Below are positions 1-59,931 of a DNA stretch of 59,931 nt, piece by piece; the stretch's first letter is position 1; the number at the start of each line of letters is the position of its first letter. This DNA is from an uncultured Clostridium sp. GTDB lineage: Bacteria > Bacillota > Clostridia > Clostridiales > Clostridiaceae. A program made the translations under genes and the position numbers. Below the pieces are notes generated by a model. That model was not told where the DNA came from. It was given only the letters and a program-made list of their open reading frames with translations, and ran no database searches. Location of the stretch: assembly GCF_947039605.1 (NCBI RefSeq), contig NZ_CAMQZG010000022.1, forward strand, positions 1 to 59,931, read 5' to 3'.

Positions 1-53
1 GCAGTCGACTGTTAATCGAAAGGTCGTGGGTTCAAATCCCACTTCTGGAGCCA
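1..53 (+). tRNA. tRNA-Asn (GTT), 3' part
   Basis: The 3' two thirds of a tRNA cut by the window edge. The anticodon loop is CTGTTAA at 9-15 (anticodon GTT, Asn). A T-arm follows at 26-42 with a 5-bp GTGGG/CCCAC stem and TTCAAAT loop, then the acceptor strand, discriminator G and an encoded CCA at 51-53. The outermost anticodon-stem pair is G4/A20, a mismatch; the other four pairs are canonical. Confidence 0.93.
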
Positions 54-56
54 ATA

Positions 57-89
57 AAGTCTAAGTAGTTTTTACTTAGACTTTTTTTT
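57..89 (+). terminator. Intrinsic terminator of the tRNA-Asn transcript
   Basis: An 11-bp perfect stem (57-67 with 73-83) and a 5-nt loop, followed by a run of T, starting 4 nt after the CCA of the tRNA. Confidence 0.85.
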
Positions 90-332
90 ATAGATTTTTA
101 TAAATTTAAAATCATGTTAGTTATTTAATAGTATTTATTTTAGAATTATAAAAATTTATAGTAAAAATAAAAATTAAGGAAAAAATAAGAGTATTAAATT
201 TCATATGTAATTAAATTGTAAAAAAAAATTATTATTTTATTGTAGAAAATAAGGAAATAAAACTTTATAGTAGTGATATAACAAAAATTCTATGAATTTG
301 TATAAATATTTTTATAATATGACAATATGAGA

Positions 333-338
333 TATAAT
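333..338 (+). promoter_or_regulatory. Probable -10 box upstream of the two-component operon
   Basis: TATAAT lies 35 bp before the response regulator ATG, in a very AT-rich 284-bp gap (90-373) with no ORF or clear palindrome. No good -35 hexamer is seen at 17 bp, so the promoter may be weak or regulated. A strong GGAGG ribosome site follows at about 360-364. Confidence 0.45.
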
Positions 339-373
339 ATATCTATACAGATTGCAAGCGGAGGATGAAATAA

Positions 374-1054
374 ATGAAGATTTTATTAGTAGAAGATGAA
401 GAAAGCATAAGAGGTTTTTTAAAGATAAATTTCCAAAGAGAGAAATTTACTGTCATAGAGTGTGAGAGTGGAGAAGAAGGAATTAGAAGAGCATCAATAG
501 AAAAGCCTGATATAGCAATATTAGATGTTATGTTACCAGGAATTGATGGTTTCACAGTATGTCAGCAATTAAGAGAAAAATTCCCTAACATTGGTATTAT
601 AATGTTAACAGCTAAGGGGGAAGATATGGATAAAATCATGGGACTTCAGTATGGAGCAGATGATTATGTTGTTAAACCATTTAACCCATTAGAAATTACT
701 TTAAGAGTTAAAGCATTAATTAGAAGATTAGAGGAATCAAAAGTAGAAGATGAGAACACAATAAAGTCAGAGGAGTTTTTATTAGATTTATACTCACAAA
801 GTTTATTTAAGAATAATGATGAGATAGATGTTACACCTAAAGAATTTTTACTTATGAAAATATTCTTACAAAATCCAGGAAAGGCATTTACTAGAGATGA
901 ACTTTTAAATCTTGTTTGGGGAATAGATTTCTTTGGAGATCCAAAGATTGTTGATGTTAACATAAGAAGATTAAGAGCTAAAATAGAAGAGGTACCTTCA
1001 AAACCTAAGTACATAGAAACTATCTGGGGTACAGGGTATAGATGGAAAAGATAG
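374..1054 (+). CDS. OmpR/PhoB-family response regulator
   Basis: A 226-residue DNA-binding response regulator. The receiver domain (about 1-120) has the acidic pair D8/E9, the phospho-acceptor D51 in the LDVMLPG motif, T79 and K101 in VVKPFNP. A winged-helix domain (about 130-226) ends in the ETIWGTGYRWK signature of the OmpR family. It starts at an ATG 9 nt after GGAGG. The partner kinase starts 10 bp downstream and a lipoprotein gene follows, so the three form one operon. The signal sensed is not evident from the sequence. Confidence 0.95.
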   Translation: MKILLVEDEESIRGFLKINFQREKFTVIECESGEEGIRRASIEKPDIAILDVMLPGIDGFTVCQQLREKFPNIGIIMLTAKGEDMDKIMGLQYGADDYVVKPFNPLEITLRVKALIRRLEESKVEDENTIKSEEFLLDLYSQSLFKNNDEIDVTPKEFLLMKIFLQNPGKAFTRDELLNLVWGIDFFGDPKIVDVNIRRLRAKIEEVPSKPKYIETIWGTGYRWKR

Positions 1055-1064
1055 GAGATTCTAA

Positions 1065-2459
1065 ATGAAAAGTATAAAGAGTAGGTTAGTTAGAAGTTTT
1101 GTATTAGTTGTTTCTGCAACCATACTTATAGTTTCGGTAATGTTCTTAATGTTCATTACTAGATATTATTATCAAGGGACTGAAGATATACTTAAGAGTC
1201 AAATAAAGGTAGCTGCAGATTTTTATGATAAATATTTATCTGAAAATTCATTAGAATATAATGTGTATGAGGATAAAGATATATTTTGGCAACAAACAGA
1301 TGCACAGGTGCAAATTTATAACAATAAAGGAATTCTTATTATGGACTCTTTAGGAGTTGATAAACATAGTAGTGAATCTGTAGATGTTAAAAAAGCACTT
1401 GAGGGTGGTGTTGGAGAATGGGTTGGTCATGTTAGTTATAGCGATCAAAAAGTTATGGCAATATCATATCCGCTTCAAAGCAATGGAAAAATTGTTGGCG
1501 TTGTTAGATACATAACCTCACTTGAGGGAATTAATAGATTTATATTAAAATTTGCAGCTGTCTTTATAATTATCGGTTTAGCTGTTCTTATTATTGGTAT
1601 TGGAATAAGTTATTTACTTGCGAATAGTATTGTAAATCCACTTAAAACTCTTACTAGGACTTCAGAGGAGTTTGCTAAGGGAAATCTTGATGCTAAGAAT
1701 AAGATAGAAACAGATGATGAAATAGGTAAGCTTGCTTATACATTGAATTTTATGGCAGATGAAATTAAGAAGAGAGAAAGACTTAAAAATGATTTTATTT
1801 CTTCTATATCACATGAGCTTAGAACACCTCTTACATCTATTAAGGGTTGGGCTATTATTTTAAATAATGATGATACTGATAAGGAAATGCTTGCTCAAGG
1901 GTTTAATATCATTGAAAAGGAAGCAGATAGACTTAGTAATATGGTTGAGGAATTATTAGATTTCTCTAAATTTGTTAGTGGTAGAATCAAGCTTAAAGAT
2001 GAAAATATAGAAATTAATGATTTTGTTCAGTATATAAAAATGTATATGGAACCAAGAGCAACTAGAGAAAATAAAAAATTCCTAATTCACAAAGCTCCAC
2101 AGGATGTATTTATTACAGGAGATAGGGATAGGTTAAAACAAGTATTTATTAATATTATTGATAATGCATTTAAATTCACTGATGATGGTGGTAGTATTTC
2201 TATTACTGTTAAAGAGTTAGAAAAAGATATTGTTATGATTATTGAGGATACAGGTTGTGGTATTAGTGATGAAGATTTACCAAAGGTTAAGGAGAAATTC
2301 TTTAAGGGTAAAAATTCAAAGTCACAAAATGGTATAGGTCTATCTATTTGTGATGAGATTATAAAACTACATAAGGGATCATTTGATATACAAAGTGAAC
2401 TTGGTGTAGGTACAAAAATTTCAATTAGTATTCCTAAGATGCAAGAAGAGATTTTTTAG
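1065..2459 (+). CDS. Membrane sensor histidine kinase
   Basis: A 464-residue kinase, surely the partner of the regulator just upstream. One membrane segment lies at about residues 12-32, then an extracytoplasmic sensor region (about 33-160), a second membrane segment (about 162-186), a HAMP linker, and a HisKA domain with the phosphorylated H250 in SHELRTPLTSIKGW. The HATPase domain has an N box (NIIDNAFKFT), G1 box (EDTGCGIS) and G2 box (NGIGLSICDEI). All catalytic boxes are intact. The sensor region has a PAS/Cache-like length, but its ligand cannot be read. Confidence 0.95.
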   Translation: MKSIKSRLVRSFVLVVSATILIVSVMFLMFITRYYYQGTEDILKSQIKVAADFYDKYLSENSLEYNVYEDKDIFWQQTDAQVQIYNNKGILIMDSLGVDKHSSESVDVKKALEGGVGEWVGHVSYSDQKVMAISYPLQSNGKIVGVVRYITSLEGINRFILKFAAVFIIIGLAVLIIGIGISYLLANSIVNPLKTLTRTSEEFAKGNLDAKNKIETDDEIGKLAYTLNFMADEIKKRERLKNDFISSISHELRTPLTSIKGWAIILNNDDTDKEMLAQGFNIIEKEADRLSNMVEELLDFSKFVSGRIKLKDENIEINDFVQYIKMYMEPRATRENKKFLIHKAPQDVFITGDRDRLKQVFINIIDNAFKFTDDGGSISITVKELEKDIVMIIEDTGCGISDEDLPKVKEKFFKGKNSKSQNGIGLSICDEIIKLHKGSFDIQSELGVGTKISISIPKMQEEIF

Positions 2460-2478
2460 GGGTAAAGGGGATTAGGGA

Positions 2479-3933
2479 ATGAAAAAAATTATAGTTTTAC
2501 TTATAGTTTTAGTTGTTGCAATAGGATTAACAGGCTGTTTTAAAAGTGATAAACTTGAAGAAAATAAAATTATGGCACCTGTTCCTAAAAATATACAGGT
2601 TGATGGAACTTGGGAAGTTACACAGGAGTATACTATTGGGGATAATAATACTGTCAAAAAAGTTGATGAGATTAAGAAACCAATAGTTACAATTTCTAAT
2701 AAGGTTGCTATTGTTGGCAATATGGAGATTGATAAACCTAATTTTAAGTTTAAGAGAGTAGTTAAAGAAAATTATTTACCAAAGGCTTTTAATAGTATTG
2801 TTAAGGATGTTCCGGTAAGTGATGGCTATATGGATATAACTACTATTTCAGATAATACTAACCTTTATGTTGATTTTATTATGAAAAATGATAATGAGGC
2901 ATATATATATGCTGTTGGAGATTTATTTGTAGTTAAGAAGATTAATTCTAATTTAGATGCAAATGGAATTAAAGATAGTATTCTAGATTCAGCAACAAGT
3001 AATGTTAAAAATAAAGAGAATAGTGGTATCCTATTAGGACTTAAAAAACCTGCTACTGTAAATAGTGAAGGTGTTGTTAGTAGTGCATCATATGAAACTT
3101 TGTGGATTAAGATGATTGATGGTAAGCTAGAGGCACCAGTTAGGCTAAAAGGTTTAGTAATTCCAAGGGCTAATGGAACATTTTCTTATGCGAATGTTAG
3201 TGATGGTATTCAAGATGGAAAAAGCATTCAAACTCTTGAAATTATAAATCATAATAAAAATGGAACTCCTGTAGTTGAAAAAAATATTGTACCTTCAGCT
3301 AAGAATAGAGAGATAACTTTTATTGGTAAAGATTATATTGGTTTTGAATTTGCGGGTAGCAATAATCTTGGTGATGAGTATAAGATAAACACTCTTGATA
3401 GTATCAATAATTCTAAGGGTCTTGATATGAAGAGTCTTTTTGGGGCTAAAGGTGAAAATCAATATTTAAGTAGTAGAGATCAATTTATAGATAGTAAACC
3501 TAGTTTTATGCTAGATAAGTATAATCTAGATAGTTATGATGCTAGTGATGTAACTATGTTTAGAAAAAATGCTAGGTGGGTTGTAGAGGGCGAAATAGAT
3601 TCTAATACAGTTGGAGTTAATGACTTATCTTTTGATGTAGATATTTCTCCCGTTGGAACTTTAGTCAATTATGATTCACTTCCTGTAAGTTGGAATAAGC
3701 TCAAAGAGATTAATCCAAGTATTACTGATGCTTTTAGCTCACCAAATGAGAACTTTGTTGTAGCTATTACTGATAAGTCTGTAGAAATTTATGAACTCAA
3801 GAATGGCAAAATAAATGATGAGCCTACTGAGATAATTAAACTTTCTAAGGATGAAACAGCTATAATGGGTGAATGGGCAATAGGAGATTTTGTTCCTTTA
3901 TGGAATAAAGCAGTTGAAGAAAGAAATAAATAA
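2479..3933 (+). CDS. Lipoprotein of a two-component operon, function unknown
   Basis: A 484-residue protein with a lipoprotein signal peptide: MKK, about 14 hydrophobic residues, then lipobox LTGC with the lipidated Cys at about residue 20. I do not recognise a family. The body is hydrophilic and rich in Asn, Asp, Ser and Val, which suggests an extracellular beta-rich fold. It follows the histidine kinase by 19 bp and is closed by a strong terminator, so it is co-expressed with the kinase and regulator. It may modulate the kinase or be an output that monitors the envelope; both are inference from position only. Confidence 0.8.
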   Translation: MKKIIVLLIVLVVAIGLTGCFKSDKLEENKIMAPVPKNIQVDGTWEVTQEYTIGDNNTVKKVDEIKKPIVTISNKVAIVGNMEIDKPNFKFKRVVKENYLPKAFNSIVKDVPVSDGYMDITTISDNTNLYVDFIMKNDNEAYIYAVGDLFVVKKINSNLDANGIKDSILDSATSNVKNKENSGILLGLKKPATVNSEGVVSSASYETLWIKMIDGKLEAPVRLKGLVIPRANGTFSYANVSDGIQDGKSIQTLEIINHNKNGTPVVEKNIVPSAKNREITFIGKDYIGFEFAGSNNLGDEYKINTLDSINNSKGLDMKSLFGAKGENQYLSSRDQFIDSKPSFMLDKYNLDSYDASDVTMFRKNARWVVEGEIDSNTVGVNDLSFDVDISPVGTLVNYDSLPVSWNKLKEINPSITDAFSSPNENFVVAITDKSVEIYELKNGKINDEPTEIIKLSKDETAIMGEWAIGDFVPLWNKAVEERNK

Positions 3934-3954
3934 TAATAGAATAGAGTTAGTAAT

Positions 3955-3997
3955 AAAATCTAAGTGTAGATAGTTTTTATCTATACTTAGATTTTTT
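3955..3997 (+). terminator. Terminator of the two-component operon
   Basis: An 18-bp stem with one G-T pair (3955-3972 with about 3978-3995), a short T-rich loop and a T tail. Confidence 0.88.
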
Positions 3998-4015
3998 AAT
4001 TTTGGGGGTGTATTT

Positions 4016-4591
4016 ATGGAAAATATAGATTGTAGAGGATTAATTTGTCCTATGCCGGTTATTAATACTAAGAAATATTTTGATTCTATAAGTGTAGGAA
4101 TGGCAAAGATTATTGTGGATAATGAGATTTCACAAAAGAATTTAGAGAAGTTTGCATTAGCTAATGGATTTGCTTGTAGCATAGAGAATGGTGATGATGA
4201 ATTTATTTTAACTATGGAAAAATTAAAGGAGTCTTCAAAAGAAGAGATTAATAAAGATGAGTTTTCGATTTTAATAGGTTCTAATAAACTTGGAAATGGT
4301 GATGATGCACTTGGGGAAACTCTTATGAAGGGCTATATATATGCTTTAAGTGAGAGTGATAAGCTTCCAAGAAAGATAATGTTTTTAAATGCAGGTGTTA
4401 AGCTTGTTGCTAGTACATCTTCTGTTTTAGAGTCATTAGAAAGTTTAAAGGCTAAGGGTGTAGAAATTTTAAGTTGTGGAGTTTGTTTAGACTTTTATGG
4501 CTTAAAGGAGATAGTTAGTATTGGTGAAGTTACTAATATGTATGCTATTGTAGAAGAAATGAATTCAGTTACTAAGCTTATTACTTTGTAA
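4016..4591 (+). CDS. yedF: YedF-type sulfurtransferase-like protein (TusA + DsrE-like domains)
   Basis: A 191-residue two-domain protein. The N-terminal ~75 residues are TusA/SirA-like with the CPMP motif (Cys at about residue 11). The C-terminal ~110 residues are DsrE/F-like, with a GNGDDALG segment and a LSCGVCLDFYGL segment that may carry a reactive Cys. This arrangement matches the 'selenium metabolism protein YedF' family, which is linked to selenium genes by genome context, although no selenium genes are in this window. The FAD oxidoreductase starts 30 bp downstream and is probably co-transcribed. Confidence 0.87.
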   Translation: MENIDCRGLICPMPVINTKKYFDSISVGMAKIIVDNEISQKNLEKFALANGFACSIENGDDEFILTMEKLKESSKEEINKDEFSILIGSNKLGNGDDALGETLMKGYIYALSESDKLPRKIMFLNAGVKLVASTSSVLESLESLKAKGVEILSCGVCLDFYGLKEIVSIGEVTNMYAIVEEMNSVTKLITL

Positions 4592-4621
4592 TTTAGCATA
4601 TTTGAAGAAAGGATTTTTATT

Positions 4622-5593
4622 ATGATTTATGATATTGTAATTGTTGGTGCAGGACCATCTGGGCTTGCTGCTGCTATTGAAGCAAAAAGAGAGAATGATG
4701 AACTTAATGTACTTATTATAGAGAAGGAAGAGTATCTTGGTGGTACATTAAATCAATGTATCCATTGTGCTTTTGGAAACGATGTTTTTAATGAACCTTT
4801 AACGGGAAGTGAGTTTGCACAAAGATTTATAGATATAATTGAAGAACTTGAGGTTGAGGTTAAAACTGATACGTCAGTTATTGGGATTTCTGAGGATCGA
4901 AAACTTACTTATGTTAGTCCTAATGAGGGTGTTGTAGAAATTAATGCTAAAGCTATTATTATTTCAACTGGAATAAGAGAATTATTTTCGGGTAATATAA
5001 GTATTCCTCTTAATAAGTTTGCAGGAATATATACTGTTGGGACAGCTCACAAGTTTATAAATAATCAAGGGTATCTTCCAGGTAAAAATATTGTTATTTT
5101 AGGAACTAGTGATACAAGTCTTATTGTTGCTAGAAGACTTATTTTGGAGGGTGCAAAAATTAAGGCTATTATAGAGAGTTCTGATGAACTTCGTGCGACT
5201 TCAGAGTATGCTAAAAAAATAGTTGATGATTTTGATATTCCAGTTTTATATTCACATAAGGTAAATGAAGTAATTGGAACAGAGCGAATTGAAGAAATTA
5301 AAATTTCAAAGCTAGAAGATATTGAAGAAGATCATGGAGTGGAATCATTAGGCTGTGATTGTCTTCTTATATCAGTTAACTTTTTACCTGATAAGAGGCT
5401 TGGTGAGATACTTGGTCTTGAGATTAATCCTGAAACGCAAGGAATACATTTAAATGATGATTATACAACGAATATTGATGGGATTTTTGCATCAGGTGGA
5501 GTTGTTAGAGGTTATGATAATGCAGATGTTTGTGCTAAAGAAGGAAAAGATGTTGCAAGAGAAGTTGTTAAGTATTGTGAAAATCTAAAATAG
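4622..5593 (+). CDS. FAD/NAD-dependent pyridine nucleotide-disulfide-type oxidoreductase
   Basis: A 323-residue flavoprotein. The N-terminal dinucleotide fold has VGAGPSGLAAAIEA (GxGxxG, residues about 8-13) and an acidic end of beta2 (IIEKEE). A second Rossmann motif at about residue 160 (ILGTSDTSLIVAR) has the canonical GxGxxG degraded. A C-terminal GIFASGGVVRGYDNADV segment is the FAD-binding DG motif. The LNQCIHCAFG segment resembles the small oxidoreductase that accompanies glycerol-3-phosphate dehydrogenase-like enzymes in Firmicutes, here with an extra Cys (CxxC). Pairing with YedF suggests a redox or sulfur/selenium role. The substrate is unknown. Confidence 0.8.
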   Translation: MIYDIVIVGAGPSGLAAAIEAKRENDELNVLIIEKEEYLGGTLNQCIHCAFGNDVFNEPLTGSEFAQRFIDIIEELEVEVKTDTSVIGISEDRKLTYVSPNEGVVEINAKAIIISTGIRELFSGNISIPLNKFAGIYTVGTAHKFINNQGYLPGKNIVILGTSDTSLIVARRLILEGAKIKAIIESSDELRATSEYAKKIVDDFDIPVLYSHKVNEVIGTERIEEIKISKLEDIEEDHGVESLGCDCLLISVNFLPDKRLGEILGLEINPETQGIHLNDDYTTNIDGIFASGGVVRGYDNADVCAKEGKDVAREVVKYCENLK

Positions 5594-5594
5594 A

Positions 5595-5638
5595 AAATAA
5601 ACCACTAGAAAGTTAGGTTTTCTAGTGGTTTATTTTTT
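5595..5638 (+). terminator. Terminator after the yedF operon
   Basis: A 17-bp stem (5595-5611 paired with about 5619-5635) with a T-rich tail, right after the oxidoreductase stop codon. The A-rich 5' flank could also serve the opposite strand. Confidence 0.85.
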
Positions 5639-5737
5639 GTAGTTTTAATTTGTCTAAAAAGTTTGAGGTTAATGTAATTAACCAGTACATAACAGCAATA
5701 TTTAATTATATAGGTAAATAAAATGGATAAAGTAGCA

Positions 5738-6295
5738 TTAAGCTAATTTATCCATTATTTTATCAAATATTAAATCATGTCCAAGACTATCAAGATGTAA
5801 GCCATCTGTATAGTATGCACCACTTTGAGGGATTACTGAGTTGATGTCTATAAAGTCGATTTCTATTTCAGCTGCGTACTCTTTTAGAAGAGTATTTAAT
5901 ACTTTTATTGTTTCGTTTACTTTAGTGTAATCTAAAGTATTATCCCAACGAACCTGTGCAATTTCACCAAATATTTTTGGTGATGATATTATAATAGGTT
6001 TAATGTTATTTGCTAAAGATTCTTCTATCATAGCCTTTATATTTTTAAAAGTTATTTTAGGATTTCTGCTTTGAAGTGCATCATTAGAACCACACATAAG
6101 TGTTATAGCTGTTGCATCTAGTTTAATAACATCATTTGTAAATCTTGATAACATACTTGATGATGAGTCACCAGCGATTCCTTTATTGATTATGGTTGTA
6201 TCTTTTAACTCTTCTTGAAGTTTTGCAACCCAACAAGCTTTTGGAGATACCCCGTATCCTTTTGTAAGTGAGTCCCCTATACATATTAACTTCAT
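5738..6295 (-). CDS. SGNH/GDSL-family hydrolase
   Basis: A 185-residue esterase-like protein with the four SGNH blocks: GDSL at residues 7-11 (Ser nucleophile, Block I), a Gly in NKGIAGDSSSS (Block II), GSND (Block III, oxyanion Asn) and DGLHLDSLGH (Block V, with the Asp and His of the triad). There is no signal peptide, so it is cytoplasmic. Its length is standard for the single-domain family, which cleaves acyl or acetyl esters; the substrate cannot be predicted. The RusA-like gene lies 21 bp upstream on the same strand. Confidence 0.88.
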   Translation of the reverse strand: MKLICIGDSLTKGYGVSPKACWVAKLQEELKDTTIINKGIAGDSSSSMLSRFTNDVIKLDATAITLMCGSNDALQSRNPKITFKNIKAMIEESLANNIKPIIISSPKIFGEIAQVRWDNTLDYTKVNETIKVLNTLLKEYAAEIEIDFIDINSVIPQSGAYYTDGLHLDSLGHDLIFDKIMDKLA

Positions 6296-6316
6296 TTAGT
6301 ACACGACCTTTCATTG

Positions 6317-6949
6317 TTAAAAAGTTTTTAGTAAGCATTTTCTACATATAGTAGTAGTGCCTTTATTTGCTGTAACAAATTCACCTGTTTTAAGTTCTTT
6401 GTTACATAAATAGCATATTGTTTTATTATGTGTAATATCATCAGATTTATTTATCTTTTTTGTTTGAGCCTTAGTTTTAAGAGGCTTCTTATTTTGACCA
6501 TATAGAATTTTTTCATTTGGAGTCTGATTAACTTTTATTGAGTAATCTATACTATAATGACTTTCTCCAAAGAATTCAAGTTCAAATCTTGGATTTTCCT
6601 TGTCATAAAATTCTTCTATGATTATTCTTCTGATTTGCATATCATTTATTATAATACCACTTTTCTCTACACCATCAAATATACTTTTAGTAATATTACT
6701 TGTATCAGGATGTCTTTTATCACTTTTATAGTAAACTTTTAAGATAGCGATAAGAGATTCTTCTAAAACTATATTAGGGTTTTGAATTCTGGCTTCATAA
6801 GCTATTTCTTGTTCGTAGTTTGCATATTTATCATATGATTTACCCGTATTTGATGGAAGAATTGCTCTACCTTGTGCATTGTGTAGTTTGAAATTAGATT
6901 TAGTAATTGGTGAACCTTTTACAATCACCTTTGCATATGGTATTTGCAT
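6317..6949 (-). CDS. RusA-like Holliday-junction endonuclease with C-terminal zinc ribbon
   Basis: A 210-residue protein. Residues about 1-135 match the RusA resolvase fold: D82, N85, K88 and D92 in the HPDTSNITKSIFDG region, and D103 in the IIINDMQI segment. The second Asp of the usual DxDN motif is Ser84. A basic linker follows, then a C-terminal zinc ribbon with two Cys pairs (CYLCNKEL...CRKC), which classical RusA lacks. The start is an ATG after GGGAGG. RusA proteins are usually phage-borne, but no phage genes surround this one, so it looks like a resident chromosomal version. Confidence 0.8.
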   Translation of the reverse strand: MQIPYAKVIVKGSPITKSNFKLHNAQGRAILPSNTGKSYDKYANYEQEIAYEARIQNPNIVLEESLIAILKVYYKSDKRHPDTSNITKSIFDGVEKSGIIINDMQIRRIIIEEFYDKENPRFELEFFGESHYSIDYSIKVNQTPNEKILYGQNKKPLKTKAQTKKINKSDDITHNKTICYLCNKELKTGEFVTANKGTTTICRKCLLKTF

Positions 6950-7037
6950 ATAAACCTCCCAGATGTAAATAAGATATAAAATATAAAACTAGATTATTAA
7001 ATAATTTAGATTATACGTTATATTGTACTAGGTTTTC

Positions 7038-7066
7038 TTGAATGTAGCAAAGCTATAAAGTATAAT
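7038..7066 (+). promoter_or_regulatory. Sigma-A promoter of tsaD
   Basis: TTGAAT at 7038-7043, a 17-bp spacer, and TATAAT at 7061-7066, located 51 bp before the tsaD ATG. Confidence 0.75.
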
Positions 7067-7116
7067 CAAAATAGATTATTAATTAAATAGAATTTGGATA
7101 GAATGAGGTAAAAACA

Positions 7117-8136
7117 ATGGAGAAAAAAATTATTTTAGCAATTGAGAGTAGTTGTGATGAAACTGCAGCTGCTGTTGTTGTTAATGGTAGAAAAGTATTA
7201 TCAAATATTATAAATTCACAAATAGATACACATACAAAGTTTGGGGGAGTTGTCCCAGAAGTTGCTTCAAGAATGCATATAGAAGTTATAAATAGTGTTG
7301 TTGAAGAGGCTTTAAAGGAAGCTAACATAAGTTTAGAAGATATAGATGCAGTTGGAGTTACATATGGTCCTGGGCTTGTTGGAGCATTACTAGTAGGTCT
7401 TCAATATGCAAAAGGTCTTGCTTTTGGAGCTGGTAAACCACTTATTGGTGTTAATCATATAGAGGGACATATTGCAGCAAACTTTATAGCACATGAAGAA
7501 CTTGAACCACCTTTTATTTGCTTAGTTGTTTCAGGAGGACATACTTTTATTGTTTATGTTAAAGAACATGGTGAGTATGAAATTATTGGAGAGACTAGAG
7601 ATGATGCAGCTGGAGAGGCATTTGATAAGGTTGCTAGAGCACTTGGTCTTGGATACCCTGGTGGCCCTAAAATTGATAAGCTTGCAAAAGAGGGAGATAG
7701 TAGTGCTATTAAATTCCCAAAAGCAAATCTTGGTAAAGATAGTTTAGACTTTTCATTTAGTGGTGTTAAATCAGCAGTTCTTAATTATTTAAATAAGGCT
7801 GATATGAAGGGTGAGGAAGTTAATAAGGCAGATGTAGCAGCATGTTTCCAAAGAGCTGTTGTTGAAGTTTTAACAGAAAATGTTCTTAAGACATGTAAGT
7901 CAAGAAATGTTAATAAAATTGCAATTGCGGGCGGAGTTGCTTCAAATTCAGCACTTCGAGAGAATCTTATTAAAGAAGCTGGAAAAGAAGGAATTGAAAT
8001 ATTATTCCCAGCACCAATTCTTTGTACAGATAACGCTGCAATGATAGGTAGTGCTGCTTATTTTGAAATGTTAAGAGGAAGTAGAGCACAGCTTAATTTA
8101 AATGCTAGACCTAATCTTAGACTTGGTGAGAGATAG
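7117..8136 (+). CDS. tsaD: tRNA N6-adenosine threonylcarbamoyltransferase TsaD
   Basis: A 339-residue full-length TsaD (Kae1/Gcp/YgjD). It transfers threonylcarbamoyl from TC-AMP to A37 of ANN-decoding tRNAs, together with TsaB and TsaE. The ASKHA ATPase signature is at the N-terminus ([15 protein letters not shown]), and the metal-binding HxEGH is H114-H118. The C-terminal phosphate motif is [13 protein letters not shown], and the last metal-site Asp is in [10 protein letters not shown]. The Sua5-type enzyme that makes TC-AMP is at 40.3 kb in the same window. It has its own promoter, and the hydrolase-like gene follows after 68 bp. Confidence 0.97.
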
Positions 8137-8204
8137 ATTAAAAACTATATAAAGTTAGAAGAGTTATTTAATTAAAAAATATTTCGTTGGGGGACAGGAT
8201 ATTA

Positions 8205-9227
8205 ATGAGTTTAATTTCACATTCAAATGGATTTACTACAAAAGAACCAAAGAGAAGATTTAGTTTTAAATTTATTTTTAAAGCTATTTCTATCTTAACT
8301 ATATTAACTATAACAATAGGGTTAACAGCTAATATGCTAATTACGAGTAGAAATGAAGACAAACTTGTAAAAGATGATATGTACGTTACAATAGATGATA
8401 AAAAAAATTATTATAATATAGAAAATGGAGATGCACCAACAATAATCTTTGAGTCAAGTAGTGGTATGGGAGTATCACAATGGGACAATGCAAGGGAATT
8501 GCTTAAAGATGAATATGGTATAAGTAGTTTTGCGTATGATAGAGATGGGTTTGGGTTATCAGATTTTTTAAAAGAACAAACACCAGAAGAACAGGCTAAG
8601 GAATTAAAACTTATTTTAAGAAAAGTTGCTTTAAATGGACCATTTATATTGGTTAGTGAGGGCTATGGATCACTTATTATGACAAATTTTGCGAAATTAT
8701 ATCCTGAACTTGTCAAAGGAATTATTTTAATTTCACCTATAAATGAGGAAAGTTTAGGCAATACTAATTATTATAAGTATTTTGAGAGTGAAAAAATTTC
8801 TAGAAAGCTTAATATATTTGGATCATATTTAGGAATCAACAATTTAATTGATAAGTGTGTAGGATTAGATTCTCCAAGTGGGTTAGATGAATATTTATCA
8901 GAAGATGATTTTAATAATTATAAAATGTTAAGACCAACAACAGACTTTAATAAGGCTTATTATGCGGAGCTTGAAAATATTTTAAATAGGTCAAGCATTA
9001 GTCAAGTTGATGGAATGTTTAAGGATATACCATATGTTATTGTTACAAATAATCAAAATAAGGCTGAACAGAGTGCAATGAAAAGTCTTGGAAATGGGGA
9101 TAATACAAAAATAATTGATAGTAATAGCGATTCGAAAATTATAGCACTTGAAAAACCAGAGCTTATTTTAGAGGCGATAACTTATATATTAAATAATCTG
9201 TCATTCAAGGAAAGTTCAAATACTTAA
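8205..9227 (+). CDS. Membrane-anchored alpha/beta-hydrolase-fold protein lacking the nucleophile
   Basis: A 340-residue protein. One N-terminal membrane segment (about residues 25-45) has the rest outside. The fold is alpha/beta-hydrolase: an oxyanion-side segment ESSSGMGVSQWD, then strand-turn-helix VSEGYGSLIMTNFA at about 149-162. The nucleophile elbow should read GxSxG, but here it is S-E-G153-Y-G, so the Ser is Gly. The C-terminal segment that normally has GHxxHL before the last helix reads DSKIIALEKPEL with no His. It is therefore probably a pseudoenzyme. The ATG at 8205 is chosen because GGGGGA lies 10 nt before it; an in-frame TTG at 8187 overlaps that site. Confidence 0.8.
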   Translation: MSLISHSNGFTTKEPKRRFSFKFIFKAISILTILTITIGLTANMLITSRNEDKLVKDDMYVTIDDKKNYYNIENGDAPTIIFESSSGMGVSQWDNARELLKDEYGISSFAYDRDGFGLSDFLKEQTPEEQAKELKLILRKVALNGPFILVSEGYGSLIMTNFAKLYPELVKGIILISPINEESLGNTNYYKYFESEKISRKLNIFGSYLGINNLIDKCVGLDSPSGLDEYLSEDDFNNYKMLRPTTDFNKAYYAELENILNRSSISQVDGMFKDIPYVIVTNNQNKAEQSAMKSLGNGDNTKIIDSNSDSKIIALEKPELILEAITYILNNLSFKESSNT

Positions 9228-9309
9228 CAAAATGTAAATATTTGTGTCATTGATATGCCATAAATGTTTATTAATATTATCTATAATAGAAAGTGTTTAG
9301 GAGGATTTT

Positions 9310-10599
9310 ATGGGTGATTTTAATAGAAATGATAATGAGGAGTATTTTGGTTTAAAGAATGAGGGTGACCAAAGTTCAAATAAATCATATGAAATTGAAG
9401 AGGAAAGTAGCCAAACTTCAAATGAATCATATAGTGAGAATAGTTTTAGTGAGGGTTCAAATTATAAGGGGAATAATGATGAGGAGCCTAAAAAAGAAAA
9501 GAAGAGTTCTAAAAAGGGTATAGCAGGAACTCTAGCGGTTGCGCTTACAGCATCTTTAATAGGTGGTGGAATTGGTGGACTTGGAGTTTTTGCAGCTATG
9601 AATGATTCTAAAGAAGAAGAAAAAAAAGTTGAGGCAAGTGCAGTTCCTGTAACACCTCAATTTAAATCACAAGATGGTATAATGACAACAGCAGAGGCAG
9701 TTCAGGCTGTGACACCAGCGGTTGTAGGGGTTTCAACTAAAACACTTGTTAGAGATGAATATTTTAATGGGGTAAGAGAACAAGAAGGTATTGGTTCAGG
9801 CTTTATTATAAGTGAAGATGGTCTTGTAGTAACTAATTACCATGTAATTGCTGGAGCACAGGAAGTTAAGGTTATTTTAAGTGATGGAACAGAGGTTGAT
9901 GCAAAAGTTGTTAATTATGATGAAAAAGCAGATTTAGCAGTTGTTGATATTACAGAGCATATGAAAATGCCAGGAGTTGCAAAACTTGGTGATTCATCAA
10001 AACTTTTAGCTGGAGAAGATGTTATTGCAATTGGAAATCCATTAGGTAAAGAATTTAGTAAGACAGTTACTAAGGGAATTATAAGTTCGCCTAATAGACT
10101 GCTTAGTGTAAATGGCTCTCCAGATGATACTGAGGAGTTCATACAGACAGATGCAGCTATTAACCCAGGTAATAGTGGAGGTCCACTTATAAATGCCAGA
10201 GGGGAAGTCATAGGCGTAAATACAGCTAAGAAAGTTGGAGAAGAGATTGAAGGTATAGGATTCTCTATTCCAATAAATACTGTGAAAGATAAACTTGATA
10301 ACCTATCAAGCCCAGAACTTGTAATTGGTATAACAGGAATTGATGTTACAGCTGAGGAAGCTAAGAAAAGAAATCTTCCAGCGGGTATATATGTTAAGTC
10401 AATCGCTGATTTTAGTCCAGCTCAAAAAGCAGGATTAAAACTTGGAGATGTAATAGTTGCATATAATGGCAAGCCTATTAAAGGAATTGCAGAATTAAAT
10501 ATTGAAAAAGAAAAATCTAAAGAAGGCGATGTTATAGCTCTTACAGTTGTAAGAGAAGGTAAAAATGTTAATTTAGAATTAAAACTTGAAACATTTTAA
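9310..10599 (+). CDS. HtrA/DegP-type membrane serine protease with PDZ domain
   Basis: A 429-residue envelope quality-control protease. The N-terminal 70 residues are a charged, Ser/Asn/Glu-rich cytoplasmic tail, followed by one Ala/Gly-rich membrane segment (about 73-98). The trypsin-like domain has H178 (NYHVI), D208 (ADLAVVD) and S289 (NPGNSGGPL). A PDZ domain occupies about 335-428, including AGLKLGDVIVAYNG. The triad is complete. It starts at an ATG after AGGAGG. It is equivalent to the HtrA-like proteases of Bacillus (HtrA/HtrB/YyxA). Single-gene unit with a terminator directly after it. Confidence 0.95.
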   Translation: MGDFNRNDNEEYFGLKNEGDQSSNKSYEIEEESSQTSNESYSENSFSEGSNYKGNNDEEPKKEKKSSKKGIAGTLAVALTASLIGGGIGGLGVFAAMNDSKEEEKKVEASAVPVTPQFKSQDGIMTTAEAVQAVTPAVVGVSTKTLVRDEYFNGVREQEGIGSGFIISEDGLVVTNYHVIAGAQEVKVILSDGTEVDAKVVNYDEKADLAVVDITEHMKMPGVAKLGDSSKLLAGEDVIAIGNPLGKEFSKTVTKGIISSPNRLLSVNGSPDDTEEFIQTDAAINPGNSGGPLINARGEVIGVNTAKKVGEEIEGIGFSIPINTVKDKLDNLSSPELVIGITGIDVTAEEAKKRNLPAGIYVKSIADFSPAQKAGLKLGDVIVAYNGKPIKGIAELNIEKEKSKEGDVIALTVVREGKNVNLELKLETF

Positions 10600-10601
10600 T
10601 T

Positions 10602-10636
10602 AAAACTCAGGGAGATAACTCCTTGAGTTTTTTTTC
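10602..10636 (+). terminator. Terminator of the htrA-like gene
   Basis: AAAACTCA...GGAG pairs with CTCC...TGAGTTTT around the loop ATAA, followed by eight or more T. The A-rich 5' arm means it could also stop leftward transcription coming from the adjacent mobile element. Confidence 0.85.
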
Positions 10637-10653
10637 TGTTTTATAAGGAGCTT

Positions 10654-10830
10654 GTGAAATACCCACCACTTAGCCTAAAGGCTTGAAGTCGGGGCTTCGT
10701 ATAATCCTGTCTAACCATTAAGGTAATTATTTTACAGACTATCAGTTTCCAACGCTATGGGTTTTTTTAGGAAAACCCTTCCCGTATAACCTACGGTACT
10801 GCAAGCTTAAGACTTGCGTTTGGAAACCTA
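10654..10830 (-). ncRNA. Omega-RNA-like structured RNA (TnpB- or IscB/HEARO-type) in the IS605-like element
   Basis: A long-range stem of 11 bp (10745-10755 with 10816-10827, one bulge) closes a junction containing three hairpins: a GGGTTTT/AAAACCC stem, a CCGTA/TACGG stem and a GCAAG/CTTGC stem. On the other side lie a small ACC/GGT hairpin within a longer weak pairing and a terminal AGCC/GGCT hairpin flanked by CCC and GGG runs that could form a pseudoknot. This is the architecture of transposon-encoded guide RNAs next to an element end. TATAAT on the minus strand (10838-10843) supports leftward transcription, which would put the guide just outside 10654. The opposite polarity (HEARO/IscB-type, guide at the 5' end) is not excluded. 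Confidence 0.5.
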
Positions 10831-10953
10831 TAACTATATTATAACAAAATTCAGGCTATAAATACATGGGAATGCTTAACGTTTAGCTAAAGCTACATCG
10901 ATTCATCTCACCACCTACCTACGGTTGAGGATGGGAGAATTCTCTCAAATTTA
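10654..10953 (-). mobile_element. ORF-less IS200/IS605-like element, 300 bp
   Basis: Read on the minus strand, this 300-bp segment begins right after TTTTTAAC (an IS605-type target) with TAAATTTGAGAGAATTCTCC and a hairpin (CATC-CTCA-ACC...GGTGG-TGAGATG). It ends with a hairpin segment (ACTTCAAGCC TTTA GGCTAAGTGG) and TTTCAC. The same termini recur at 15376-15430 on the other strand, which is the main evidence that they are element ends. Between the ends there is no transposase or nuclease ORF. The interior (10654-10830) is strongly structured and is listed separately. It is a non-autonomous derivative that would need TnpA supplied in trans. Confidence 0.65.
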
Positions 10954-10986
10954 GTTAAAAAGGTATTTGATTTAATCATAAAGTGG

Positions 10987-11060
10987 ATATGTAAATACAT
11001 ATATTGATAAAGATAAAATGGATAATTCTTTTGTTTTTCTCATGTGTATACATGTGTATA
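10987..11060 (+). promoter_or_regulatory. Candidate activator-binding repeats upstream of the sigma-54 promoter
   Basis: Two notable repeats lie 85-160 bp upstream of the -24/-12 promoter, the usual place for an enhancer-binding activator. One is an inverted repeat ATATGTA-AA-TACATAT at 10987-11002. The other is an exact 10-bp tandem direct repeat (CATGTGTATA twice, 11041-11060) that contains a CATGT/ACATG inverted pair. The activator gene is not in the window. Confidence 0.4.
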
Positions 11061-11144
11061 TATTTTTTGAATAAAAAGTATAAAAAGTGAATAAAAAAAA
11101 TCGATAAAAGGTAAGCAATTTAGTAGTTTTTTAGGAAGATTTTT

Positions 11145-11161
11145 TTGGCACATAAATTGCT
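11145..11161 (+). promoter_or_regulatory. Sigma-54 (RpoN) -24/-12 promoter of the PTS operon
   Basis: TTGGCAC, 5 bp, TTGCT: an excellent match to the TGGCAC-N5-TTGCW consensus, with GG and GC at the required spacing. It is 55 bp before the IIB start codon, so transcription should begin near 11173. Several clostridial and other Firmicute PTS operons are controlled by sigma-54 with LevR-type activators. Confidence 0.85.
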
Positions 11162-11215
11162 ATATTAAATTAGTGTATACAAGTGAGCTCAATAATATTT
11201 AGGAGGAAATTTTTT

Positions 11216-11530
11216 ATGAAGAAAATATTATTAGTTTGTTCAGCTGGGATGTCAACATCTTTACTAGTTTCAAAAATGAAGATATCAGCAAAGAAAAAAG
11301 GAATTGAATGTATAATCAATGCGATTGCTGAGAGTGAGATTGAAGATTATGAAAGAGACATTGATGTACTGTTACTAGGGCCACAAGTTAGATTCTTATT
11401 TAATAAATTAAAGGGTAAATTTAGTGTTGATGGAATACCAGTGAGCGTTATAAACACTGTTGACTATGGAACAATGAATGGCGCAAAGGTACTAAAACAC
11501 GCACTTGATTTAATAGAAGAACAAAAATAA
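11216..11530 (+). CDS. PTS IIB component, lactose/cellobiose (chitobiose) family
   Basis: A 104-residue cytoplasmic phosphocarrier. The P-loop-like active site is LLVCSAGMSTSLLV with the phosphorylated C8. Its length is standard for free-standing IIB of the Lac/Cel family. The ATG at 11216 follows AGGAGG; an in-frame GTG at 11183 overlaps that site and is unlikely. It receives phosphate from IIA (next gene) and passes it to a disaccharide bound to IIC, but no IIC gene is present in this operon. It is the first gene behind the sigma-54 promoter. Confidence 0.92.
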   Translation: MKKILLVCSAGMSTSLLVSKMKISAKKKGIECIINAIAESEIEDYERDIDVLLLGPQVRFLFNKLKGKFSVDGIPVSVINTVDYGTMNGAKVLKHALDLIEEQK

Positions 11531-11558
11531 ATAAAGATTTTAAGGGGAGAGTTAAAAA

Positions 11559-11858
11559 ATGGAAGAAATTATCATGAATCTTATAATGTACAGTGGGGAA
11601 GCTAGAAGTTATTGCATGGAAGGAATACATTTAGCTAAAGAAGGTAAAGTTAATGAAGCTAAGGAACTAGTAGTTAAGGCTGCAGAGCAACTTGGTGAAG
11701 CACACCGCTCACAAACAACTTTAATTCAAAATGAAGCTGCTGGTAATAAAGCAGAGGTTTCATTATTATTAGTTCATGCACAAGATCACTTAATGACATC
11801 AATCACAGTTAAAGATCTTGCTACTGAAATAATTGAGATTTATTCAAGAATAGCTTAA
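11559..11858 (+). CDS. PTS IIA component, lactose/cellobiose (chitobiose) family
   Basis: A 99-residue all-helical phosphocarrier, full length for the family. The active-site His is H73 in LLLVHAQDHLMT, with D76 in the metal-binding position. It accepts phosphate from HPr and hands it to the IIB encoded 28 bp upstream. The start has AGGGGAG before it. A hairpin separates it from the kinase gene downstream. Confidence 0.93.
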   Translation: MEEIIMNLIMYSGEARSYCMEGIHLAKEGKVNEAKELVVKAAEQLGEAHRSQTTLIQNEAAGNKAEVSLLLVHAQDHLMTSITVKDLATEIIEIYSRIA

Positions 11859-11874
11859 TAATGATTTATAAATA

Positions 11875-11900
11875 GACTCTAGTGGGTTTCCATTAGAGTT
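11875..11900 (+). other. Hairpin between the PTS IIA and kinase genes
   Basis: ACTCTAGTGG pairs with CCATTAGAGT (one G-T) across a GTTT loop. The tail TTATTATAT has few consecutive T, so it is more likely a processing/stabilising hairpin or a partial attenuator within the operon than a full terminator. Confidence 0.5.
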
Positions 11901-11951
11901 TATTATATAAATAAAATAAATTTAAATAAAGGTTAGATGAGGTGAGGTTTT

Positions 11952-12851
11952 ATGATGTATGTTATAGGAGTTGACGGTGGTGGTACAAAGACAGAAACAG
12001 TTGCATATGACTTAGAGGGGAATAAACTAACATCTATTTTAACAGGTTTTGGAAATCTAGTTAATGGAAAAGATGAAGCTTTAAGAAACATTCTAGATGG
12101 CATAAAACAGATATTTGAGAAGCATGGAAAAGATAATGTTAAGGGAATTTATTTAGGTTTAGCTGGGTCAGAGGTTGGCTTTAATGCGGACATAGTTTAT
12201 GAAAGTGTTAAAAAAGAATTTTCTGTAGAGTCTATTGTTATGAATGATAGTGAACTTGCACTTAAAGCTCTTCTTCGTGGTGAAGATGGGATACTAGCAA
12301 TAGCAGGAACAGGTTCAATTGCATTTGGACTTAATAATGGAGTTCAGTGGAAATCAGGTGGATGGGGTCATCTTCTTGGTGATGAGGGTTCTGCATATAA
12401 AATAGCGATAGAAGGTCTAAAGCATATGATATATGAGAACGATAATAATATGGAACTTGGGGCGCTTTCAAGAGAGCTTTTAACTGCGTTAGAGGTAGAG
12501 AAAGTTGATGATATTATAGGGTTTGTATATTCATCTACTAAAGATGAGATAGCAAAACTTGCTCAAATCGTTTCTAAGCTTGCAGAGAAAGGTGATGAAA
12601 AATCACTTTCAATAATGGTTTCTGAAGGTGAACTTTTAGGGGAAACAACTAGACAAGTATTCTCAAAACTTGGTTTTGAATCATGTTCTGTAGGTCTTGT
12701 TGGAGGAGTAGTAAGAAAATCTAAGATATTTAGAGATGCTTATGAAAGTTATTTAAGAGAAAAAGTTAATATAGTTTCATTTATAGATGATGATGTTTCA
12801 CCAGCTAAAGGTGCATTTTATATTTATAAAAAAGAAGTTACATTGATTTAA
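11952..12851 (+). CDS. BadF/BadG/BcrA/BcrD-family sugar kinase (N-acetylglucosamine/MurNAc kinase-like)
   Basis: A 299-residue ASKHA-fold kinase. The phosphate-1 motif is GVDGGGTKTETV at residues about 6-17, the phosphate-2 motif is AIAGTGSIAFG, and GHLLGDEGS is typical of the GlcNAc-kinase branch of the family. The clostridial MurK (amino-sugar kinase) belongs to this family. In this operon it may phosphorylate the free sugar released after phospho-disaccharide cleavage; this is inference from the neighbours. Two adjacent ATGs (11952 and 11955) follow GAGGTGAGG, and either could be used. Confidence 0.82.
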   Translation: MMYVIGVDGGGTKTETVAYDLEGNKLTSILTGFGNLVNGKDEALRNILDGIKQIFEKHGKDNVKGIYLGLAGSEVGFNADIVYESVKKEFSVESIVMNDSELALKALLRGEDGILAIAGTGSIAFGLNNGVQWKSGGWGHLLGDEGSAYKIAIEGLKHMIYENDNNMELGALSRELLTALEVEKVDDIIGFVYSSTKDEIAKLAQIVSKLAEKGDEKSLSIMVSEGELLGETTRQVFSKLGFESCSVGLVGGVVRKSKIFRDAYESYLREKVNIVSFIDDDVSPAKGAFYIYKKEVTLI

Positions 12852-12887
12852 TATATATTTAATAAAAGTTTTAGGGGGAAAAATACT

Positions 12888-13979
12888 ATGAAAAGACTTG
12901 GGATATCAGTTTATCCAAATCATACATCAATAGAGGACAATATAGCATATGTAGACCTTGCAGCAAAATATGGTTTTGCAAGAATATTTACATGTCTTTT
13001 ATCAGCAGCTGATAAAGAGGTTGAGGAGATAGTTGCAGAATTTAAAGGGTTAGTTGATGTTGCTAACAAACATGGAATGGAGGTTATTGCTGACCTTGAT
13101 CCTGCTGTTTTTAATAAGCTTGAAGCATCAATAACTGATTTATCGGTATTTAAAGAAATGGGTCTTGCAGGTATTAGACTTGATATGGGCTTTAGTGGAA
13201 GCGAAGAATCAATCATGTCTTATAATAAGCATGGTTTAAAAATAGAACTTAATGTAAGTAATGGTACTAAGTACGTTGATAATATACTTTCATATCAGGC
13301 TAATCTTCAAAATGTATATGGATGTCATAATTTCTATCCTCATGTTTATACAGGATTGTCATATAGCCATTTCATTAAGTGTAGTGAGCAATTTAAAGAG
13401 CTTGGAATCAAAACTGCTGCTTTTGTTAATTCACCAACAGCTGAGTTTGGACCATGGCCAGTATCAGAAGGTCTTTGTACTTTAGAAGAGCACAGAAATC
13501 TTTCTATAACAACTCAAGCTAAGCATTTATTTGCAACAGAGGCTATTGATGATGTTATTATTGCTAACTCATTTGCAAGTGAGGAAGAATTAAAAGCTCT
13601 TAGTGAGTTAAATAAAGAAATGTTAGAGTTCACTGTTGAACTTAATGATGATATTAGAGAAATTGAAAAGATTATAGTTTTAGATGAGTTCCACTATAAT
13701 AGAGGGGATAACTCAGAGTATATGGCTAGAAGCACACAAAGTAGAGTTAAGTATAAGGGAACACCATTCCCAGCTTATAATACACCAGATATCAAGAGAG
13801 GGGATATATTAATAGATTCAGACCTTTACTCAAGATATGCAGGTGAACTTCAGGTTGCATTAAAAGATATGAAAAATTATGGAAAAACAAATGTTGTTGG
13901 ACATATAGTTGAGGAAGAAGTTTTCTTACTTGATTATATTAAGCCATGGAGCAAATTTGGTTTTAACATTAAAAAATAG
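12888..13979 (+). CDS. DUF871 / MupG-family 6-phospho-glycosidase
   Basis: A 363-residue protein of the MupG (DUF871) family, whose studied member hydrolyses MurNAc-6-phosphate-GlcNAc. The N-terminal domain is a TIM barrel beginning MKRLGISVYPNHTS, with conserved ADLDPAVF, GIRLDMGF and NFYPHVYTGLSY segments. The C-terminal ~100 residues form a small beta domain (TPFPAYNTPDIKRGDILID). It starts at an ATG after AGGGGG. Its presence suggests the operon handles a muropeptide-derived or similar beta-linked disaccharide imported by the PTS. No MurQ etherase gene is nearby. Confidence 0.85.
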   Translation: MKRLGISVYPNHTSIEDNIAYVDLAAKYGFARIFTCLLSAADKEVEEIVAEFKGLVDVANKHGMEVIADLDPAVFNKLEASITDLSVFKEMGLAGIRLDMGFSGSEESIMSYNKHGLKIELNVSNGTKYVDNILSYQANLQNVYGCHNFYPHVYTGLSYSHFIKCSEQFKELGIKTAAFVNSPTAEFGPWPVSEGLCTLEEHRNLSITTQAKHLFATEAIDDVIIANSFASEEELKALSELNKEMLEFTVELNDDIREIEKIIVLDEFHYNRGDNSEYMARSTQSRVKYKGTPFPAYNTPDIKRGDILIDSDLYSRYAGELQVALKDMKNYGKTNVVGHIVEEEVFLLDYIKPWSKFGFNIKK

Positions 13980-13992
13980 TGGGGTATTAGTT

Positions 13993-15330
13993 ATGAATAA
14001 AGGCGTTAAGATAGTTACAATTGGAGGGGGGTCTTCTTATACTCCTGAACTTGTTGAAGGATTTATAAAAAGATATGATAAACTTCCTGTTAGAGAACTT
14101 TGGCTTGTAGATATTGAAGCTGGAAGAGAAAAACTAGAGATAGTTGGAAATCTTGCGAAAAGAATGGTTGAAAAAGCTGGAGTACCTATGGAGATTCACC
14201 TTACACTTGATAGAAGAAAAGCTTTAAAGGATGCAGATTTTGTTACAACTCAATTTAGGGTTGGTCAACTTGATGCAAGAATTAAAGATGAGAGTATTCC
14301 GTTAAGTCATGGGATGATAGGTCAAGAAACTAATGGAGCTGGTGGGATGCTTAAGGCATTTAGAACTATACCAGTTATTTTAGATATTGATAAGGATATT
14401 TCAGAGCTATGTCCAAATGCGTGGATGATAAACTTTACTAATCCAGCTGGGATGGTAACTGAGGCTCTTGTTAGATATGGTACAAATAAGAAAGTTATTG
14501 GTCTTTGTAATGTTCCAATTGGGATGGAAAAGGCTGTTGCAAGTATTATGGATGTTGAGCATAGCAGAGTTAGAGTTGATTTTGCCGGTTTAAATCATAT
14601 GGTTTATGGTTTAAATATGTATGTTGATGGTAATGATGTGACTAAAGAGGTTATTGATGGGATGGCAAATGGTAAGCTTGGGCAAATAGTTAAAAACGTT
14701 TCAGATTTTGACTGGGATCCAGAGTTTATTAAGGCTTTAGGTGTTATGCCTTGTCCATATCATAAATATTATTATCAGACAGAAGAAATGTTAAATGATG
14801 AGATAGAAGAGTTCAAGAAAGGTAAAGCTAGAGGCGAATTTGTTAAAGAAGTAGAGAAGGAATTATTTGAACTTTATAAGAATCCTAATTTAGATGAAAA
14901 GCCTACACAACTTGAAAAAAGAGGTGGAGCATACTATAGTGATGCTGCTTGTAGGCTTATCACATCAATATATAATGATACAAGAGATATTCAGCCAGTA
15001 GATATTAGAAATAATGGAGCTATTCAAAATATTGATAATGATTCTGTTGTTGAGATTTCATGTATAATTACAAAGGATGGTCCAAAGCCAATAAATATTG
15101 GTGTACTTCCTGTAAGTGTTAATGGACTTGTTCAGCAAATTAAAACTTTTGAAAGATTAACTATCGAGGCTGCTATTGAGGGGAACTATGGTAAAGCACT
15201 TCTTGCTTTAGTTGGAAATCCATTAACAGCATCAGATAAGACTGCAAAGATTGTTTTAGATGAACTTTTAGAAGCTCATAAAGAATATCTTCCAAATTTC
15301 AAAAAGTATTTTGAAGAAAAAAATAGTTAA
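13993..15330 (+). CDS. 6-phospho-beta-glucosidase, GH family 4
   Basis: A 445-residue NAD- and Mn-dependent glycosidase. The N-terminal Rossmann motif is ITIGGGSSYTPEL-like (GGGSSYTPE), with the acidic LVDIE after beta2. The metal/substrate segments NFTNPAG, LCNVPIG (metal Cys) and LNHMVYG (metal His) are intact, and the length is standard. The ATG at 13993 lies 13 bp after the MupG-family stop and aligns with the GH4 N-terminus; a longer in-frame ORF back to 13909 runs through the MupG gene and is an artefact. It cleaves 6-phospho-beta-glucosides by an oxidation-elimination mechanism. Last gene before the operon terminator. Confidence 0.93.
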   Translation: MNKGVKIVTIGGGSSYTPELVEGFIKRYDKLPVRELWLVDIEAGREKLEIVGNLAKRMVEKAGVPMEIHLTLDRRKALKDADFVTTQFRVGQLDARIKDESIPLSHGMIGQETNGAGGMLKAFRTIPVILDIDKDISELCPNAWMINFTNPAGMVTEALVRYGTNKKVIGLCNVPIGMEKAVASIMDVEHSRVRVDFAGLNHMVYGLNMYVDGNDVTKEVIDGMANGKLGQIVKNVSDFDWDPEFIKALGVMPCPYHKYYYQTEEMLNDEIEEFKKGKARGEFVKEVEKELFELYKNPNLDEKPTQLEKRGGAYYSDAACRLITSIYNDTRDIQPVDIRNNGAIQNIDNDSVVEISCIITKDGPKPINIGVLPVSVNGLVQQIKTFERLTIEAAIEGNYGKALLALVGNPLTASDKTAKIVLDELLEAHKEYLPNFKKYFEEKNS

Positions 15331-15333
15331 TAT

Positions 15334-15373
15334 AAATACTCTAGTTAAATAAATTTTAGCTAGGGTATTTTTA
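15334..15373 (+). terminator. Terminator of the sigma-54 PTS operon
   Basis: AAATACTCTAG pairs with CTAGGGTATTT (one T-G) over a 15-nt loop, then TTT. The T tail is also the TTTTTAAC target sequence next to the small IS605-like element. Confidence 0.75.
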
Positions 15374-15375
15374 AC

Positions 15376-15430
15376 TTAATTTGAGAGAATTCTCCCACTT
15401 CAAGCTTTAGCTAAGTGGTGAGTAGTTCAC
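15376..15430 (+). mobile_element. 55-bp IS605-like end pair (deleted element)
   Basis: It follows TTTTTAAC, begins TTAATTTGAGAGAATTCTCC, continues as a hairpin (CCACTTCAAGC TTTA GCTAAGTGG) and ends GAGTAGTTCAC. Both ends match those of the 300-bp element at 10654-10953 read on its minus strand; the whole omega-RNA-like interior is missing. It is a PATE/MITE-like relic or a minimal mobilisable unit. It sits exactly at the T tail of the PTS operon terminator. Confidence 0.6.
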
Positions 15431-15525
15431 TATAAGTTGGCTACATAAAAAAGATTGTTGTAACTAGACTAGCACTTTTACATATTTTATTATTATAGAT
15501 AATTTGTAAAGAGTGGTGATTAGTC

Positions 15526-16134
15526 TTGGAATTTAAACAAAAGAAAAATATTGATAATCTATTTTCAGCAGGCGTAATGAGAATTGAAACAGAAAATTAT
15601 ATTATAAGAGGAACTAGGAGTGGTGATTGGGAAGATATGATAGAGATATATCAAAATAAATATCTTCATAAGTATAGTAAAGTACAATATATTTTAACTG
15701 AAAAAATGGCAATAAATCTTATGACAAATATAAATTATAATTTCACTTTAAGAGAGGCTATTACGTGGATTATTGAAAGAAAGATAGATGGAGAAAAACT
15801 TGGAATAATTTCACTAAGTAATATTTCTCATACTGATAAGAAAGCAGAGATTGGGTATGCTGTTAAGCAAAGTGCTATGAAAAAAGGTGTAATGGGTGAG
15901 TGTTTAGAAAAGGTTATAGATATTCTTTTAGAATTAGGTTTTGTAAGACTTGAGGCAAATGTATATAGAAAAAATATTGCATCAATTAAATTATGTCAGA
16001 AAATTGGGTTTGAAAATGAAGGGTTGAGAAAAAAATATTTATTTAATCAAGATACAAACACATATTTAGATAGTTATATTTTTGCAGTTGTGGATATAAA
16101 GAAAGTAAAGGTTAAGAGGAAGGTTAATAAATAG
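15526..16134 (+). CDS. GNAT-family N-acetyltransferase (RimJ/RimL type)
   Basis: A 202-residue acetyltransferase. Recognisable GNAT elements are KLGIISLSNIS (beta4 region), AEIGYAVKQSAMKKGVMGE (acetyl-CoA-binding loop region, with the usual RGxG replaced), LGFVRLEANVYRKNIASIKLCQKIGFENEGLRK in pieces around residues 145-180, typical of RimJ/RimL. The substrate is unknown. The TTG at 15526 with GAGTGGTG upstream is accepted as start; an in-frame ATG at 15580 is the alternative. The eutH gene starts 18 bp downstream, so the two are co-transcribed. Confidence 0.82.
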   Translation: MEFKQKKNIDNLFSAGVMRIETENYIIRGTRSGDWEDMIEIYQNKYLHKYSKVQYILTEKMAINLMTNINYNFTLREAITWIIERKIDGEKLGIISLSNISHTDKKAEIGYAVKQSAMKKGVMGECLEKVIDILLELGFVRLEANVYRKNIASIKLCQKIGFENEGLRKKYLFNQDTNTYLDSYIFAVVDIKKVKVKRKVNK

Positions 16135-16152
16135 AAATTTGGAGGAGTTAGA

Positions 16153-17235
16153 TTGGATAAGGTTATTTTGGTTATTATGGCAATATTTTTTGTTTTAGGG
16201 GGTATTGATTATATTTTAGATAATAAGTTTGGTATTGGTGAGAAGTTTAAAGAGGGAATAAGCTCAATAGGTCTTTTAGTTTTATCTATGACTGGTATTT
16301 TTGCTATTTCACCAATTATAGGGGAATTTTTAAGAGGAATATTTGTGCCTGTTGCAGAGGTTATGGGGATAGATGCAGCTATATTTCCATCTATGTTTCT
16401 TGCTATTGATATGGGTGCTCTTGGGATTAGTAGTGAGCTTGCAGCAAGCTCTGATATGCATATAGTTTCTGGAGTTATAGTAGCTTCAACTCTTGGGGCT
16501 ACACTTAGTTTTTCTATTCCACTTGCACTTGGGATAGTTGATAAAAGGCATTCTAGTGAATTATCTAAGGGGATAATTTATGGAATTGCCACTGTCCCTA
16601 TAGCTGCAATATGTTCAGGGATAATGCTTGGGATGAGTTTGAAAGTTTTATTTGTAAATTTACTACCTTTATTTATTTTAACTGGAATTATAATTATTGG
16701 AATGCTTAAATTTGAAGGTGTAATGGAAAAGGTTTTTAATATTTTTTCTAAAGGGATATTAATGGTAAGTCTTAGTGCACTTATTATGCTTGGAATAAAT
16801 TCTATTTTAGGAGTAGAGGTTATAAAGGGTATGATTCCAATAAATGATTCACTTGCTGTTGCAGGGAAAATTGGGATATTTTTAGCAGGTGCTTATCCAT
16901 TTTTAGAGATAGTTACTAGATATTGTTCTAAATATTTTAGTAAAGTTTCAAAAAAACTTAAGATAAATGAAAGTTCTATAATAAGTTTACTTGCAGGGCT
17001 TGTATCTAATATTATAATTTTTCAAAATTTTGATAAACTTGATAGAAGAGGCAAAGTTATTTGTTCGGCATTTAGTGTTAGTGGTGCATTTGTTTTAGGA
17101 GGACAGCTTGGATTTGTTTCTGCTGAGGTTCCAAATGCTGTTACAATTTATATTGTTTCAAAGATTTTAGCAAGTATTTGTTCTATTGCATTATCATGTA
17201 TTATGATAAATAAAGAGGCTGAATGTTTAAAATGA
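16153..17235 (+). CDS. eutH: EutH-family ethanolamine permease
   Basis: A 360-residue polytopic membrane protein with about 10 hydrophobic segments, colinear with EutH, which takes up ethanolamine at low concentration. Typical stretches are IFPSMFLAIDMGALGIS, IVASTLGATLSFSIPLALGI and GLVSNIIIFQNFDKLDRRGKV. The start is TTG 12 nt after the first base of GGAGGAG. No other eut gene (ammonia lyase, shell proteins, regulators) is near, so either the catabolic genes are elsewhere or it transports a different amino alcohol. It lies downstream of a GNAT gene and is closed by a strong terminator. Confidence 0.88.
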   Translation: MDKVILVIMAIFFVLGGIDYILDNKFGIGEKFKEGISSIGLLVLSMTGIFAISPIIGEFLRGIFVPVAEVMGIDAAIFPSMFLAIDMGALGISSELAASSDMHIVSGVIVASTLGATLSFSIPLALGIVDKRHSSELSKGIIYGIATVPIAAICSGIMLGMSLKVLFVNLLPLFILTGIIIIGMLKFEGVMEKVFNIFSKGILMVSLSALIMLGINSILGVEVIKGMIPINDSLAVAGKIGIFLAGAYPFLEIVTRYCSKYFSKVSKKLKINESSIISLLAGLVSNIIIFQNFDKLDRRGKVICSAFSVSGAFVLGGQLGFVSAEVPNAVTIYIVSKILASICSIALSCIMINKEAECLK

Positions 17236-17246
17236 AAATTATACAT

Positions 17247-17296
17247 AAAAATAGCTAACAAGAGCAATAGTGCTTTTGTTAGCTATTTTTTATTTT
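17247..17296. terminator. Bidirectional terminator between eutH and the GT4 gene
   Basis: AAAATAGCTAACAA pairs with TTGTTAGCTATTTT, with a small GCA/TGC inner stem. A-run and T-run flanks allow it to work for both converging genes. It overlaps the last codons of the minus-strand gene. Confidence 0.85.
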
Positions 17297-18420
17297 TTGC
17301 CTAATTCATAAATTTGTTGGTATGCACTAAGTGTTTTGCTTGCAGTATTTTTCCACGAGAATTCTTTTGAAAGAGTTAATGATTTTTCACTAAGTTCTTT
17401 TAAAAGTTTGTCATTGTTTAGTAGTGTTATAAGTTTTTCTTCAAGTTCTACATTTGAGTATGGATCAAATAAAAGATCTTTAATTTTAACTACTTCAGGT
17501 ATTGAGGTAGTATTTGATGAGAGGGCAGGAGTTCCACAGCTCATTGCTTCAAGTGGTGGTAGCCCAAAACCTTCATAAAATGATGGGTATACAAATAAGC
17601 TACAACCATTGTAAAGAGTTGGTAAATACTCTTCTTCTATAAATCCAGTGAAAATTATTTTATCTGAATTAGTAAGTGTTTTGCTTAGTAATTCTAATCT
17701 TTTACCTTCCTCACGAAGTCCTCCAACTATAAGAAGTTTTACATCTTTGTTTAAGTTTTTGCAAATATTATCAAAAGTCTCTAGAAGTCCTTGAATATTT
17801 TTTCTTGTGCTAAAACCACCAATATACATAATGTAATCACTAGTAAAATCAAATCTTTTTTGAACATTAGCCAATGTTTGAGCTTTATCTAGTGGTTTAT
17901 ATTCAGTATTAGCAGCAAGTGGAGTTACAAATATTCTCTCACTTGGAAAGCTTGGGAAAAATTTTAGGATATCTTTTTTTGAGTATTCTGAAACTGTTAA
18001 AATACCATCACAGTTTTCTATTACTAGCGGTATTTTTTTTAGGAAATTTTTAAGGTAGCTAGGACCAGTTGTTTCTGGTAATACATAAGGTATTAAGTCA
18101 TGTATTGTAACTATATTAAGATTATTTTCATTGGTGGTTAAACCTATTCCATTTTGTGGGACATGGAAAATTTCTATATCATTATTTTTAATATATTCTG
18201 GCATATAAAACTCTTCAAAAAAACCTTTATGCTTTCTAGAGCTCATAAGAATTGTAGTGTTTTGAGCTTTATAGTCATTAAAGGTTGCACCAGAGCAAAA
18301 TAAGTGATATTCATTTGTTTTATCAATAGATATAAGACCTTGTAAAAGGTTGTGTGTATAAGTACCAATGCCAGTTCCTCTATACCAACTAGCACCTCTT
18401 GAATCGATAAGTATTTTCAT
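17290..18420 (-). CDS. Glycosyltransferase family 4, spore-coat cluster copy 1
   Basis: A 376-residue GT-B enzyme. The N-terminal glycine loop is RGTGIGTYTHNLL and the C-terminal nucleotide-sugar motif is SFYEGFGLPPLEAMSCGTP (the EX7E motif of retaining GT4 enzymes). The ATG at 18420 gives the same N-terminus (MKILIDSRGASWYRGTGIG) as the paralogue at 21.4-22.5 kb; an in-frame TTG at 18438 is possible. Divergent from a cotS-family gene and near two others, so it most likely builds a glycan or glycoconjugate of the spore coat or crust. Confidence 0.88.
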   Translation of the reverse strand: MKILIDSRGASWYRGTGIGTYTHNLLQGLISIDKTNEYHLFCSGATFNDYKAQNTTILMSSRKHKGFFEEFYMPEYIKNNDIEIFHVPQNGIGLTTNENNLNIVTIHDLIPYVLPETTGPSYLKNFLKKIPLVIENCDGILTVSEYSKKDILKFFPSFPSERIFVTPLAANTEYKPLDKAQTLANVQKRFDFTSDYIMYIGGFSTRKNIQGLLETFDNICKNLNKDVKLLIVGGLREEGKRLELLSKTLTNSDKIIFTGFIEEEYLPTLYNGCSLFVYPSFYEGFGLPPLEAMSCGTPALSSNTTSIPEVVKIKDLLFDPYSNVELEEKLITLLNNDKLLKELSEKSLTLSKEFSWKNTASKTLSAYQQIYELGKK

Positions 18421-18447
18421 AAGCCACGTCACTTCCAATCTTACTTA

Positions 18448-18493
18448 TAATATTAATAATATTATTTAGTTACTCATAATATTATTAATATTA
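18448..18493. repeat. Perfect 18-bp inverted repeat in the divergent GT4/cotS promoter region
   Basis: TAATATTAATAATATTAT (18448-18465) and its exact reverse complement (18476-18493) around a 10-nt loop. It contains only A and T in the arms, lies midway between two divergent genes and has no T tail, so it is not a terminator. It could be an operator or a cruciform-forming site. Confidence 0.8.
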
Positions 18494-18518
18494 CTTAAGT
18501 TCTATAAGTGTGAATGTA

Positions 18519-18545
18519 ACAAGCTAGAAATCTTAGCATAGAATA
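18519..18545 (+). promoter_or_regulatory. Sigma-K-type promoter of the first cotS gene
   Basis: AC at 18519-18520, a 16-bp spacer, then CATAGAATA at 18537-18545, matching the sigma-K consensus AC-N16/17-CATANNNTA. It is 28 bp before the GTG start. Late mother-cell expression fits a coat gene. Confidence 0.65.
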
Positions 18546-18573
18546 AAATAAACCTATTTTAGGGGGTTATACA

Positions 18574-19584
18574 GTGGATTTTGATAGAGTAAGAAGAATA
18601 GTAGAAGATAATTATGGAATAAAAGTAAGTAAGATTACAAAAAGAAAGAATGTTTATAGGGTAAGAGCTGGTTTTAGAGAATATTGCTTGAAAGTTATAA
18701 ACTATGAGTTTTCACATTTTTATTTTATTTTATCTGCAATTAAACATTTAGATGCAAATGGATTTAGAGGAACACCAAAGATAATACCTACAGCAACTTA
18801 TAGGGATTATATAAAATTTGATGAGAAATTTGCTTATTTAACTGAATGGATGGAGGTTAGAGAGGCAGATTATGATAATACTAATGATCTTATTTTAACA
18901 GCTAAAAAAGTAGCAGAACTACATAAATGCAGTAAGGGCTTTATTGTAGATTCTAATATGAAGCCAAGGGTTGGCTGGGGAAGTTGGACAGGTGTATTTG
19001 AGACAAGGTTAGAAGAAATTTTAGATTTTGAAAATAAGATAAAAGAAAAGAAAAATAAAACAGAGTTTGATATAACATACATTAGATTTTTAAATGATGA
19101 GATTGAAAGAGGTATGCTTGCAATAGAAGATTTAAAAGAGAGAAGTAAGTACAATGAATATATGGCAAAGGAACTTATGGGACTAGGTTTTTGTCACCAT
19201 GATTTAGCGCATCATAACATTTTAGTAGGAAGAAATGATGAGATAAGTATTATAGATTTTGACTATTGCATATTAGATTCACATCTTCATGATGTTGCTA
19301 GTCTTTGTATGAGGGCTATGAGAAATGGGAAGTGGAGCATTGATAAGTATGAAAGTATAACAAGGGCATATTCAGAAGATGGAAATGGTCTTACAAAGGA
19401 TGAGGAGAAAATAGTTATTGGATTTTTAGAATTTCCACAAGATTATTGGCAAGTTGGACTTCAGTATTATTGGGAAAAACTTGATTGGAGTGAAGAAAGA
19501 TTTATGGGAAGGCTTAGAAATTATATCGTAGATAGAAACGGGAGAAGAAGGTTTATAGAAGCATTAAAGGAAAGGAACAAGTAA
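18574..19584 (+). CDS. CotS-family spore coat kinase-like protein, copy 1
   Basis: A 336-residue protein of the CotS/YtaA family, which has the aminoglycoside-phosphotransferase/choline-kinase fold. The catalytic-loop motif is CHHDLAHHNILV (HxDxxxxN) and the metal motif is IIDFDYC. Both are intact, so it may be an active small-molecule or sugar kinase of the mother cell. It starts at a GTG after AGGGGG. It is the first of three linked genes on this strand (the next starts 5 bp on). The N-terminal part (VRAGFREYCLKVINYEF) is the ATP-binding lobe. Confidence 0.88.
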   Translation: MDFDRVRRIVEDNYGIKVSKITKRKNVYRVRAGFREYCLKVINYEFSHFYFILSAIKHLDANGFRGTPKIIPTATYRDYIKFDEKFAYLTEWMEVREADYDNTNDLILTAKKVAELHKCSKGFIVDSNMKPRVGWGSWTGVFETRLEEILDFENKIKEKKNKTEFDITYIRFLNDEIERGMLAIEDLKERSKYNEYMAKELMGLGFCHHDLAHHNILVGRNDEISIIDFDYCILDSHLHDVASLCMRAMRNGKWSIDKYESITRAYSEDGNGLTKDEEKIVIGFLEFPQDYWQVGLQYYWEKLDWSEERFMGRLRNYIVDRNGRRRFIEALKERNK

Positions 19585-19589
19585 TTTCT

Positions 19590-20270
19590 ATGAGAAGAGA
19601 AGATTTACTTAAAAATTTTTTGGGACATCACAATATAAATTTAATTGATAGAGGTGTTATAAAGAAAAAATTTGATATTTTAGAGGCAATTGATGATTTA
19701 ACAAATTTTCATAGTTTTGTATGTGATAAAAAAGATTATAGTCTTGGGCTTATTAGTGAGGCAGGAAGAATTAGACAAGAACAAAAGAATTCACTAATTA
19801 GGATGAAGAGGCTTCAAAATGAAAGTGATTTTAATTTAACTGAATTAATAAATTATGCTAGTGGGTGTATTAGTGAGCTTAGCGACTTAGAATTTTGTTC
19901 TATGATTAATAGAAGTTATAAAAACTCTGAAATAACACTTGGGAAGATTTATCAAAATTTATATAGAGAGAAGGATATTTTACAAGTTTCAGATACGACT
20001 AGAATTAGATTTGGAATGATAGAAGATGATTTTATAAAGCTTGTTAAAAGAGTGAAAAGACGAGAGAAAGACATAGATTATTTAGCTATGACTGATGAGT
20101 TTGTAGAGAAGGCAAAGCTAGATAATCTAAGTAGGATTTATATTAAATCTGCTTTGGATTATCCAGAGGAGGCGGCAAATTATTTATCTTTTGTGTATCT
20201 TAGAGACTTTGATGATGAGAAAGTAAAAGAAAAACTTGCTGATATAGAAAGAGATTTTAGAGTTTTTTAG
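19590..20270 (+). CDS. Unknown protein in the spore-coat kinase operon
   Basis: A 226-residue protein that I do not recognise. It is highly charged, mostly helical by eye, with no signal peptide or membrane segment. It starts 5 bp after one cotS-family gene and ends 9 bp before another, so it is surely translated with them during sporulation. The middle (about 80-140) has repeated Leu/Ile heptad-like spacing. It may be a coat structural or adaptor protein; that is inference from position. Confidence 0.75.
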   Translation: MRREDLLKNFLGHHNINLIDRGVIKKKFDILEAIDDLTNFHSFVCDKKDYSLGLISEAGRIRQEQKNSLIRMKRLQNESDFNLTELINYASGCISELSDLEFCSMINRSYKNSEITLGKIYQNLYREKDILQVSDTTRIRFGMIEDDFIKLVKRVKRREKDIDYLAMTDEFVEKAKLDNLSRIYIKSALDYPEEAANYLSFVYLRDFDDEKVKEKLADIERDFRVF

Positions 20271-20279
20271 GAGGTTTAT

Positions 20280-21332
20280 ATGGGGAGAGTAAGATATAGA
20301 GATGCGAAGTATCTTTGCAAGTATGATTTAGATATTGAATTTTTTAGTGAATTAGCACTAAATATAAATGATTTATGGCCTACAAGAAATATTTTTATTT
20401 TAGATTGTGAAGAGGGTAAGAAAATTCTAAAGATTATTAATTATGATGAAGAAAAACTTGGGTTTATAGTTGATATTCTTGAGTATCTTAAAAAAGGTTA
20501 TGATGGTATTCTTAGTATAAATAAGTTTGATGATGGTAGATATAAGGTGGAGAGAAAGGGAAATACTTATATTCTTTTAGACCTTATAGAAGGTGTGGAG
20601 TGTAATCTTAATAATCCTATGGATTTGGAGGCAACAGGAAAAGCTATTGCTAGTCTACATTTAGCAGGGCGTGGAGTTTTAGAGGTTTTAGGAGAAAAAC
20701 ATAAAGATAAAATATCACTGGGGAATCTTAGAGAAAGATTTGAGGAAGGTATAATAAATCTTGAAAAGTGCACGAGTCTTGCGAGTGTTAAAACATATAA
20801 AAATGAGTTTGATAAGATATTTTTAGAAAATGTAGATTATAATTTAGCACTGATGAAAAAAGCTATAGAGCTTTTAGACAAGAGTAGTTATAAAGAACTT
20901 TGTAAGGATAATGATTATATATCAGTATGTCATAATGATCTTGCTTATCACAATATGATTGTAAATGGAGGCAAAGTTAATTTTATAGATTTTGATTATG
21001 CAAATATAGATTTGAGAATTTTAGATGTATATAATTTTACTTTTAAAACCTTAAAAAAACATGCTTTTAATTTAGAAGTCTATAATAAGGTAATTTCTGA
21101 TTATGATAGTGTATCAAAATTATCAGGGGCAGAACTTGAAATATTATATATTCTACTTTTATATCCAAGTGATTTTAATGCTATAAGTAGAAATTACTAT
21201 TTTGCATTAAAAGATTGGAGGTATCAAAGTTATCTTAATAAACTTGAAAACAAAATTTTTCACAGAAAAGAGAAAGAGCTTTTACTTCGTGAAATAGAAA
21301 AAAACAAGAGAGAAGATCTTGTGAAGGATTAA
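20280..21332 (+). CDS. CotS-family spore coat kinase-like protein, copy 2
   Basis: A 350-residue homologue of the kinase at 18.6 kb. The catalytic loop is CHNDLAYHNMIV and the metal motif is FIDFDYAN, both intact. The N-terminal lobe is more diverged (NIFILDCEEGKKILKIINYDEE). It starts after AGGAGG 9 bp after the unknown gene. It ends at a terminator shared with the converging GT4 gene. The aminoglycoside-kinase fold suggests phosphorylation of a sugar or amino sugar used by the neighbouring glycosyltransferases, which is unproven. Confidence 0.85.
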   Translation: MGRVRYRDAKYLCKYDLDIEFFSELALNINDLWPTRNIFILDCEEGKKILKIINYDEEKLGFIVDILEYLKKGYDGILSINKFDDGRYKVERKGNTYILLDLIEGVECNLNNPMDLEATGKAIASLHLAGRGVLEVLGEKHKDKISLGNLRERFEEGIINLEKCTSLASVKTYKNEFDKIFLENVDYNLALMKKAIELLDKSSYKELCKDNDYISVCHNDLAYHNMIVNGGKVNFIDFDYANIDLRILDVYNFTFKTLKKHAFNLEVYNKVISDYDSVSKLSGAELEILYILLLYPSDFNAISRNYYFALKDWRYQSYLNKLENKIFHRKEKELLLREIEKNKREDLVKD

Positions 21333-21341
21333 ATTTATTAA

Positions 21342-21379
21342 AAAAGCTACATGATGTTAATTTTAATCATGTAGCTTTT
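21342..21379. terminator. Bidirectional terminator between cotS copy 2 and GT4 copy 2
   Basis: A 14-bp perfect stem, AAAAGCTACATGAT with ATCATGTAGCTTTT, 10-nt loop, flanked by A and T runs. It lies between two converging genes whose stop codons are about 50 bp apart. Confidence 0.88.
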
Positions 21380-21381
21380 AG

Positions 21382-22506
21382 CTATTGTAGTTTAATTGTA
21401 TTTTCATATGCGTTTATAGTTTCCCTTGCTGTTTTATGCCAACTAAATTTTGCAGATTGATTTAGCCCTTTTTGAATTAAGTTATTTTTAAAGTCTAAAT
21501 CGGTAGCAAGTTTAATTATAGAATTTGAAATGTCAGAAACATCTGATGGATTTATAAGCATTGTAGAATTATCTACAACTTCGGGTATAGAAGTTAAATT
21601 AGAGGATATTACAGGCGTTCCACAAGCCATAGCCTCTATTGGTGGAAGTCCAAAACCTTCATAAAAAGAAGGATATACAAGCATCAATGCAGAGTTATAA
21701 AAGATAGGCATATGATTTGTTGGGATAAATCCAGTGAAAATAACTTTATCTTCTATACCAAGAGCGATAGCTCTATTTTTATATATTTCATATGAAACAC
21801 CTTTTCTTCCAATAACAACAAGTTTAGTTAAGGGTGATAAAGATGGGTATGAAGTACAAAAAGCATCTATAAGACCAAGTATATTTTTTCTAGGACTAAA
21901 ACCACCAACATATAAAATATAATCATCATTTAAATTATAATTTTCTTTTAAAAATGATTTACATGTATTTTTATCAAGTGGTTTATACTGACTTTCAGCA
22001 GCAAGATGAGTTACAAAAATTTTCTCTTTTGGAAATCCAAGAGTTTTATGTATATCATCTTTTGAGTAATTAGAAACTGTTATTATTCCACTAATGCTAT
22101 TTAAAATTTTAGGCAGTTCTTTATCAAAAATACTTAAGTAGTTATCACTAACCGTTTCAGGCATTTTTAGTGGAATGATATCATGCAAAGTTATAATTTG
22201 TGGGATAGATGAGTTATTTGTTATACCGATACCATTTTGAGGTATGTGATATAAATCAGAATTTACATCTATTAAATTAGGAGATTTTATATCTTCCCAA
22301 AAATTATTTTTAGTGAATTCTTCTGAGAATTTTAAGGAAAAATTGTTTTTAAGGTTCAAATCTAACTTGGAATTTTCAGAAATATAAACATTATATTGGT
22401 GAGTTGTATCTATTTTATTTAGGTTATTTAACAATTGATAAGTATAATTTCCAATGCCGGTGCCTCTATAAAGAGTTGAGGCTCTGCCATCTATTGCTAT
22501 ATTCAT
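21382..22506 (-). CDS. Glycosyltransferase family 4, spore-coat cluster copy 2
   Basis: A 374-residue GT4 enzyme, a clear paralogue of the one at 17.3-18.4 kb along its whole length: RGTGIGNYTYQLL near the N-terminus, YHIPQNGIG, FVTHLAAESQYKPLDK, and the EX7E motif in SFYEGFGLPPIEAMACGTP. It starts at an ATG after AAAGGA. Divergent from a third cotS-family gene, repeating the arrangement of copy 1. It probably acts in synthesis of a spore-surface glycan. Confidence 0.88.
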   Translation of the reverse strand: MNIAIDGRASTLYRGTGIGNYTYQLLNNLNKIDTTHQYNVYISENSKLDLNLKNNFSLKFSEEFTKNNFWEDIKSPNLIDVNSDLYHIPQNGIGITNNSSIPQIITLHDIIPLKMPETVSDNYLSIFDKELPKILNSISGIITVSNYSKDDIHKTLGFPKEKIFVTHLAAESQYKPLDKNTCKSFLKENYNLNDDYILYVGGFSPRKNILGLIDAFCTSYPSLSPLTKLVVIGRKGVSYEIYKNRAIALGIEDKVIFTGFIPTNHMPIFYNSALMLVYPSFYEGFGLPPIEAMACGTPVISSNLTSIPEVVDNSTMLINPSDVSDISNSIIKLATDLDFKNNLIQKGLNQSAKFSWHKTARETINAYENTIKLQ

Positions 22507-22612
22507 TATAAATCCTTTCAGTATGGCTATATTATTATTATATTATTAATAGTTAAAAAATGTTAATAAATAAAAGTATATTGACATATAAATATATTGG
22601 GGGTGAATAATT

Positions 22613-23617
22613 ATGATGAGGGAATTTGAAATAGAAAGACAATTTGACATTAAGATTGATACATTAAAACCTAGTAAGGGAATATATTATCTTAAAACTA
22701 ACAAAGGTGATAGATGTTTAAAGAGAATAAATTATGGAACACAAAAACTTTTATTTGTTTACGGTGCAAAAGAACACTTAATTCAAAATGGTTTTGATAA
22801 GATAGATAGATATTTTTTAAACATAGATGAGGAGCCATATGCTTTAGTTAATGAAGATTTATATACTTTATCAGATTGGATAGAAGGTAGAGAGTGTGAT
22901 TTTCATAATATAGATGAAGTAAAGCTTGCAGCACAGGCGCTTGCAAGATTACATGAGGCTAGCAAAGGGTATGATCCACCAGAAAATTCAAAACTTAAAA
23001 CAGATATAGGAAGATGGCCAAGTCTTATGGATAAGAGAATAAAAGCTCTATCTAAGATGAGAGATATGGCAAGAAAGAAAAATATGAAGCAAAATTTTGA
23101 CCTTACGTATATAAAAACTGTTGATTTTTATAAGGATTTAGCAATAAGAGCATCAAAGCTTTTAAATGCGTCTGAATATGAGGCAGTATGCGAAAAAAGC
23201 GAAGAAGAAAAAATATTTTGCCATCATGATTTCACATATCATAATATAGTTATAGATGATAATAACGATTTACACATTTTAGATTTTGATTACTGTAAAA
23301 GAGAGATAAGAGCTTTTGATATAGCTAATTTTATGATTAAAGTTCTTAAAAAAGTAGATTGGGATTTAGAATTTGCAAAGGCTATTATAGAGAGCTATAG
23401 CTCTGTGTCAGCAATTGAAGAAAGAGAGTACAAAATTATATTAGCATTCCTTCTTTTCCCACAAAGATATTGGAGACTTGCTAATAGACATTATTATAAT
23501 GAGGTGACTTGGGGGGCGACTACCTTTACTAAGAAAATCCAAAATATAATAAATGAAAAAATTTTATATACAGAGTTTATTGAAGCATTCAAGGAAGAGT
23601 ACTCTTTAAGCGAATAA
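22613..23617 (+). CDS. cotS: CotS-family spore coat kinase-like protein, copy 3
   Basis: A 334-residue protein, the most typical CotS of the three by length and motifs: FCHHDFTYHNIVI (HxDxxxxN) and LHILDFDYC (metal DxD), with a SDWIEGRECDF segment typical of the family. Two adjacent ATGs (22613, 22616) follow GGGGGTG. It is divergent from GT4 copy 2 and 191 bp before yabG, whose Bacillus counterpart processes coat proteins. I see no convincing sigma-K element in its upstream region. Confidence 0.88.
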   Translation: MMREFEIERQFDIKIDTLKPSKGIYYLKTNKGDRCLKRINYGTQKLLFVYGAKEHLIQNGFDKIDRYFLNIDEEPYALVNEDLYTLSDWIEGRECDFHNIDEVKLAAQALARLHEASKGYDPPENSKLKTDIGRWPSLMDKRIKALSKMRDMARKKNMKQNFDLTYIKTVDFYKDLAIRASKLLNASEYEAVCEKSEEEKIFCHHDFTYHNIVIDDNNDLHILDFDYCKREIRAFDIANFMIKVLKKVDWDLEFAKAIIESYSSVSAIEEREYKIILAFLLFPQRYWRLANRHYYNEVTWGATTFTKKIQNIINEKILYTEFIEAFKEEYSLSE

Positions 23618-23649
23618 GGTTATGAAAAGATTAAGTTTAAAATCATGAG

Positions 23650-23706
23650 AGGTTTTATTAAAACAGTTAAAATATGAAAGTATTTAACTTTTTAGTAGAA
23701 CCTTTT
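23650..23706 (+). terminator. Long hairpin terminator after cotS copy 3
   Basis: AGGTT...TTATTAAAA...AGTTAAA pairs with TTTAACT...TTTTAGTAG...AACCT, including several G-T pairs, then TTT. The long stem and short T tail make it a moderate call. Confidence 0.6.
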
Positions 23707-23751
23707 ATGTTTACTTAAATACATAATGAATAAAAAGTGACTTTAAAAGTA

Positions 23752-23779
23752 ACAAATCTGGCTATTAGTGCATAATATA
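23752..23779 (+). promoter_or_regulatory. Sigma-K-type promoter of yabG
   Basis: AC (23752-23753), a 17-bp spacer, CATAATATA (23771-23779), matching CATANNNTA; it lies 29 bp before the yabG ATG. yabG is known to be sigma-K-dependent in Bacillus subtilis. Confidence 0.7.
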
Positions 23780-23808
23780 AGAATTATACAGACAAAGGGG
23801 TCACGCTT

Positions 23809-24741
23809 ATGAAGATAGGAGATTATGTTGTAAGAGAATCTTATGGAAAAGATATTATCTTTAAAGTAATGGATGTTAAGGATAATAATGATGGTAGTAA
23901 GTCGTATGTATTAAAAGGAATTAGCATAAGAATATTAGCGGACTCAAGAGAGGATGACTTAATAGTAGTTGATGATGATTTTGAGGCTGATATAGATAGG
24001 ATGTTTAATTCAAGAGTTAATAAGGCGATTAAAAATGTGATGGACAGAAGAGGAGGAGGATGTAGCTTTCCTAGCAATAAGAGAGAATCTCCCAGTACTA
24101 GAAGAGATAGTAGAAGTGAATCAAGAGGAGAAGGACGAGGAAAGTCAGGTAAAATAATTAAACAAGAAAATTTAGTTTTTGGAAGACCAGGAAAAATTCT
24201 TCATATTGATGGAGATGAGAATTACTTAGAAAATTGTTTGAAAGTTTATAAACAATTGCAGTTAGAGGCTGTTGGTAGGGCTATAAGTGAAAAAGACCAA
24301 CCAAGTCAAATTTTAAACATAGTTAAAGAGGTAAAGCCAGATATTGTGGTATTAACAGGGCATGATGGCTTATTTAAAAATAATAAAAATTATTTAGATG
24401 AAAATAGTTATAGAAATTCTAAATATTTTATGGAAGCTGTAAAAGCACTCAGGGAATATAATTCTAGTTATGATGAACTTGTTATATTTGCAGGAGCTTG
24501 CCAGTCATTTTATGAAGGGATATTAGATAGTGGGGCAAACTATGCTAGTTCACCAAGTAGAGTACTTATACATTGTTTAGATCCAGTTTTTGTTTGTGAA
24601 AAAGTAGCTTATACAGCTATGGACAAGGTTGTTCAGATAACTGAGGTCATAGAAAATACTATAACAGGCATAAAAGGGGTTGGAGGGCTTCAAACTAGAG
24701 GAAAATATAGGGAAGGTTACCCAAAATCACAATATATATAG
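23809..24741 (+). CDS. yabG: Sporulation-specific protease YabG
   Basis: A 310-residue cysteine protease that trims coat and cortex-associated proteins late in sporulation. The N-terminal SH3-like domain (MKIGDYVVRESYGKDI) is followed by an unusual Arg/Ser/Gly-rich linker (about residues 83-123), then the caspase-like catalytic domain with H185 in TGHDGLF and C231 in GACQSF, the expected dyad. Bacillus YabG lacks an equally basic linker as far as I recall. Since YabG cleaves after Arg, the linker may be a self-processing site. It starts at an ATG with AAGGGG before it. Confidence 0.93.
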   Translation: MKIGDYVVRESYGKDIIFKVMDVKDNNDGSKSYVLKGISIRILADSREDDLIVVDDDFEADIDRMFNSRVNKAIKNVMDRRGGGCSFPSNKRESPSTRRDSRSESRGEGRGKSGKIIKQENLVFGRPGKILHIDGDENYLENCLKVYKQLQLEAVGRAISEKDQPSQILNIVKEVKPDIVVLTGHDGLFKNNKNYLDENSYRNSKYFMEAVKALREYNSSYDELVIFAGACQSFYEGILDSGANYASSPSRVLIHCLDPVFVCEKVAYTAMDKVVQITEVIENTITGIKGVGGLQTRGKYREGYPKSQYI

Positions 24742-24812
24742 TAATTTATTCGAAATTTTGAATAATATCCTTTGAACTGGTAATAATAAATAGGAATTAG
24801 TAAAGAAATATA

Positions 24813-24842
24813 TTGACAAAAATATTACTTTGGTGCTAAAAT
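24813..24842 (+). promoter_or_regulatory. Upstream sigma-A promoter of veg
   Basis: TTGACA (24813-24818), an 18-bp spacer, TAAAAT (24837-24842). The -35 box is a consensus match. It forms a tandem pair with the promoter 41 bp downstream. Confidence 0.65.
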
Positions 24843-24853
24843 ATTTAATTTAT

Positions 24854-24882
24854 TTGACATCCAAAGTTTTACAGTATATACT
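24854..24882 (+). promoter_or_regulatory. Proximal sigma-A promoter of veg
   Basis: TTGACA (24854-24859), a 17-bp spacer, TATACT (24877-24882), 25 bp before the veg ATG. Near-consensus, in line with veg being one of the strongest promoters known in Bacillus. Confidence 0.82.
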
Positions 24883-24906
24883 AAAAGGAAGGAAGAAGGT
24901 GTTAAA

Positions 24907-25143
24907 ATGGATAAGAATAGAACAGTATCATCTATCAAAAGAACACTAGAGAGCCATTTAGGCGAGAAAGTTATGCTAAAAGCAAACGGTGGTAGAAAGA
25001 GAATTTTAGTTAATGAAGGCGTATTAGAAAGTGTTTACGCAAGTATTTTTGTAATAAGATTACAAAAGGACAACCAAAGGACAGTCACATATAGTTATTC
25101 AGATGTACTTACAAATACAGTTCAATTAGATTTTGAAAGTTAG
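24907..25143 (+). CDS. veg: Veg protein
   Basis: A 78-residue full-length Veg. It is a small SH3-like basic protein, with LGEKVMLKANGGRKR in the first half and VTYSYSDVLT in the second. In Bacillus it is highly expressed in growing cells and linked to biofilm gene regulation and spore outgrowth. It starts at an ATG after AAGGAAGG. It sits between yabG and the SipL gene, matching the yabG-veg order in Bacillus. Confidence 0.95.
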   Translation: MDKNRTVSSIKRTLESHLGEKVMLKANGGRKRILVNEGVLESVYASIFVIRLQKDNQRTVTYSYSDVLTNTVQLDFES

Positions 25144-25154
25144 ATGAATAGAAG

Positions 25155-25185
25155 AAAAAAGCTCCTTTGGCATAGGGGTTTTTTT
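25155..25185 (+). terminator. Terminator of veg
   Basis: AAAAAAGCTCC pairs with GGGGTTTTTT (with two G-T pairs) over a 9-nt loop, ending in a T run, starting 11 bp after the veg stop. Confidence 0.75.
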
Positions 25186-25193
25186 ATTTGCGT

Positions 25194-25281
25194 AAAAAAA
25201 AGAAAGATGGTGGGTTTCCATCTTTCAACTATGGTATAAAAGGGTATTGAGAATTTATGAGAGGTTATATGGTCAATAACC
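25194..25281 (-). ncRNA. Probable small RNA, about 88 nt, between veg and sipL
   Basis: Leftward unit with its own promoter (25288-25316) and its own intrinsic terminator. The transcript would begin with a hairpin (GGTTAT-7nt-ATAACC), have a single-stranded middle containing ACCTCTCA and ATTCTCAA, and end in a terminator of 9 bp (GAAAGATGG/CCATCTTTC with a 7-nt loop) followed by eight T (25194-25201 on the complement). There is no plausible ORF. The CCTCTC stretch is complementary to GAGAGG-type ribosome sites, suggesting a trans-acting regulator; that part is inference. Confidence 0.72.
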
Positions 25282-25287
25282 ACTTTT

Positions 25288-25316
25288 ATAATACGATATT
25301 TTTCGACAAGTGTCAA
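25288..25316 (-). promoter_or_regulatory. Sigma-A promoter of the veg-sipL sRNA
   Basis: On the minus strand: TTGACA (25316-25311), an exact 17-bp spacer, TATTAT (25293-25288). It is one of the best sigma-A promoters in the window, yet no annotated gene lies downstream of it on that strand until the veg terminator. Confidence 0.82.
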
Positions 25317-25475
25317 CTATATTCAATGAAAAATTCGACAAAAAATGATAAAGAAATTAGAAAAGAACAATTAGCCTTTAAAAATTAAATATATTCTTTA
25401 AAAAATTTCAAAAAAGTGGAATTAAAATAGCTTAAGTTTTATATATTATAGTAGGTAGAATATAGGAGGTACAAT

Positions 25476-27038
25476 ATGGCTAATTTAGATCTTATAAAAG
25501 AAAATGTAGAACTTCAGATACAAGTTGGAGAGAATTCAAACGATGATATCATAAGAGAAGAATATCTTATTTCTGATACGCTTCCAGATGTAAGTGATAT
25601 TTTATCAGTTGATGTTGATAAAAAAATTACAAAAGCAGAAGTCGTAGATGGAAAGGTATTAGTAGAGGCTGATATTAAATATAGCATAATTTATTTATCA
25701 GATGAGGAAGAAGGAAAAGGCGTAAATAATGTAGTTTATAAAAGTAAGTTATCAAACTTCATAGACATATTAGGAGCAGAGCAAGGAATGTTTTGCAATG
25801 TGGAGTGTGAACTAGAACATATTAATGCAAGTCTTATCAATGAAAGAAAAATAAATGTAGAGGCTTATTTTAGATCAAAAGCTGATGTTTATAAAAATGA
25901 AGAGTTTGAATTTGTTCAAAGTGTAGAAAATAGAGCTGATATACAAACAATAAAAAAAGTAGAAACTGTAGATAAATCTATTTATGGAACTACAAAAAAT
26001 ATATCTTATAGCTCAGAATTAAAAGTTAGTATGGATAAAAGTCAGATTGATAAAGTAGTTAAGTTTGATTACTTATTACATAAAAAGGACGTTAAGCTTT
26101 ATGATGATAGAGTTTTATATTCTTGCTATGCAAAAGTAAACGTAGTATATAAATCAGAAGAGTCAAAAGAACTATGCCTTTTAGAGGATGATATATTTAT
26201 ATCAGATGAAGAAGAGGTAATTGGTGTATCAGCAGATTATAATTGCGATTTTGATTTTAATATTGTCAATGCTGATTATGCAGTAGGACAAGATGATTTA
26301 GGTGAGGAAAGAATTATTAATATTTCTTTTGATGTTAAATCAAATCTTAAAGTTTTAAAATCTGAAGAAATTGAAGTTATAGAAGATGCATATTCTCCAG
26401 AGAAAGAGTTAAATTTGATTAAAGAAAAATCAATTTTTAGTATTAGATATGGTGAGGGTTGCACAGAAGCTATTGCAAAAGATAATGTTAAACTTGAAGA
26501 TGATGAACCGATTTTAGTAATAAGTTCAAAGGGTGAAATAGTGTCTATTGAGACAGAAGTAATTAGTGGATGTGTTAATATTGATGGTACTCTTAAAGTT
26601 AATTGTCTTTACAAATCTGCAAATGAAGATAAATGCTATGGAAGTAAAGAAATAGATTTACCATTCACAGGAGCTATAGAAATTGCAGGGTTAACAGAGG
26701 ATATGGATGTAGTAGTTAAAGGAACATTAGAAAGTTTAACTACAGCAATTGAAGCAGGAACAATAGCTGTAAAGGGCATTGTCTCATTTATTGCAAAAGC
26801 ATCATATAAAGAAGAAAAAGAATATATCAATACAATAGAAGAATGTGAAGAGTCAGAGGCTCCTAAAAAGAAAGCTTCAGTAACTATTTATGTTGTTGAA
26901 TGTGGAGATACTATTTGGAAACTTGCTAAGAAGTATAATACAACAATGGATGCTATAGCAAGTGCTAATGGAATTGATTTGTGCGATATTCTTGAAATTG
27001 GAACAAAGTTAATAATTCCAGGAAGAGCTACAATCTAA
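25476..27038 (+). CDS. sipL: SipL-type spore morphogenetic protein (DUF3794 repeats + LysM)
   Basis: A 520-residue protein with DUF3794 (SPOCS) modules in the first ~460 residues and a LysM domain at about 473-518 (YVVECGDTIWKLAKKYNTTMDAIASANG...). This is the architecture of SipL in Clostridioides difficile, which tethers the coat basement layer to SpoIVA. It starts at an ATG after AGGAGG. It is alone between two terminators. Early mother-cell (sigma-E) expression is expected from the family, but no clear sigma-E element was found. Confidence 0.9.
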   Translation: MANLDLIKENVELQIQVGENSNDDIIREEYLISDTLPDVSDILSVDVDKKITKAEVVDGKVLVEADIKYSIIYLSDEEEGKGVNNVVYKSKLSNFIDILGAEQGMFCNVECELEHINASLINERKINVEAYFRSKADVYKNEEFEFVQSVENRADIQTIKKVETVDKSIYGTTKNISYSSELKVSMDKSQIDKVVKFDYLLHKKDVKLYDDRVLYSCYAKVNVVYKSEESKELCLLEDDIFISDEEEVIGVSADYNCDFDFNIVNADYAVGQDDLGEERIINISFDVKSNLKVLKSEEIEVIEDAYSPEKELNLIKEKSIFSIRYGEGCTEAIAKDNVKLEDDEPILVISSKGEIVSIETEVISGCVNIDGTLKVNCLYKSANEDKCYGSKEIDLPFTGAIEIAGLTEDMDVVVKGTLESLTTAIEAGTIAVKGIVSFIAKASYKEEKEYINTIEECEESEAPKKKASVTIYVVECGDTIWKLAKKYNTTMDAIASANGIDLCDILEIGTKLIIPGRATI

Positions 27039-27056
27039 ATTTAAAAAAGAAGATTT

Positions 27057-27090
27057 AAACACCTAAAATAAATTATTTTAGGTGTTTTTT
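27057..27090 (+). terminator. Terminator of sipL
   Basis: A 14-bp perfect stem, AAACACCTAAAATA with TATTTTAGGTGTTT, a 3-nt loop and six T. Confidence 0.9.
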
Positions 27091-27148
27091 GCATAAAAAA
27101 ATAAAAGTTGGCAAAAATAAAAGATGCGTGTTTTATGAGGTGAATTTT

Positions 27149-27964
27149 ATGCGAAAAAAAATAGACAACAAATGTAGATTTATAATAATTGGAGGCGCAG
27201 AGGATAAGAATGGAAAAAAGAAGATATTAAAGTATGTTTCAGAACAAATTAATTCAGATGAGCTTTTGCTTATAGCCACGGTAGCAAGTGAGTGTCCAAA
27301 TGAAGCTATAAAGGAATACAAAAAAATATTTAAATCATTAGGTTTAAGTAATTTAGAAGAGCTTTATGTGAATAGCAGAAATGAATGTTTAGATGAAAAA
27401 AAAATAGAACTTGTTAAAAGAGCAAAATTAATATTTTTTACAGGTGGAGACCAACTTAGAATAACAAGCATTTTAGGAGGAACACCACTTTATTATGAAC
27501 TTAAAAATCAGTTTAATAATGGATGTATATATGTTGGAACATCAGCAGGTGCATCTGTTGTTAGTGAAACTATGGTTGTACAAGGTGAGGATGATAAGTC
27601 ACCAAGTAAGTGCTATGTAAATATGTCTAAAGGACTTGGACTTATAAAAGATATTATAATTGACCAACATTTTGCTCAAAGAGGACGAATTGGTAGGCTT
27701 TTAGCTATGGTTGCTCAAAATCCAGAAAATTTAGGAATTGGAATAGATGAAGATACGGCAATAATCATAAATAGTGAAAATATGCTAGAGGTTATAGGTT
27801 CTGGTGCAATTTATATAGTTGATGGAAGAAATATAACTTATAGCAATGTTTCAGAACAAGAATATAAGGAACTTTTAAGTATGTACAATGTAAAGTTACA
27901 TGTTTTAACACCAGGGAAAAAATATGATTTATTAAAAAAGGTACCTTTTGAGGAGGAAATTTAG
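27149..27964 (+). CDS. cphB: Cyanophycinase
   Basis: A 271-residue serine exopeptidase of the S51 family that degrades cyanophycin to beta-Asp-Arg dipeptides. The nucleophile is in GTSAGASVVSE, and other family blocks are IIIGGAEDK, FTGGDQLRI and DQHFAQRGRIGRL. The ATG at 27149 is chosen because GAGGTG precedes it; an in-frame ATG at 27089 lies in the sipL terminator tail. No signal peptide, so it is cytoplasmic. Four bp separate it from cphA, a classical synthesis/degradation pair for the nitrogen reserve. Confidence 0.93.
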   Translation: MRKKIDNKCRFIIIGGAEDKNGKKKILKYVSEQINSDELLLIATVASECPNEAIKEYKKIFKSLGLSNLEELYVNSRNECLDEKKIELVKRAKLIFFTGGDQLRITSILGGTPLYYELKNQFNNGCIYVGTSAGASVVSETMVVQGEDDKSPSKCYVNMSKGLGLIKDIIIDQHFAQRGRIGRLLAMVAQNPENLGIGIDEDTAIIINSENMLEVIGSGAIYIVDGRNITYSNVSEQEYKELLSMYNVKLHVLTPGKKYDLLKKVPFEEEI

Positions 27965-27968
27965 AGAA

Positions 27969-30581
27969 ATGAAGATAAAAAGTCAAAAAGTTTTTGAGGG
28001 AAAAAACATATATTCACACAGAAAAATAATTAGAGTTGATGTTGATCTTGAAGGATATTGTGAGATACCTAGTAACCATATAGAAGGATTTACAGAAAAG
28101 TTAGTTGGAATTTTACCAGAATTAAAAGATCATAGATGTGGAATTGATGAAGATCATGGTTTTTATACAAGACTTAAAGAAGGAACTTATTTGGCTCATA
28201 TTTGTGAGCATATGATTATAGCTTTGCAAAATAGATTAGGAATTAATGTTGCTTATGGAAAAGCAAGAGAGATAAAAGAAGATTTTTATTATTTGATATT
28301 TGAATATAAACATAAAAAAACAGCACTTGCTTCAATAAATTTAGCTGTTGATATAATAAATTCTTTAATAAATAAAGTAAATATAGATATAGATAAAAGA
28401 ATTGAGCTTATAGAGAAAATTCTTGTAAAAGAAATGATGGGACCATCAACAAAGGCTATATATAATAGTGCAAAAAGAAGTAATATGCCTGTTATGGAGA
28501 TTGGGGAAGGTGTGTATCAAATTGGTTATGGAAAAAAAGGAAGAGTATTCTCAGCAACGATAGGAGCAAATACAAGCGCAATTGCAGTTGATATATGCTG
28601 TGATAAGTATTTAACTAAAAAAGTATTATCAATGAATAGTATACCAGTTGCAAATGGATGTAAGGTTCGGAATACTATTGAACTTTTAAAATCAGCACAA
28701 AAAATAGGATATCCAGTAGTTTTAAAACCACAGTTTGGAAGTAAAGGGGCTGGTGTGTGTGTAAATATAAAGACTGAGGTTGAACTTGTAAAAGCTTTCT
28801 CTAGTTTAATTGAAAAAACAAAAGATATAATTTTAGAAGAATATGTTGAGGGTCGAGATTATAGGGTTTGTATTATAGATTATAAAGTAGTTGCAGTAGC
28901 GCACAGAGTACCTCCACAAGTAGTTGGTGATGGCATTAACTCAATAAAGGATTTAATACTTGAGCTAAATAAAGATACTCGTAGAGGGAATGGACATGAA
29001 AGGCCATTGACTAAGATTAAGTTAGATGAAGAACTTGATAATAATCTTAAAAAACATAAACTTGATATTAATTCTATTCTTAAAAAAGATGAAAAACTTT
29101 GCTTAAGAGAAAATGCTAATTTATCAACAGGTGGTTTTGCAGAAGATTGTACAAATTTAATAAGTGAAGAAAATATAAAAATTTGTGAAAGAGCTGCTAA
29201 AGCACTAGGACTTGATATTTGTGGCTTAGATATATCAACTAATAATATAGCAAAGTCACTCAATGATTATGGGATAATTATTGAGGCGAATGCAGCACCA
29301 GGAATAAGAATGCATGAAATACCGGTGAATGGAGAGCAAAGAAATGTATCAGATGCTATTTTAAGTACAATGTATCCCACAGGGATATCTAACATACCGA
29401 TAATTTCTATAACAGGAACTAACGGTAAGACAACTACTACAAGATTAATATCATATGTAATTTCACTTATGGGATACAATGTTGGTATGACTTCAACTGA
29501 TGGAGTTGTTATTGGAAATGAATTTATTCATGTTGGTGATGATACCGGGGCAGAAAGTGCTAAATCAGTACTTTTAAATAGAGATGTTGATTATGCAGTA
29601 CTTGAAACGGCTAGAGGTGGAATAGTTAAACAAGGTTTAGCCTATGAACTTGCAGATATTGGCGTTATAACAAATATTAGTGATGATCATTTAGGCATAG
29701 ATGGAATTAACACTGTTGATGAGTTAGCATTTACAAAATCTTTAGTAGTTGAAGCTATTAAAAAGGATGGTTATGCAGTTATTAATGGTGATGATAAATA
29801 TTGTAAGTTTATGATTGAACGTGCTAGTAAGTATGGAGTTAAAGCAATTATTTATTCAATGAATAAGAAGAATAAATTTATTCAGAATAATATAAAAGAG
29901 GGAGTTCCAGTTATTTATAAAAATGAAGAGTTTATAGTAGTTCAAAATAAAGGAAAAGAATATAAAATATGCGATTATAGATATATGCCTCTTACTATGA
30001 ATGGTATGTTAAAACATAATATATATAATGCACTTGCAGCATGTGGAGCTTTAGTTGGAATTGGAATGGATTATGTGATAATTTCAAAAGGATTTTTAAA
30101 ATTTAAAAGTGATGAAATTTTTAATTCAGGAAGATTTAATATTTATAATGTAGATGGTAGAGAAATTATTTTTGATTATGGACATAATATTAGTGGATAC
30201 AAGGCCATAGTAGAATCGCTTGAGGCAATGGGTAGAAAAAATGTTTCGGCAATAATAGGAGTTCCAGGAGATAGGAGTAATAGTAATATTAAAACTATAG
30301 GAAAAATATCAGCCAAAAATTTTGCTAAAATATATGTAAAAGAAGATATAGATAGAAGAAATAGAGATATTAATGAAGTTGCTGAGATTTTAGTAGATGG
30401 AATTAAAAGTGTAAGAAAAAATTTAGAAAACACTTTTGTAATACTAGACGAAGCAGATGCATTAGAAACAGCTTTTAATAATAGTGATGCTGGAGATACT
30501 ATTATAGTATTTTATGAGGATTATAAAAAAGTTTTAAAAAAATTAAATACTTTAAGCAAAACCCATGAGGTTAGGGCTTAA
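27969..30581 (+). CDS. cphA: Cyanophycin synthetase
   Basis: An 870-residue ligase that polymerises Asp and Arg without ribosomes. The N-terminal domain (1-160) is followed by an ATP-grasp domain (about 165-475; VVLKPQFGSKGAGV, IIEANAAPGIR) that adds Asp, and a Mur-ligase-like domain with the P-loop GTNGKT at 483-488 that adds Arg, then the Mur C-terminal domain. Full length for the family. The ATG at 27969 has GAGGAGG 12 nt upstream, inside the end of cphB. Placement among sporulation genes suggests the polymer is made for or in spores, as reported for some clostridia. Confidence 0.95.
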   Translation: MKIKSQKVFEGKNIYSHRKIIRVDVDLEGYCEIPSNHIEGFTEKLVGILPELKDHRCGIDEDHGFYTRLKEGTYLAHICEHMIIALQNRLGINVAYGKAREIKEDFYYLIFEYKHKKTALASINLAVDIINSLINKVNIDIDKRIELIEKILVKEMMGPSTKAIYNSAKRSNMPVMEIGEGVYQIGYGKKGRVFSATIGANTSAIAVDICCDKYLTKKVLSMNSIPVANGCKVRNTIELLKSAQKIGYPVVLKPQFGSKGAGVCVNIKTEVELVKAFSSLIEKTKDIILEEYVEGRDYRVCIIDYKVVAVAHRVPPQVVGDGINSIKDLILELNKDTRRGNGHERPLTKIKLDEELDNNLKKHKLDINSILKKDEKLCLRENANLSTGGFAEDCTNLISEENIKICERAAKALGLDICGLDISTNNIAKSLNDYGIIIEANAAPGIRMHEIPVNGEQRNVSDAILSTMYPTGISNIPIISITGTNGKTTTTRLISYVISLMGYNVGMTSTDGVVIGNEFIHVGDDTGAESAKSVLLNRDVDYAVLETARGGIVKQGLAYELADIGVITNISDDHLGIDGINTVDELAFTKSLVVEAIKKDGYAVINGDDKYCKFMIERASKYGVKAIIYSMNKKNKFIQNNIKEGVPVIYKNEEFIVVQNKGKEYKICDYRYMPLTMNGMLKHNIYNALAACGALVGIGMDYVIISKGFLKFKSDEIFNSGRFNIYNVDGREIIFDYGHNISGYKAIVESLEAMGRKNVSAIIGVPGDRSNSNIKTIGKISAKNFAKIYVKEDIDRRNRDINEVAEILVDGIKSVRKNLENTFVILDEADALETAFNNSDAGDTIIVFYEDYKKVLKKLNTLSKTHEVRA

Positions 30582-30586
30582 GAAGG

Positions 30587-30618
30587 AAAGAGATAGAAGA
30601 AATTCTATCTCTTTTTTT
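30587..30618 (+). terminator. Terminator of the cphBA operon
   Basis: AGAGATAGAA/TTCTATCTCT perfect 10-bp stem with a GAAA tetraloop and seven T. Confidence 0.92.
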
Positions 30619-30697
30619 AAATTCTCTTTATGTTTATGGAATTAAATATTATAATAGGTTTAATAAAAGTTAACGTTATGAGGAAGGTTGAGTAAGT

Positions 30698-31549
30698 ATG
30701 AGAAGAAAGGCATATGCAAAAATTAATATTGCTCTAGACGCTATAGGTAAAAGAGAAGATGGTTATCACTTATTAAAAATGATAATGCAAACAGTCGATA
30801 TATACGATGAAATAGAACTTAATAAGAATAAAGAGAAGAAAATAAATTTAACGACTGATAAATACTATCTTCCAACAGATGAAAAAAATTTAGCCTATAA
30901 AGCAGCAAAGTTATTTATGGATACTTATAAAATAAAAGATGGTGTTGATATTCACATAAAAAAGAATATACCTGTCTCAGCAGGAATGGCTGGGGGAAGT
31001 GCAGATGCAGCAACAGTTTTATTTTTAATGAATAAAGTATTTAATCAAGGAGTAAGTAAGACTGAACTTGAAAAATTAGCAATTAAAATAGGAGCAGATG
31101 TTCCTTACTGTATAGAAGGTGGAACAGCACTTTGTGAAGGTATTGGAGAAAAAATTAAAAAGATAAAACCTTTCAAAGATAAAATTATAGTTATTGTTAA
31201 GCCAAGTTTTGGTGTTTCTACAAAAGATGTTTATGGTGATTTAGATATAACTAAAATACATAAACATGCAGATATAGAGGGTCTAATAAAATGTATGGCT
31301 AAAGAAGATTTATATGGTGTTTCAACTAGAATGAGAAATGTTCTAGAGAATGTAACTGTTAAAAAGCATAGAGTTATTAGAGAAATAAAAGATGAACTTA
31401 GAACTACTGGGGCCATAGGAACTATGATGAGTGGTAGTGGACCTACTGTCTTTGCATTTTTTGAGGATATGTTAGTAGCTCAAAAGGCTTATGATAGAAT
31501 GAAAGAAGTTTATGGAAACTTTGATGTATTTATAACAAGAACTATATAA
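30698..31549 (+). CDS. ispE: 4-diphosphocytidyl-2-C-methyl-D-erythritol kinase IspE
   Basis: A 283-residue GHMP kinase of the MEP isoprenoid pathway. It phosphorylates CDP-methylerythritol at the 2-hydroxyl. The N-terminus is AKINIALDAIGKREDGYH, the ATP-binding GHMP motif is PVSAGMAGGSADAA and the C-terminal motif is MSGSGPTVFAFF. Full length. It starts at an ATG about 10 nt after AGGAAGG. spoIIR follows across a hairpin that doubles as a promoter region. Confidence 0.96.
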   Translation: MRRKAYAKINIALDAIGKREDGYHLLKMIMQTVDIYDEIELNKNKEKKINLTTDKYYLPTDEKNLAYKAAKLFMDTYKIKDGVDIHIKKNIPVSAGMAGGSADAATVLFLMNKVFNQGVSKTELEKLAIKIGADVPYCIEGGTALCEGIGEKIKKIKPFKDKIIVIVKPSFGVSTKDVYGDLDITKIHKHADIEGLIKCMAKEDLYGVSTRMRNVLENVTVKKHRVIREIKDELRTTGAIGTMMSGSGPTVFAFFEDMLVAQKAYDRMKEVYGNFDVFITRTI

Positions 31550-31570
31550 TTAAAAAAAATTAAATCAAAT

Positions 31571-31600
31571 GTATAAAAAGAACACTTCCTGGCTATGATA
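31571..31600 (+). promoter_or_regulatory. Sigma-F-type promoter of spoIIR
   Basis: GTATA at 31571-31575, a 15-bp spacer, GGCTATGATA at 31591-31600. The sigma-F consensus is GYATA and GGNNANANTR; only one specified position differs. spoIIR is sigma-F-dependent in Bacillus. The start site would fall near 31606, inside the hairpin listed next. Confidence 0.62.
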
Positions 31601-31620
31601 TAGCTATCAGGGGGTGTTTT
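31580..31620 (+). terminator. Terminator of ispE that masks the spoIIR ribosome site
   Basis: AACACTTCCTG (31581-31591) pairs with CAGGGGGTGTT (about 31608-31618) including two T-G pairs, with an inner GCTAT/ATAGC stem, then TTTTT. The GGGGG in the 3' arm is also the ribosome binding site of spoIIR, so read-through RNA from ispE should be poorly translated. Confidence 0.75.
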
Positions 31621-31624
31621 TATT

Positions 31625-32245
31625 ATGAAAAAAACAATTATAGGTATTATAGGATTTATTATATTAATAGGGTTATTTATAGGAATAAAAAACAATAGTG
31701 TACAAGCAGCTGGTAGTATAGAAAGTATAAAAGAAAAGGTGATTAGATTCCATGTTTTAGCTAATAGTGATTCAAAAGAGGATCAAGATTTAAAGTTAAA
31801 AGTTAGAGATGAGGTTATAAATTTTGTTAGTCCAAGCTTAGAAAATTCAAAAAGTATAGAACAGTCAAGGAAGATTTTGTTAGGGCTAAAGGATGAAGTT
31901 ATAGAACTTGCGGAAAATCTTATAAAAAAAGAAGGGTATGATTATAGTGTTGATGTAGAGCTTGAAATGACGAATTTTCCAGTTAAAACTTATGGGAATA
32001 TTACACTTCCACAAGGTGAATATGAAGCATTTAGAGTTCTTATTGGTGAGGCAAAAGGAGAAAATTGGTGGTGTGTAATGTTTCCTCCATTATGTTTTAT
32101 AGATATGACAAAAGGTCAGATAAGTTATGAAAAAAGTGAAAAAGAACTTTCAGAAGTTTTGACACAAGAGGAATATAGTTTGATAACAGATGAAGAAGAT
32201 AGTAAAATAGAATTTAGATTTAAATTAGCAGATTTATTTAAATAA
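31625..32245 (+). CDS. spoIIR: Stage II sporulation protein SpoIIR
   Basis: A 206-residue secreted signalling protein from the forespore that triggers SpoIIGA to process pro-sigma-E. It has an N-terminal hydrophobic segment (about 3-24), then the family core: IRFHVLANSDSKEDQDLKLKVR in pieces at about 39-60, FPVKTYGNITLPQGEYEAFR, and WWCVMFPPLCF. Full length. The ATG follows GGGGGTG, part of a terminator hairpin. The promoter-like element just upstream matches sigma-F. Confidence 0.95.
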   Translation: MKKTIIGIIGFIILIGLFIGIKNNSVQAAGSIESIKEKVIRFHVLANSDSKEDQDLKLKVRDEVINFVSPSLENSKSIEQSRKILLGLKDEVIELAENLIKKEGYDYSVDVELEMTNFPVKTYGNITLPQGEYEAFRVLIGEAKGENWWCVMFPPLCFIDMTKGQISYEKSEKELSEVLTQEEYSLITDEEDSKIEFRFKLADLFK

Positions 32246-32286
32246 ATTGTTATTCTAAAAATATTAAGATACTTAGAGGAGAAATT

Positions 32287-32703
32287 ATGGAGAAAAAAGC
32301 AATAATATCTATATCAAGCATGCAGATGAACGATGAGGAACAGGTTGTTGAAGTTGTAACACCAGGTATATTTTCAATTACAGAGGATAGTTTTAAGGCT
32401 ACTTATGAAGAAAGTGAAATTTCTGGAATGGAAGGTACAACTACATCAGTTACTATAGAAAGTGGGAAAGTTACTCTTGAGAGAAAAGGTACTACAGAAA
32501 CAGTGATGTTATTTGAGAATAACGGAAGTAATATCTGTCTTTATAATACACCTTATGGAGTGTTAGAACTTACAACAAACACAAAAGTTTTAGATATTGA
32601 TATAACAGAAACAGGTGGGACAGTTAAAATAGATTATGATTTACTAGCATCAAGTGAAAGTCCTATACATACAAGTTTAAATCTTAAAATAAAAGTTATA
32701 TAA
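32287..32703 (+). CDS. DUF1934 (YwiB-like) protein
   Basis: A 138-residue small beta-barrel (calycin-like) protein of the DUF1934 family. It starts MEKKAIISISSMQ and contains the family segments TYEESEISGMEGTTTSV and YGVLELTTNTKVL. Cytoplasmic; function unknown. In Bacillus ywiB lies next to argS and rho-region genes, and here it is also followed by rho. It starts at an ATG after AGAGGAG. Its stop codon lies inside the terminator stem. Confidence 0.85.
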   Translation: MEKKAIISISSMQMNDEEQVVEVVTPGIFSITEDSFKATYEESEISGMEGTTTSVTIESGKVTLERKGTTETVMLFENNGSNICLYNTPYGVLELTTNTKVLDIDITETGGTVKIDYDLLASSESPIHTSLNLKIKVI

Positions 32704-32731
32704 CATTTGATGTTATATAACTTAATTTTTT
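32692..32731 (+). terminator. Terminator overlapping the end of the DUF1934 gene
   Basis: AAGTTATATAAC/GTTATATAACTT perfect 12-bp stem, 7-nt loop, tail AATTTTTT. The 5' arm is the last codons and stop of the gene. The remaining 170 bp before rho are AT-rich with no clear feature other than a possible long 5' leader for rho. Confidence 0.88.
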
Positions 32732-32901
32732 AGGAAAACTATGCAATTTAGCTTTTAAATAAATAACTTGTTTATTTGAGATAATAAGTATTATAATTAG
32801 ATTAATATTTCAAATGATTTTTAGAATACATAAAATTCTTATATCACATCTTTATATTCCCCAATAATAATATTGTTTAATAATTAGGAGGTGTTTGCTA
32901 A

Positions 32902-34470
32902 ATGCAGACTTACGAGAAAATGACTCTAGTTGAGCTTAAAGAGATAGCGAAAGAACTAGGGATAAAGAATATATCAAAAAAGAAAAAAAGTGAATTAATA
33001 GAAGCAATTAAAGAAGAAAAATCAGAAGTTGCGAATATTGGTGATTCAGCAAATGAAGTAGAAAAGAATGGTGTTGTTTTAAGAGAAAAAATATCTCCTA
33101 GAAAAATAGCAGAAATTGATACAAGAAGTGATGTAAATACTATTTCTAATAATATGAATAATAATAATACAAGTAGCAATACAAATAATAATGCAGGCAG
33201 TAACAACTCTAATAATACAAGTAACAATAATAATACAACAAATAGATACTCTAATAATGATTCTAGTCAAAGAGAAGAAGATAATGTAGAGAAAAAAGAG
33301 CAATTTAAGTCTATGGTAAGTACATCAAGTAGTGCAAAAGGTATATTAGAGATGTTAGAAACTAATAACTTTGGATTCTTAAGATGTCATAATTATTTAA
33401 CAGGAGAAGGTGATATATATGTTTCACCATCTCAAATAAGAAGATTTAACCTTAGAACTGGTGATGAAGTTGTAGGTAAAGTAAGAGAGGCTAAAGATGG
33501 AGAGAAATTTAGAGCCCTTTTATATGTTGAAAAAATTAATGATGAAAGACCAGAGATGGCACTTAGAAGAAAGAAATTTGAAACATTAACACCTATATAT
33601 CCAAATGAAAGATTAAGACTTGAGACAGGATTTAGTGGAGATTTAAGTTCAAGACTTATGGATTTAATATGCCCAATAGGTAAAGGTCAAAGAGGAATAA
33701 TAGTTGCACCGCCAAAGGCTGGTAAAACTACTATGCTTAAAAGAGTAGCACAGAATATAACAAAAAATAATCCGGATATAACTTTGATAGTTCTTTTAGT
33801 TGATGAAAGACCAGAGGAAGTTACAGATATGCAAAGAAGCATAAATGGAGAGGTTATATACTCAACATTTGATGAAGAACCACAAAATCATGCTAAGGTA
33901 GCAAGAATGGTTCTAGAAAGAGCAAAAAGGCTTGTAGAACATGGTAAAGATGTTGTTATACTTATGGACTCTTTAACAAGACTTGCTAGAGCATACAATC
34001 TTACAGTAACTCCTACGGGTAGAACATTATCAGGAGGTCTTGATCCAGGAGCTTTAATTATGCCAAAAAAATTCTTTGGAGCAGCTAGAAATATAGAAGA
34101 GGGTGGAAGTTTAACAATACTTGCAACGGCTCTTGTAGATACTGGTAGTAGAATGGATGATATGATATTCGAAGAATTTAAAGGAACTGGTAATATGGAA
34201 GTTCATCTTGATAGAAAACTTCAAGAAAGAAGGATATTCCCAGCCATTGATATATATAAATCGGGTACAAGAAAAGAAAATCTTCTTTTAACTGATGATG
34301 AGAGAGATATAGCTTATTCAATAAGAAAAAATATGTATGAGAGTAATGCAGAGAGAGTAACAGAGAAATTAATAGCATTATTATCAAAAACTAAAAATAA
34401 TAATGAGTTTATAGAAATGTATAGAAAAGTTAGTTTAAGCCCTAATCAACCTCAAAATACAAATAGATAA
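32902..34470 (+). CDS. rho: Transcription termination factor Rho with Asn-rich insert
   Basis: A 522-residue hexameric RNA helicase. The Rho N-terminal helical domain is at 1-45, followed by an Asn/Ser/Thr-rich low-complexity insert at about 79-124, the cold-shock RNA-binding domain (about 140-215; GFLRCHNYL) and the RecA-type ATPase with Walker A PPKAGKT (G274-K275-T276), Walker B VVILMDSLTRLARA, and the Q-loop and R-loop regions. All catalytic motifs are intact. The insert has prion-like composition; the Rho of Clostridium botulinum with such a domain can form prions. It starts at an ATG after AGGAGGTG. Confidence 0.96.
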   Translation: MQTYEKMTLVELKEIAKELGIKNISKKKKSELIEAIKEEKSEVANIGDSANEVEKNGVVLREKISPRKIAEIDTRSDVNTISNNMNNNNTSSNTNNNAGSNNSNNTSNNNNTTNRYSNNDSSQREEDNVEKKEQFKSMVSTSSSAKGILEMLETNNFGFLRCHNYLTGEGDIYVSPSQIRRFNLRTGDEVVGKVREAKDGEKFRALLYVEKINDERPEMALRRKKFETLTPIYPNERLRLETGFSGDLSSRLMDLICPIGKGQRGIIVAPPKAGKTTMLKRVAQNITKNNPDITLIVLLVDERPEEVTDMQRSINGEVIYSTFDEEPQNHAKVARMVLERAKRLVEHGKDVVILMDSLTRLARAYNLTVTPTGRTLSGGLDPGALIMPKKFFGAARNIEEGGSLTILATALVDTGSRMDDMIFEEFKGTGNMEVHLDRKLQERRIFPAIDIYKSGTRKENLLLTDDERDIAYSIRKNMYESNAERVTEKLIALLSKTKNNNEFIEMYRKVSLSPNQPQNTNR

Positions 34471-34473
34471 TAA

Positions 34474-34517
34474 AAATCCCCAAGTTACTTTTAATAAGTC
34501 AACATTGGGGATTTTTT
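34474..34517. terminator. Bidirectional terminator between rho and the glycosyltransferase gene
   Basis: AAAATCCCCAA pairs with TTGGGGATTTT over a 21-nt loop, with A and T runs on both sides. The last codons of the minus-strand gene lie in it. Confidence 0.82.
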
Positions 34518-35596
34518 AAACATAAATTCTCAAAGATATTTATCGTATCATCAATAGAATAATTTTCAGATAATCTTTGCATATTTACTTTTAAATTTAA
34601 AAGTTTTTCTGGATTTTCTATTAAAGAATCTATTACAAAATTCATAGTAGATAAATCTGTAACCCTAATTGCAGCATTTTCTTTAACTAGCAATTTAGAG
34701 TTGTCTGTTTCTTGCCCTGGGATTACAAATGGAATTATCATAGGCAGAGCCTTATGGATAGATTCAGTAGTTGTAAGGCCACCAGGTTTTGTTATAATTA
34801 GGTCCATCTGATCCATAAGACTTGAAACTTTATCAGTAAAACCTAAAATAGTTATATTTTTATAATCTTTATATTCATCAACTAAAGAAGTTTTTAGTGG
34901 CTCATTTTTACCACAAACTACTGTTAGTTTTAAATTATTCTTGTTATCAACAAGTTCTTTCAAAACTTTAGATATACCAGATAGACCCATGCTACCCCCC
35001 ATAACTAAAATATTGAAATGATTTTTATTAGTATAGGGTTTTTCATAATGATTGTAGAAGTTTTGTCCGACAGGAATCCCTACGGGATAAATTCTATTAG
35101 CAATAACTCCAAATTTTAATAATTCAGATTTAGTAAAAGAACTTCCTGTTATGTAAGCATCAATTTTAGCACTATAATAAGTATAGTGAGGTTTAAAGTC
35201 AGTTATAACAGATATAGTGGGTACTTTTATAAGTTCATTTCTAACTAAATTTCCAAGAATAGAAACAGCTAGAGGATGAGTGCAAGCAATTGCATCAGGT
35301 TTAAACTCATTTATATATTCTAAAGTTTTATCTGTTGGCTTTTTTAAAAAGACTTCAATAAATCTATTTACAGATTTAAAATCACTTATTTTATAGAAAA
35401 AGCCATAAAAATAAGGGAATACTTTAGCTGATAATTCATATCCACCGACTATAAAGTCATTAACTGGTTTAGTTTTTTCTAAAAAATCGAATATTTCAAC
35501 TTCATCATATTTATTTTTAAGAATTTCCTTTAATGACTTAGCTGCTTGATTATGACCTTCTCCAGTAGCTGTAGTCAAGATTAAAATTTTTCGCAT
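34499..35596 (-). CDS. UgtP/MGDG-synthase-like glycosyltransferase (GT28)
   Basis: A 365-residue peripheral membrane glycosyltransferase. The N-terminal LTTATGEGHNQAAKSL motif and ITKPGGLTTTESIHKALPMI in the C-terminal domain are characteristic of the MGDG synthase/UgtP/MurG group. It likely transfers a hexose to diacylglycerol to make glycolipids or anchors for lipoteichoic acid. The ATG at 35596 after GAGAGTG is preferred to an in-frame codon at 35626. Single-gene unit facing rho. Confidence 0.88.
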   Translation of the reverse strand: MRKILILTTATGEGHNQAAKSLKEILKNKYDEVEIFDFLEKTKPVNDFIVGGYELSAKVFPYFYGFFYKISDFKSVNRFIEVFLKKPTDKTLEYINEFKPDAIACTHPLAVSILGNLVRNELIKVPTISVITDFKPHYTYYSAKIDAYITGSSFTKSELLKFGVIANRIYPVGIPVGQNFYNHYEKPYTNKNHFNILVMGGSMGLSGISKVLKELVDNKNNLKLTVVCGKNEPLKTSLVDEYKDYKNITILGFTDKVSSLMDQMDLIITKPGGLTTTESIHKALPMIIPFVIPGQETDNSKLLVKENAAIRVTDLSTMNFVIDSLIENPEKLLNLKVNMQRLSENYSIDDTINIFENLCLKNPQC

Positions 35597-35681
35597 AAAA
35601 TTCACTCTCTTAATTTTAATATTCAACTAATATAATATCATATAAGAAGTTGTCTATAAAATATTTTTTTAAATTTTTGTT

Positions 35682-35711
35682 AAAAAAAAGGGGAAAGACA
35701 TTGTCTTTCCC
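35682..35711 (-). terminator. Terminator of rpmE
   Basis: On the minus strand GGGAAAGACA pairs with TGTCTTTCCC, followed by a run of eight T. Confidence 0.88.
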
Positions 35712-35734
35712 ATTTTGTAATAATATTTAAAATA

Positions 35735-35941
35735 TTATTTGTTAAGGTTAAATCTTTTGTTGAATTTATCAACTCTTCCACCAATGTCAACAAGTTTTTG
35801 TTTACCTGTGTAGAATGGGTGGCATTTAGCACATATATCAACTTTTAATTCTTCTTTAACTGATCCTGTTTCGAATGTGTTTCCACATGCACACTTAACT
35901 ACCGCGTTAGCGTGGTACTCTGGATGTATGCCTTCTCTCAT
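35735..35941 (-). CDS. rpmE: 50S ribosomal protein L31, zinc-binding form
   Basis: A 68-residue L31 with the CAC...CAKC cysteine pairs (CxC and CxxC) of the zinc-containing (C+) type. The N-terminus [10 protein letters not shown] is the family consensus. The ATG at 35941 follows GAGGTG; a GTG three codons earlier overlaps that site. A Zur-controlled Cys-less paralogue is not in the window. Confidence 0.96.
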
Positions 35942-36113
35942 GATTTTCACCTCTTTAATCTCTATTTAATATGTGTCCTAAAGACACAACTACTGTAAAG
36001 TATAGCATGCGGAAAACAAATCGTCAATAGTTTAAAAGTATGTAGATTTAGGTTATAATTTAAGCAGTAAAAAGAAAAAAATATCTGTTTTAAGAGAGGG
36101 AGAGTTATATAAA

Positions 36114-36695
36114 ATGAGTAAATTATATTTTAGATATGGCGCTATGAATTCAGGGAAATCAACACATCTTATGCAGGTTGCACATAATTATGAGGAAAGA
36201 GGGATGAATGTCCTTTTACTTAAACCAGCAACTGATAAAAAAGGTGGAGATAAAATTGTTTCAAGACTTGGTGTAGATAGAAATGTTGATATGTTAATTT
36301 CAGATGAGGATAACCTTTTATTAAAATTAGCAGAGCCTATAAAAATGAATAAACCACATTGTATTATAGTAGATGAGGTCCAGTTTTTAAAGAAACATCA
36401 TATAGATGAACTATTCCAAGTTGCTATTGAAAATAACATACCTGTTATTTGTTATGGACTTAGAACAGATTTCTTAATCAATGGATTTGAAGGTAGTGAA
36501 AGATTATTACTTATTGCACATAGTATAGAAGAGATGAAAACTATTTGTACTTGTGGAAATAAGGCTATATTAAATGGTAGGAAGTTAAATGGAAAGTATA
36601 TATTTGAAGGTGCACAGGTAGCTATTGATTCAGTAGATAATATTGAGTACCAATCATTATGTGGAGAGTGTTATTTTAAACATAAAGAAGATTAA
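36114..36695 (+). CDS. tdk: Thymidine kinase
   Basis: A 193-residue type II thymidine kinase for salvage of thymidine to dTMP. The P-loop is GAMNSGKSTH at residues 9-18, the Walker B/catalytic Glu is in IIVDEVQF, the lasso zinc site uses CTCG and CGEC, and YQSLCGEC closes it. Full length. It starts at an ATG after AGAGAGGGAGAG, 31 bp before the next gene, and likely leads the tdk-DUF1385/prmC-prfA unit, an order also seen in other Firmicutes. Confidence 0.95.
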   Translation: MSKLYFRYGAMNSGKSTHLMQVAHNYEERGMNVLLLKPATDKKGGDKIVSRLGVDRNVDMLISDEDNLLLKLAEPIKMNKPHCIIVDEVQFLKKHHIDELFQVAIENNIPVICYGLRTDFLINGFEGSERLLLIAHSIEEMKTICTCGNKAILNGRKLNGKYIFEGAQVAIDSVDNIEYQSLCGECYFKHKED

Positions 36696-36725
36696 TTTTA
36701 ATATTTAGGGGGTATTGAGAGAATC

Positions 36726-38477
36726 ATGGATGATTGCCGAGTTGGGGGACAAGGTTTATTAGATGGTGTGATGATGAATGGTAAAAAAGGAATAGCGACT
36801 GCAATTAGAATGGAGAATAATAGTATAGACTTAAGATTTGAAAGACGATATAGAAATCAGAAAGAAACAGGTCTTAGGTCTTTGCCTTTTTTTAGAGGTA
36901 TTCTTATTATTCTTGATGCGGTTAAATCAGGTATAAAGGGTTTTGATTTATCAGAAGATATAGTTAGTGATATTTTATCAAAAGATATACTAGACCCATT
37001 ACAAAAGATACTTAATACTACAAAATCTAATATTAGTAGAAACTTAGTCATGGGTCTAGCATCATTTATAGCAATGTTTGCTTTTATGATTTTACCTAGT
37101 GTAATTATTTATTTTTTTAAAGATTATATTGGTAATAATATTATACTTGGAGTGCTAGAGGGTATTGCAACAATATCTATTTTGTTATTATACATGTACA
37201 CAATAGGTAAGAGTGAAGAAATATCTACAATGTTTGCCTATCATGGTGCAGAACATAAGAGTATATTTTGTTATGAAAAGGGACATGAATTAAATATAGA
37301 GAATGTGAAGAAAGAAAAAAGGTTTCATTTAAGATGTGGGACAAATTTACTTTTTATGATGCTTATAAATTGTAGCATTATATATATTTTTTTAGGATGG
37401 AATTCTATTATAATTAGAATTCTATTAAAGATTTCTATAATTCCAATAGTAGCAGGAATATCTTATGAACTTGTAGAGTATACAACAAAGTCAAATAGTA
37501 TAATTTCAAAAATTATTGCATGGCCAGGTTTAAAACTACAGTTACTAACAACTAAAGAACCAGATGAGAGCCAAATCGAAGTGGCAATTTTAGCATTAAA
37601 AAAAGCAGAGGGATTAAAAGTGGAAAAAACAATAAGAGAATTATTAAATGAAGCAAATCAAATATTTAAGACAGCAGGGATTGATAGCTATATATTAGAT
37701 GCACAGCTTTTAATGTGCTATGTTTTAAAAGAAAATAAGCTTTGGCTTATGACAAATGCTTTTGAGAGAATTGGAATGGAAAAAGAAGAAGAATTCTGTG
37801 CATTAGTAGAGAAAAGAAAAAATAAATACCCTATAAATTATATTCTTGGAAATGTAGAATTTATGGGAATAGAATTTATAGTTAAAGATGGAGTTTTAAT
37901 TCCAAGACCAGATACAGAGGTATTAGTTGAAGAAGTTTTAAAATATATAGAAAAATATGAAGAGTTAGATATATGTGATCTTTGCTGTGGTAGTGGTGCA
38001 ATTGGAATTTCAATAGCTCAGTATAGAATAAATACAAAAGTAGATCTTTTAGATATTGATTCTATACCAGAAGAAGTTACAAGACTTAATATAGAAAATC
38101 AAGAATTAGAGGGAAGAACAAAGTTTATTCATAGTGATTTATTTGCTAATGCATCTAATAAAGGGTATGATATAATAGTCTCAAACCCTCCCTATATAAG
38201 AGAGGAAGTTATAGAAACTTTAATGGACGATGTTAAAAATTATGAACCACATTTAGCTTTATCAGGTGGTGAGGATGGACTTGTATTTTATAGAAAAATT
38301 ATAGAAGAAAGTTCGATTTATTTAAAAGGTAAAAAGATTTTAGCTTTTGAAATAGGGTATGACCAAGGTGAAGAGGTAAAATTACTTATGGAAAATAGTA
38401 ATTTTGAAAATGTGAGAATAATTAAAGATTTAGCGGGTCTTAATAGGGTTGTTATTGGGAATTTAATTATTGAATAA
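36726..38477 (+). CDS. prmC: DUF1385 membrane protein fused to release-factor glutamine methyltransferase PrmC
   Basis: A 583-residue fusion. Residues 1-297 are a DUF1385 protein (start MDDCRVGGQGLLDGVMMNG) with membrane segments around 112-135, 138-160 and 205-235, and the AYHGAEHKS and HLRCGT motifs. Residues about 299-583 are a complete PrmC that methylates the Gln of the GGQ motif of release factors, with SAM motif DLCCGSGAIG and catalytic NPPY at 487-490. At the junction AGAGGG lies 7 nt before an in-frame GTG (codon 299), so free PrmC could also be made. prfA, whose product is its substrate, is 68 bp downstream. Confidence 0.94.
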   Translation: MDDCRVGGQGLLDGVMMNGKKGIATAIRMENNSIDLRFERRYRNQKETGLRSLPFFRGILIILDAVKSGIKGFDLSEDIVSDILSKDILDPLQKILNTTKSNISRNLVMGLASFIAMFAFMILPSVIIYFFKDYIGNNIILGVLEGIATISILLLYMYTIGKSEEISTMFAYHGAEHKSIFCYEKGHELNIENVKKEKRFHLRCGTNLLFMMLINCSIIYIFLGWNSIIIRILLKISIIPIVAGISYELVEYTTKSNSIISKIIAWPGLKLQLLTTKEPDESQIEVAILALKKAEGLKVEKTIRELLNEANQIFKTAGIDSYILDAQLLMCYVLKENKLWLMTNAFERIGMEKEEEFCALVEKRKNKYPINYILGNVEFMGIEFIVKDGVLIPRPDTEVLVEEVLKYIEKYEELDICDLCCGSGAIGISIAQYRINTKVDLLDIDSIPEEVTRLNIENQELEGRTKFIHSDLFANASNKGYDIIVSNPPYIREEVIETLMDDVKNYEPHLALSGGEDGLVFYRKIIEESSIYLKGKKILAFEIGYDQGEEVKLLMENSNFENVRIIKDLAGLNRVVIGNLIIE

Positions 38478-38545
38478 TATAAGAAATTTATGTTATAATA
38501 AAAAAATATAAAAAATTAAAAATTTACAGTACGGAGTGATAAAAA

Positions 38546-39628
38546 ATGCTTGATAGATTAAATTTTATCGAAACTAAATATGATGAATTGTCAGTTAAAA
38601 TAAGTGATCCATCAATTATGGCTAACCAAAATGAATGGAGAAAGCTTTGTAAGGAACACTCAGACTTAGAAACAATAGTAAACAAATATAGAGAGTATAG
38701 AGATACTTTAGAAGAACTAGCTGGAAGTAAAGAAATTTTAGCAGAAGAATCAGATCAAGAAATGAGAGAAATGGTGCATGCTGAAATTAAAGAACTATCA
38801 GAAAAACAAGTAGAATTAGAAAAAGATATGCAAATATTACTTCTTCCAAAGGATCCTAATGATGATAGAAACGTATTTGTTGAAATTAGAGCTGGTGCAG
38901 GTGGAGATGAAGCAGCATTATTTGCTGGTAATTTATTCAGAATGTACACAAAATATGCTGAGGTTAACAGATGGAGCCCAGAAATTATCAGTGTAAATGA
39001 AAATGATATTGGTGGATTTAAAGAAATAGTATTCATGATTAAAGGTGATGGGGCTTACTCAAAACTTAAATATGAAAGTGGAGTTCACAGAGTTCAAAGG
39101 GTTCCAGATACAGAAAGTTCAGGAAGAATACATACATCAGCAGCTACAGTTGCAGTTTTACCAGAAGTAGATGATGTTGAGATTATTGTTGAAGATAAAG
39201 ATCTTAAGATTGATGTATTTAGAGCTTCAGGAAACGGTGGACAGTGTGTAAATACAACTGATTCAGCTGTTAGAATGACTCACTTACCTAGTGGACTTGT
39301 TGTTTCATGTCAAGATGAAAAATCACAGCTTAAAAATAAGGCAAAAGCTCTTAAAGTATTAAAAGCTAGATTATTTGATATTGCTGAGAGAGAAAGACAT
39401 AATGAAATAGCAGAAGATAGAAAGAGTCAGGTTGGATCTGGAGATAGAAGTGAGAAGATAAGAACTTATAACTATCCACAAGGAAGAGTTACTGACCATA
39501 GAATAAAATTAACTCTTTATAAATTAGATTCATTCTTAAATGGGGATATTGATGAAATACTTAATGCTCTTATTACAGAGGATCAAGCTCAGAAAATGCA
39601 AAACATGGGTAATAATAGCGAGTTGTAA
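38546..39628 (+). CDS. prfA: Peptide chain release factor 1
   Basis: A 360-residue RF1 that terminates translation at UAA and UAG. The GGQ motif is at 231-233 ([10 protein letters not shown]). The stop-codon recognition loop region [22 protein letters not shown] fits RF1. It starts at an ATG after ACGGAGTG. It follows its own methyltransferase gene. Confidence 0.97.
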
Positions 39629-39634
39629 AATTTT

Positions 39635-39669
39635 GAAGCCTTACATGAAAATGTAGGGCTTTATTTTTA
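39635..39669 (+). terminator. Terminator after prfA
   Basis: AAGCCTTACAT/ATGTAGGGCTT stem with one T-G pair, GAAA loop, tail TATTTTTA. Confidence 0.8.
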
Positions 39670-39691
39670 GGTAACATCAAAGGAGAGGCAA

Positions 39692-40279
39692 ATGTATATA
39701 GACAAAGCTTTAAAAAAACAAAAAGCAGGATACAAAAGATTTAATATTGTTATGATTTTTATGCTTATTCTTTTGCCAATAGTTGTTTTTGGGTTAGGTA
39801 TGAATAAAGGTATAGCAAATACCTTTTTAGTGATACTTGAGATTGCAATTGTATTATGTATGGTTGTTATGAAGGATAGAATATCACTTAGTTATACTTG
39901 TGAGAATAATTTATTAAGGTTAAAACAAGGAATATTTAAATCATATAGAAGAATATCTTGTGATAAAATTAAATTAATACATACAGCAAATAAAAATGGT
40001 GATATTGATATTGTAATTGTTACAACTACTAGAATTGGAAATAGACAGCTTAGACTTGTAGGAAGAAGTTTTTTAAATAAATATCCTATGGCAGGGAAAG
40101 AATATAAAAAACTTAAAAAAATAAATCCAGATAAAAATTATTTTTACCTTGTTATAAAAAATGGTGGATATCAAAAATATGTAATGCTTGATGCAATATA
40201 CAGAAATTCTGTGACAGCAACATTCACAGCAGATACTATAGAAAATATAAAAATATCAAGGTCACAAAGAGAAGTTTAA
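39692..40279 (+). CDS. Unknown small membrane protein
   Basis: A 195-residue protein. A short basic N-terminus leads into two close membrane segments (about 18-38 and 42-62), followed by a ~130-residue cytoplasmic domain of alternating beta strands (LSYTCENNLLRLKQGIFKSYRRISCDKIK), which resembles bacterial PH-like domains of the YdbS/YdbT type. I cannot name a family with confidence. It lies between prfA and sua5, 21 bp before the latter, so it is probably co-transcribed with it. Its start has AAGGAGAGG upstream. Confidence 0.75.
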   Translation: MYIDKALKKQKAGYKRFNIVMIFMLILLPIVVFGLGMNKGIANTFLVILEIAIVLCMVVMKDRISLSYTCENNLLRLKQGIFKSYRRISCDKIKLIHTANKNGDIDIVIVTTTRIGNRQLRLVGRSFLNKYPMAGKEYKKLKKINPDKNYFYLVIKNGGYQKYVMLDAIYRNSVTATFTADTIENIKISRSQREV

Positions 40280-40308
40280 TAAACTATAAGAAAAAAGAGG
40301 TGGTTAAA

Positions 40309-41361
40309 GTGGAAACTAAAAAAGCATATATAGAAGATATAATAAAAGATTCTAAATATTTAGATGAAGCTGCAAATATTATAAAAAATGGTGGTATTGT
40401 AGCATTTCCAACAGAAACAGTTTATGGTCTTGGTGCAAATGCTTTAGATTCAGATGCTGTTTTAAAAATATTTAAAGCAAAAGGTAGACCACAGGATAAC
40501 CCTTTAATAGTTCATGTAGCATCAAAAGATATTTCGCAGTATGCAATCGAAATACCCAATATCGCAGGTGAACTTATGGAGAAATTTTGGCCAGGTCCTT
40601 TAACTTTAATATTTAAGAAAAAAGATATAATACCAAATAGAACATCAGCAAATCTTGATAGTATAGGACTTAGAATGCCAAGTGATGAAATTGCACTTGA
40701 ACTTATTAGACGTTCAGGAAAACCAATAGCAGCACCATCAGCCAATATATCAGGAAGACCAAGTCCTACTGATATGAATAGATGTATTCAAGATTTAGAT
40801 GGAAAAGCAAATTATATCTTAGGTGGAGATAGAAGTTTTGTTGGTGTTGAATCAACTATTTTAGATTTAACAGTAACACCGCCATGTATACTTAGACCAG
40901 GTGGCATAACTCTAGAAGATCTTAGAGAAATAGATGAGTCAATTTATATTGATAAAGCTCTTTTAGAGGAAAAAGCTATGGGAGATTTAAAACCTAAAGC
41001 ACCAGGGATGAAATATAAACACTATGCTCCAAATGCAAAAGTTAGAGTTATTAGGGGTAAAAAAGATAAAATGCTTGAAAAAATTAGGGAAATGGTGCAT
41101 AATTACAAGGATGAAGATTTAAAAGTTGGCGTTATGGCAACTGAGGAAACAAAAGACCTCTATGAAGGAGCTTTTGTCATCAGCCTTGGAAAAAGAAGTG
41201 AACCACGTGAAATAGCAAAGTCACTTTTTGAAGCTCTTAGAAGTTTTGATGATATAGGTATAGATATTATACTTAGTGAATCATTTGAAGAAAAGGGTCT
41301 TGGCATAGCTATTATGAATAGATTAAAAAAATCCTGTGGATTTGATATAATAGATGTGTAG
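40309..41361 (+). CDS. sua5: L-threonylcarbamoyladenylate synthase (Sua5 type)
   Basis: A 350-residue Sua5 enzyme: the YrdC domain (about 20-210; FPTETVYGLGANA, KAKGRPQDNPLIVH, SANISGRPSPT) plus a C-terminal Sua5 domain (about 240-350) joined by the PGMKYKHYAP linker. It makes threonylcarbamoyl-AMP for the tRNA t6A modification completed by TsaD, encoded at 7.1 kb. GTG at 40309 is chosen since GAGGTGG precedes it; a GTG at 40300 lies inside that site. Confidence 0.94.
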   Translation: METKKAYIEDIIKDSKYLDEAANIIKNGGIVAFPTETVYGLGANALDSDAVLKIFKAKGRPQDNPLIVHVASKDISQYAIEIPNIAGELMEKFWPGPLTLIFKKKDIIPNRTSANLDSIGLRMPSDEIALELIRRSGKPIAAPSANISGRPSPTDMNRCIQDLDGKANYILGGDRSFVGVESTILDLTVTPPCILRPGGITLEDLREIDESIYIDKALLEEKAMGDLKPKAPGMKYKHYAPNAKVRVIRGKKDKMLEKIREMVHNYKDEDLKVGVMATEETKDLYEGAFVISLGKRSEPREIAKSLFEALRSFDDIGIDIILSESFEEKGLGIAIMNRLKKSCGFDIIDV

Positions 41362-41392
41362 GACAGCTTTTAGAGCTTAGTTTATGCAAAAT

Positions 41393-41429
41393 TGAAGAAG
41401 GTAAATTTAATTTTACTCTTCTTTTTTTT
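41393..41429 (+). terminator. Terminator after sua5
   Basis: GAAGAAGGTAAA pairs with TTTACTCTTCTT over an AT loop, then a run of T. Confidence 0.78.
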
Positions 41430-41461
41430 ATATATTTTTAAAAACTTAGGAGGGATTTTAC

Positions 41462-41911
41462 ATGAAGATAGCAGTAGGTTGTGATCATGGTGGATTTTTA
41501 TTAAAAACTGAGGTTTTAGCACATTTAGAGTCAAAAGGAATCGAGTGTAAAGATTTTGGTACATATAGTGAAGAATCATGTGATTACCCAGATATATCAA
41601 TAAAAGTTGCAGAGGCAGTTGCAGCAAAAGATTTTGATTTTGGAATATTAGTTTGTGGGACAGGGATAGGAATATCAATTGCAGCAAACAAAGTTCCAGG
41701 AATAAGAGCAGCTTTATGTGGAGATACATTTAGTGCAAAAGCTACAAGACAACATAATAATGCAAACATATTAGCATTAGGACAAAGAGTAGTTGGTGCA
41801 GGTCTTGCACTAGATATAGTTGATACTTTCATTGCAAATGAATATGAAGGTGGAAGACACGAGAACAGAATCGGTAAAATTTCGGCTATAGAAGAAAAAT
41901 ATTCAAAATAA
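41462..41911 (+). CDS. rpiB: Ribose-5-phosphate isomerase B
   Basis: A 149-residue RpiB, interconverting ribose-5-phosphate and ribulose-5-phosphate. Active-site elements: GCDHGG near residue 8-13 (Asp/His), LVCGTGIGISIAANK with the catalytic Cys at about 66, and RQHNNANILALG with His. Full length. It starts at an ATG after AGGAGGG. upp follows after 27 bp, the same rpiB-upp order as in many Firmicutes, linking pentose phosphate supply and uracil salvage. Confidence 0.96.
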   Translation: MKIAVGCDHGGFLLKTEVLAHLESKGIECKDFGTYSEESCDYPDISIKVAEAVAAKDFDFGILVCGTGIGISIAANKVPGIRAALCGDTFSAKATRQHNNANILALGQRVVGAGLALDIVDTFIANEYEGGRHENRIGKISAIEEKYSK

Positions 41912-41938
41912 GAAGCAGATTAAAAGGAGATTAAAAAA

Positions 41939-42568
41939 ATGAGTAAGGTAACAGAGATAGCACACCCATTAATATTACACAAATTAACAATAATAAGAGA
42001 TAAAAATACAGGTGCAAAAGATTTTAGAGAACTTGTAGAAGAAGTTTCAATGCTTATGGCATATGAAGTTACTAGAGAACTACAAATGAAAGAAGTTGAA
42101 ATAGAAACTCCAGTATGTGTAACAAAGCAAAAAGTCTTAGCAGGTAAGAAAATGGCGATAGTTCCAATTCTTAGAGCTGGACTTGGAATGGTTGATGGTA
42201 TGCTTAAATTAATACCAGCAGCAAAAGTTGGACATATAGGATTATACAGAGATGAAGAGACTTTACAGCCAGTAGAATATTTCTGTAAATTACCTCAAGA
42301 TATAAATGAGAGAGATGTAATAGTTGTAGACCCTATGCTTGCAACTGGTGGTTCAGCAGCAGATGCTATTGGATTATTAAAGAAAAAAGGTGCTAAAAAT
42401 ATCAGACTTATGTGTCTAATTTCTTCACCAGAAGGTATTAAAATGGTAATGGAAGCTCACCCAGATGTAGATATCTATGTTGGTGCTATTGATGAGATGT
42501 TAAATGAGCAGGGTTATATAGTTCCAGGTCTTGGAGATGCTGGGGACAGATTATTTGGAACAAAATAG
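41939..42568 (+). CDS. upp: Uracil phosphoribosyltransferase
   Basis: A 209-residue enzyme that makes UMP from uracil and PRPP. The PRPP-binding motif is [14 protein letters not shown] and the uracil-binding C-terminal segment is [28 protein letters not shown] is also conserved. Full length. It starts at an ATG after AAAGGAG, in an operon with rpiB. A weak hairpin (about 42594-42620) follows it. Confidence 0.97.
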
Positions 42569-42593
42569 TTTATAATAAAATTAAAGTTATATT

Positions 42594-42620
42594 CAGTGGA
42601 GTTTGAAAAAACTCCATTGT
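42594..42620 (+). terminator. Weak terminator-like hairpin after upp
   Basis: CAGTGGAGTTT pairs with AAACTCCATTG over a GAAA loop. Only three T follow, so read-through into wecB is likely. Confidence 0.5.
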
Positions 42621-42653
42621 TTGCTATACAGGTATAAATAGGAGGGGATTTTA

Positions 42654-43808
42654 ATGGAAAAGATTAAAATATTAACTATATTTGGAACAAGACCAGAAGC
42701 TATAAAAATGGCTCCACTTGTGAAAGAATTAGAGAGAAGAGAAGCGATAGAAGCTAAAGTTTGTGTAACAGCACAACATAGAGAAATGCTTGATCAAGTT
42801 TTAGAATTATTTGAAATAACACCTGATTTTGATTTAGATATAATGAAAACAAGACAATCACTTACAGGAATAACAAATAGAATTTTAGAAGGACTTGAAG
42901 AACTTTTTGAAAATGAAAAACCAGATATGATTCTTGTTCATGGAGATACAACAACAACATTTTCAAGTGGGCTTGCAGCCTTCTATAAACAAATTAAAGT
43001 TGGTCATGTTGAAGCTGGGCTTAGAACATTTGATAAATATTTTCCATTCCCAGAAGAGATGAATAGAAAACTTACAGGGGCTTTAGCGGATTTACACTTT
43101 GCACCTACAGTTGGTTCAAGTGCAAATTTACTAAATGAGGGAATTAAAAAATCAGATATATACATAACAGGAAATACAGTTATAGATGCTATGGCTCATA
43201 CAGTTGAAGAAAATTATGTATTTGATACAGAGGAACTTAACAGAATAGATTTTGAAAATAAAAAAGTTATTATGGTAACAGCACATAGAAGAGAAAACTG
43301 GGGAGAGGGAATTGATAATATATGTGATTCACTTGCTCAAATAGTTGATAACAATGAAGATGTAGAACTTGTATATCTTGTTCATTTAAATCCAGTTGTT
43401 AAAGATGTTGTTCATGCAAAACTTGGTGGAAAAGATAGAGTTCACTTATTATCACCACTTGATACAAAAGAAACTCATAATTTAATGAATAAATGCTTTA
43501 TGGTCATGACAGATTCAGGTGGACTTCAAGAAGAGGCCCCACACCTTGGAAAACCAGTGTTAGTTTTAAGAGGAGTTACAGAGAGACCAGAAGCAGTTGA
43601 AGCTGGTACAGTTAAACTTGTTGGAACTAATAAGGATATGATTTTAAAAGAAGCAAATGATTTATTAAATGATGAGGCTTACTATGCAAAAATGAGTAAA
43701 GCTGTAAATCCATATGGCGATGGAAAGGCATCAGAGAGAATAGTTGATGCAATTCTTAAATATTTTGGAAAAAATGATAAAGAAGTAGAAGAGTTTATAA
43801 GTAAATAA
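42654..43808 (+). CDS. wecB: UDP-N-acetylglucosamine 2-epimerase (non-hydrolysing)
   Basis: A 384-residue epimerase (WecB/MnaA) interconverting UDP-GlcNAc and UDP-ManNAc for teichoic-acid linkage units or surface polysaccharide. Family blocks seen are FGTRPEAIKMAPLV near the N-terminus, HGDTTTTFSS, GHVEAGLRT, PFPEEMNR, TAHRRENWG, and DSGGLQEEAP. Full length. It starts at an ATG after GGAGGGG. It has no dedicated strong promoter and may be read from rpiB-upp. Confidence 0.96.
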   Translation: MEKIKILTIFGTRPEAIKMAPLVKELERREAIEAKVCVTAQHREMLDQVLELFEITPDFDLDIMKTRQSLTGITNRILEGLEELFENEKPDMILVHGDTTTTFSSGLAAFYKQIKVGHVEAGLRTFDKYFPFPEEMNRKLTGALADLHFAPTVGSSANLLNEGIKKSDIYITGNTVIDAMAHTVEENYVFDTEELNRIDFENKKVIMVTAHRRENWGEGIDNICDSLAQIVDNNEDVELVYLVHLNPVVKDVVHAKLGGKDRVHLLSPLDTKETHNLMNKCFMVMTDSGGLQEEAPHLGKPVLVLRGVTERPEAVEAGTVKLVGTNKDMILKEANDLLNDEAYYAKMSKAVNPYGDGKASERIVDAILKYFGKNDKEVEEFISK

Positions 43809-43816
43809 GTATTAGT

Positions 43817-43848
43817 AAAAAGTACCTCAATAGAGGTGCTTTTTTTTT
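43817..43848 (+). terminator. Terminator of wecB
   Basis: AAAGTACCTC/GAGGTGCTTT stem with one T-G pair, AATA loop and nine T. Confidence 0.88.
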
Positions 43849-43891
43849 GAGAAAATTCAAGAAAAAGATTGTATATTTTTTAACAAATAAC

Positions 43892-43920
43892 TTGAATATA
43901 AGAAATTATATGGTTATAAT
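43892..43920 (+). promoter_or_regulatory. Sigma-A promoter of thlA
   Basis: TTGAAT (43892-43897), a 17-bp spacer, TATAAT (43915-43920), 67 bp before the thlA ATG. Clostridial thl promoters are known as strong and constitutive. Confidence 0.75.
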
Positions 43921-43987
43921 GGAATTATATTGTAAATATTCAATATAAAGTTAAATAAAGGTATTAGGATTTAGGAGGAGAACTTAA

Positions 43988-45166
43988 ATGAGAGATGTAG
44001 TAATAGTAAGTGCAGTAAGAACTGCGTTAGGTACTTTTGGTGGGAGTTTAAAAGATATTTCTGCTGCTGATTTAGGAGCTTTAGTAATTAAAGAAGCTGT
44101 AAATAGAGCTGGTATTGCACCAGAAAAAATTGATGAAGTATTAATGGGAAATGTTGTACAAGCTGGTCTTGGACAAAATATAGCTAGACAAGCAGCTGTA
44201 AAGGCTGGTCTTCCAGTAGAAGTTCCTGCAATGACAATAAATAAAGTTTGCGGATCAGGACTTAGAACTGTTTCACTTGCAGCTCAAATGATAAAAGCTG
44301 GTGATGCAGATATTATAGTAGCTGGTGGTATGGAGAACATGTCACAAGGACCTTATGTATTAAAAACAGCTAGATATGGTCAAAGAATGGGTGATGGTAA
44401 AATGATAGATACAATGGTAAATGATGCCTTAACAGATGCTTTTGAAGGTTATCATATGGGAATTACTGCTGAAAATATAGCAGAGAAATGGGAGTTAACA
44501 AGAGAAATGCAAGATGAATTTGCAGCTAAATCACAAAATAAAGCTGAAGAAGCAATTAAAGCTGGTAAATTTAAAGATGAGATAGTTCCAGTTGTAATTC
44601 CTCAAAGAAGAGGAGAACCTGTTATATTTGATACAGATGAATTCCCAAGATTTGGGTCAACAACTGCATCACTTGGAAAGTTAAGACCAGCTTTCAAAAA
44701 AGATGGGACAGTAACAGCCGGTAATGCTTCAGGAATTAATGATGGGGCTGCCGCAGTGGTTGTAATGAGTGCTGAAAAAGCTGAAGAGTTAGGATTAAAG
44801 CCAATGGCTAAAATTTTATCATATGGTTCAAAAGGACTTGATCCATCAATAATGGGATATGGACCATTTGCTGCAACTAAAAAAGCTCTTGAAAATACAG
44901 GGTTATCAGTTGGAGATTTAGATTTAATAGAAGCAAATGAAGCTTTTGCTGCTCAAAGTTTAGCAGTAGCTAAAGATTTAGAGTTTGATATGGAAAAAGT
45001 TAATGTAAATGGTGGAGCTATTGCAATTGGACACCCAGTAGGGGCTTCAGGAACAAGAATTCTTGTTACATTATTACACGAAATGCAAAGAAGAGATGCA
45101 AAAACTGGCCTTGCTACACTTTGTATTGGTGGTGGAATGGGAACTGCATTAATATTAGGTAGATAA
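43988..45166 (+). CDS. thlA: Acetyl-CoA C-acetyltransferase (thiolase)
   Basis: A 392-residue biosynthetic thiolase, joining two acetyl-CoA to acetoacetyl-CoA as the first step to butyrate/butanol-type products. Active-site residues: nucleophile C88 ([11 protein letters not shown]), His in [11 protein letters not shown] and the second Cys in [10 protein letters not shown]. Full length. It starts at an ATG after AGGAGG. It stands alone between a promoter and a terminator. The butyrate crotonase/bcd cluster is not in the window. Confidence 0.97.
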
Positions 45167-45186
45167 AAGTTAATAATATAAGATAT

Positions 45187-45224
45187 AGAAGAAGTTCACT
45201 TTTAAAGTGAGCTTCTTTTTTTAT
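45187..45224 (+). terminator. Terminator of thlA
   Basis: GAAGTTCACTTT pairs with AAAGTGAGCTTC (one T-G) with almost no loop, followed by seven T. Confidence 0.88.
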
Positions 45225-45742
45225 AAATATTTTAAAAAAAAGACTAAAAAACTGAAAGAAATTAAAAAAAAAGCTACTTTATTTAATAAAAATAACAAAA
45301 AAAAGACTAAAAGTTAAAAAAAGAGTAAAAAAAAGCAGAAAAAAATGAAGCTATAAAGAAAAAAACATGCATATTTTAATATATACAAAAAAAACCAAAA
45401 AAAACAAGGTAGTAAATAATTTATTAAAATACATTTTAAATGTTAAAATGTTAAAGAAATTGCATATGTAGTATTGAAAAGGAAATTAAAGCATAGCTAG
45501 TACATATGTTGAAATAAAAATAAATCAGAATATTCTGATAATTGCAAGTTAGAAGTGTTGTAAAATCTTTTTGAACAATATATTAAGGAATAATGAATAA
45601 AAGGGAGTAATATTATCAGATTAGCAATCTAAGTTCGTTTAATTGATAAATATTCAAAAATATAAGGTTTACATAGGTTTTTAAAAAGTTGATTTTCAAC
45701 ATATAATAACTTAAGGATAATGATTAGGCAAGGAGGTAAGAT
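45225..45742 (+). promoter_or_regulatory. A-rich 518-bp region upstream of the atp operon
   Basis: No ORF or RNA gene is seen. The first ~200 bp (45228-45420) have a strongly purine-rich top strand with many runs of 6-9 A at irregular short spacing, hence likely bent DNA or an UP-element-like region. TATAAT at 45702-45707 is the best -10 box for the atp operon, with no clear -35, and AAGGAGG at 45730-45736 serves the first gene. Confidence 0.55.
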
Positions 45743-46102
45743 GTGGACAAGAGGAATAAAGATATGATTTTAACTGTAACTAGGACAAACATAATATTAG
45801 CTTTTCTTGTGGCTCTTATGCTTATCTTTGTAAAGTTTTCATTTGCAATAGCATTTTTAGTGGGAACTACCACAGCAATTATTAATTTTATAATTAATTC
45901 TTATGTTATTAATAGATGCTTCAAAGGTAAGAATGCCAAGGTTTTTATCCCAATAAGCTTTCTAGTAAGAATGTCACTTATATTAGGTGTTGCAATTTTA
46001 TTTAGAGCTAATTACATAGACCTTATAATGTATTTAATAGGGTTCATTTTTCATCAAGTAGCAATTTTTAGATATGCTTTAAAAAAACCAAAGCAAGTCT
46101 AG
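45743..46102 (+). CDS. atpI: ATP synthase subunit I (AtpI-like)
   Basis: A 119-residue membrane protein with four hydrophobic segments (about 11-29, 32-49, 70-87, 92-111). Length and position at the head of the ATP synthase operon fit AtpI, an assembly factor for the c-ring and possible Mg transporter; sequence similarity in this family is low. It starts at a GTG 6 nt after GGAGG. Confidence 0.82.
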   Translation: MDKRNKDMILTVTRTNIILAFLVALMLIFVKFSFAIAFLVGTTTAIINFIINSYVINRCFKGKNAKVFIPISFLVRMSLILGVAILFRANYIDLIMYLIGFIFHQVAIFRYALKKPKQV

Positions 46103-46148
46103 AGTTGTATTACATTATAAATATTTTACAAGAGAGGGAGTGAATTAA

Positions 46149-46826
46149 ATGCATATTTTTGCACCTCAGTTTACTGTAACATTAGGGTCATTTGTTTTAC
46201 CAAGTTATTTAATCATGCAATGGGCAGTTATGTTGTTAATTATAATATTAGCAGGTATCGTAACAGCTAAACTTAACATGAAACCTGGAAAACTACAGGC
46301 TGTTGCAGAAATGTTCTACGAAGCAGTTGAAAAACTTGTTAGTGGAAATATAGGTAAAGAAGGAGCAGTATTCATACCATTCATAGGTACGCTTATGATT
46401 TACATATTACTATTAAACTATGTTGGTTTAATAGGAATAGCTCCGCCAACAAATAACTTAAATATAACTGGAGCGTTTGCAATAGTTGTAGTATTAGTTG
46501 TACATGGTAATGCTATAAGAAAAAATGGTATATTAGGATATCTTAAAGGATATGCTAGTCATGGAATAGCTATGATACCACTTAATTTAATGGAAAAAGT
46601 AATTTTTCCAGTATCTTTAGCTTTACGTTTATTTGGTAATATGCTAGCAGCAGGAATAGTTTTAGAGCTAGTATATGAAGGGCTTTCACATTTTGCATGG
46701 GCAGCACAAATTGGTTTACCAATTATAGCACATGGATTCTTCGACGTATTTGACGGAACAATTCAAATGATAGTGTTTGTAATGTTAACAGTAATTAACA
46801 TTAAAATTACAGCACAATCACACTAA
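46149..46826 (+). CDS. atpB: ATP synthase F0 subunit a
   Basis: A 225-residue membrane stator subunit forming the ion half-channels. The essential Arg is R160 in SLALRLFGNMLAG-like SLALRLFGNML. The C-terminal HGFFDVFDGTIQMIVFVMLT is typical. Full length. It starts at an ATG after AGAGAGGGAG. Confidence 0.95.
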   Translation: MHIFAPQFTVTLGSFVLPSYLIMQWAVMLLIIILAGIVTAKLNMKPGKLQAVAEMFYEAVEKLVSGNIGKEGAVFIPFIGTLMIYILLLNYVGLIGIAPPTNNLNITGAFAIVVVLVVHGNAIRKNGILGYLKGYASHGIAMIPLNLMEKVIFPVSLALRLFGNMLAAGIVLELVYEGLSHFAWAAQIGLPIIAHGFFDVFDGTIQMIVFVMLTVINIKITAQSH

Positions 46827-46871
46827 GATTAACTAATTAACTAAATTAACTAATCAATTAAATCAAACTAA

Positions 46872-47129
<258 letters not shown>

Positions 47130-47162
47130 TTTTTAGTACATAAATTATTTTAATATATATAT

Positions 47163-47208
47163 ATAATAGCCGATTATTCGTTGAAAGATTACTAAATATC
47201 GGCTGTTT
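47163..47208 (+). other. Hairpin between atpE and atpF
   Basis: AATAGCCGAT pairs with ATCGGCTGTT over a 23-nt loop, followed by TTTAAAT. It lies in an unusually long (194 bp) gap after atpE and may stabilise the atpE message or partly terminate, setting the c-to-b ratio. Confidence 0.55.
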
Positions 47209-47323
47209 TAAATTTACGGATATTCAAAACAATAGTTTTGAGCACATAAAAATACATAGTTAATCAAGAAATGAACCGAAAAGTTACGGAGTGAAGTGAA
47301 AAACTCAAGGAGGAAAAGTAAAC

Positions 47324-47803
47324 ATGGAATTTAACTGGACAACAGTAGTAGCAGCTATAATCAACCTTGGAATATTAGTATTAATCCTAAGATATTTCTT
47401 CTGGGATAGAATCAAAAAAGCAATCAAAGAAAGACAAGATGCTATAAATGAAAAATTAGCAAGTGCTGATAGAGCAAGAGAAGAAGCTGCGAAGTTAAAA
47501 GCTAAAAATGAAGAAATCTTAAAGCAAGCTCAAGAAGAAGGAAAGAGAATCATAGCAGAAAAGAAAATTGCTGCAGAGGAACTTTATAAGAAAATAGTAG
47601 CAGAAGCTACAGCAGAAGCTGAAGATTTAAAAGTTAAGGCTAATGAGCAAATAGGAATAGATGTAGCTAGAGCACAACTTACTCTTAAAGAGCAAGTTGT
47701 AGACCTTGCTATTGTATTATCTAAAAAAGCTATAGAAGGATCAATGGATGAAGAAAAGCATCAAGCTGTGATCGATAAGTATATCGAGAAAGTAGGTATG
47801 TAA
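47324..47803 (+). CDS. atpF: ATP synthase F0 subunit b
   Basis: A 159-residue peripheral stalk subunit: one N-terminal membrane helix (about 8-26), then a long Ala/Glu/Lys-rich coiled coil ending in EKHQAVIDKYIEKVGM. Full length. Its C-terminus normally binds the C-terminal domain of delta, encoded 1 bp after its stop. It starts at an ATG after AAGGAGG. Confidence 0.95.
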   Translation: MEFNWTTVVAAIINLGILVLILRYFFWDRIKKAIKERQDAINEKLASADRAREEAAKLKAKNEEILKQAQEEGKRIIAEKKIAAEELYKKIVAEATAEAEDLKVKANEQIGIDVARAQLTLKEQVVDLAIVLSKKAIEGSMDEEKHQAVIDKYIEKVGM

Positions 47804-47804
47804 T

Positions 47805-48050
47805 ATGATTTCAGGTAATAAAAATCTTCTAGTAGGATTTGTTAAAACAGTAGTTCCACTTACAGAGGAACAATATAGCAGTTTAGTATCTAAATTAGAA
47901 GCTAAATATGGAAAAAAAATTGAACTTAAGCAAGAAATCGATAAAAGCATTGTTGGTGGACTTTTTATACAAGTTGAAAATGAGTTTATAGATGCAACTA
48001 TAAATTCACAATATCAAGAAATGAAAGAGTTAATGCTTAATAGAAAATAA
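47805..48050 (+). CDS. atpH: ATP synthase delta subunit, C-terminal domain only
   Basis: An 81-residue protein that matches only the C-terminal part of delta (PLTEEQYSSLVSKLEAKYGKK, IDKSIVGGLFIQVENEFIDATINSQ). The usual ~175-residue subunit has an N-terminal six-helix bundle that binds the N-termini of alpha. Here that bundle is missing altogether, with no remnant in other frames: atpF ends normally and the start codon follows 1 bp later. The part kept is the one that binds b. A short AGTAGGT-like ribosome site overlaps the atpF end, suggesting translational coupling. Confidence 0.85.
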   Translation: MISGNKNLLVGFVKTVVPLTEEQYSSLVSKLEAKYGKKIELKQEIDKSIVGGLFIQVENEFIDATINSQYQEMKELMLNRK

Positions 48051-48065
48051 AGGTGGTGAGTCTAT

Positions 48066-49568
48066 ATGAATATTAAAACAGAAGGACTATCTTCAGAACT
48101 TAAAGAAGATGTTAAAGGTTATGAAAAAGAAATAAGAGTAGTAGACTCAGGGACTATAATGCAAGTTGGAGACGGAGTTGCAAGAGTTGATGGTCTTAAA
48201 AGCTGTATGCAAGGAGAACTAGTAGAGTTCGAAAATGGCGCAGTTGGTATGGCTCTTAACTTAGAAGAAGACAACGTTGGGATAGTATTATTAGGATCTG
48301 AAAAAGGATTAAGAGAAGGAACTAAAGTTCAAAGCACTGGAAAAGTTGTTGAAGTACCAGTTGGTAATGCACTTTTAGGTAGAGTTGTAGATGCTTTAGG
48401 AAATGCAATTGATGGAAAAGGTCCAATCGAAAATGATGGTTTTAGACCAGTTGAAGCAAAAGCTCCAGCAGTTTTAGATAGAACACCAGTACACCAACCA
48501 TTACAGACAGGAATTAAAGCTATAGATGCTATGATACCAGTAGGTAAAGGACAAAGAGAACTTATCATTGGAGATGCAGGAACAGGTAAAACAGCTGTTG
48601 GAATCGACTCTATCATCAACCAAAAAGGTAAGAATGTTAAGTGTGTATATGTTGCTATAGGACAAAAGCAATCTACAGTTGCTAATGTTTATAATATATT
48701 AGAAGAAGCGGGCGCTATGGAATATACAATTATTGTATCAGCAGCAGCATCAGAAGCAGCAGCACTTCAATTCTTAGCACCATATGCTGGAGTTGCAATG
48801 GCTGAATACTTTATGTGGAAAGGTGAAGATGTATTAATAGTATATGATGATTTATCAAAGCAAGCAGTTGCTTATAGAACATTATCATTACTTTTAAGAA
48901 GATCACCAGGTAGAGAGGCTTACCCAGGAGATGTATTCTATATACACTCAAGATTATTAGAGAGAGCAGCGAAACTTTCAAAAGAAAATGGTGGTGGTTC
49001 AATAACTGCTTTACCAATAATTGAAACTTTAGCAGGAGATGTGTCAGCATATGTTCCTACAAATGTTATCTCAATAACAGATGGTCAAATATTCTTAGAA
49101 AAAGGATTATTTGATGCAGGTCAAAAGCCAGCTATCAATCCAGGGATTTCAGTGTCAAGAGTTGGAGGAAGTGCTCAAACTAAAGCTATGAAGCAAGTTG
49201 CTAAGAGTTTAAGACTTGACCTTGCCCAGTTCAAAGAACTTGAATCATTCTCACAATTTGGAGCTGAACTTGATAAAGATACAGCAGATAGAATTGAAAA
49301 AGGTAAAAGAGTTCAAGAAGTATTAAAACAAGATGAATTCTCACCAAGAGAAGTTTCAGAGCAAGTAGTTGTTATGTACGTTGCTATAAAAGACTACTTA
49401 AAAGATGTAGAAGTTGACAATGTAGTTAGATTTGAAAGAGAATTCTTAGAGTTCATGCATGCAAATTATCCTAATATACTTAGTTCAATAGATAATGAAG
49501 CTAAGTTATTAGAAACTACAGAAGCAGAATTAAAGAACGCAATAGTTGCATTCAAAAAAAATTTCTAA
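48066..49568 (+). CDS. atpA: ATP synthase F1 subunit alpha
   Basis: A 500-residue non-catalytic nucleotide-binding subunit. The P-loop is GDAGTGKT (about 170-177), and the alpha signature [21 protein letters not shown] contains the arginine finger. Its N-terminal ~25 residues ([22 protein letters not shown]), the normal docking site for delta, look standard in length despite the short delta. It starts at an ATG after AAAGGTGGTGAG. Confidence 0.97.
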
Positions 49569-49573
49569 GATAA

Positions 49574-49594
49574 GCATAGCTTTTTAAGCTATGC
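49574..49594 (+). other. Perfect hairpin between atpA and atpG
   Basis: GCATAGCTT (49574-49582) pairs with AAGCTATGC (49586-49594) over TTT, with a weaker outer AGAT/ATCT extension. No T tail follows. It probably acts in RNA processing or in tuning alpha to gamma expression. Confidence 0.6.
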
Positions 49595-49620
49595 CATCTT
49601 TTAAGATAGGAGGTGTAGTG

Positions 49621-50499
49621 ATGCCAGCAGGTGGATTATTAGCTTTAAAGAATAGAGTTAAAAGTGTAAAAACAACAAAGAAGACAACTAAAGCTATGTC
49701 TCTTATATCAGCTTCAAAGATGAAGAAGGCAAGAGTTAGACTTCAAAAGAATGAGTTTTACCTAAATAACTTAAAGCATATAGGAACTAAAATCTTTAGA
49801 TATGCAGATAGCCCAAAAAATAATATATTAACACAAGAGAATGGTGAAGATAAGAAATTATACATCATACTTGCTTCTGATACAGGATTATGTGGAGGTT
49901 TCAATGGTAACGGAGCTATGTATTTAGCGCGTAAATTTGCAAACGACTTTAAGAATGTAGCAGTAATAATATCTGGTAAAAGAGCAAGATATTATGTTAA
50001 TAAACATGGTTTTGAAACAGTTAAAGAATATAAGGACCCTAATGATCAAATCACTATTAAAGAAGCAAGAGTAATGGCTTCTGATTTAGTAGATTTATTC
50101 TTACATAAAGGTTATGAAGAAGTTAGTCTTGTATATACAAAATTCTATAGTGCTGGAAAGCAAAGAGTGGTAGAAGAGAGAATATTACCATTTGAAGTTT
50201 TGCAGACAGAAGAAGTAGTAGAAGAATTAGACTTTGATTTAGAACCAGGTTCTGAAGAGATAGTTGCTGATTATATAATGAGACAGATAGAGGCACAACT
50301 TATAAATGCTGTATATCATTCAAAGACAAGTGAACATAGTGCTAGAATGATGGCTATGGATAATGCAACAACAAATGCAAATAAAATGGCTATTGAACTA
50401 GAGGCTAAATATAATAGATTAAGACAAAGTGTTATTACACAAGAAATTGCGGAAATTATAGGTGGATTAGAAGCAAGTAAAAAGAAAAAAAAGAAATAA
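49621..50499 (+). CDS. atpG: ATP synthase F1 subunit gamma
   Basis: A 292-residue central-shaft subunit. The N-terminal helix LKNRVKSVKTTKKTTKAMSLISASKMKKA-type segment starts at residue 8. LASDTGLCGGFN and the C-terminal SEHSARMMAMDNATTNA...NRLRQSVITQEIAEI are family hallmarks. ATG at 49621 follows AGGAGGTG; the longer in-frame ORF includes the intergenic hairpin and is rejected. Confidence 0.96.
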   Translation: MPAGGLLALKNRVKSVKTTKKTTKAMSLISASKMKKARVRLQKNEFYLNNLKHIGTKIFRYADSPKNNILTQENGEDKKLYIILASDTGLCGGFNGNGAMYLARKFANDFKNVAVIISGKRARYYVNKHGFETVKEYKDPNDQITIKEARVMASDLVDLFLHKGYEEVSLVYTKFYSAGKQRVVEERILPFEVLQTEEVVEELDFDLEPGSEEIVADYIMRQIEAQLINAVYHSKTSEHSARMMAMDNATTNANKMAIELEAKYNRLRQSVITQEIAEIIGGLEASKKKKKK

Positions 50500-50526
50500 A
50501 TTAAGTAGGCAAAGGAGGTAGTTTAG

Positions 50527-51921
<1,395 letters not shown>

Positions 51922-51937
51922 TAACGGGAGGTATGTT

Positions 51938-52336
51938 ATGAAGGTATTTAACCTAATAATATCAACACCAGAAGATATATTCTTCGAGGGCGATGTTAGA
52001 TCATTAAAAGCTAAAACATCTTTTGGAGAGTTCCAAATGTATGCTGATCATGAACCTTATATAGCTACTGTTAGACCTTGTGTCTTTACAATAGTTGATG
52101 AAAAAGGTGAAAAATTAGAATATGCTATATCAGAGGGAACTATTGAAACTAAAGGTGACAGTGTTGTCCTTTGTGTTAATTCAATAGATTCTAAAGATTC
52201 TATTAATTTAGAAAAAGCAGAAGAGGCGAAAGCTCGTGCAATGGAAAGAATTGATTCTAAAGATTATAAGGTAGAAACATCTAGAGCTAAGAATGCACTA
52301 GCTAGAGCTAATGCAAGAATAGAATTAGGTAAATAA
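51938..52336 (+). CDS. atpC: ATP synthase F1 subunit epsilon
   Basis: A 132-residue regulatory subunit: the N-terminal beta sandwich (about 1-85; STPEDIFFEGDVRSLKAKT, MYADHEPYIATVRP) and a two-helix C-terminal domain (about 88-132) that can inhibit ATP hydrolysis. Full length. It starts at an ATG after GGGAGG. Last gene of the operon. Confidence 0.96.
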   Translation: MKVFNLIISTPEDIFFEGDVRSLKAKTSFGEFQMYADHEPYIATVRPCVFTIVDEKGEKLEYAISEGTIETKGDSVVLCVNSIDSKDSINLEKAEEAKARAMERIDSKDYKVETSRAKNALARANARIELGK

Positions 52337-52337
52337 G

Positions 52338-52372
52338 AAATAGTAGATGCAATTGCATCTACTATTTTTTTT
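52338..52372 (+). terminator. Terminator of the atp operon
   Basis: A perfect palindrome, AAATAGTAGATGC/GCATCTACTATTT with an AATT centre and a T run, directly after the atpC stop. Confidence 0.92.
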
Positions 52373-52497
52373 ATGTAATTTTAAGTAGAAGAATAAGCAC
52401 AAAAGAATTTAAATCAGAATATATTTATAGTATAAGAAAATATATTGATTATTTTTATAAAATATGGTCAATACTTCTAAATGAGGTGGGGATTAAA

Positions 52498-53103
52498 ATG
52501 AAAAAAGTGGTTTTATGTATGAGTATTATGATAATGACTTCAATTGTTTTTCTTGGAGGGAGTAAAAGTTTCAATATATATGATGTTTTAGTAAGAGAAA
52601 ACTATGAGGTAGTAGAACAAGGTATTAAGCTACAGTATAGTGAGAAAAATATGGACATGTCTTACTTAAAGAATGTTCTTAACTTAACAGATGATTTTGA
52701 AATGTATAATAAAAACTTCTATTATTTAAAGGAAAATAATAAATATTCAATAGAGATTAAAGGGATAGATAGATTTATAGAAATTGAAATAAAAGATTTT
52801 AATAATGATATGAAAATTGAAGAAATAGAAAAAATAACAAAAAAAATGTTGAATAATAAAAAAGACCTAAAAGTTTTTACCTATGTGAAGGGAAAAACAA
52901 ATGATATTCATAGCTTAAAAGAAACATCAAAATTTATAAAAACTGAGTTGCAAAGTGAAGGGAATGAAAGTTTAAAGCTTAGTAATGGAGAAACTGGAAT
53001 AATAGAATTAAATAATGAAGAGTATAATTACTCGTTAATAAGCTATGAAAAGGACAACAATTATATAATTGTTGGAAGCCCTGTAATATTCATCACGTAT
53101 TAG
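52498..53103 (+). CDS. YwmB-like secreted or membrane-anchored protein
   Basis: A 202-residue protein with an N-terminal hydrophobic segment (about 4-21) that is a signal peptide or anchor. The rest is hydrophilic with alternating strands and helices. I identify it as YwmB-like mainly from position: ywmB-murA-spoIID-spoIIQ is the Bacillus order, repeated here; the sequence itself is weakly conserved. ATG at 52498 follows GAGGTGGGG. murA starts 20 bp downstream. Function unknown. Confidence 0.65.
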   Translation: MKKVVLCMSIMIMTSIVFLGGSKSFNIYDVLVRENYEVVEQGIKLQYSEKNMDMSYLKNVLNLTDDFEMYNKNFYYLKENNKYSIEIKGIDRFIEIEIKDFNNDMKIEEIEKITKKMLNNKKDLKVFTYVKGKTNDIHSLKETSKFIKTELQSEGNESLKLSNGETGIIELNNEEYNYSLISYEKDNNYIIVGSPVIFITY

Positions 53104-53123
53104 GAAGAATAATGGAGGACGAT

Positions 53124-54386
53124 ATGGAAAAAATATTAGTTAAAAGTGGACAAAAGCTAAGTGGACAAGTAGATATAAGTGCAGCAAAAAATTCTGTATT
53201 ACCAATAATAGCAGCATCAATATTATCAGATGAGAAGGTTATTATTAAAAATTATCCAAGTCTTAATGATGTAAGGGTACTTACTGAAGTTTTATATGAT
53301 ATAGGCTGTGATATAAGTATGGATGAAATAAATTACGATTTACAGATAGACCCAACAAATATTAAAAAATATACAGCAAATTGTGAACTTGTAAAAAAGA
53401 TGAGAGCTTCTTTTTTAGTAATGGGACCAATGCTTGCAAAGTATAAAAAATTTACTTTATCATGCCCAGGTGGGTGTAATATAGGGACAAGGCCTATTGA
53501 TTTGCATCTTAAAGGTTTTGAAGCTTTAGGGGCAAAAATTGTGCAGGAACATGGATTTATTGAAATTATAGGAGAAAATTTAAAAGGAAATGAAATTTAT
53601 TTAGATTTTCCATCAGTAGGGGCAACAGAGAACATAATGATGGCAGCGTCTAGGATAGAAGGTAGAACGGTTATAAATAATCCAGCACTTGAACCAGAAA
53701 TAGAAGATTTAGCAAATTTTTTAAATAGCATGGGTGCAAAAGTTCAGTTTAATATTAATTCTACAATTATCATAGATGGGGTTAAGTCATTGAAGGGGAC
53801 AACTTATCAACCTATATATGATAGGATTGAAGCCGGAACATTTATGGTTGCAGCTGCTATTACAAATTCCACAATACAAATAAATGGTGTTGAAGAAGAG
53901 CATTTAAAACCAGTTATTCAAAAGCTTATAGAGTCAGGAAGTGAGATAACTATAGATAGTAAGACAAAAATTGCGATTGTTAAGGGACCAAAAGAAATAA
54001 TACCAACAGATATTATAACTAGACCACATCCAGGTTATCCAACAGATATGCAATCACAGATGATGTCATTATTAGCTATTGCAAATGGGAATTGTAATAT
54101 TGAAGAAACTGTATTTGAAAATAGGTTTATGAATGTTGCAGAACTTTCAAGAATGGGAGCTGATATTAAAATAAAAGGAAATACTTCTATAATTACAGGA
54201 GTTAAGAAACTTACAGGATGTCAGGTTAAAGCAAGTGATTTAAGGTCAGGTGCTGCTCTTATATTGGCTGGACTTGTGGCTGAGGGTTACACTGAAATAG
54301 AAGATATATATCATATTGATAGAGGGTATATGAATATAGAGGATAAGTTTAGTAAACTTGGTGCACAAATTTATAGAGTTAAGTGA
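53124..54386 (+). CDS. murA: UDP-N-acetylglucosamine 1-carboxyvinyltransferase MurA
   Basis: A 420-residue enzyme for the first committed peptidoglycan step (enolpyruvyl transfer to UDP-GlcNAc). The catalytic Cys is in CPGGCNIGTRP, so it is the fosfomycin-sensitive Cys form. The N-terminal SAAKNSVLPI holds the conserved Lys-Asn pair. PGYPTDMQSQ and ASDLRSGAALILAGL are typical. Full length. ATG at 53124 follows GGAGG. In clostridia with two MurA copies, the one beside spoIID may serve sporulation, which is inference. Confidence 0.96.
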   Translation: MEKILVKSGQKLSGQVDISAAKNSVLPIIAASILSDEKVIIKNYPSLNDVRVLTEVLYDIGCDISMDEINYDLQIDPTNIKKYTANCELVKKMRASFLVMGPMLAKYKKFTLSCPGGCNIGTRPIDLHLKGFEALGAKIVQEHGFIEIIGENLKGNEIYLDFPSVGATENIMMAASRIEGRTVINNPALEPEIEDLANFLNSMGAKVQFNINSTIIIDGVKSLKGTTYQPIYDRIEAGTFMVAAAITNSTIQINGVEEEHLKPVIQKLIESGSEITIDSKTKIAIVKGPKEIIPTDIITRPHPGYPTDMQSQMMSLLAIANGNCNIEETVFENRFMNVAELSRMGADIKIKGNTSIITGVKKLTGCQVKASDLRSGAALILAGLVAEGYTEIEDIYHIDRGYMNIEDKFSKLGAQIYRVK

Positions 54387-54389
54387 GAT

Positions 54390-54420
54390 AAGTGAGTAAA
54401 AAATTTACTCACTTATTTTT
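54390..54420 (+). terminator. Terminator of murA
   Basis: AAGTGAGTAAA/TTTACTCACTT perfect 11-bp stem, AAA loop, tail ATTTTTAT. Confidence 0.9.
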
Positions 54421-54500
54421 ATATTATGTAATATATCTTATTACAACCTACATATAAATAAATATATTGTAATGGTAAAAATTAATGAGGTAGTAATAGT

Positions 54501-55625
54501 ATGAAAAAATTTGATTTAAAAAGATTTGAGAGAGCATTGAGAAGTTTTTGTATAAAGATGATTAGAGGGATTAAAAATATAAAATTACAAAAGTTAAAGC
54601 ATTTAATAACTATATGTATAGCGGTTGTCATAATATTTTCAATACCTATAATTTTTGGAACTATAAGTAATAATAGTTATCAAAAAATTGAAGGCAATGA
54701 AAAAAAAGAAGTTAAAACTAAAAATAAAAAGGATATTATAAGTGGAGAATTACTAAGTATAGATACAAGTAGTGTAAAAGTTTATACAACGTCAGGAGTT
54801 CTAAAAACAATTCCCTTAGAGGAATATGTTCAAGGGGTAGTTAGTTCAGAATTGCCATTATCATTCGAAAAAGAAGCAATGATAGCACAGGGGATATTAG
54901 CTAGGACATATGTAGCAAGTAAGATGGTTACGCCTTGTGGTAGGGCAAAAGAGCATGGCGGAGTAATTTGTGATACAGTTCATTGTCAGGTATATAAACC
55001 TTTAGAAGAAAGAATTAATAGTGTTGGGTATGATGAGGATATATTTAGAAAAAAGGTAGTAGATGCGGTTAAAAAAACAGAGAGTGAGGTTCTAACTTAT
55101 GATGGACTTTTAGTTAGATATCCTCAGTATTTTGCAATAAGTTCTGGGAAAACAGAAAATGGTTATGATGTATTTAATACTGATGCACCTTATTTGAAGT
55201 CGGTAGTTAGTATTGGTGAGGAGGAACTTCCAAGATTTAAAGATGAAACTATAATTTCTTATTCAGATTTTGCGTATAAAGTTAATTCTGCTTATCCAGG
55301 GGCTAATTTAACAAGTGCAAATATAAAAGAGAATGTAGAAATATTAGCAAGGACAGATGGTGGGAGTGTATCAAGAATAAAACTTGGGGGAGTAACAATA
55401 AAAGGAACTGAACTAAGAGTAGTATTAGGACTTGATTCAGCAAATTTTGAATTAGAGTTTGATGATAAAATTATAATAAATAGCAAAGGTTATGGGCATG
55501 GAGTTGGTATGAGCCAATGGGGTGCTAATGCAATGGCTAAGGATGGGAAAAAGTATAATGAGATATTAAAGCATTATTATACAGATGTTGAAATAACTAA
55601 ATTAAAAAAAGTAAGGATTGGATAA
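54501..55625 (+). CDS. spoIID: Stage II sporulation protein D (engulfment lytic transglycosylase)
   Basis: A 374-residue mother-cell membrane enzyme that degrades septal peptidoglycan for engulfment with SpoIIM/SpoIIP. A basic N-terminus is followed by one membrane helix (about 33-52). The SpoIID domain contains VVSSELPLSFEKEAMIAQGILARTY with the catalytic Glu, and the C-terminal GYGHGVGMSQWGANAMA signature. Full length. It starts at an ATG with GAGGTAG upstream. Expected to be sigma-E-dependent. Confidence 0.95.
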   Translation: MKKFDLKRFERALRSFCIKMIRGIKNIKLQKLKHLITICIAVVIIFSIPIIFGTISNNSYQKIEGNEKKEVKTKNKKDIISGELLSIDTSSVKVYTTSGVLKTIPLEEYVQGVVSSELPLSFEKEAMIAQGILARTYVASKMVTPCGRAKEHGGVICDTVHCQVYKPLEERINSVGYDEDIFRKKVVDAVKKTESEVLTYDGLLVRYPQYFAISSGKTENGYDVFNTDAPYLKSVVSIGEEELPRFKDETIISYSDFAYKVNSAYPGANLTSANIKENVEILARTDGGSVSRIKLGGVTIKGTELRVVLGLDSANFELEFDDKIIINSKGYGHGVGMSQWGANAMAKDGKKYNEILKHYYTDVEITKLKKVRIG

Positions 55626-55627
55626 AA

Positions 55628-55670
55628 GAAGGTATAGTCTATTGATTTCGATAGATTATGCCTTTTTTCT
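55628..55670 (+). terminator. Terminator of spoIID
   Basis: AAGGTATAGTCTAT pairs with ATAGATTATGCCTT (G-T pairs) over an 8-9-nt loop, followed by TTTTCTTTTT. Confidence 0.8.
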
Positions 55671-55772
55671 TTTTGAAGTGTAATAAAATGACGAATGAAA
55701 AAAATTAAAAAATTAAATAGATATGTATTAATTTTGTTTTTATAGGACAGACTACTAAACGGAGGTGTTGAC

Positions 55773-56513
55773 ATGGATAAATTAATAAACTTTTTAAAGA
55801 AACATAGTTTCTATGTAATTTTAGTAGGGTGCTTAGCTGTATTAGGTGTTGTTGCGGTTGCAACAGGAGGGAATAAAGCAGAGGAGTCTACTAAAAAACC
55901 GGTCGCTACTAATGTTGAAACTGAGGATGCAAAAACAGGTAATGAAATTATCGAAGGTGCTGAATTGGTGAAGGAAGAAGCAAAAGAAGAGAACAAGCAA
56001 GAGAAGGCTAAAGAAGAGGAATCTAAAAAAACAACAGTTAAAGAGGATGACTCAGTAGCTACAAATGCTAAACCTAAGTCAGAAATAATAAATCCTATAA
56101 AAGATGGACTAGTAACTAGAAAATTTAATATAGAGCCAAGACTTGAGAAGGATGGCAAAGTTGCAAATGTCTATAAAGGGATTGATATTGAAGCTATAAA
56201 GGGTAGTGATGTATTAGCAATAGCTGATGGTGAAATCATAGAAGCTCAAAGTGGAGATTCAAGAGAAGGTAATTATGTTAAAGTAAAACATTCAAATGGA
56301 TTAATTGTAATGTACGGTAATTTAGAAGCAAAGTTAAATGTAAAAGTTGGAGACAAGGTCTCACAAGGAGCTGTGCTTGGTAAAACAGGTAACTCAATAA
56401 AAGTAAGTCCGGCTGACAGAAAGTCAAAAGAATACTTACTAATACATGTTGAAAAAGACAGAGAACCTATAGATCCACTAACAATTTTTAAAGAATTAAA
56501 AGTTAAAGAATAA
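55773..56513 (+). CDS. spoIIQ: SpoIIQ-like M23/LytM protein with degenerate metal site
   Basis: A 246-residue protein with one N-terminal membrane segment (about 13-32), a Glu/Lys-rich linker (about 35-95) and a C-terminal LytM fold (about 110-246). Position after spoIID and before spoIIID identifies it as SpoIIQ-like, the forespore partner of SpoIIIAH in the feeding-tube channel. The zinc motifs are damaged: HxxxD reads Y134-K-G-I-D138, and HxH reads L-I-H. It should therefore bind but not cut peptidoglycan, as in Bacillus. It starts at an ATG after GGAGGTG. Confidence 0.85.
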   Translation: MDKLINFLKKHSFYVILVGCLAVLGVVAVATGGNKAEESTKKPVATNVETEDAKTGNEIIEGAELVKEEAKEENKQEKAKEEESKKTTVKEDDSVATNAKPKSEIINPIKDGLVTRKFNIEPRLEKDGKVANVYKGIDIEAIKGSDVLAIADGEIIEAQSGDSREGNYVKVKHSNGLIVMYGNLEAKLNVKVGDKVSQGAVLGKTGNSIKVSPADRKSKEYLLIHVEKDREPIDPLTIFKELKVKE

Positions 56514-56518
56514 TTAAA

Positions 56519-56552
56519 AGCCAGCCATGTTCTGAAAGGAATATGGCTGGTT
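56519..56552 (+). other. Hairpin between the spoIIQ-like gene and spoIIID
   Basis: AGCCAGCCAT pairs with ATGGCTGGTT over a 14-nt loop. The tail is TTAATAATTAA, poor in T, so it is at best a partial terminator. Confidence 0.5.
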
Positions 56553-56587
56553 AATAATTAACCAAATTTAAGGAGGAGTATATAAAA

Positions 56588-56851
56588 GTGAAAGACTATA
56601 TTGAGGAAAGAGTTTTAGAAGTAGCAAGGTATATAATAGAATCTAAATCAACAATAAGAAGAACAGCAAAGGTGTTTGGAGTAAGTAAGAGCACGATTCA
56701 TAAGGACATGACAGAACGACTTCCAAAGATAAATCCTAATATTGCAGATGAAGCTAAGTTTATATTAGATGTCAATAAAGCTGAGAGACATATAAGAGGT
56801 GGAAAGGCCACAAAATTAAAATATAAAATAGTTGAAGGTGGACCTTTATAA
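56588..56851 (+). CDS. spoIIID: Stage III sporulation transcriptional regulator SpoIIID
   Basis: An 87-residue mother-cell DNA-binding protein that modulates sigma-E genes and activates sigK. The helix-turn-helix is in RRTAKVFGVSKSTIHKDM (residues about 24-41), with a basic C-terminal tail (HIRGGKATKLKYK) that contacts the minor groove. Full length. It starts at a GTG after AAGGAGGAG. mbl follows 82 bp downstream, the same order as in Bacillus. Confidence 0.96.
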   Translation: MKDYIEERVLEVARYIIESKSTIRRTAKVFGVSKSTIHKDMTERLPKINPNIADEAKFILDVNKAERHIRGGKATKLKYKIVEGGPL

Positions 56852-56933
56852 GTATATAATGGATATAATGAGATAAAATGTAAAATAGTAAGATAAAGAG
56901 TAGAAAATGATAGAAATGGGGAGTGCAAAGGTT

Positions 56934-57968
56934 ATGTGGTTTTTAAATAGGGGAGCAGATATGGGCATAGACTTAGGTACAGCTACGGTTTTAGTTCATA
57001 TAAAAGGTAAGGGTGTAGTACTTCAAGAGCCTTCAGTGGTAGCAATTGACAAGACAAGAAACAAGGTACTAGCAGTTGGTGAAGAAGCTAGACAAATGAT
57101 AGGAAGAACACCAGGGAATATTGTGGCAATAAGACCATTGAGAAATGGTGTTATATCTGACTATGATGTTACAGAGAAGATGTTACAGTACTTTATAAAA
57201 AAAGGTATTGGAAAAAATAGAGTTTCAGCACCAAAAGTAATGGTATGTATACCTTCACAAGCAACTGAAGTAGAAAAAAGAGCAGTAATGGATGCAGCAA
57301 GAAATTCAGGAGCTAGAAGTGTTTATTTAGTGGAAGAACCCTTAGCAGCGGCAATTGGAGCTGGTATTGATATATCAGAACCTAATGGGAGAATGGTTGT
57401 TGATATAGGGGGAGGAACTTGTGATATAGCAGTTATTTCACTAGGTGGAATAGTAGTTAGGTCATCTTTAAAGGTGGCAGGTGATACTTTTGATGAAGCA
57501 ATTATAAGATACATAAGAACTAATTATAAATTAATGATAGGTGAAAGAACAGCAGAAGAACTTAAAATAAAAGTTGGATCAGTTGTTAAAGGATTAAAAG
57601 ATGAAAGTCTTGCTATAAAAGGTAGAAATTTAGTTACTGGACTTCCAGATGAAGTTATAATATCATCAGAACAAGTTAGAGAAGCTGTAGAAGATTCAGT
57701 AAAACTTATAGCTGAAAATTTACATTCTGTATTAGAAAAAACGCCTCCAGAACTTGCGGCAGATATTATGGATGCAGGAATTCTTATGACAGGTGGAGGA
57801 TCATTACTGTATGGTTTAGATAAATATTTAGAAGCTATGACAGGTGTCTCTGTCAGTGTTGCAGAGAATGCAATTACTTGTGTTGCTGAAGGAACCGGAA
57901 AGATATTAGACGTATTTAGTAAATTGAATTTAAATATGGATGAAGATGAAGTTAAACTTATAAAATAG
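56934..57968 (+). CDS. mbl: MreB-family rod-shape protein Mbl
   Basis: A 344-residue bacterial actin. Phosphate-1 motif GIDLGTATVLV, phosphate-2 VDIGGGTCDIAVISLGG, adenosine motif LMTGGGSLLYGLDKYL; full length. It guides cell-wall elongation. ATG at 56934 is chosen because MWFLNRGADMGIDLGTA has the family N-terminal length; upstream in-frame ATGs at 56907 and 56916 are possible, and the ribosome site is weak for each. Position after spoIIID identifies it as Mbl rather than MreB. Confidence 0.92.
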   Translation: MWFLNRGADMGIDLGTATVLVHIKGKGVVLQEPSVVAIDKTRNKVLAVGEEARQMIGRTPGNIVAIRPLRNGVISDYDVTEKMLQYFIKKGIGKNRVSAPKVMVCIPSQATEVEKRAVMDAARNSGARSVYLVEEPLAAAIGAGIDISEPNGRMVVDIGGGTCDIAVISLGGIVVRSSLKVAGDTFDEAIIRYIRTNYKLMIGERTAEELKIKVGSVVKGLKDESLAIKGRNLVTGLPDEVIISSEQVREAVEDSVKLIAENLHSVLEKTPPELAADIMDAGILMTGGGSLLYGLDKYLEAMTGVSVSVAENAITCVAEGTGKILDVFSKLNLNMDEDEVKLIK

Positions 57969-57982
57969 TATAAATTTTAAGG

Positions 57983-58014
57983 AGCACTAGTTTAAACTAG
58001 TGCTTTTATTTTAG
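57983..58014. terminator. Terminator between mbl and yyaC
   Basis: AGCACTAGTTT/AAACTAGTGCT perfect stem with no unpaired loop bases beyond the turn, then TTTATTTT; it abuts the stop codon of the converging yyaC. Confidence 0.85.
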
Positions 58015-58541
58015 TTATTTAAATCAACATTTAATGTGTAGGCACTTAAAAGAGCATTTACGATAACTTTAGAAATATCCATCACTAAATTTAATCTAAT
58101 AGCACGGCTAGAAAACAAATCTTTTTTTGAGGAAGAATCTATAATTCCTATAATTGAAAGATCTCCAACTGATGGAAGGAGTTTTCCAACGCCTTTTCCA
58201 GGCTTTAAAGAATCTGTTTTTAGATGTATTTCACCAATAGCTTTAATATCTCCAAGGCAAGCATCAATAGCTATTATAGTTGAGTAAGGATGAAGTTTAT
58301 ATATTCTTTCAAGTTCTATATCTATGTTGAGTGCGTGTATAGGATGTTCTAGTGTTCCATAGATGGGGAGTGGAAAGTTTTTTTCAAGTAAAGATGATCC
58401 AATTAAAGGTCCTAGACAGTCACCTATACATTTATCAGTCCCTATACAAATGATAATTGAATCATTTATATAATCTTTTAAAAAATGAGCTAGTTTATAA
58501 TAAGATAGTGAATCTTTATAATAGCTTTTAATTTTATTCAA
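58011..58541 (-). CDS. yyaC: Spore protease YyaC
   Basis: A 176-residue YyaC/DUF1256 protein, related in fold to the germination protease Gpr and hydrogenase maturation proteases. Conserved blocks: CIGTDKCIGDCLGPLIG near residues 32-48, YGTLEHPIHALN, AIDACLG and PGKGVGK-LPSVGD. Full length. The start is a TTG 8 nt after GGAGG. Forespore expression is expected from Bacillus; I see no unambiguous sigma-F/G promoter. Confidence 0.92.
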   Translation of the reverse strand: MNKIKSYYKDSLSYYKLAHFLKDYINDSIIICIGTDKCIGDCLGPLIGSSLLEKNFPLPIYGTLEHPIHALNIDIELERIYKLHPYSTIIAIDACLGDIKAIGEIHLKTDSLKPGKGVGKLLPSVGDLSIIGIIDSSSKKDLFSSRAIRLNLVMDISKVIVNALLSAYTLNVDLNN

Positions 58542-58646
58542 AAATTCGCCTCCTTCAAGAAGTTATATGAAATAATCTTTTTATTTATTTATGAAGTATA
58601 AATTTAAAATATATTGTCAATATTTAAATATGAGGTGATATATTAT

Positions 58647-59234
58647 ATGAAAAAGAAGTACTTATCGGGACTAGTTATTTTAATAACTACAATTTTAGTT
58701 GGATTAATGCTAATTAAGGGGGGGAATAAAGATAGTGATTATATAATGGTAAAAGAAGTGAATGATATTTCGAATAATATAAAAAGTGAAGATATAGATA
58801 TGTTAGTAAATGAGATAGAAGCTTGTAAGGGAGATGAAAGTTTAAGTGATGAGGATAATTCAAATGATATAAAAAATGAAATTGATGAACAAGAGAAAAA
58901 TGATATTCAAGAAAAAAATGAAATAGTGCAAGAGGATGAATTAGATGAGGAAAGTATAGAAGAGTTTGGACAAGAAGAAAGTATGCCGGTATTTAAAGTT
59001 GATAAAATGCTTATTATGAATAGATTATCTTTTACTGAAAAGAAAAGTTTAGTTAAAGTGGTCACAGGATTATCTATGAATGATTATGCTATTATTATGG
59101 AAAGTATTAAAAATGATAGTGAACTGAAATGTGTTACAAAAGTAAATAAAATATTTAAAGAAAGGCTTGAAAAAGCTGAATATGACTTAGTTAAAGAGAT
59201 ATTAGAGCCATATATAAATTTAGAAGCATTATAA
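58647..59234 (+). CDS. Unknown membrane-anchored acidic protein
   Basis: A 195-residue protein I do not recognise. MKKK and one hydrophobic segment (about 5-23) form an uncleaved anchor or signal. A strongly acidic region (about 40-120, Glu/Asp/Asn) follows, then a basic, helical C-terminal domain of ~75 residues (MNRLSFTEKKSLVKVVTGLSMNDYAIIMES). That last part has the look of small domains in clostridial sporulation or wall proteins. ATG at 58647 follows GAGGTGAT; the in-frame codon at 58614 has no ribosome site. Single gene between yyaC and the tRNAs. Confidence 0.72.
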   Translation: MKKKYLSGLVILITTILVGLMLIKGGNKDSDYIMVKEVNDISNNIKSEDIDMLVNEIEACKGDESLSDEDNSNDIKNEIDEQEKNDIQEKNEIVQEDELDEESIEEFGQEESMPVFKVDKMLIMNRLSFTEKKSLVKVVTGLSMNDYAIIMESIKNDSELKCVTKVNKIFKERLEKAEYDLVKEILEPYINLEAL

Positions 59235-59318
59235 AAATGAAAATCTTATTAATTTAAAGAAAAATGAAGAAAATGAGAAATATACGCAAATAAATCTTTT
59301 AAATGGGATATTTTGAAG

Positions 59319-59347
59319 TTGAAATATAGTCTAAGAAGAGATATACT
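59319..59347 (+). promoter_or_regulatory. Sigma-A promoter of the tRNA array
   Basis: TTGAAA (59319-59324), a 17-bp spacer, TATACT (59342-59347), 46 bp before the first tRNA-Thr. The second tRNA unit has no copy of it, so both units are probably read from here. Confidence 0.72.
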
Positions 59348-59393
59348 AACTATTGTCGGTCAGCTAAGTGCTAAACGATACTAAATTTAATAT

Positions 59394-59469
59394 GCTGGCA
59401 TGGCTCAATTGGCAGAGCAGCTGATTTGTAATCAGCAGGTTATCGGTTCAAGTCCGATTGCTAGCTCCA
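59394..59469 (+). tRNA. tRNA-Thr (TGT), first copy
   Basis: 76 nt with encoded CCA. Acceptor GCTGGCA/TGCTAGC (one G-T pair), anticodon loop TTTGTAA (TGT), T-arm ATCGG/CCGAT. Confidence 0.97.
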
Positions 59470-59474
59470 AATGT

Positions 59475-59559
59475 GGTGGGGTTCCCGAGTGGCCAAAGGG
59501 AACAGACTGTAAATCTGTCGTCGTAGACTTCGAAGGTTCGAATCCTTCTCCCACTACCA
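59475..59559 (+). tRNA. tRNA-Tyr (GTA), first copy
   Basis: 85 nt with a long variable arm and encoded CCA. Anticodon loop CTGTAAA (GTA). Acceptor GGTGGGG/TCCCACT has two G-T pairs. Confidence 0.97.
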
Positions 59560-59590
59560 TTTTTTTAAAAGAATAAATTTCTCAGAATAA

Positions 59591-59666
59591 GGTCGCATAG
59601 CTCAGCTGGGAGAGCACCTGCCTTACAAGCAGGGGGTCACAGGTTCGAACCCTGTTGCGACCACCA
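59591..59666 (+). tRNA. tRNA-Val (TAC), first copy
   Basis: 76 nt with encoded CCA. Acceptor GGTCGCA/TGCGACC, anticodon loop CTTACAA (TAC). Confidence 0.97.
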
Positions 59667-59680
59667 AAAAAACTTAATAT

Positions 59681-59756
59681 GCTGGCATGGCTCAATTGGC
59701 AGAGCAGCTGATTTGTAATCAGCAGGTTATCGGTTCAAGTCCGATTGCTAGCTCCA
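59681..59756 (+). tRNA. tRNA-Thr (TGT), second copy
   Basis: Identical to the gene 287 bp upstream. Confidence 0.97.
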
Positions 59757-59761
59757 AATGT

Positions 59762-59846
59762 GGTGGGGTTCCCGAGTGGCCAAAGGGAACAGACTGTAAA
59801 TCTGTCGTCGTAGACTTCGAAGGTTCGAATCCTTCTCCCACTACCA
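59762..59846 (+). tRNA. tRNA-Tyr (GTA), second copy
   Basis: Identical to the gene 287 bp upstream. Confidence 0.97.
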
Positions 59847-59877
59847 TTTTTTTAAAAGAATAAATTTCTCAGAATAA

Positions 59878-59931
59878 GGTCGCATAGCTCAGCTGGGAGA
59901 GCACCTGCCTTACAAGCAGGGGGTCACAGGT
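59878..59931 (+). tRNA. tRNA-Val (TAC), second copy, 5' part
   Basis: Identical to the first 54 nt of the Val gene 287 bp upstream; the T-arm and acceptor 3' strand lie outside the window. Confidence 0.93.

Follow-up and report, generated by a model that had tools for sequence, protein, structure and literature searches.

The window analyzed here, a 59,931-nt stretch of DNA from an uncultured Clostridium sp., carries a 300-nt IS200/IS605-type element at positions 10654-10953 on the minus strand. The element is located between htrA (9310-10599), which encodes a protein with trypsin and PDZ domains, and a PTS IIB gene. A sequence-only reading of this DNA had described the segment as lacking a protein gene, and no open reading frame of at least 100 aa overlaps it. 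The limits given in that reading were correct for 10654-10953 but stopped short on the left, where a TTTAAC motif extends the element by six bases; the right end is TTTCAC. The features of the region are as follows.

10954-10959, minus strand: TTTAAC target/TAM-like motif, the left boundary of all seven full copies in the genome of origin.
10845-10953, minus strand: left end and left interior, with a palindrome around GAGAGAATTCTCCC (10933-10946), matching a Clostridium tarantellae left end.
10838-10843, minus strand: -10 box TATAAT, intact in 10 of 13 aligned scaffolds.
10654-10832, minus strand: predicted omega-RNA scaffold of 179 nt, based on covariation in 13 distinct sequences and matches to covariance model R1.
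10740-10832, minus strand: P1 closing stem (10832-10820 with 10752-10740), enclosing P2, P3 and P4; 91.7% of alignment cells paired.
10782-10797, minus strand: P3, a stem-1-like hairpin, ACCGTAGGTTATACGG.
10753-10754, minus strand: 5' strand of a stem-2-like helix (C, then a variable base), based on covariation.
10698-10699, minus strand: 3' strand of the same helix, at the start of GAAGC, based on covariation and a like switch in tnpB-linked omega RNAs.
10709-10739, minus strand: P5, a stem-3-like hairpin; both bases changed in four of five pairs, with pairing in 95.4% of cells.
10660-10698, minus strand: GAAGC and a stem-4-like right-end hairpin with a TTTA loop (loop compared with PMC10097598).
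10634-10653, minus strand: predicted guide AAGCTCCTTATAAAACAGAA, in flanking DNA.
10602-10631, no strand assigned: htrA terminator hairpin, found on the plus strand and lying beyond the guide on the minus strand, where it folds in the predicted leftward transcript too.
15376-15430, plus strand: solo ends-only element, a left end fused to a right-end hairpin with no scaffold; TTTAAC at 15370-15375.

The genome of origin (3.5 Mb, 99 contigs) contains seven full-length copies of the element: the window copy (contig C22), two on C4, and one each on C35, C79, C31 and C49. All seven begin at TTTAAC and finish in TTTCAC, and their flanks are all different. Partial pieces were found on C17 (right part) and C76 (left part), and at the ends of contigs C91 and C28 (left) and C40 and C6 (right). 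The window copy and the C35 copy are 99% identical in different surroundings, which indicates recent movement. The earlier observation that the ends recur at a second locus in the window is explained by the solo element at 15376-15430, and contigs C1, C8 and C12 carry solo ends-only elements of the same kind. On C8 and C12 the solo element and its flanks are identical and the same TnpB lies about 10 kb away, a likeness that indicates a duplicated segment or a redundant assembly. A search of plasmid and phage records with the element gave no match, nor did a search for PF07282 (TnpB) on the six contigs that hold full copies.

The left end of the element matched that of an autonomous element on contig C21 of C. 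tarantellae DSM 3997 (G005), with 83% identity over query positions 1-92 and a TTTAAC motif. The C. tarantellae element encodes a 137-aa TnpA (PF01797) and a 365-aa TnpB (PF01385, PF07282, PF12323). In the genome of origin, contig C85 terminates in a matching left end, a tnpA with an internal deletion and the opening codons of a tnpB (MLKAY). The deletion has removed most of the second half of this tnpA, and its Pfam match is confined to positions 1-49 of 121; the tnpB start is of the C. tarantellae type, and the remainder is missing from the assembly. The genome-wide search for tnpA and tnpB genes with matching ends, proposed earlier, thus recovered the C85 remnant but no full matching TnpB in this assembly, in which the closest TnpB was 35% identical; no copy of the window scaffold variant joined to tnpB was found. 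Other TnpB genes on C8, C12 and C23 (loci L045, L046 and L047) are flanked by RAGATH-18 RNAs. Ends in common with an autonomous tnpA element, a fixed motif and seven full copies confirm the earlier description of an ORF-less IS605-like element.

The minus strand folded better than shuffled sequences (z -3.05, none of 200 as good), and the plus strand folded no better than its shuffles (z -0.56, 56 of 200 as good). Covariation was assessed in an alignment of 13 scaffolds: four from the genome of origin, one each from C. tarantellae, G070, G131, G100 and a Eubacterium MAG, and four phage-contig sequences. Repeats of a kept scaffold (C35, C31, C49, G100b, V147) were omitted, as were the partial copies C17, C40 and C6, and G114, G086 and other degenerate matches. 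Across 37 pairs in seven helices, 96.1% of cells were paired, compared to at most 52.5% when partners were slid by 1-3 columns as a control, and 13 of the 37 pairs had changed on both sides among the 13 sequences. The covariation score of 0.279 (shuffle mean, 0.113) was reached by none of 500 shuffles; further pair types, one of five covariation measures, were equalled by 7 of 500. Covariation among homologous copies, the lack of which would have counted against the sequence-only reading, was present.

The long-range closing stem noticed in that reading corresponds to P1. No P1 pair had changed on both sides, so this stem has little covariation support of its own and is weakly tested by the alignment. 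Within P3, a C-G pair is swapped to G-C in V148. The helix formed by 10754-10753 with 10699-10698, which crosses P1, covaries (C-G in eight, G-C in four and U-A in one of the 13 sequences), and all four G-C rows come from the genome of origin. The addition of P1 makes this stem-2-like helix a pseudoknot. A different CCC/GGG pseudoknot had been proposed at the right end; the pairing exists, but it is nested and lengthens the right-end hairpin. The candidate UUC/GAA loop pairing of the ISDra2 type fits some aligned copies and misfits others, including the window copy. The 3' boundary of the scaffold is the right end of the transposon, and 12 of the 13 aligned scaffolds end in TTCAC, the exception being V141 with TTCAA.

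Identity among copies in the genome of origin was 95-100% in the core and 95-100% at the right end, while the left interior of the window copy was 72-77% identical to five of them and 98% identical to C35. Compared to C. tarantellae, identity was 85-86% in the core, 65-70% in the left part and 61-64% at the right end. This contrast between core and left interior suggests that the RNA core is under selection, although gene conversion could produce the same pattern. These results bear on the possibility that the element is a passive internal-deletion MITE, in which transposition depends on the ends alone and the RNA is what is left of a tnpB 3' end, with no present function. Comparable remnants do exist, among them G080:C291, a truncated G086 copy, the solo ends-only elements and the degenerate C. 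tarantellae copies C13, C285 and C122, and the likeness of the cores could be attributed to gene conversion. However, the core is conserved above the left part, the compensatory changes span genera and phage contigs, and the scaffold has structures not seen in tnpB-linked omega RNAs. We consider a passive remnant unlikely.

The design of the RNA had been likened to the guide RNAs of both TnpB and IscB. The TnpB half of this comparison stood and the IscB half did not: the suggested Rfam check gave no HEARO match at the locus with E up to 5. HEARO, RAGATH-18 (RF03064) and, at the left end, the group I intron of an IStron were rejected as candidates, as Rfam 15 gave only three weak matches, all to other families (E 3.9-4.7). 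IStrons occur in bacteria, and RAGATH-18 loci are present in the genome of origin, but the latter sit elsewhere, beside other tnpB genes. A member of the HEARO, RAGATH-18 or IStron classes distant enough to escape the Rfam models would be needed at this locus, and we give this reading almost no weight.

Similarity to TnpB-type omega RNAs was seen in several motifs. The scaffold and omega RNAs located 3' of tnpB have in common a covarying helix just ahead of GAAGC and the same type of right-end hairpin, and the stem-1 hairpin ACCGTAGGnnnTACGG is common to the scaffold and some tnpB-linked omega RNAs. Twenty-nine cores 3' of G005-type tnpB genes read, with few departures, AGC(T/G)TGGGTAAAC ... 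GACCA(A/C)GAAGC followed by the right-end hairpin; in 25 aligned cores the switching pair was U-A in 13, G-C in 11 and G-U in one. The window scaffold, ATAGC(N)TTGGAAAC ... A(N)GAAGC, shows a like switch. Some tnpB types other than the G005 type carry a ACCGTAGG stem. Clostridial IS605 omega RNAs linked to tnpB thus resemble the scaffold in the ATAGC(N)T ... A(N)GAAGC arrangement, which undergoes a like compensatory change, in the type of right-end hairpin, and, in 8 of 20 loci and in G080, in the stem-1 hairpin ACCG(T/C)AGGnnnT(A/G)CGG. Unlike the scaffold, they lie 3' of tnpB, have a nested 5-bp stem 2 and show no P1.

The stem-1 hairpin is unique in the window and is not expected by chance (none in 100 shuffles). 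It was present in 9 of 13 scaffolds; the exact motif was absent from the other four (G070, V144, V142, V148) and from all 29 cores of the G005 clade. The tnpB-linked omega RNAs that contain it include those of G080, G059, G019, G128, G173 and G063. Searching 222 sources (782,256 bases, redundant) gave 22 distinct contexts, sorted by reading into 9 of this scaffold, one being the truncated G086 copy, and 13 of tnpB-type omega RNAs, one of which is ORF-less. Two scrambled versions of the pattern gave no match in the same sources; because these were mostly collected for such elements, the specificity holds within them and is not a genome-wide rate.

Covariance models gave a less direct result. 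R1, the model used for the scaffold, matched immediately downstream of tnpB, and on its strand, in five loci (L107, L112, L121, L123, L127), and it scored tnpB 3' ends in 21 of 30 further loci (E 2e-5 to 0.15), partly via the common right end; one further match lies elsewhere in L172. Another model, R3, was built from 25 tnpB-linked cores of one TnpB clade with the right end left out. R3 gave no match in the window with E up to 10, and over 22 sources it found none of 13 scaffold loci and one unrelated match (L003, E 0.32). R3 also misses other tnpB types in its search set. The TnpB-type assignment therefore rests on architecture and motifs and not on a model match, and the failure of R3 suggests a divergent variant, one that has gained a closing stem and further hairpins and carries a -10 box of its own. 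With this qualification, the view that the scaffold is a divergent TnpB-type omega RNA, and not HEARO/IscB, appears largely right. The failure of R3, the lack of counterparts to P1, P2 and P4 in tnpB-linked cores, and three phage copies (V142, V148, V141) with no TTTAAC within 170 nt upstream would also suit a structured RNA that is no guide at all, one that binds TnpA, regulates, or buffers the effects of insertion, and that is omega-like only in its end-proximal motifs. Such a cargo is a distinctly unlikely alternative, as stem 1, stem 2, GAAGC and the right-end hairpin occur in omega-RNA order and finish exactly at the end of the element. The earlier proposal of an omega-RNA-like scaffold is thus upheld by the fold, the covariation and the motifs common to tnpB-linked RNAs. 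The same evidence assigns the orientation as leftward, a point that had been a matter of inference.

By our mapping onto the ISDra2 TnpB omega RNA (PMC10097598), P3 corresponds to stem 1, the crossing helix to stem 2, P5 to stem 3 and the right-end hairpin to stem 4. The order of stems agrees with that of the window scaffold: in the ISDra2 RNA, stem 1 is followed by a stem 2 immediately upstream of the terminal hairpin, with stem 3 inside it, and by a stem 4 with a UUUA loop, after which comes the guide at the transposon end. On this mapping, P1, P2 and P4 appear as additions, and the window scaffold, at 179 nt versus 116 nt, also differs in having its own -10 box and no tnpB in cis.

Relatives of the scaffold were found outside the genome of origin. 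At a threshold of E 0.001, R1 matched 12 of 206 genomes of the family and 2 of 391 genomes of the class, the genome of origin being counted in both. Strong full matches came from G000, G005, G070, G131 and G100, which represent three genera of the family; among the weaker matches are degenerate copies as well as tnpB 3' ends. Strong relatives were also present in a Eubacterium MAG and in five phage contigs. In the viral contigs, R1 confirmed 5 of 10 pattern matches and did not confirm the other five; two more patterns run over the viral contigs gave no further strong scaffold. Of 18 full scaffolds, 15 have TTTAAC in the 170 nt upstream of them. One phage locus is represented twice, as L144 and L147 (98.4% identity over 1430 bp, diverging further upstream), and L142 has a 99%-identical 193-nt sequence at another place, between what read as a capsid-like gene and a small downstream gene. 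This L142 scaffold, at 502-686, is surrounded by phage structural genes, and the 170 nt upstream of it contain no TTTAAC. PF07282 had no match in the five viral records, which are possibly fragments. In the Eubacterium MAG, six TnpB matches were found, and R1 gave no match next to any of them. A TnpB with E of 1e-80 or lower was found in 4 of 5 strong scaffold hosts compared to 41 of 200 genomes (hypergeometric probability about 0.007, worked by hand and at an E cut-off of our choosing).

The TATAAT box noted earlier lies as described, at 10843-10838 on the minus strand; by reading of the alignment it is not intact in the Eubacterium MAG sequence (Eub137), V148 and V141. A consensus scan gave no convincing -35 element, and promoter-like sites in the region were no more frequent than in shuffles (3 found, 3.3 expected). 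Transcription probably runs leftward from this -10 box. The sequence just outside 10654 had been proposed as the guide, and the flank past TTTCAC does differ in all seven copies; the use of this flank as a guide, and the guide length, are predicted. The predicted transcript with guide and terminator folds with z -4.31, and the htrA terminator, read backwards, could close it. TTTAAC joined to the first 10 guide bases of 17 copies had no match in the collected loci.

The position beside htrA had raised the possibility of co-option by the host, with the RNA domesticated to regulate htrA or the downstream PTS genes. The element adjoins the htrA terminator, and a leftward transcript would be antisense to the last part of the htrA unit. 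The insertion site was compared in six relatives, of which G001, G002, G003 and G006 have the whole downstream gap, G005 has 163 nt of it and G004 is cut inside the gene; R1 had no match at htrA in any of them, and the gene after htrA in G001 looks like the same PTS IIB. The absence of R1 matches at htrA, together with seven different guides on seven copies in the genome of origin, makes domestication very improbable, and host co-option is not borne out. In the htrA-PTS gap of G003 (C16, locus L220) lies a tnpB-type omega-RNA-like remnant with no tnpB in view, apparently an independent insertion in the same gap.

The element is present in multiple copies, has a fixed motif and fixed ends, and carries a structured RNA whose end coincides with the right end and which is conserved above the left interior. 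We consider it likely that this is a non-autonomous IS200/IS605 element (MITE/PATE) whose sole cargo is a leftward-read, stand-alone gene for a TnpB-type omega RNA. As it has a guide-RNA scaffold and no protein gene, it most likely borrows the transposase and RNA-guided nuclease of relatives elsewhere in the cell and so keeps its place. TnpB is described as storing the insertion site in its guide, with excision joining TAM and flank as its substrate (PMC11870625). By extension, a TnpA encoded elsewhere would move the element. The RNA would run through the right end into the flanking DNA, so that approximately 16-20 nt adjoining the insertion would become the guide. TnpB made elsewhere would then bind the RNA and cut the empty TTTAAC-guide junction left by excision, and recombination after this cut would copy the element back. 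The earlier suggestion of a guide RNA acting in trans is supported to this extent, from IS200/IS605 biology.

ORF-less IS605 elements and stand-alone omega RNAs are already known kinds. Stand-alone IscB/HEARO omega RNAs were reportedly described by Altae-Tran et al. in 2021. Like the scaffold, they are guide loci that lack a nuclease gene and are presumed to work in trans; they differ in both nuclease and RNA family. A PATE-like sequence of 271 nt consists of a left-end hairpin, the last 58 nt of tnpB and a whole right end (PMC7290912). PATE/MITE elements are like the window element in having IS605 ends and no ORF and in being thought to move in trans, but that PATE is a single internal deletion, whereas the window RNA is multicopy, has a conserved fold of its own and occurs in different genera and in phage contigs. 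In a search of mostly open-access literature, as far as the available texts extend, no TnpB omega-RNA family was described that stands alone and has both a promoter of its own and an added domain.

More tentatively, and with the balance somewhat against it, the scaffold may represent a lineage of stand-alone, self-promoted guide genes that parasitize the nucleases of other IS605 elements, with a closing domain of their own and partly off the transposon. Near-identical phage scaffolds occur at different places, some lacking an upstream TTTAAC and with no TnpB match in their records, and there the TnpB of a host might be directed against the DNA of phages or rivals. Should the RNA work as a guide, guide RNAs of transposons can part from their nuclease and multiply alone, a natural step toward separate guides and effectors as in CRISPR-Cas12. 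It would also offer a testable case of guide-RNA parasitism and of phage-carried guide RNAs, and a compact, self-promoted omega-RNA variant.

Three further observations were made. In L124 (G080:C291), a left end is fused to the omega RNA of the same genome's tnpB type, forming an independent ORF-less guide-RNA carrier. Contig C74 of the genome of origin (L153, 1977-2163) has a second, different omega-RNA-like right end, which ends in GTAGTTGAC, has no TnpB ORF in the 4-kb stretch covered and resembles a TnpB 3' end from the Eubacterium MAG. At 59383-59931 of the window, a tRNA cluster is repeated exactly (262 nt, spacing 287), and a cut tRNA lies at both window ends.
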